Source: Deltaproteobacteria bacterium (GTDB lineage Bacteria > Myxococcota_A > JAADFL01). Taken from it: a DNA stretch of 14,670 nucleotides. Positions 1 to 14,670 of this stretch are shown here, piece by piece. The stretch is taken from contig JAADFL010000177.1 of NCBI GenBank assembly GCA_013152945.1, forward strand, positions 1 to 14,670, written 5' to 3'. Position numbers and translations under genes: made by a program. The number at the start of each line of letters is the position of its first letter. Position 1 is the stretch's first letter. The notes beneath the pieces were generated by a model, which saw only the letters and a list, made by a program, of their open reading frames with translations, did not search any database and was not told the origin of the DNA.

Positions 1-1
1 C

Positions 2-553
2 ATTGCGAATGCCGACCAGAAAGATGCCGACCGTGACGGACACGGTGATGTATGCGACAAGGACTTCTGCTACGTTGTATCCGACGCCCAGACATGCCTT
101 GACCCGAATGCGGCGTTTGCAGTCAATGCAGGCGGGAATCGTGCAGTCAGGACCGGGCAGCGGGTTCCATTGCTCATCTGGGCCAACAGGCAGAACATGG
201 GCATTCAGTACGAGTGGATACTGGTCAACAAGCCGGAGGGTTCCCATGCCGTAATCAAGCACCCGGTGGGCTCTGTAACGCTGTCGACGCCGTTCAACTA
301 TCATTACAAGAAAGGCCGCAGAGTAGAATTGGTACCTGATCTTCCTGGTGACTACACGGTAGAGCTTCGGGCCAAGCTGGCATTTGCCGACCAAAAGTAT
401 CCTGACAAGCGTGATGCAAGTGCGCGGGTGGTGCTGAAGGCCAAGGGTTCACCGGTTGACCTTGGCGGCGGATGCTCGGCGGCAGGCGGCAGCAGCGCTG
501 GTCTCGGCCTTGTTCTCCTCCTTGGGCTGGGCCTCTTGAGAAGAAGGAAATAG
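2..553 (+). CDS. Secreted protein with TSP3 repeat and MYXO-CTERM-like tail (5' partial)
   Basis: The reading frame is open from the left edge, so the true start lies outside the window and about 183 residues are visible. The first residues contain NADQKDADRDGHGDVCD, a good match to a calcium-binding thrombospondin type 3 repeat. A stretch of about 110 residues follows that looks like an all-beta, Ig/PKD-like domain (TLSTPFNYHY, PGDYTVELRAKLAF). The end is a GGGC motif, a glycine-rich spacer, a Leu/Gly hydrophobic helix and RRRK, the layout of MYXO-CTERM sorting signals. In Myxococcota that tail is thought to be processed by a myxosortase and to leave the protein on the cell surface. A strong terminator follows about 50 bp downstream. 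The function of the whole protein is unknown. Surface localisation is inferred from the tail. Confidence 0.85.
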   Translation: MANADQKDADRDGHGDVCDKDFCYVVSDAQTCLDPNAAFAVNAGGNRAVRTGQRVPLLIWANRQNMGIQYEWILVNKPEGSHAVIKHPVGSVTLSTPFNYHYKKGRRVELVPDLPGDYTVELRAKLAFADQKYPDKRDASARVVLKAKGSPVDLGGGCSAAGGSSAGLGLVLLLGLGLLRRRK

Positions 554-605
554 CTGGAGCTGAAAGCAAATAAAAAATAAGGAGCGTTCTTATAACCCAC
601 CACGA

Positions 606-645
606 GTCTGGCCGCAGTTGAAAGACTGCGGCCAGACGCTTTCTT
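606..645 (+). terminator. Rho-independent terminator after the TSP3/MYXO-CTERM gene
   Basis: A perfect 13-bp inverted repeat, GTCTGGCCGCAGT (606-618) and ACTGCGGCCAGAC (625-637), encloses a 6-nt loop, TGAAAG. It is followed by GCTTTCTT, a modest T-rich tract. The strong GC-rich stem and its position about 50 bp past a stop codon make termination of the upstream gene likely. Confidence 0.85.
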
Positions 646-668
646 GGACAGCACTTTTTCCTGATGTC

Positions 669-731
669 CTAAAAAAAACTAAAGTGCGTCATTTTCTTGA
701 GCTAAAAAGAAAACCTGTAATGCGTCATTTT
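669..731. repeat. Imperfect direct repeat, core TGCGTCATTTT, in the spacer before groES
   Basis: The 11-mer TGCGTCATTTT occurs at 685-695 and again at 721-731, 36 bp apart. Each copy is preceded by a similar A-rich arm: CTAAAAAAAACTAAAG at 669-684 and CTAAAAAGAAAACCTGTAA at 702-720. The unit is therefore an imperfect tandem repeat of about 30 bp. The rest of the 554-998 spacer is AT-rich and shows no gene before the groES promoter. The repeat could be a regulator binding site or the remnant of a mobile-element end; the sequence does not decide between them. Confidence 0.6.
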
Positions 732-888
732 GTATTGCTCCAGGTAAATTAAAGATGTGAATATCAAATAGCTCCTAGAAAGTAAGTCTAAGTAAGAATA
801 TTTGGAAAAAAATTAGAAAAAACTATTTCCTTTATGGAATATCATTAAATATAGGGGAATATTTTAAAAAACGGCTGTTTTTTTGCTC

Positions 889-916
889 TTGCCAAATCAT
901 CGGACATGATTATTAT
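889..916 (+). promoter_or_regulatory. Sigma70-type promoter of groESL
   Basis: TTGCCA (889-894) as the -35 and TATTAT (911-916) as the -10 are separated by 16 bp. They lie directly upstream of the CIRCE operator, so transcription would begin at about 922-925, just before or at the operator. This is the usual arrangement for HrcA-repressed chaperonin operons. Confidence 0.65.
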
Positions 917-926
917 ACGCTGCACC

Positions 927-953
927 TTAGCACTCTGGGTGTTAGAGTGCTAA
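927..953 (+). promoter_or_regulatory. CIRCE operator (HrcA binding site)
   Basis: The sequence reads TTAGCACTC-N9-GAGTGCTAA, a perfect match to the CIRCE consensus. It sits immediately after the predicted promoter and 45 bp before the groES start. CIRCE is bound by the repressor HrcA, which is stabilised by GroEL, so groESL should be induced by heat or protein-folding stress. No hrcA gene is in the window. Confidence 0.97.
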
Positions 954-998
954 AAGAAGATTTGGAATGAAAAATGGTCTTGGAAAGGAGGAAAAGAG

Positions 999-2958
<1,960 letters not shown>

Positions 2959-2959
2959 C

Positions 2960-2993
2960 GTCCGGGCCACACCGGGTTTCCCGGACTTTTTTT
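2960..2993 (+). terminator. Rho-independent terminator of groESL
   Basis: GTCCGGG (2960-2966) pairs with CCCGGAC (2980-2986) across a 13-nt loop, and a run of seven T follows directly (2987-2993). It begins one base after the groEL stop. It separates groESL from grpE, which would then need partial read-through or its own promoter. Confidence 0.9.
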
Positions 2994-3027
2994 CCAAGCA
3001 AGAGTCTTAGCGGAAAGTGAGCGTTTA

Positions 3028-3636
3028 GTGAGCAAGAAGAATCACCAGACGGCTGATGGAGGCGGAAATAAGGGCTTTACCGTACACGATAGACGCTACT
3101 GGGCCACTGGAGAGGCGGATGAGACCTCGGCAGAGATCCCAAGAGCGGATCGACCGAGTTACGTAGTAGACCTCGAGGCCAAGCTCGAACAAGCGGAAAC
3201 AAGGCTCAGGGAGTACATCAATGCTCGAAAGGTCGAACAATCCGATCTCAAGGATCTACGTGAGAGGTTGCAGAGGGAACATAGTGAAGAGCTCAAGAGG
3301 GCCAAAGGAGTTGTTGTACGGGAAATACTCGAATTGCTCGATGACTTGGAAAGAGCGGAAAATGCGGCCAGGAATGGAGGCTCACTCGAATCGTTGATCC
3401 AGGGTGTGTCCATGGTAAGGGACAGGATGTTTGCCAAGCTAAAAGACATGGGCCTTGAGCGAATAGTTGCGTTGAACGAGAAGTTTGATCCTGAATTTCA
3501 CCAGGCTGTAAGCATCAGGCCTTGTACGCCGGAGCAAAACGGTCTTGTCTTGGACGTAGTGCAGGATGGCTTCCGGATTGGAGAACAGGTCTTGAGACCT
3601 GCAATGGTGGTGGTTGGAAAAGCCGCGGATTCATGA
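3028..3636 (+). CDS. grpE: Nucleotide exchange factor GrpE
   Basis: This 202-residue cytoplasmic protein is the exchange factor that releases ADP from DnaK. Residues of about 45-95 are highly charged and form the long coiled coil (VDLEAKLEQAETRLREYI, then LRERLQREHSEELKRAK). The C-terminal beta domain carries the family signature: EKFDPEFHQAVS, then VLDVVQDGFRIGEQVLRPAMVVVG. The start is GTG with only a weak GA-rich ribosome site (GGAAAGTGAG, 3012-3021). It lies 69 bp after groEL, beyond the terminator, with no CIRCE of its own. dnaK and dnaJ, common neighbours elsewhere, are not here. It converges on the next gene with a 44-bp gap and no clear hairpin. Confidence 0.95.
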   Translation: MSKKNHQTADGGGNKGFTVHDRRYWATGEADETSAEIPRADRPSYVVDLEAKLEQAETRLREYINARKVEQSDLKDLRERLQREHSEELKRAKGVVVREILELLDDLERAENAARNGGSLESLIQGVSMVRDRMFAKLKDMGLERIVALNEKFDPEFHQAVSIRPCTPEQNGLVLDVVQDGFRIGEQVLRPAMVVVGKAADS

Positions 3637-3680
3637 AAAGCCAACCGAGATTTCTCACCAGTTCCTTCAATAAAGTAATT

Positions 3681-5627
3681 TCACCTCACAACGAACCAGT
3701 AATCGCTTCCATGGACGAGTTGTTTCGAATCCTCGCTCTTTGCACAGGCACGAAGAACGAACCAGCCCCTTGAGCCGACATTGAACTTGACATGGTGAGA
3801 TGTACCTGCCTGCTCTGAAATCTGTATGTCATTCCCATAAGTGGGAACCTTTTTCCCCCATTCGATCCATGTCATTGCCGGCGAATCAGTTTCAAAGTCG
3901 ACTACGACCTGATTGCCCGTGACCTGTATTGTTGGAGGCGATATGAACAATTGCTTCCTCTTCGACCGTGGAGGCAATTCGCCAAGGGCATCCCTTAATT
4001 CAGAGGCAAGAGATCTTATTTTTTCAGGTTCACAAGGCCACCCGAAACCGGCGGACTCTATCTGGCCGGCTATGGATTCGAAAGAAGAAAGTGAGTCTGA
4101 AAGCCATCCAAGAGCAGCCTGGTCTTTACTCTTTTGCCAATATGAATAACCCCAGACCAGTTCACCAACCTCTGTCCAGGCTTTAAGGCAAAGGTTCTGA
4201 TGTTCAAGCCTGTATTCCAGGTCCTTGCAATCCTCTGGGCGCAACTTGGGACAGGCTTGTTCAACATCCTTGACAGAGAAGTCTGACAGTTCCAGGGCCT
4301 CGGCTTTTTCCTGCCTCAAGTCTATCAAGGTTTGGACATCAGGATTTTTCATTTCCTCGTACCAATCCTGGTAGTCCGGATCCCACTTGGCCAGCGAGCG
4401 CTCATCAAGAAGTTTGGCTTTAAGCAGGGTGTCAGGCAGACCGCTTCCTTTTTCAAGTGCCCAAAATCCTTTGAAGTAGTACATCTTTCTTCCAATATCG
4501 AAAGTTCTTTCAAGCGCCTGTTTCAGGGCAATCCCTGCGTTGGATTCAGGATCCAAGCCGTATCTCGAAGAGATGAAATTCGCCCACACCTGTTCTGAAG
4601 TCACCTGAAAATTCTTGGAAAACATGGAAGCTGCCAATAAGTTTACCTCGTTGGGATTGCCAAAGACAGTCTTGTCTCCTCTGGATATCCGGGCCGCATA
4701 GCCCGCGATACCCTTGCTTGCACCGTAGATGAATCTTCGCTCAAAGTATTGCACAGCGCAAAAAGGAAGTATGGTTTGTCCACAGTACTCGCCCGCACCA
4801 TCCAATTCCATCAAGTGCTTTCTGTCTGAATAGACCCCGAACAACGGGTGTGGTGGATAGTATGGCTCCCAGTCTTGCGGGACATCCTTGCTCATAACAG
4901 CAAAATCGATGTTATTCGCTGCAAGAAGGCCGTCTTTGACCCATTCATTTTCCTGGGGCTGATGGATGAAGGTACGAACAATGAGTTTCAATCCCAATTC
5001 GCCTACTACTACGGAATGCACGACCCTTGTTATCAATTCCACTCTTTCGTCTGCGGGCGGAACTTGGAACATCCACAGGCTCTGGTCGTCCGCCTCGTTT
5101 TTCCTGGCCTCACAATAATCGCAAGTACAAGGCGCATACCAGGGATCCGGCTTGGAGGAACCGAACATGAGCACCACCCCATCCACGTCCGGTAATTCAC
5201 CGAGGGCCGTCCGATAAGCCGAAGCTCTCTTTTCCCAAACAGGATCCTTTGGATTGAAACAGACCGAAAGCCCTGCATTGTTTAGTTCATGTGCCCAGAT
5301 ATAAACATCAAGCCCTGCCTCGTGAGCCAGCTCTGCATAATTTTCTACCATGTCCATCTTTTTAGGATCCTGGTTGATTTCATCCACGTTCATGACAATG
5401 GAATGTGAAAGCTGTAATTCATTTACACCGAGTTCATGTGCTTTTTCGAGGGTGGTTTCGAATTGATCCGGGTCATCGGACAATACGACGAATGCCTGAA
5501 CAGCAAGGGGATAATCAGAATTTACATGTCCGGATGATTGTCCGTTGTTCTTCATGCAACTCGTGAAAGACAGGGCAGGCAAAATTGAAAGAAAAAACGC
5601 TGCTACTATTTTCTTACACAGTTGCAT
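3681..5627 (-). CDS. Lipoprotein with probable glycosidase-like TIM barrel and C-terminal beta-sandwich
   Basis: The start chosen is the ATG at 5625-5627, because it gives a clean lipoprotein signal peptide (MQLCKKIVAAFFLSILPALS, then FTSC with Cys24). No Shine-Dalgarno is visible. The frame stays open to 5774, but that extension would put the signal peptide 50 residues inside. Of 648 residues, about 38-320 resemble a TIM-barrel carbohydrate-active enzyme: alternating strands such as LDVYIWAHEL and VDGVVLMFGSS, a CTCDYC cluster (Cys167, 169, 172), VMSKDVPQDWEPYYPP and a Glu/Asp-rich MELDGAGEYCG. The layout recalls alpha-glucuronidase (GH67) or GH20-type enzymes, but I cannot assign a family. 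About 380-550 is helical. The last 85 residues look like a fibronectin-III-like domain (VVVDFETDSPAMTWIEWG). Outer-membrane anchoring is inferred. Confidence 0.75.
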   Translation of the reverse strand: MQLCKKIVAAFFLSILPALSFTSCMKNNGQSSGHVNSDYPLAVQAFVVLSDDPDQFETTLEKAHELGVNELQLSHSIVMNVDEINQDPKKMDMVENYAELAHEAGLDVYIWAHELNNAGLSVCFNPKDPVWEKRASAYRTALGELPDVDGVVLMFGSSKPDPWYAPCTCDYCEARKNEADDQSLWMFQVPPADERVELITRVVHSVVVGELGLKLIVRTFIHQPQENEWVKDGLLAANNIDFAVMSKDVPQDWEPYYPPHPLFGVYSDRKHLMELDGAGEYCGQTILPFCAVQYFERRFIYGASKGIAGYAARISRGDKTVFGNPNEVNLLAASMFSKNFQVTSEQVWANFISSRYGLDPESNAGIALKQALERTFDIGRKMYYFKGFWALEKGSGLPDTLLKAKLLDERSLAKWDPDYQDWYEEMKNPDVQTLIDLRQEKAEALELSDFSVKDVEQACPKLRPEDCKDLEYRLEHQNLCLKAWTEVGELVWGYSYWQKSKDQAALGWLSDSLSSFESIAGQIESAGFGWPCEPEKIRSLASELRDALGELPPRSKRKQLFISPPTIQVTGNQVVVDFETDSPAMTWIEWGKKVPTYGNDIQISEQAGTSHHVKFNVGSRGWFVLRACAKSEDSKQLVHGSDYWFVVR

Positions 5628-5650
5628 TTGTGATTGATTATCATGTATTG

Positions 5651-5670
5651 CAGGATTGAAATCAACCCTG
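5651..5670. promoter_or_regulatory. Candidate palindromic operator between divergent lipoprotein genes
   Basis: CAGGATTGAAATCAACCCTG is a 20-bp imperfect palindrome with arms CAGG-n-TTGA and TCAA-n-CCTG and one mismatched pair per half. It lies in the 110-bp region between the divergent starts at 5627 (minus) and 5738 (plus), where a shared regulator could act. No convincing -35/-10 pair was found there, so this rests on symmetry and position only. Confidence 0.35.
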
Positions 5671-5737
5671 CCTATTGGCTTGGTATACAGTTTTGGTGTA
5701 TCTTGGATATTGGCCGAACAAAAGCAGGAGGTGCGCC

Positions 5738-7936
5738 ATGTCCAGGGATGTCTTTGACTTTTTTCTTTCTTCATGGCGGGTTCTTGCCTATTCCATTTTA
5801 GTCACAATAACATTGCAGACAAGTGTTTCCTGTTCAAAGGGAACCGTGGAGACCGGCAAGGAACAGGAAGCTTCAGACCAAGAGAATAAATTTGAGAAAG
5901 AAACGGATCCGCATTCTGACGCTGATCTTGGGCAAGGATGTTTGGAGGGCATGCAGATTTGCCTTGATGGAGTGGCCCGGTTATGCAGGTCTTCTGTATG
6001 GCTTGTCCTGGAGAACTGCAAGGTAAAAGGGCAAATCTGCGCCATGATCCATGGAGAGGCACGATGCTTGTCTTCCGGAGATGCGGACACGGATACTGAC
6101 ACGGATACTGACACGGATACTGACACGGATACAGATACGGAGACAGGCACTGACACAAGCGGTTGCACGGAGAACATGACGAAATGCACGGACGGCGCAG
6201 TACAGAAATGCGTGTCCGGCAAGTGGATAGTGTGGGATGAATGCGATAAGCAGGGAAAGAAGTGTATAGTTAGCAATGGACAGGCTGTATGCGTGGAGCA
6301 AGGCGACTCGGATGCGGACACGGATACTGATACGGATACAGATACGGAGACAGGCACTGACACAAGCGGTTGCACGGAGAACATGACGAAATGCATGAAT
6401 GGCGCGGTGCAGAAATGCATGTCCGGCAAGTGGATAGTGTGGGACGAATGCGATAAGCAGGGAAAGAAGTGTATAGTTAGCAATGGACAGGCAGTATGCA
6501 TGGAGCAAGGCGACTCGGATACTGATACCGACACTGATACTGATACTGACACTGATACAGGCACGGATACCGGAGGGTGCACGGAAGGTTCAACCGTTTG
6601 CGTGGACGATATGGTAAAGAAATGCGTCTCGGGGAAATGGATTGATTGGGATGATTGCCTCAAGCAAGGCAAGAGTTGTGTCTTTGTTCAAGGAAAAGCC
6701 GAATGTTATTCACAAGGTGATGCTGATACAGATACAGATACTGACACGGGCACAGATACGGGAACATGCTCCAAAGGAGATACGAGATGCGACAGGGACA
6801 ACCTCCAGGCATGCATTTCCGGCAAGTTCGTGACCATTGTTTCATGTCCGGCACAGGGAAAAGCGTGCAGACAAGGAATCAACGGGGCCGAGTGTTACTA
6901 TCCGCCTGATGCCGAACCCGAGCCGGAGGCAGAACCCGAACCCGAGCCTCCTGCAGAGTGTTCTCCCGGGCAGGAGCAGTGTTCCGACCAGGGGTACGAG
7001 CAGCACTGTATTCTGGGAAGGTGGTCCAACTGGGATGACTGCATCGGCAAGGGAAAGATCTGCATACTGGTTCAGGGCGATGCAAAGTGTGTGTACGAGC
7101 CTGATGCAGAAGCCGATGCGGACGAGAAGCCGGAGATCACCTACTCATGTAATCTAAATTCTCATGGATACCAAGAATGTACAAGGGATGACGGCATTGG
7201 AGGGCCTTTCATCGTGATTCCGCAAGGCACCTTTTGGATGGGGTGCAACTATGACCAGAACGGCGGCTTGTTATATTGCGACACTGATGAATTCCCCCAA
7301 CATCAGGTGAATTTATCCATGTTCGCAATTGATAAGCACGAGGTTACCCAGGCTCAGTACAAGTCATTTATGGACATCACAGGGCATGCAGGTCCAGACC
7401 CGACCTGTTACAGTGCCGCCCCGGTTGATTGGGACCCTGTCACCAATGCCTCGTTGCCCGTGATGTGCGTAACCTGGAACGATGCGGCTGAATATTGCCA
7501 GTGGCTGGGAGGCGACCTGCCCACAGAGGCGCAGTGGGAGATGTCGTGTCGCGGGACAATGAAGGACAAAGATGATTACAAGGCGTTTCCATGGGGAACA
7601 AACAAGTATGATTGTTCGCTCGCAAATTATTACCAGTGCGAGGGCAAACCCCTATCCGTGGGTGCCAAGGACAGCGGAGCCTCTCCATATGGAATAACCG
7701 AACTGGCAGGCAATGTTGCCGAGTGGTGCCTGGATTGGCATGGCTTGAAATATTACGATGTATCACCTTTGCAGGATCCTACGGGCCCTGACACGGGATT
7801 TGTCAAGGTATTTAGGGGTGCAGGCTGGAATAGCGAGGTAAAGGATTACGGAAGGTGTGCAGGCAGGCAGTTGGAGAATCCCAACAAGAGTCAGGCCAAC
7901 ATGGGTTTTCGATGCCGAAGACCCCTGCCGTTCTAG
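5738..7936 (+). CDS. Lipoprotein with six 6-Cys modules, Asp-Thr linkers and SUMF1/FGE-like domain
   Basis: The start is the ATG at 5738, preceded by AGGAGG (5726-5731); an upstream in-frame ATG at 5675 has no ribosome site. The N-terminus is a signal peptide ending in the lipobox SVSC (Cys32). Six modules of 43-44 residues follow, each spaced C-x6-C-x7-C-x10-C-x6-C-x8-C (x8 in place of x7 in the last). They lie at 5939-6067, 6164-6292, 6371-6499, 6578-6706, 6767-6895 and 6959-7090. Linkers of alternating Asp-Thr, then Glu-Pro, separate them. From about residue 488 there is a formylglycine-generating-enzyme/SUMF1 fold: IPQGTFWMGC, DKHEVTQAQY, LPTEAQWEMSCRGT, ELAGNVAEWCLDW, FRGAGW, MGFRCRR. 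The usual catalytic Cys pair of FGE is not evident, so a binding or structural role is more likely than sulfatase activation. Function unknown. Confidence 0.9.
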   Translation: MSRDVFDFFLSSWRVLAYSILVTITLQTSVSCSKGTVETGKEQEASDQENKFEKETDPHSDADLGQGCLEGMQICLDGVARLCRSSVWLVLENCKVKGQICAMIHGEARCLSSGDADTDTDTDTDTDTDTDTDTETGTDTSGCTENMTKCTDGAVQKCVSGKWIVWDECDKQGKKCIVSNGQAVCVEQGDSDADTDTDTDTDTETGTDTSGCTENMTKCMNGAVQKCMSGKWIVWDECDKQGKKCIVSNGQAVCMEQGDSDTDTDTDTDTDTDTGTDTGGCTEGSTVCVDDMVKKCVSGKWIDWDDCLKQGKSCVFVQGKAECYSQGDADTDTDTDTGTDTGTCSKGDTRCDRDNLQACISGKFVTIVSCPAQGKACRQGINGAECYYPPDAEPEPEAEPEPEPPAECSPGQEQCSDQGYEQHCILGRWSNWDDCIGKGKICILVQGDAKCVYEPDAEADADEKPEITYSCNLNSHGYQECTRDDGIGGPFIVIPQGTFWMGCNYDQNGGLLYCDTDEFPQHQVNLSMFAIDKHEVTQAQYKSFMDITGHAGPDPTCYSAAPVDWDPVTNASLPVMCVTWNDAAEYCQWLGGDLPTEAQWEMSCRGTMKDKDDYKAFPWGTNKYDCSLANYYQCEGKPLSVGAKDSGASPYGITELAGNVAEWCLDWHGLKYYDVSPLQDPTGPDTGFVKVFRGAGWNSEVKDYGRCAGRQLENPNKSQANMGFRCRRPLPF
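6086..6133 (+). repeat. Tandem 12-bp repeat encoding Asp-Thr linker
   Basis: GACACGGATACT occurs three times in a row (6086-6097, 6098-6109, 6110-6121), followed by a fourth copy with one mismatch (6122-6133). Each unit encodes DTDT. Similar, less regular Asp-Thr codon runs form the linkers at about 6304-6365, 6512-6570 and 6718-6760. Such tracts can change length by slippage without breaking frame. Confidence 0.9.
6134..6520 (+). repeat. 207-bp tandem duplication of one cysteine module plus linker
   Basis: The segment beginning GATACGGAGACAGGCACTGA at 6134 recurs at 6341, an offset of 207 bp (69 codons). The similarity runs through the whole second and third cysteine modules to GGCGACTCGGAT, ending near 6313 and 6520. 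Only scattered substitutions separate the copies, several of them changing Thr or Val to Met, so the duplication looks recent compared with the other modules, which differ much more. Confidence 0.9.
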
Positions 7937-7947
7937 GAAGGCGGCAA

Positions 7948-8622
7948 TTGTTGAACAGGTCATTTCCATTTCAGGCTATTTCACTGGATGTGGACGGGAC
8001 CATGTACGACAAGGCAAAATTACGCAAGCGGATAATACTCAAGATGCCGTTTTCTATTCCTTTCATACGTCAAGTCATATCGGCCAGGGAAACTTTACGA
8101 ACAAGAGGCGCCGAGGTTCCGGATTTCAAGAGAGCACAGGCTGCAATATTGGCCAGGCGGCTTGGAAAGCAAAGGAGCAAGGTGGAAAGCAGGTTGGAAA
8201 AAGTTGTTTATAAGAAACTTCCTGGATTATTAAGTGGAATACCTGCCTTTGAAAACCTGCATGACGTGCTAAAAAATCTGGCAGCCGGCGGAACAAGGCT
8301 TGCTGTTCTTTCCGACTTTCCCGCCAGGGAAAAAATATCCGCCCTGGGTCTTGAAGATCTGCCCTGGGATGTTGTTTTGGCAGCCGAGTCTTTTGGAGTT
8401 TTGAAACCTCATCCAAGGCCTTTTAAAGAACTGGCTAAAAAGTTGGCGCTGGATCCTGAACAGATACTCCACGTGGGAGATAGAGAGGATTGTGACATCA
8501 AGGGTGCTGAAGCGGCCGGCTTCAAGGCCATCCTTTTTTCAAGGAACAACCAGTCATCATTCCAGCCCTCGTTCGCGAGGTGGGACGATTTTATTAGTGT
8601 TATTTCAAGGTATTACAATTAG
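7948..8622 (+). CDS. HAD-superfamily hydrolase (phosphatase-like)
   Basis: This is a cytoplasmic haloacid-dehalogenase-fold phosphohydrolase. Motif I is SLDVDGTMYD with the nucleophile and acid Asp residues (14 and 16 from the chosen start). Motif II is LAVLSDF, the motif III lysine lies in GVLKPHPRPFKEL, and motif IV is HVGDREDCDIKGAEAAGF. A helical cap occupies the span between motifs I and II, as in phosphoglycolate-phosphatase or YjjG-like enzymes. The substrate cannot be read. The start is uncertain. I chose TTG at 7948 (TTG 7951 is equivalent) because GGAAGGCGG (7936-7944) is a fitting ribosome site and motif I then sits near the N-terminus. An ATG at 7912 in the same frame would overlap the upstream gene by 25 bp but has a poor ribosome site. 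Coupling to the upstream lipoprotein gene is likely. Confidence 0.88.
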   Translation: MLNRSFPFQAISLDVDGTMYDKAKLRKRIILKMPFSIPFIRQVISARETLRTRGAEVPDFKRAQAAILARRLGKQRSKVESRLEKVVYKKLPGLLSGIPAFENLHDVLKNLAAGGTRLAVLSDFPAREKISALGLEDLPWDVVLAAESFGVLKPHPRPFKELAKKLALDPEQILHVGDREDCDIKGAEAAGFKAILFSRNNQSSFQPSFARWDDFISVISRYYN

Positions 8623-8646
8623 AAATAAAATGGATTCAAAATCGTG

Positions 8647-8675
8647 TAGACATGCAATCTTCCACCGAGTATAAA
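8647..8675 (+). promoter_or_regulatory. Sigma70-type promoter of the Lys/Ala-rich lipoprotein gene
   Basis: TAGACA (8647-8652) and TATAAA (8670-8675) are separated by exactly 17 bp, each one base from consensus. The predicted transcript start, about 8682, leaves a 40-nt leader ending in a strong AAGGAGG ribosome site before the ATG at 8723. Confidence 0.6.
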
Positions 8676-8722
8676 TAAACCAAAGAAAGAACACTGGCTA
8701 AACTGCTGTAAGGAGGTAGAGC

Positions 8723-9091
8723 ATGAAACGTTTCTTTACTTTGGTTTTAGTAATGGCAGGGGCATCATTCTTACTCATTGCAGGGTGCAAGAAGAAACAA
8801 GAGCCGCCGGCTCCGGCCCCCGCACCTGTCAAGAAAGTTCAGACAGCCCCGGCCCCTGCCCCTGCCCCTGCAAAGGCGGAAGCTGCAAAACCCGCCGAGG
8901 GTGGACCGGCTGCAAAGGCGGAAGCTGCAAAACCCGCCGAGGGTGGACCGGCTGCAAAGGCGGAAGCTGAAAAACCTGGAGCAAAGAAGGCAGAAGCTGA
9001 AAAAAAGGCTGAAAAGCCCGAAGCAAAGGCCAAGGCAAAAGAAGTCAAGAAGGCAAAGAAGGTCAAGAAGGCAAAGAAGGCAAAGAAGTAG
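8723..9091 (+). CDS. Small lipoprotein with Ala/Pro/Lys-rich, histone-H1-like tail
   Basis: This 122-residue protein has a lipoprotein signal peptide (lipobox LIAGC, Cys22; +2 Lys suggests the outer membrane). The rest is low complexity: an Ala-Pro stretch, an exact 14-residue repeat (AKAEAAKPAEGGPA), a Glu/Lys/Ala segment and a basic tail built from KKAK/VKKAKK units. The ribosome site AAGGAGG before the ATG, the good upstream promoter and the signal peptide make it a genuine, probably well-expressed gene. The tail resembles eukaryotic histone H1 or bacterial Hc1-like basic tails, but in an exported lipoprotein it more likely contacts peptidoglycan, lipopolysaccharide or another anionic polymer. 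That role is inference. The family is not recognised. Confidence 0.8.
   Translation: MKRFFTLVLVMAGASFLLIAGCKKKQEPPAPAPAPVKKVQTAPAPAPAPAKAEAAKPAEGGPAAKAEAAKPAEGGPAAKAEAEKPGAKKAEAEKKAEKPEAKAKAKEVKKAKKVKKAKKAKK
8870..8968 (+). repeat. Perfect 42-bp tandem repeat inside the lipoprotein gene
   Basis: The 42-bp unit starting GCAAAGGCGGAAGCT occurs at 8870-8911 and 8912-8953 without a mismatch, and the first 15 bases recur at 8954-8968. Each unit encodes 14 residues. Perfect identity including third positions indicates recent expansion. Confidence 0.92.
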
Positions 9092-9167
9092 AATATTCTC
9101 TTTGTAGTATTTCACGTTTTCTTCACCTACCGATGTAGGATTAGTGCCAGATTTCTGTCATAGCCGA

Positions 9168-9188
9168 ATGGATGTTTCCATCTTTTTG
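9168..9188 (+). terminator. Possible weak terminator after the Lys/Ala-rich lipoprotein gene
   Basis: ATGGA (9168-9172) and TCCAT (9177-9181) form a 5-bp stem with loop TGTT, followed by CTTTTTG. The stem is short and AT-rich, so this is tentative. It is the only hairpin plus T-run between 9092 and 9303. Confidence 0.3.
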
Positions 9189-9303
9189 CAAGAACCGGTG
9201 TTTCATGTTGTACGGCTCTTTTGGAAAACTATGTTGACATTACTCCTGGAATGGTTTTCAAAGAGATACTATTATGGAAAGTTGACCTGTGGGGGATAAT
9301 GTC

Positions 9304-10389
9304 ATGAAAAAAAACGAAGAGGTCCGCGTGTTGCTCGTGGACGACGACAGGGATTTTCTGGAGATATGCCGGGAAAACCTGTCCAGGGAAGAATCCGGGA
9401 TTCAGGTGGAGACAGCCAAGTCAGGAGAAGAATGCCTGTCAAGACTGAAAGACCAGCATTTTGATGTGGTCCTGGCGGATTACTGGATGGAACCGGGTAT
9501 GACAGGCCTGCAGCTTCTTTCACTCTTGAGGAAAGAGGGCTATGCAGTGCCTTTTATTTTCCTCACGGCACGGGGAAACGAAGGAGTTGCGGCCGAGGCT
9601 TTGCGCCTGGGTGCAGATGATTATCTTGTCAAGGGCGTGACTCGCAGCGGGTACAAAAAGCTTGCAAGGGCTGTAATGGAAGCTGCCGAAAGGGTTGGAG
9701 GTTCTCCCGGGTTGGAGCCGGGTTCCGGCATTGTTGCAAGGACTCCCATATCGGTAACCAAGAAATTCGAACTTCTTCAAGCAATAGTGGAAGAAGTCCC
9801 GACAGGCATACTGGTCCTTGGTCCGGACGGCGGTGTTCTCTCCGCCAACTCCAAGCTGCGTATGATGTTAGGCCTTGACAAGGAAGCTTACAAGTCCTGG
9901 CTGCAGAACCTCCTTGATTCAGCAAAAGAAAAGCTGGGTGATGCAGGAACCGTTATTTACCGTATGATCGAGGATGGTGCCCCGATCGAGCACTTGGAAT
10001 TCGAACTCGACTCGGCGGACTTACGAAAATTACGTGTAAGGGCCCGGGGCCGTGAGATAGTCACTCATTTGAATGAGAGAGCCGGCTTTGTCCTGGCCAT
10101 GGAAGATATCTCGAATGAAAGCGAAAACCAAGCCACTCAAAAAAGCACGATTTCGGAGTTGAGACGGAGACTGGATGGAAGAACACAATTACTGGAAAAT
10201 GTAATGAAACGCCTCTCGCACGACCTGAAGGGGCCTTTGGTTTCCATATCTGGTTATGCAGAATTGCTCCTGGACAAGAAAAAGAAATTTTCAAAGGAAG
10301 AAATTGACAGGCAACTTCAGAGTATCAGGAGAAATGCTCTGAAGTTGAACAAGATGATGGATGAACTCGTGTCTATGAGGAAATCGTGA
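9304..10389 (+). CDS. REC-PAS-DHp response regulator without a kinase ATPase domain
   Basis: The start chosen is the ATG at 9304, with GGGGG eight bases upstream. An in-frame GTG at 9289 lies within that ribosome-site region. Of 361 residues, 1-125 form a receiver domain with the acidic pocket Asp13-15, phosphoacceptor Asp59 (VLADYW), Thr88 (FLTA) and Lys110 (YLVKG). About 155-270 look like a PAS sensor domain (ILVLGPDGGVLSANSKLRMM, then FVLAMEDIS). About 275-361 form a coiled coil and a histidine-kinase dimerisation domain with the H-box RLSHDLKGPLVSISGYAELL (His306). The protein stops 55 residues after the histidine, with no HATPase_c domain, and the following DNA encodes none. It may therefore accept or relay phosphate, or dimerise with another kinase, rather than autophosphorylate. 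An evolved orphan and a truncated hybrid kinase are both possible. Confidence 0.88.
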   Translation: MKKNEEVRVLLVDDDRDFLEICRENLSREESGIQVETAKSGEECLSRLKDQHFDVVLADYWMEPGMTGLQLLSLLRKEGYAVPFIFLTARGNEGVAAEALRLGADDYLVKGVTRSGYKKLARAVMEAAERVGGSPGLEPGSGIVARTPISVTKKFELLQAIVEEVPTGILVLGPDGGVLSANSKLRMMLGLDKEAYKSWLQNLLDSAKEKLGDAGTVIYRMIEDGAPIEHLEFELDSADLRKLRVRARGREIVTHLNERAGFVLAMEDISNESENQATQKSTISELRRRLDGRTQLLENVMKRLSHDLKGPLVSISGYAELLLDKKKKFSKEEIDRQLQSIRRNALKLNKMMDELVSMRKS

Positions 10390-10409
10390 AAAATTACGGC
10401 AGCAAAATT

Positions 10410-10438
10410 TTGACCCTGTCCGAAAGATGAAATAGCAT
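10410..10438 (+). promoter_or_regulatory. Putative promoter of the outer-membrane barrel gene
   Basis: TTGACC (10410-10415) and TAGCAT (10433-10438) are 17 bp apart. The -35 is nearly consensus and the -10 is weak. It lies between the regulator's stop codon and the next gene. The leader then holds AAGCTG (10441-10446) and CAGCTT (10461-10466), which could pair in a weak hairpin. Confidence 0.4.
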
Positions 10439-10507
10439 AAAAGCTGGCTTCGTGTTTTTACAGCTTGTTTGTAGGCTCGTGATTTTTTACGGCGTTGGAG
10501 GAAAACG

Positions 10508-11005
10508 ATGCGTAGGATAATTACTCTTATGGCTGCTGGAATAATAGTGGTTGGAATATCCGGTTCCGCCCTGTGTGAGGGCAGGGTAGGGCTGGGTGCC
10601 TCGGTGGGGGCTGTGTTTCCAAACAACGATAAAGACATTGACTGGTCCGACGTTGGGCTGAACTGGGGTTTTTGGGTCGATATCCCCATTGCATGGGTCT
10701 TCAATCTTACGCCGTCGGCCGAGATATACGATTTGGGCGGCAAGGTTGGAAAAGATACGGCCACGGATATCTGCCTCAACTTCAAGTTCATAGTACCGTT
10801 CAGTTTCATGCGCTTCTTTTTCGGTGTTGCAGGAGGGGTGACCAACCATTTGGATTATCATCCAAATGCAGGTGTATTGGCCGGACTGTCCTTTCCCCTG
10901 GTTAGCAACCTGGAAGCCTTTGTTCAGGCAAAGTACAAGATATTGATTGCTGATCCCAATGTTCATACCATTCACGCCAATGCCGGCATGTTGTTCATGT
11001 TCTAG
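10508..11005 (+). CDS. Small outer-membrane beta-barrel protein
   Basis: This 165-residue protein has a signal peptide (MRRIITLMAAGIIVVGISGS, cleavage probably near SALC-EG). The mature part alternates hydrophobic and polar residues in short strands (RVGLGASVGAVFP, GLNWGFWVDIP, FFFGVAGGVTNHL, LEAFVQAKYKILI) and ends ANAGMLFMF with a C-terminal Phe, as expected for a BamA-inserted barrel. The size fits an eight-stranded OmpA/OmpW/opacity-type barrel. TTGGAGG precedes the ATG at a good distance. The cargo or function cannot be read. It converges on the radical SAM gene with a 47-bp gap and no strong terminator. Confidence 0.75.
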   Translation: MRRIITLMAAGIIVVGISGSALCEGRVGLGASVGAVFPNNDKDIDWSDVGLNWGFWVDIPIAWVFNLTPSAEIYDLGGKVGKDTATDICLNFKFIVPFSFMRFFFGVAGGVTNHLDYHPNAGVLAGLSFPLVSNLEAFVQAKYKILIADPNVHTIHANAGMLFMF

Positions 11006-11052
11006 GGCCATCGAGGACTTTGGCGTGAGAATACTATTGGCAAGGGCACTAA

Positions 11053-12522
11053 TTATTTTGTAACGGCGATCAATTCTTTTTCCACGTCCCTGATTCGACG
11101 ACGCAATAATAGGCTGTACATGTCCAGTATCTCTTGATCGGTCATGTGCAGGCCCTGTATTTCCATGGCCTGCTCAAGCCGGGGCCTTGATAAAAATATT
11201 TCTTTCAGAAACCTGAAATAGAGTTCCCGTATTTCTCCGGCAGGCAGTGTCGGGGTGCCGAAATGTCCGATATCATGGTAAGGCGCATCGAAAGCGGAAT
11301 CGTCTTTTGGTAAATTCAGGCCATGTTCCAAGCCGATGCGAAATATATCGGTGTTTGGATAATACTTGACCGTAAAAAACATCGGCAAGACAAGTCCCTG
11401 AATTGCCTTTACAAAACGCAAGGTGGACAGGGCCTCCTCCTTGGTTTCGGATGGAAGGCCGATCATGAAACACAGGTTGACCATGACTCCCTTGCTTATG
11501 GTGTACTCGGTTACAAGCTTGAGCTTTTCCAAGTTCAGGTTTTTTCTTATCAGCCTTTGCAGCCTGTTGGATGCGGTTTCCAGGGCATAGGTCACCCATA
11601 CCATTCCGGCTTCCACCAGCATGTCCACCAATTTCGTATCAAGCAGGTCTGCTCTCAAGCCGTTGGCAAAATACAGGTTGAATTGTTCATCCTGTTTGGA
11701 CAGCAGGCTGCAAAATCGTTCCACCCTTGTCCTATCCAGGTTGAACCCGTCATCTATGAAGTAGAAATCTTTGATACCCCTTTCAAGATTAAGCAATTTC
11801 ATCTCAGCGACGACCGAATCGGCACTCCTCGGCCTGAACCTGGAACCGAACAGGTTGTGGCAATATGCGCATCTGTAAGGGCAGCCTCTTGACGAAAGAA
11901 TGACTCCTTGACGCCTTCTATTGTAGCCGTACGTCAAATACCTTTCATAACGGCCCAGGTCCAGGCAGTCATAGTCTGGAAATGGAAGCGCATTCATGTC
12001 CTGGAGGAATCGTCTCCCGGGATTTATCACCACGCCATGCCCTGGGTGCGTGTAACCGATTCCGGGAAGGTCACGAAAATCCTTTCCATCATTCAGGCGT
12101 TGCACCAAGGACGGAAGAACCATGTCTCCCTCTCCGATGACTACTGCATCCACTCCTGTTTGCAGTGCCTGGCGCGGTGATATGGTGGGAAAAGGACCGC
12201 CCGCAAGCAGAAGGGTTTTCTTACCCCTGCTTTTTATTAAGGATGCGAGTTCCTTGAACCTCTTTCGATATACATGCAAGCCACGAATGCCGACCACGTC
12301 CGGATCGAATCGGTCCAATTCCGCCGCAAGCTCTTGATCCGAGTTATAGTCTCCAAAGGAATGCCTTACTGCCACTTGGACCTTGTCACCCAAGTGTTCT
12401 TTGAGGTCGGCAGACAACTGCATCAAGCCATGCGGCAGCACTATCTGCTCCAGGTCTTTCATGTCCGGCCTTGAAGCCAGCCACGGACCGGCCGCTTCCA
12501 ACAGCATTACTTTGATCGGCAT
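11053..12522 (-). CDS. Cobalamin-binding-domain radical SAM enzyme
   Basis: This 489-residue enzyme belongs to the B12-binding radical SAM group, whose members carry out methylations and rearrangements on unactivated carbons. Residues of about 1-155 form the Rossmann-like cobalamin-binding domain (FDPDVVGIRGLHV, LLLAGGPFPTISP, VDAVVIGEGDMVLPSL); it has no DxHxxG histidine, as is usual in this class. The radical SAM core follows, with the [4Fe-4S] motif SSRGCPYRCAYCHN (Cys214, Cys218, Cys221), then DFYFIDDGF, GMVWVTYALETAS and VNLCFMIGLPSET. A helical C-terminal domain runs from about 400. The ATG lies four bases after the carrier-protein stop with little ribosome site, so it is probably translationally coupled. 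The preceding adenylation and carrier genes suggest a carrier-bound amino acid as substrate. Methyl transfer versus another reaction cannot be read. Confidence 0.9.
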   Translation of the reverse strand: MPIKVMLLEAAGPWLASRPDMKDLEQIVLPHGLMQLSADLKEHLGDKVQVAVRHSFGDYNSDQELAAELDRFDPDVVGIRGLHVYRKRFKELASLIKSRGKKTLLLAGGPFPTISPRQALQTGVDAVVIGEGDMVLPSLVQRLNDGKDFRDLPGIGYTHPGHGVVINPGRRFLQDMNALPFPDYDCLDLGRYERYLTYGYNRRRQGVILSSRGCPYRCAYCHNLFGSRFRPRSADSVVAEMKLLNLERGIKDFYFIDDGFNLDRTRVERFCSLLSKQDEQFNLYFANGLRADLLDTKLVDMLVEAGMVWVTYALETASNRLQRLIRKNLNLEKLKLVTEYTISKGVMVNLCFMIGLPSETKEEALSTLRFVKAIQGLVLPMFFTVKYYPNTDIFRIGLEHGLNLPKDDSAFDAPYHDIGHFGTPTLPAGEIRELYFRFLKEIFLSRPRLEQAMEIQGLHMTDQEILDMYSLLLRRRIRDVEKELIAVTK

Positions 12523-12526
12523 ATTT

Positions 12527-12805
12527 TCAACTCACATGTTGATTGAGTTTTTCGTTAACAAAGGAAACTATCGAAGAAAGAGTATCCAATTCGGCTGATG
12601 CGAGTTCTTCGACCGAAAAATTAATGTCGAATTTTTTTTCGAGTAATGAAAGCAACAACACGAGGCCGGCCGAATCTATCAGGCCCGTGCTGACCAACGG
12701 AGAATCAGCTTTCAAATCGAAGTTCCCTTGTCCATCCATGAGGCCGCGCTTAATGAATTTTTCCACGATTGCTTCGACTTCCATCTTTTTCAGCTCACGG
12801 CTCAT
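12527..12805 (-). CDS. Discrete peptidyl/acyl carrier protein
   Basis: This 92-residue stand-alone carrier protein has the phosphopantetheine attachment motif TGLIDSAGLVLLL, with Ser45 as the expected modified residue. It is followed by the usual helix (LEKKFDINFSVEEL) and a last helix (TLSSIVSFVNEKL). The ATG at 12805 follows AGGAGG by about ten bases and overlaps the end of the adenylation gene; a TTG at 12811 is an alternative start. Its place between an adenylation enzyme and a radical SAM enzyme, with only four bases to the latter, marks it as the carrier on which the activated amino acid is held. A 4'-phosphopantetheinyl transferase must be supplied from elsewhere. Confidence 0.92.
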   Translation of the reverse strand: MSRELKKMEVEAIVEKFIKRGLMDGQGNFDLKADSPLVSTGLIDSAGLVLLLSLLEKKFDINFSVEELASAELDTLSSIVSFVNEKLNQHVS

Positions 12806-14396
12806 TTTCAAGCTTCCTCCTGTTCAGCTTTCCGGTCGAAGTCCTGGGCATTTCCTTGATCCATCTTAACTTGTCAGGCAGCATATACCTTGGCAACCTC
12901 TCTGACAAAAAGCTCATCATGTCAAGATAGTCCACATGATTTTGGGACATGGGCGTAACGAACAGGTCGATGGATCCGGATTCGTTTCCCTGTGAAAATA
13001 ATGCAGCCGCTTCCTGGACAGCCGGGTGAGCGGCAGCCACTCTTTCAATCTCGCCCAGCTCGATACGAACGCCCCTGCGTTTTACCATGCGATCCTTCCT
13101 GCCCAGGAGTATGATATTTCCGTTTTCGTCCTGTTTTGCCAGGTCCCCGGTTCTGTATGCCTTTGAAGGTTGTTTATCCGGGTTGATTTCCACCAGGGCG
13201 GTCTCAATGCCGGCACCATCCGTGAAATATCCGGACATGAGAGTTGGTCCACTGACCACGATTTCTCCTTGCTCCCCTGGCAAGACAGGATTCAACTCCG
13301 TGTCCATGATCCATACCGTGTCTCCACAGCAGGCGGTGCCTATGGTGATATCGCCTCCTGCCGGGTCGGGAGGGGCCGGCAGACGGTGGAAGGTGCAGAC
13401 GTTGGTCTCTGTAGGCCCATAGAGATTATAGAAAACCGGGCCTTTGAGCACATCCATAACAGCCTTCAGCAAGGCGGGCCGAAACACCTCGCCCGCGAAC
13501 AGGCACAGTCTCAAGCTCCCGAGTTTCCTTGTCTTTATCGATCCATGTTTGAGGAGTTGTATATAGGTCCATGGAACCGTATAGAGCACACTTGCCCCGA
13601 CCTGTTCCAGCCAGGCGCCGGCGACCCTGGGCCAGGTCACAACTTCCCTCGGAGCAGGCAGGAGTGTAGCGCCGGCCATGGCGGTTCCAAAAACATCAAG
13701 CACCGATAAATCGAATGCAAGTGAGGCATGGTTTACGATCTTGTCTTCAGGGGAAAAATCAAACTCTCTTACAGCCCACTCCAGAAATGCCAAAGCTGCA
13801 CGATGGGACAGCACGACTCCTTTGGGTTTGCCTGTGGAGCCTGATGTGTACAATATGTAAGCTGGTTCTTCTCCGCGGCCGGGCTTGGGCTTGAAGGATG
13901 ATGTAGCGCCGATCTCTTCCACCACACCGAGGCACCTTTTTGAACAAGATGGTTTCCTGTGCAGACACAATGAAGGAGCCGGGATGTCGTCGAGGTTAAT
14001 GCCGATTCTGTCCAAGACATGCCCGTCACTCAAAAGCAACACAGGTTTTACATCTTCCAGGAAGGACATTATTCTCCTGGCAGGCCACCCGGTATCCAAT
14101 GGAACATAGGCGGCTCCCGTACATATTACCCCGTACAATCCGGAGATGGCATCTATAGACTTGTCCAGCAACAAGGCGACCCTTTCACCGGAACCCGCGC
14201 CATTTTCTGCGAGAGCCTGGCCGATTTCAAGGGCATTTCGCGCAAGATGTTCGTACGACAAGCTTGCATCCCCGAATTGCACAGCCGTCCTGTTGGAAAA
14301 CCTCTGTGCACTGTCCATCAACAGGTCGAATAATCCTTTTCCCAAAAAATTCCCCTGCCCGGCCGATGTTGAGCGCGGCCTTCTCTGTTTATCCAT
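12795..14396 (-). CDS. Stand-alone amino-acid adenylation enzyme, PltF-like (L-proline suggested)
   Basis: This 533-residue ANL-superfamily ligase activates an amino acid with ATP and loads it on a carrier protein. All core motifs are present: A3 YTSGSTGKPKG (183-193), A4 with Asp229 in FDLSV, A5 LYGPTET (325-331), A7 YRTGDL (414-419), A8 GRKDRMVKRRGVRIELGEIE (432-451) and the A10 lysine Lys523 in RTSTGKLNRRKL. Asp229 aligns with GrsA Asp235, which binds the amino group, so the substrate is an amino acid rather than a fatty or aryl acid. By-eye alignment gives the code D-L-L-(T/Y)-L-A-L-V-C-K, very close to the L-proline code I recall for PltF. The start is ATG 14396 with AGGG upstream; TTG 14420 extends the frame but lacks a ribosome site. 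No condensation or thioesterase domain is fused. It overlaps the carrier gene. Confidence 0.9.
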   Translation of the reverse strand: MDKQRRPRSTSAGQGNFLGKGLFDLLMDSAQRFSNRTAVQFGDASLSYEHLARNALEIGQALAENGAGSGERVALLLDKSIDAISGLYGVICTGAAYVPLDTGWPARRIMSFLEDVKPVLLLSDGHVLDRIGINLDDIPAPSLCLHRKPSCSKRCLGVVEEIGATSSFKPKPGRGEEPAYILYTSGSTGKPKGVVLSHRAALAFLEWAVREFDFSPEDKIVNHASLAFDLSVLDVFGTAMAGATLLPAPREVVTWPRVAGAWLEQVGASVLYTVPWTYIQLLKHGSIKTRKLGSLRLCLFAGEVFRPALLKAVMDVLKGPVFYNLYGPTETNVCTFHRLPAPPDPAGGDITIGTACCGDTVWIMDTELNPVLPGEQGEIVVSGPTLMSGYFTDGAGIETALVEINPDKQPSKAYRTGDLAKQDENGNIILLGRKDRMVKRRGVRIELGEIERVAAAHPAVQEAAALFSQGNESGSIDLFVTPMSQNHVDYLDMMSFLSERLPRYMLPDKLRWIKEMPRTSTGKLNRRKLENEP

Positions 14397-14561
14397 ACGT
14401 TTACCCTGGTACCAATCCAAGATGCAAGCAGGGTTGATTCGTTGTAGTTAGCGCCAGGCAGCTTTGCACCTGCAGGCCCTTGAATTAGCGTCCCCGTACG
14501 TGAGGCGGGCGGCAAAACAAAGTTGGCGTATTGGAGCGATTTATCCTTGGTATCCCGCTCT

Positions 14562-14594
14562 GGCTCTCCCCACCCTGGGCTCTCCCCACCCAGG
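14562..14594. repeat. Short direct repeat and hairpin in the right-edge spacer
   Basis: GGCTCTCCCCACCC occurs at 14562-14575 and 14578-14591. Overlapping it, CCTGGG (14574-14579) can pair with CCCAGG (14589-14594) around a 9-nt loop. The whole 14397-14670 stretch upstream of the adenylation gene shows no supported gene and no clear promoter on the minus strand. The repeat's role is unknown; it may lie in the leader of the biosynthetic operon. Confidence 0.5.
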
Positions 14595-14670
14595 TTGATT
14601 TTGAGGGCATCAAAAACGTGCTGTCATTTCAGGAAGTTTCGCATCAGTAAAAATCCATTGACGCGCAAAT

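Follow-up and report, generated by a model that had tools for sequence, protein, structure and literature searches.

The window analysed here is one complete contig (C177; 14,670 nt) from a 4.84-Mb assembly of 218 contigs judged 94.3% complete, and it carries three tightly spaced minus-strand genes encoding a stand-alone adenylation enzyme (A; 12795..14396), a stand-alone carrier protein (PCP; 12527..12805) and a radical SAM enzyme with a B12-binding domain (11053..12522). The A gene reads from an ATG at 14396 to a stop at 12795-12797, and its product matched PF00501 (259.5 bits), PF13193 (33.4 bits) and TIGR01733 (AA-adenyl-dom; 333 bits), all above curated cut-offs. The carrier reading frame spans 12527-12811 if begun at TTG, but the ATG at 12805-12803 behind an AGGAGG is the likelier start. 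From that ATG the gene overlaps the 3' end of A by 11 nt and encodes a protein matching PF00550 above cut-off (25.6 bits), with the attachment motif GLIDSAG (attachment serine in GLIDS). The radical SAM gene begins at an ATG at 12522, following a 4-nt gap behind the carrier stop, and its product matched PF02310 (B12-binding; 56.6 bits) and PF04055 (70.2 bits) above cut-off, its CxxxCxxC cluster motif reading RGCPYRCAYC. The 11-nt overlap and 4-nt spacing imply that A, carrier and radical SAM enzyme are co-translated. Reading frames, start sites and Pfam/NCBIfam matches thus bear out the first-pass annotation, which had described three minus-strand genes with overlaps or a 4-bp gap and had assigned them to these three families; its remark that no further gene runs the same way is correct locally, the next minus-strand gene past the trio lying only at 3681-5774.

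Upstream of A, 274 bases of non-coding sequence (14397..14670), with a stop in each of the three minus-strand frames, reach the contig end and may contain a leader or promoter. Promoter and terminator scans of the operon gave no convincing signals, and the sole promoter-like match upstream of A (14627-14598), agreeing with the consensus at 9 of 12 positions, is no evidence by itself. An Rfam search returned no match, hence no known cobalamin riboswitch, and a viral scan was empty.

Alignment against A-domain motifs gave DLLYLALVCK as the ten specificity residues of A. The pocket was mapped to GrsA numbering through the GrsA motifs, and the comparison with PltF is independent of that mapping: aligned with PDB 6O6E, the two pockets are identical at 10/10 positions, and the multiple alignment agrees. 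A review lists 6O6E (PltF) as an L-Pro enzyme, crystallised with Pro-AVS and the carrier PltL. In a 65-row tree, A groups with the stand-alone prolyl ligases in a 58-row clade (support 98/96) and is separated from most other adenylation domains, but its branch is long and its identity to any member is at most 40%. The enzyme is predicted to activate L-proline or a close ring analogue, as a stand-alone L-prolyl-[carrier protein] ligase of the PltF/PigI/CloN4 type, and the view that it adenylates L-proline and loads the dedicated PCP is strongly supported by pocket and tree together. The amino acid, left unspecified in the first-pass annotation, can accordingly be named as L-proline, which narrows the substrate question to one easy assay; pocket and tree rule out both an unknown amino acid and a D-alanyl (DltA-like) identity. 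No other amino-acid-type adenylation enzyme was found in the genome, the next matches having 23-30% identity.

The strategy of combining proline loading, a carrier and a radical SAM enzyme is known, and what is distinctive here is the absent prolyl dehydrogenase. The first-pass annotation had not recognised the minimal set as a described pathway, yet the CloN4/CloN5/CloN6 trio of clorobiocin biosynthesis is a precedent: there CloN4 loads CloN5 with activated proline, which CloN3 then oxidises, and methylation of the pyrrole-2-carboxyl group falls to CloN6, whose cysteine motif led to its being proposed as a radical SAM enzyme (PMC11218499, PMC10849742). Clorobiocin CloN4/CloN5/CloN6 and the CouN equivalents of coumermycin A1 share with the window a prolyl-AMP ligase, a dedicated carrier and a proposed radical SAM enzyme working on a proline-derived carrier-bound group; genes for A, carrier and radical SAM enzyme occur together in clorobiocin as in the window, the likeness to CloN6 being one of described function. 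Clorobiocin differs in having the CloN3-type dehydrogenase, of which we found none in the window or the genome (94% complete, with the trio at a contig edge), and the transfer genes CloN1, CloN2 and CloN7, which are absent from the window. Because CloN3, one of the defining features of the methylpyrrole pathway, was not found here, we do not file the trio in that pathway. The A/PCP arrangement is also that of PltF/PltL/PltE (pyoluteorin), PigI/PigG/PigA (prodigiosin) and AnaC/AnaD/AnaB (anatoxin), and the ten-residue proline pocket is that of PltF, whereas all three systems have a flavin dehydrogenase and the window has a B12 radical SAM enzyme instead.

How unusual this is can be judged from 56 listed loci of the prolyl-ligase family, from plasmids, GTDB genomes (at least the number listed), other genomes of the window's phylum and a sample of Streptomyces. 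A prolyl-ACP-dehydrogenase-like gene was in the cluster at 51 of the 56, lying within 183 bp of A in 48 of those 51, and the best PDB match of one locus' gene was the prolyl-ACP dehydrogenase 4IRN. Where the pocket is exactly DLLYLALVCK, the dehydrogenase adjoins A in every other listed locus (25/25), and the five listed loci without one (L048, L049, L223, L224 and L226) all have altered pockets. Judged from sequence, the window is the exception among loci with this pocket: it holds no PltE/AnaB-type (CloN3-type) prolyl-ACP dehydrogenase, and none of the genome's 11 acyl-CoA dehydrogenase matches fell in the prolyl-dehydrogenase clade (support 99/97), the closest of them matching generic acyl-CoA dehydrogenases better than prolyl ones. 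Radical SAM genes were found at 0/31 Streptomyces prolyl loci. Querying 377 genomes of the window's phylum with A turned up prolyl ligases alone, each accompanied by a dehydrogenase and lacking a radical SAM gene. At L049 and L056, A/PCP pairs of the family sit in glycan loci, without a radical SAM gene.

We propose, at about an even chance, that the trio makes a modified proline on the carrier, with A loading L-proline and the radical SAM enzyme modifying prolyl-S-PCP, likely by C-methylation, with no pyrrole stage. A would make prolyl-AMP and then prolyl-S-PCP on its dedicated carrier, and the B12 radical SAM enzyme would act on this thioester, a step that is moderately supported. By extension from the superfamily and CloN6, 5'-deoxyadenosyl would abstract hydrogen from an unactivated ring carbon and methylcobalamin would donate the methyl group, and the product would be released or transferred by an unlinked enzyme (transferase or thioesterase) encoded elsewhere. 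With no prolyl dehydrogenase of the usual kind present, no pyrrole stage is evident. Our favoured, though unproven, reading is that B12 radical chemistry modifies prolyl-S-PCP in its saturated form. Of the alternatives, the one that survives best, unlikely but deserving serious weight, is a CloN4/CloN5/CloN6-like 5-methylpyrrole route, in which a dehydrogenase encoded elsewhere or past the contig end would make pyrrole-2-carboxyl-S-PCP and the radical SAM enzyme would methylate the pyrrole. Clorobiocin biosynthesis uses the same three functions, and both the 51/56 frequency of the dehydrogenase in the cluster and its 25/25 adjacency with the exact pocket speak for this route; the gene could lie in the missing 6% of the genome or past the contig end, 274 bp upstream of A, but adjacent dehydrogenases are normally no more than 183 bp away, and the position of the genome's acyl-CoA dehydrogenases outside the prolyl clade, with the best one more like generic enzymes, argues against an unlinked copy.

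The product of the third gene is predicted to belong to the cobalamin-dependent radical SAM enzymes, having both a B12-binding Rossmann domain and the CxxxCxxC core. Its AlphaFold model (mean pLDDT 71.6) matched, in Foldseek order of E-value, AprD4, TsrM, MgmA, OxsB, TokK and CysS, and no NCBIfam equivalog scored above cut-off (the highest-scoring, NF050148, reached 130 bits where 750 is required). CysS, from the cystobactamid pathway, is alike in being a B12 radical SAM methylase on a carrier-bound acyl group and has been solved with a pantetheinylated substrate (9n1b), but it differs in its substrate, an aromatic methoxy group borne by a peptidyl carrier within an NRPS pathway, and its sequence match to the window enzyme is weak (E 2.1e-6).

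Searches of 95, 345 and 328 genomes of two phyla (the 95 and 328 being from the window's own phylum) found no radical SAM homologue above 38% identity, and the closest relative found, at 36-38%, lies in a Desulfobacterota genome (G1022) at locus L242. The operon there reads carrier, FkbH, radical SAM enzyme, SAM-methyltransferase and carbamoyltransferase, with an epimerase also present, and its FkbH-domain protein matched TIGR01686 above cut-off (263 bits). A 40-row tree placed the window enzyme, on a long branch, as sister to the L242 enzyme (support 99/98; paired in all bootstrap trees), and these are the only two members of that tree that lie beside a carrier. The 38 other relatives have no carrier nearby; for those from Desulfobacterota, Acidobacteriota and the window's own phylum, the retrieved flanking sequence was scanned with a carrier HMM and gave no match. 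A topology that excludes the window enzyme from the L242 group was rejected (p-AU 0.019), whereas joining it instead to an enzyme of Roseibium, whose locus gave no carrier by homology search, was not (p-AU 0.11), so that the sister relation is well supported without being certain. Private shared residues, tried as further support, numbered 16 for window-L242 against 18 for window-Roseibium and add nothing to the tree. The first-pass annotation had held that orthologues of the radical SAM gene regularly found without the A/PCP pair would speak against its reading: more distant homologues do lack the pair, but the genomes searched yielded no ortholog of the trio as a whole, so that conservation of the linkage is partial.

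The L242 operon resembles the window in that its radical SAM gene, sister to that of the window, adjoins a gene for a stand-alone carrier, and differs in its FkbH-type loader in place of an adenylation enzyme and in the carbamoyltransferase and SAM-methyltransferase downstream. That both members are carrier-linked while their loaders differ leads us to argue that what the radical SAM enzyme recognises is the thioester on the carrier. Its action on a carrier-bound acyl group, as the first-pass annotation had suggested, is most likely, the carrier linkage of the closest relative being the best evidence, and here the acyl group is probably saturated prolyl-S-PCP and the reaction probably C-methylation. 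Tentatively, and with rather less than even confidence, we extend this to a small carrier-dedicated B12 radical SAM subfamily that would modify saturated acyl groups on stand-alone carriers regardless of loader, L-prolyl-S-PCP here and probably D-glyceryl-S-ACP (FkbH) in the sister, with proline never becoming a pyrrole.

The reaction may not be methylation, as the nearest solved fold to the model, AprD4, is a diol dehydratase. It is improbable, if conceivable, that the enzyme alters the prolyl group on the carrier in some other way (C-alpha epimerisation, hydroxylation, dehydrogenation or rearrangement). That possibility is consistent with the lack of any NCBIfam equivalog above cut-off and with the fold matches, in which the dehydratase AprD4 ranks best and the non-methylating OxsB also appears, and, more speculatively, the only feature common to the glyceryl (from the FkbH partner) and prolyl groups is an alpha-hetero-substituted thioester, as might be expected if the reaction took place near C-alpha; PMC11659888 and PMC13142503, however, describe most characterised B12 radical SAM enzymes as methylases. 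Similarly improbable is that the A/PCP pair prolylates some acceptor while the radical SAM gene is a mere neighbour with another target, since the 4-nt spacing behind the carrier gene and the sister enzyme's own, independent link to a carrier tell against it, even with 30 B12 radical SAM matches in the genome, most relatives lying away from carriers and the glycan-locus A/PCP pairs L049 and L056 having no radical SAM gene.

Elsewhere among the loci examined, carrier-bound proline is almost always paired with a pyrrole-forming enzyme. If modification of saturated prolyl-S-PCP is correct, a compact set of three genes would provide a B12 radical route, acting on the saturated ring, to modified prolines, a class of building block valued in peptides. 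CloN6 itself still awaits biochemical confirmation as a cobalamin radical enzyme (PMC8992657), so a small gene set from outside Streptomyces would be a practical system for testing such chemistry. A locus of the same phylum (L051), with a prolyl ligase and a distant B12 radical SAM gene, was considered as a second case and set aside: its radical SAM enzyme is 23% identical to that of the window and is encoded 9 kb off, and its cluster has a dehydrogenase.

Among the prolyl-ligase-family loci compared with the window, a Desulfobulbaceae locus (L056, 4300-19183) carries a prolyl ligase and carrier along with a prolyl dehydrogenase with ETF, all embedded in a polysaccharide locus encoding GNAT, deacetylase, PIG-L, glycosyltransferase, sulfotransferase, and flippase proteins; a pyrrole-acylated glycan is a possible product. 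A glycosyltransferase-like gene also adjoins the carrier and prolyl-type ligase (pocket DLLYFALVCK) of an acidobacterial locus (L049, 1-6837), whose 6.8-kb contig holds no dehydrogenase. Within the same phylum as the window genome, the L051 cluster (5427-21578) combines a prolyl ligase, split across two frames, with an acyl-CoA dehydrogenase, an epimerase, a DegT aminotransferase, and a B12 radical SAM gene that is distant. At three Streptomyces loci (L223, L224, and L226), the enzymes of the prolyl-ligase family have pockets that are altered (DLNYLALISK, DMIYLALVCK), and their genes lack a nearby dehydrogenase gene; the substrate of these enzymes may differ from proline. Clustered B12 radical SAM paralogues, in arrays of about six, were found in Desulfobacterota genomes (L243 and L244).

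Outside the trio, the minus strand of the window encodes a predicted secreted protein of 697 residues (3681-5774) with no matches in Pfam or NCBIfam. On the plus strand, a response regulator-PAS-HisKA protein (9289-10389) ends directly after the HisKA dimerization helix, without an ATPase domain, and a probable lipoprotein (5675-7936) has a C-terminal FGE-sulfatase-type domain and long Asp-Thr repeats, the latter encoded by an imperfect 207-bp tandem unit present in 2.4 copies. The plus-strand gene at 2-553 encodes a C-terminus with a segment rich in Cys and Gly, a stretch of hydrophobic residues, and the sequence RRRK, and the resemblance of this tail to a MYXO-CTERM sorting tail suggests a Myxococcota-like host.
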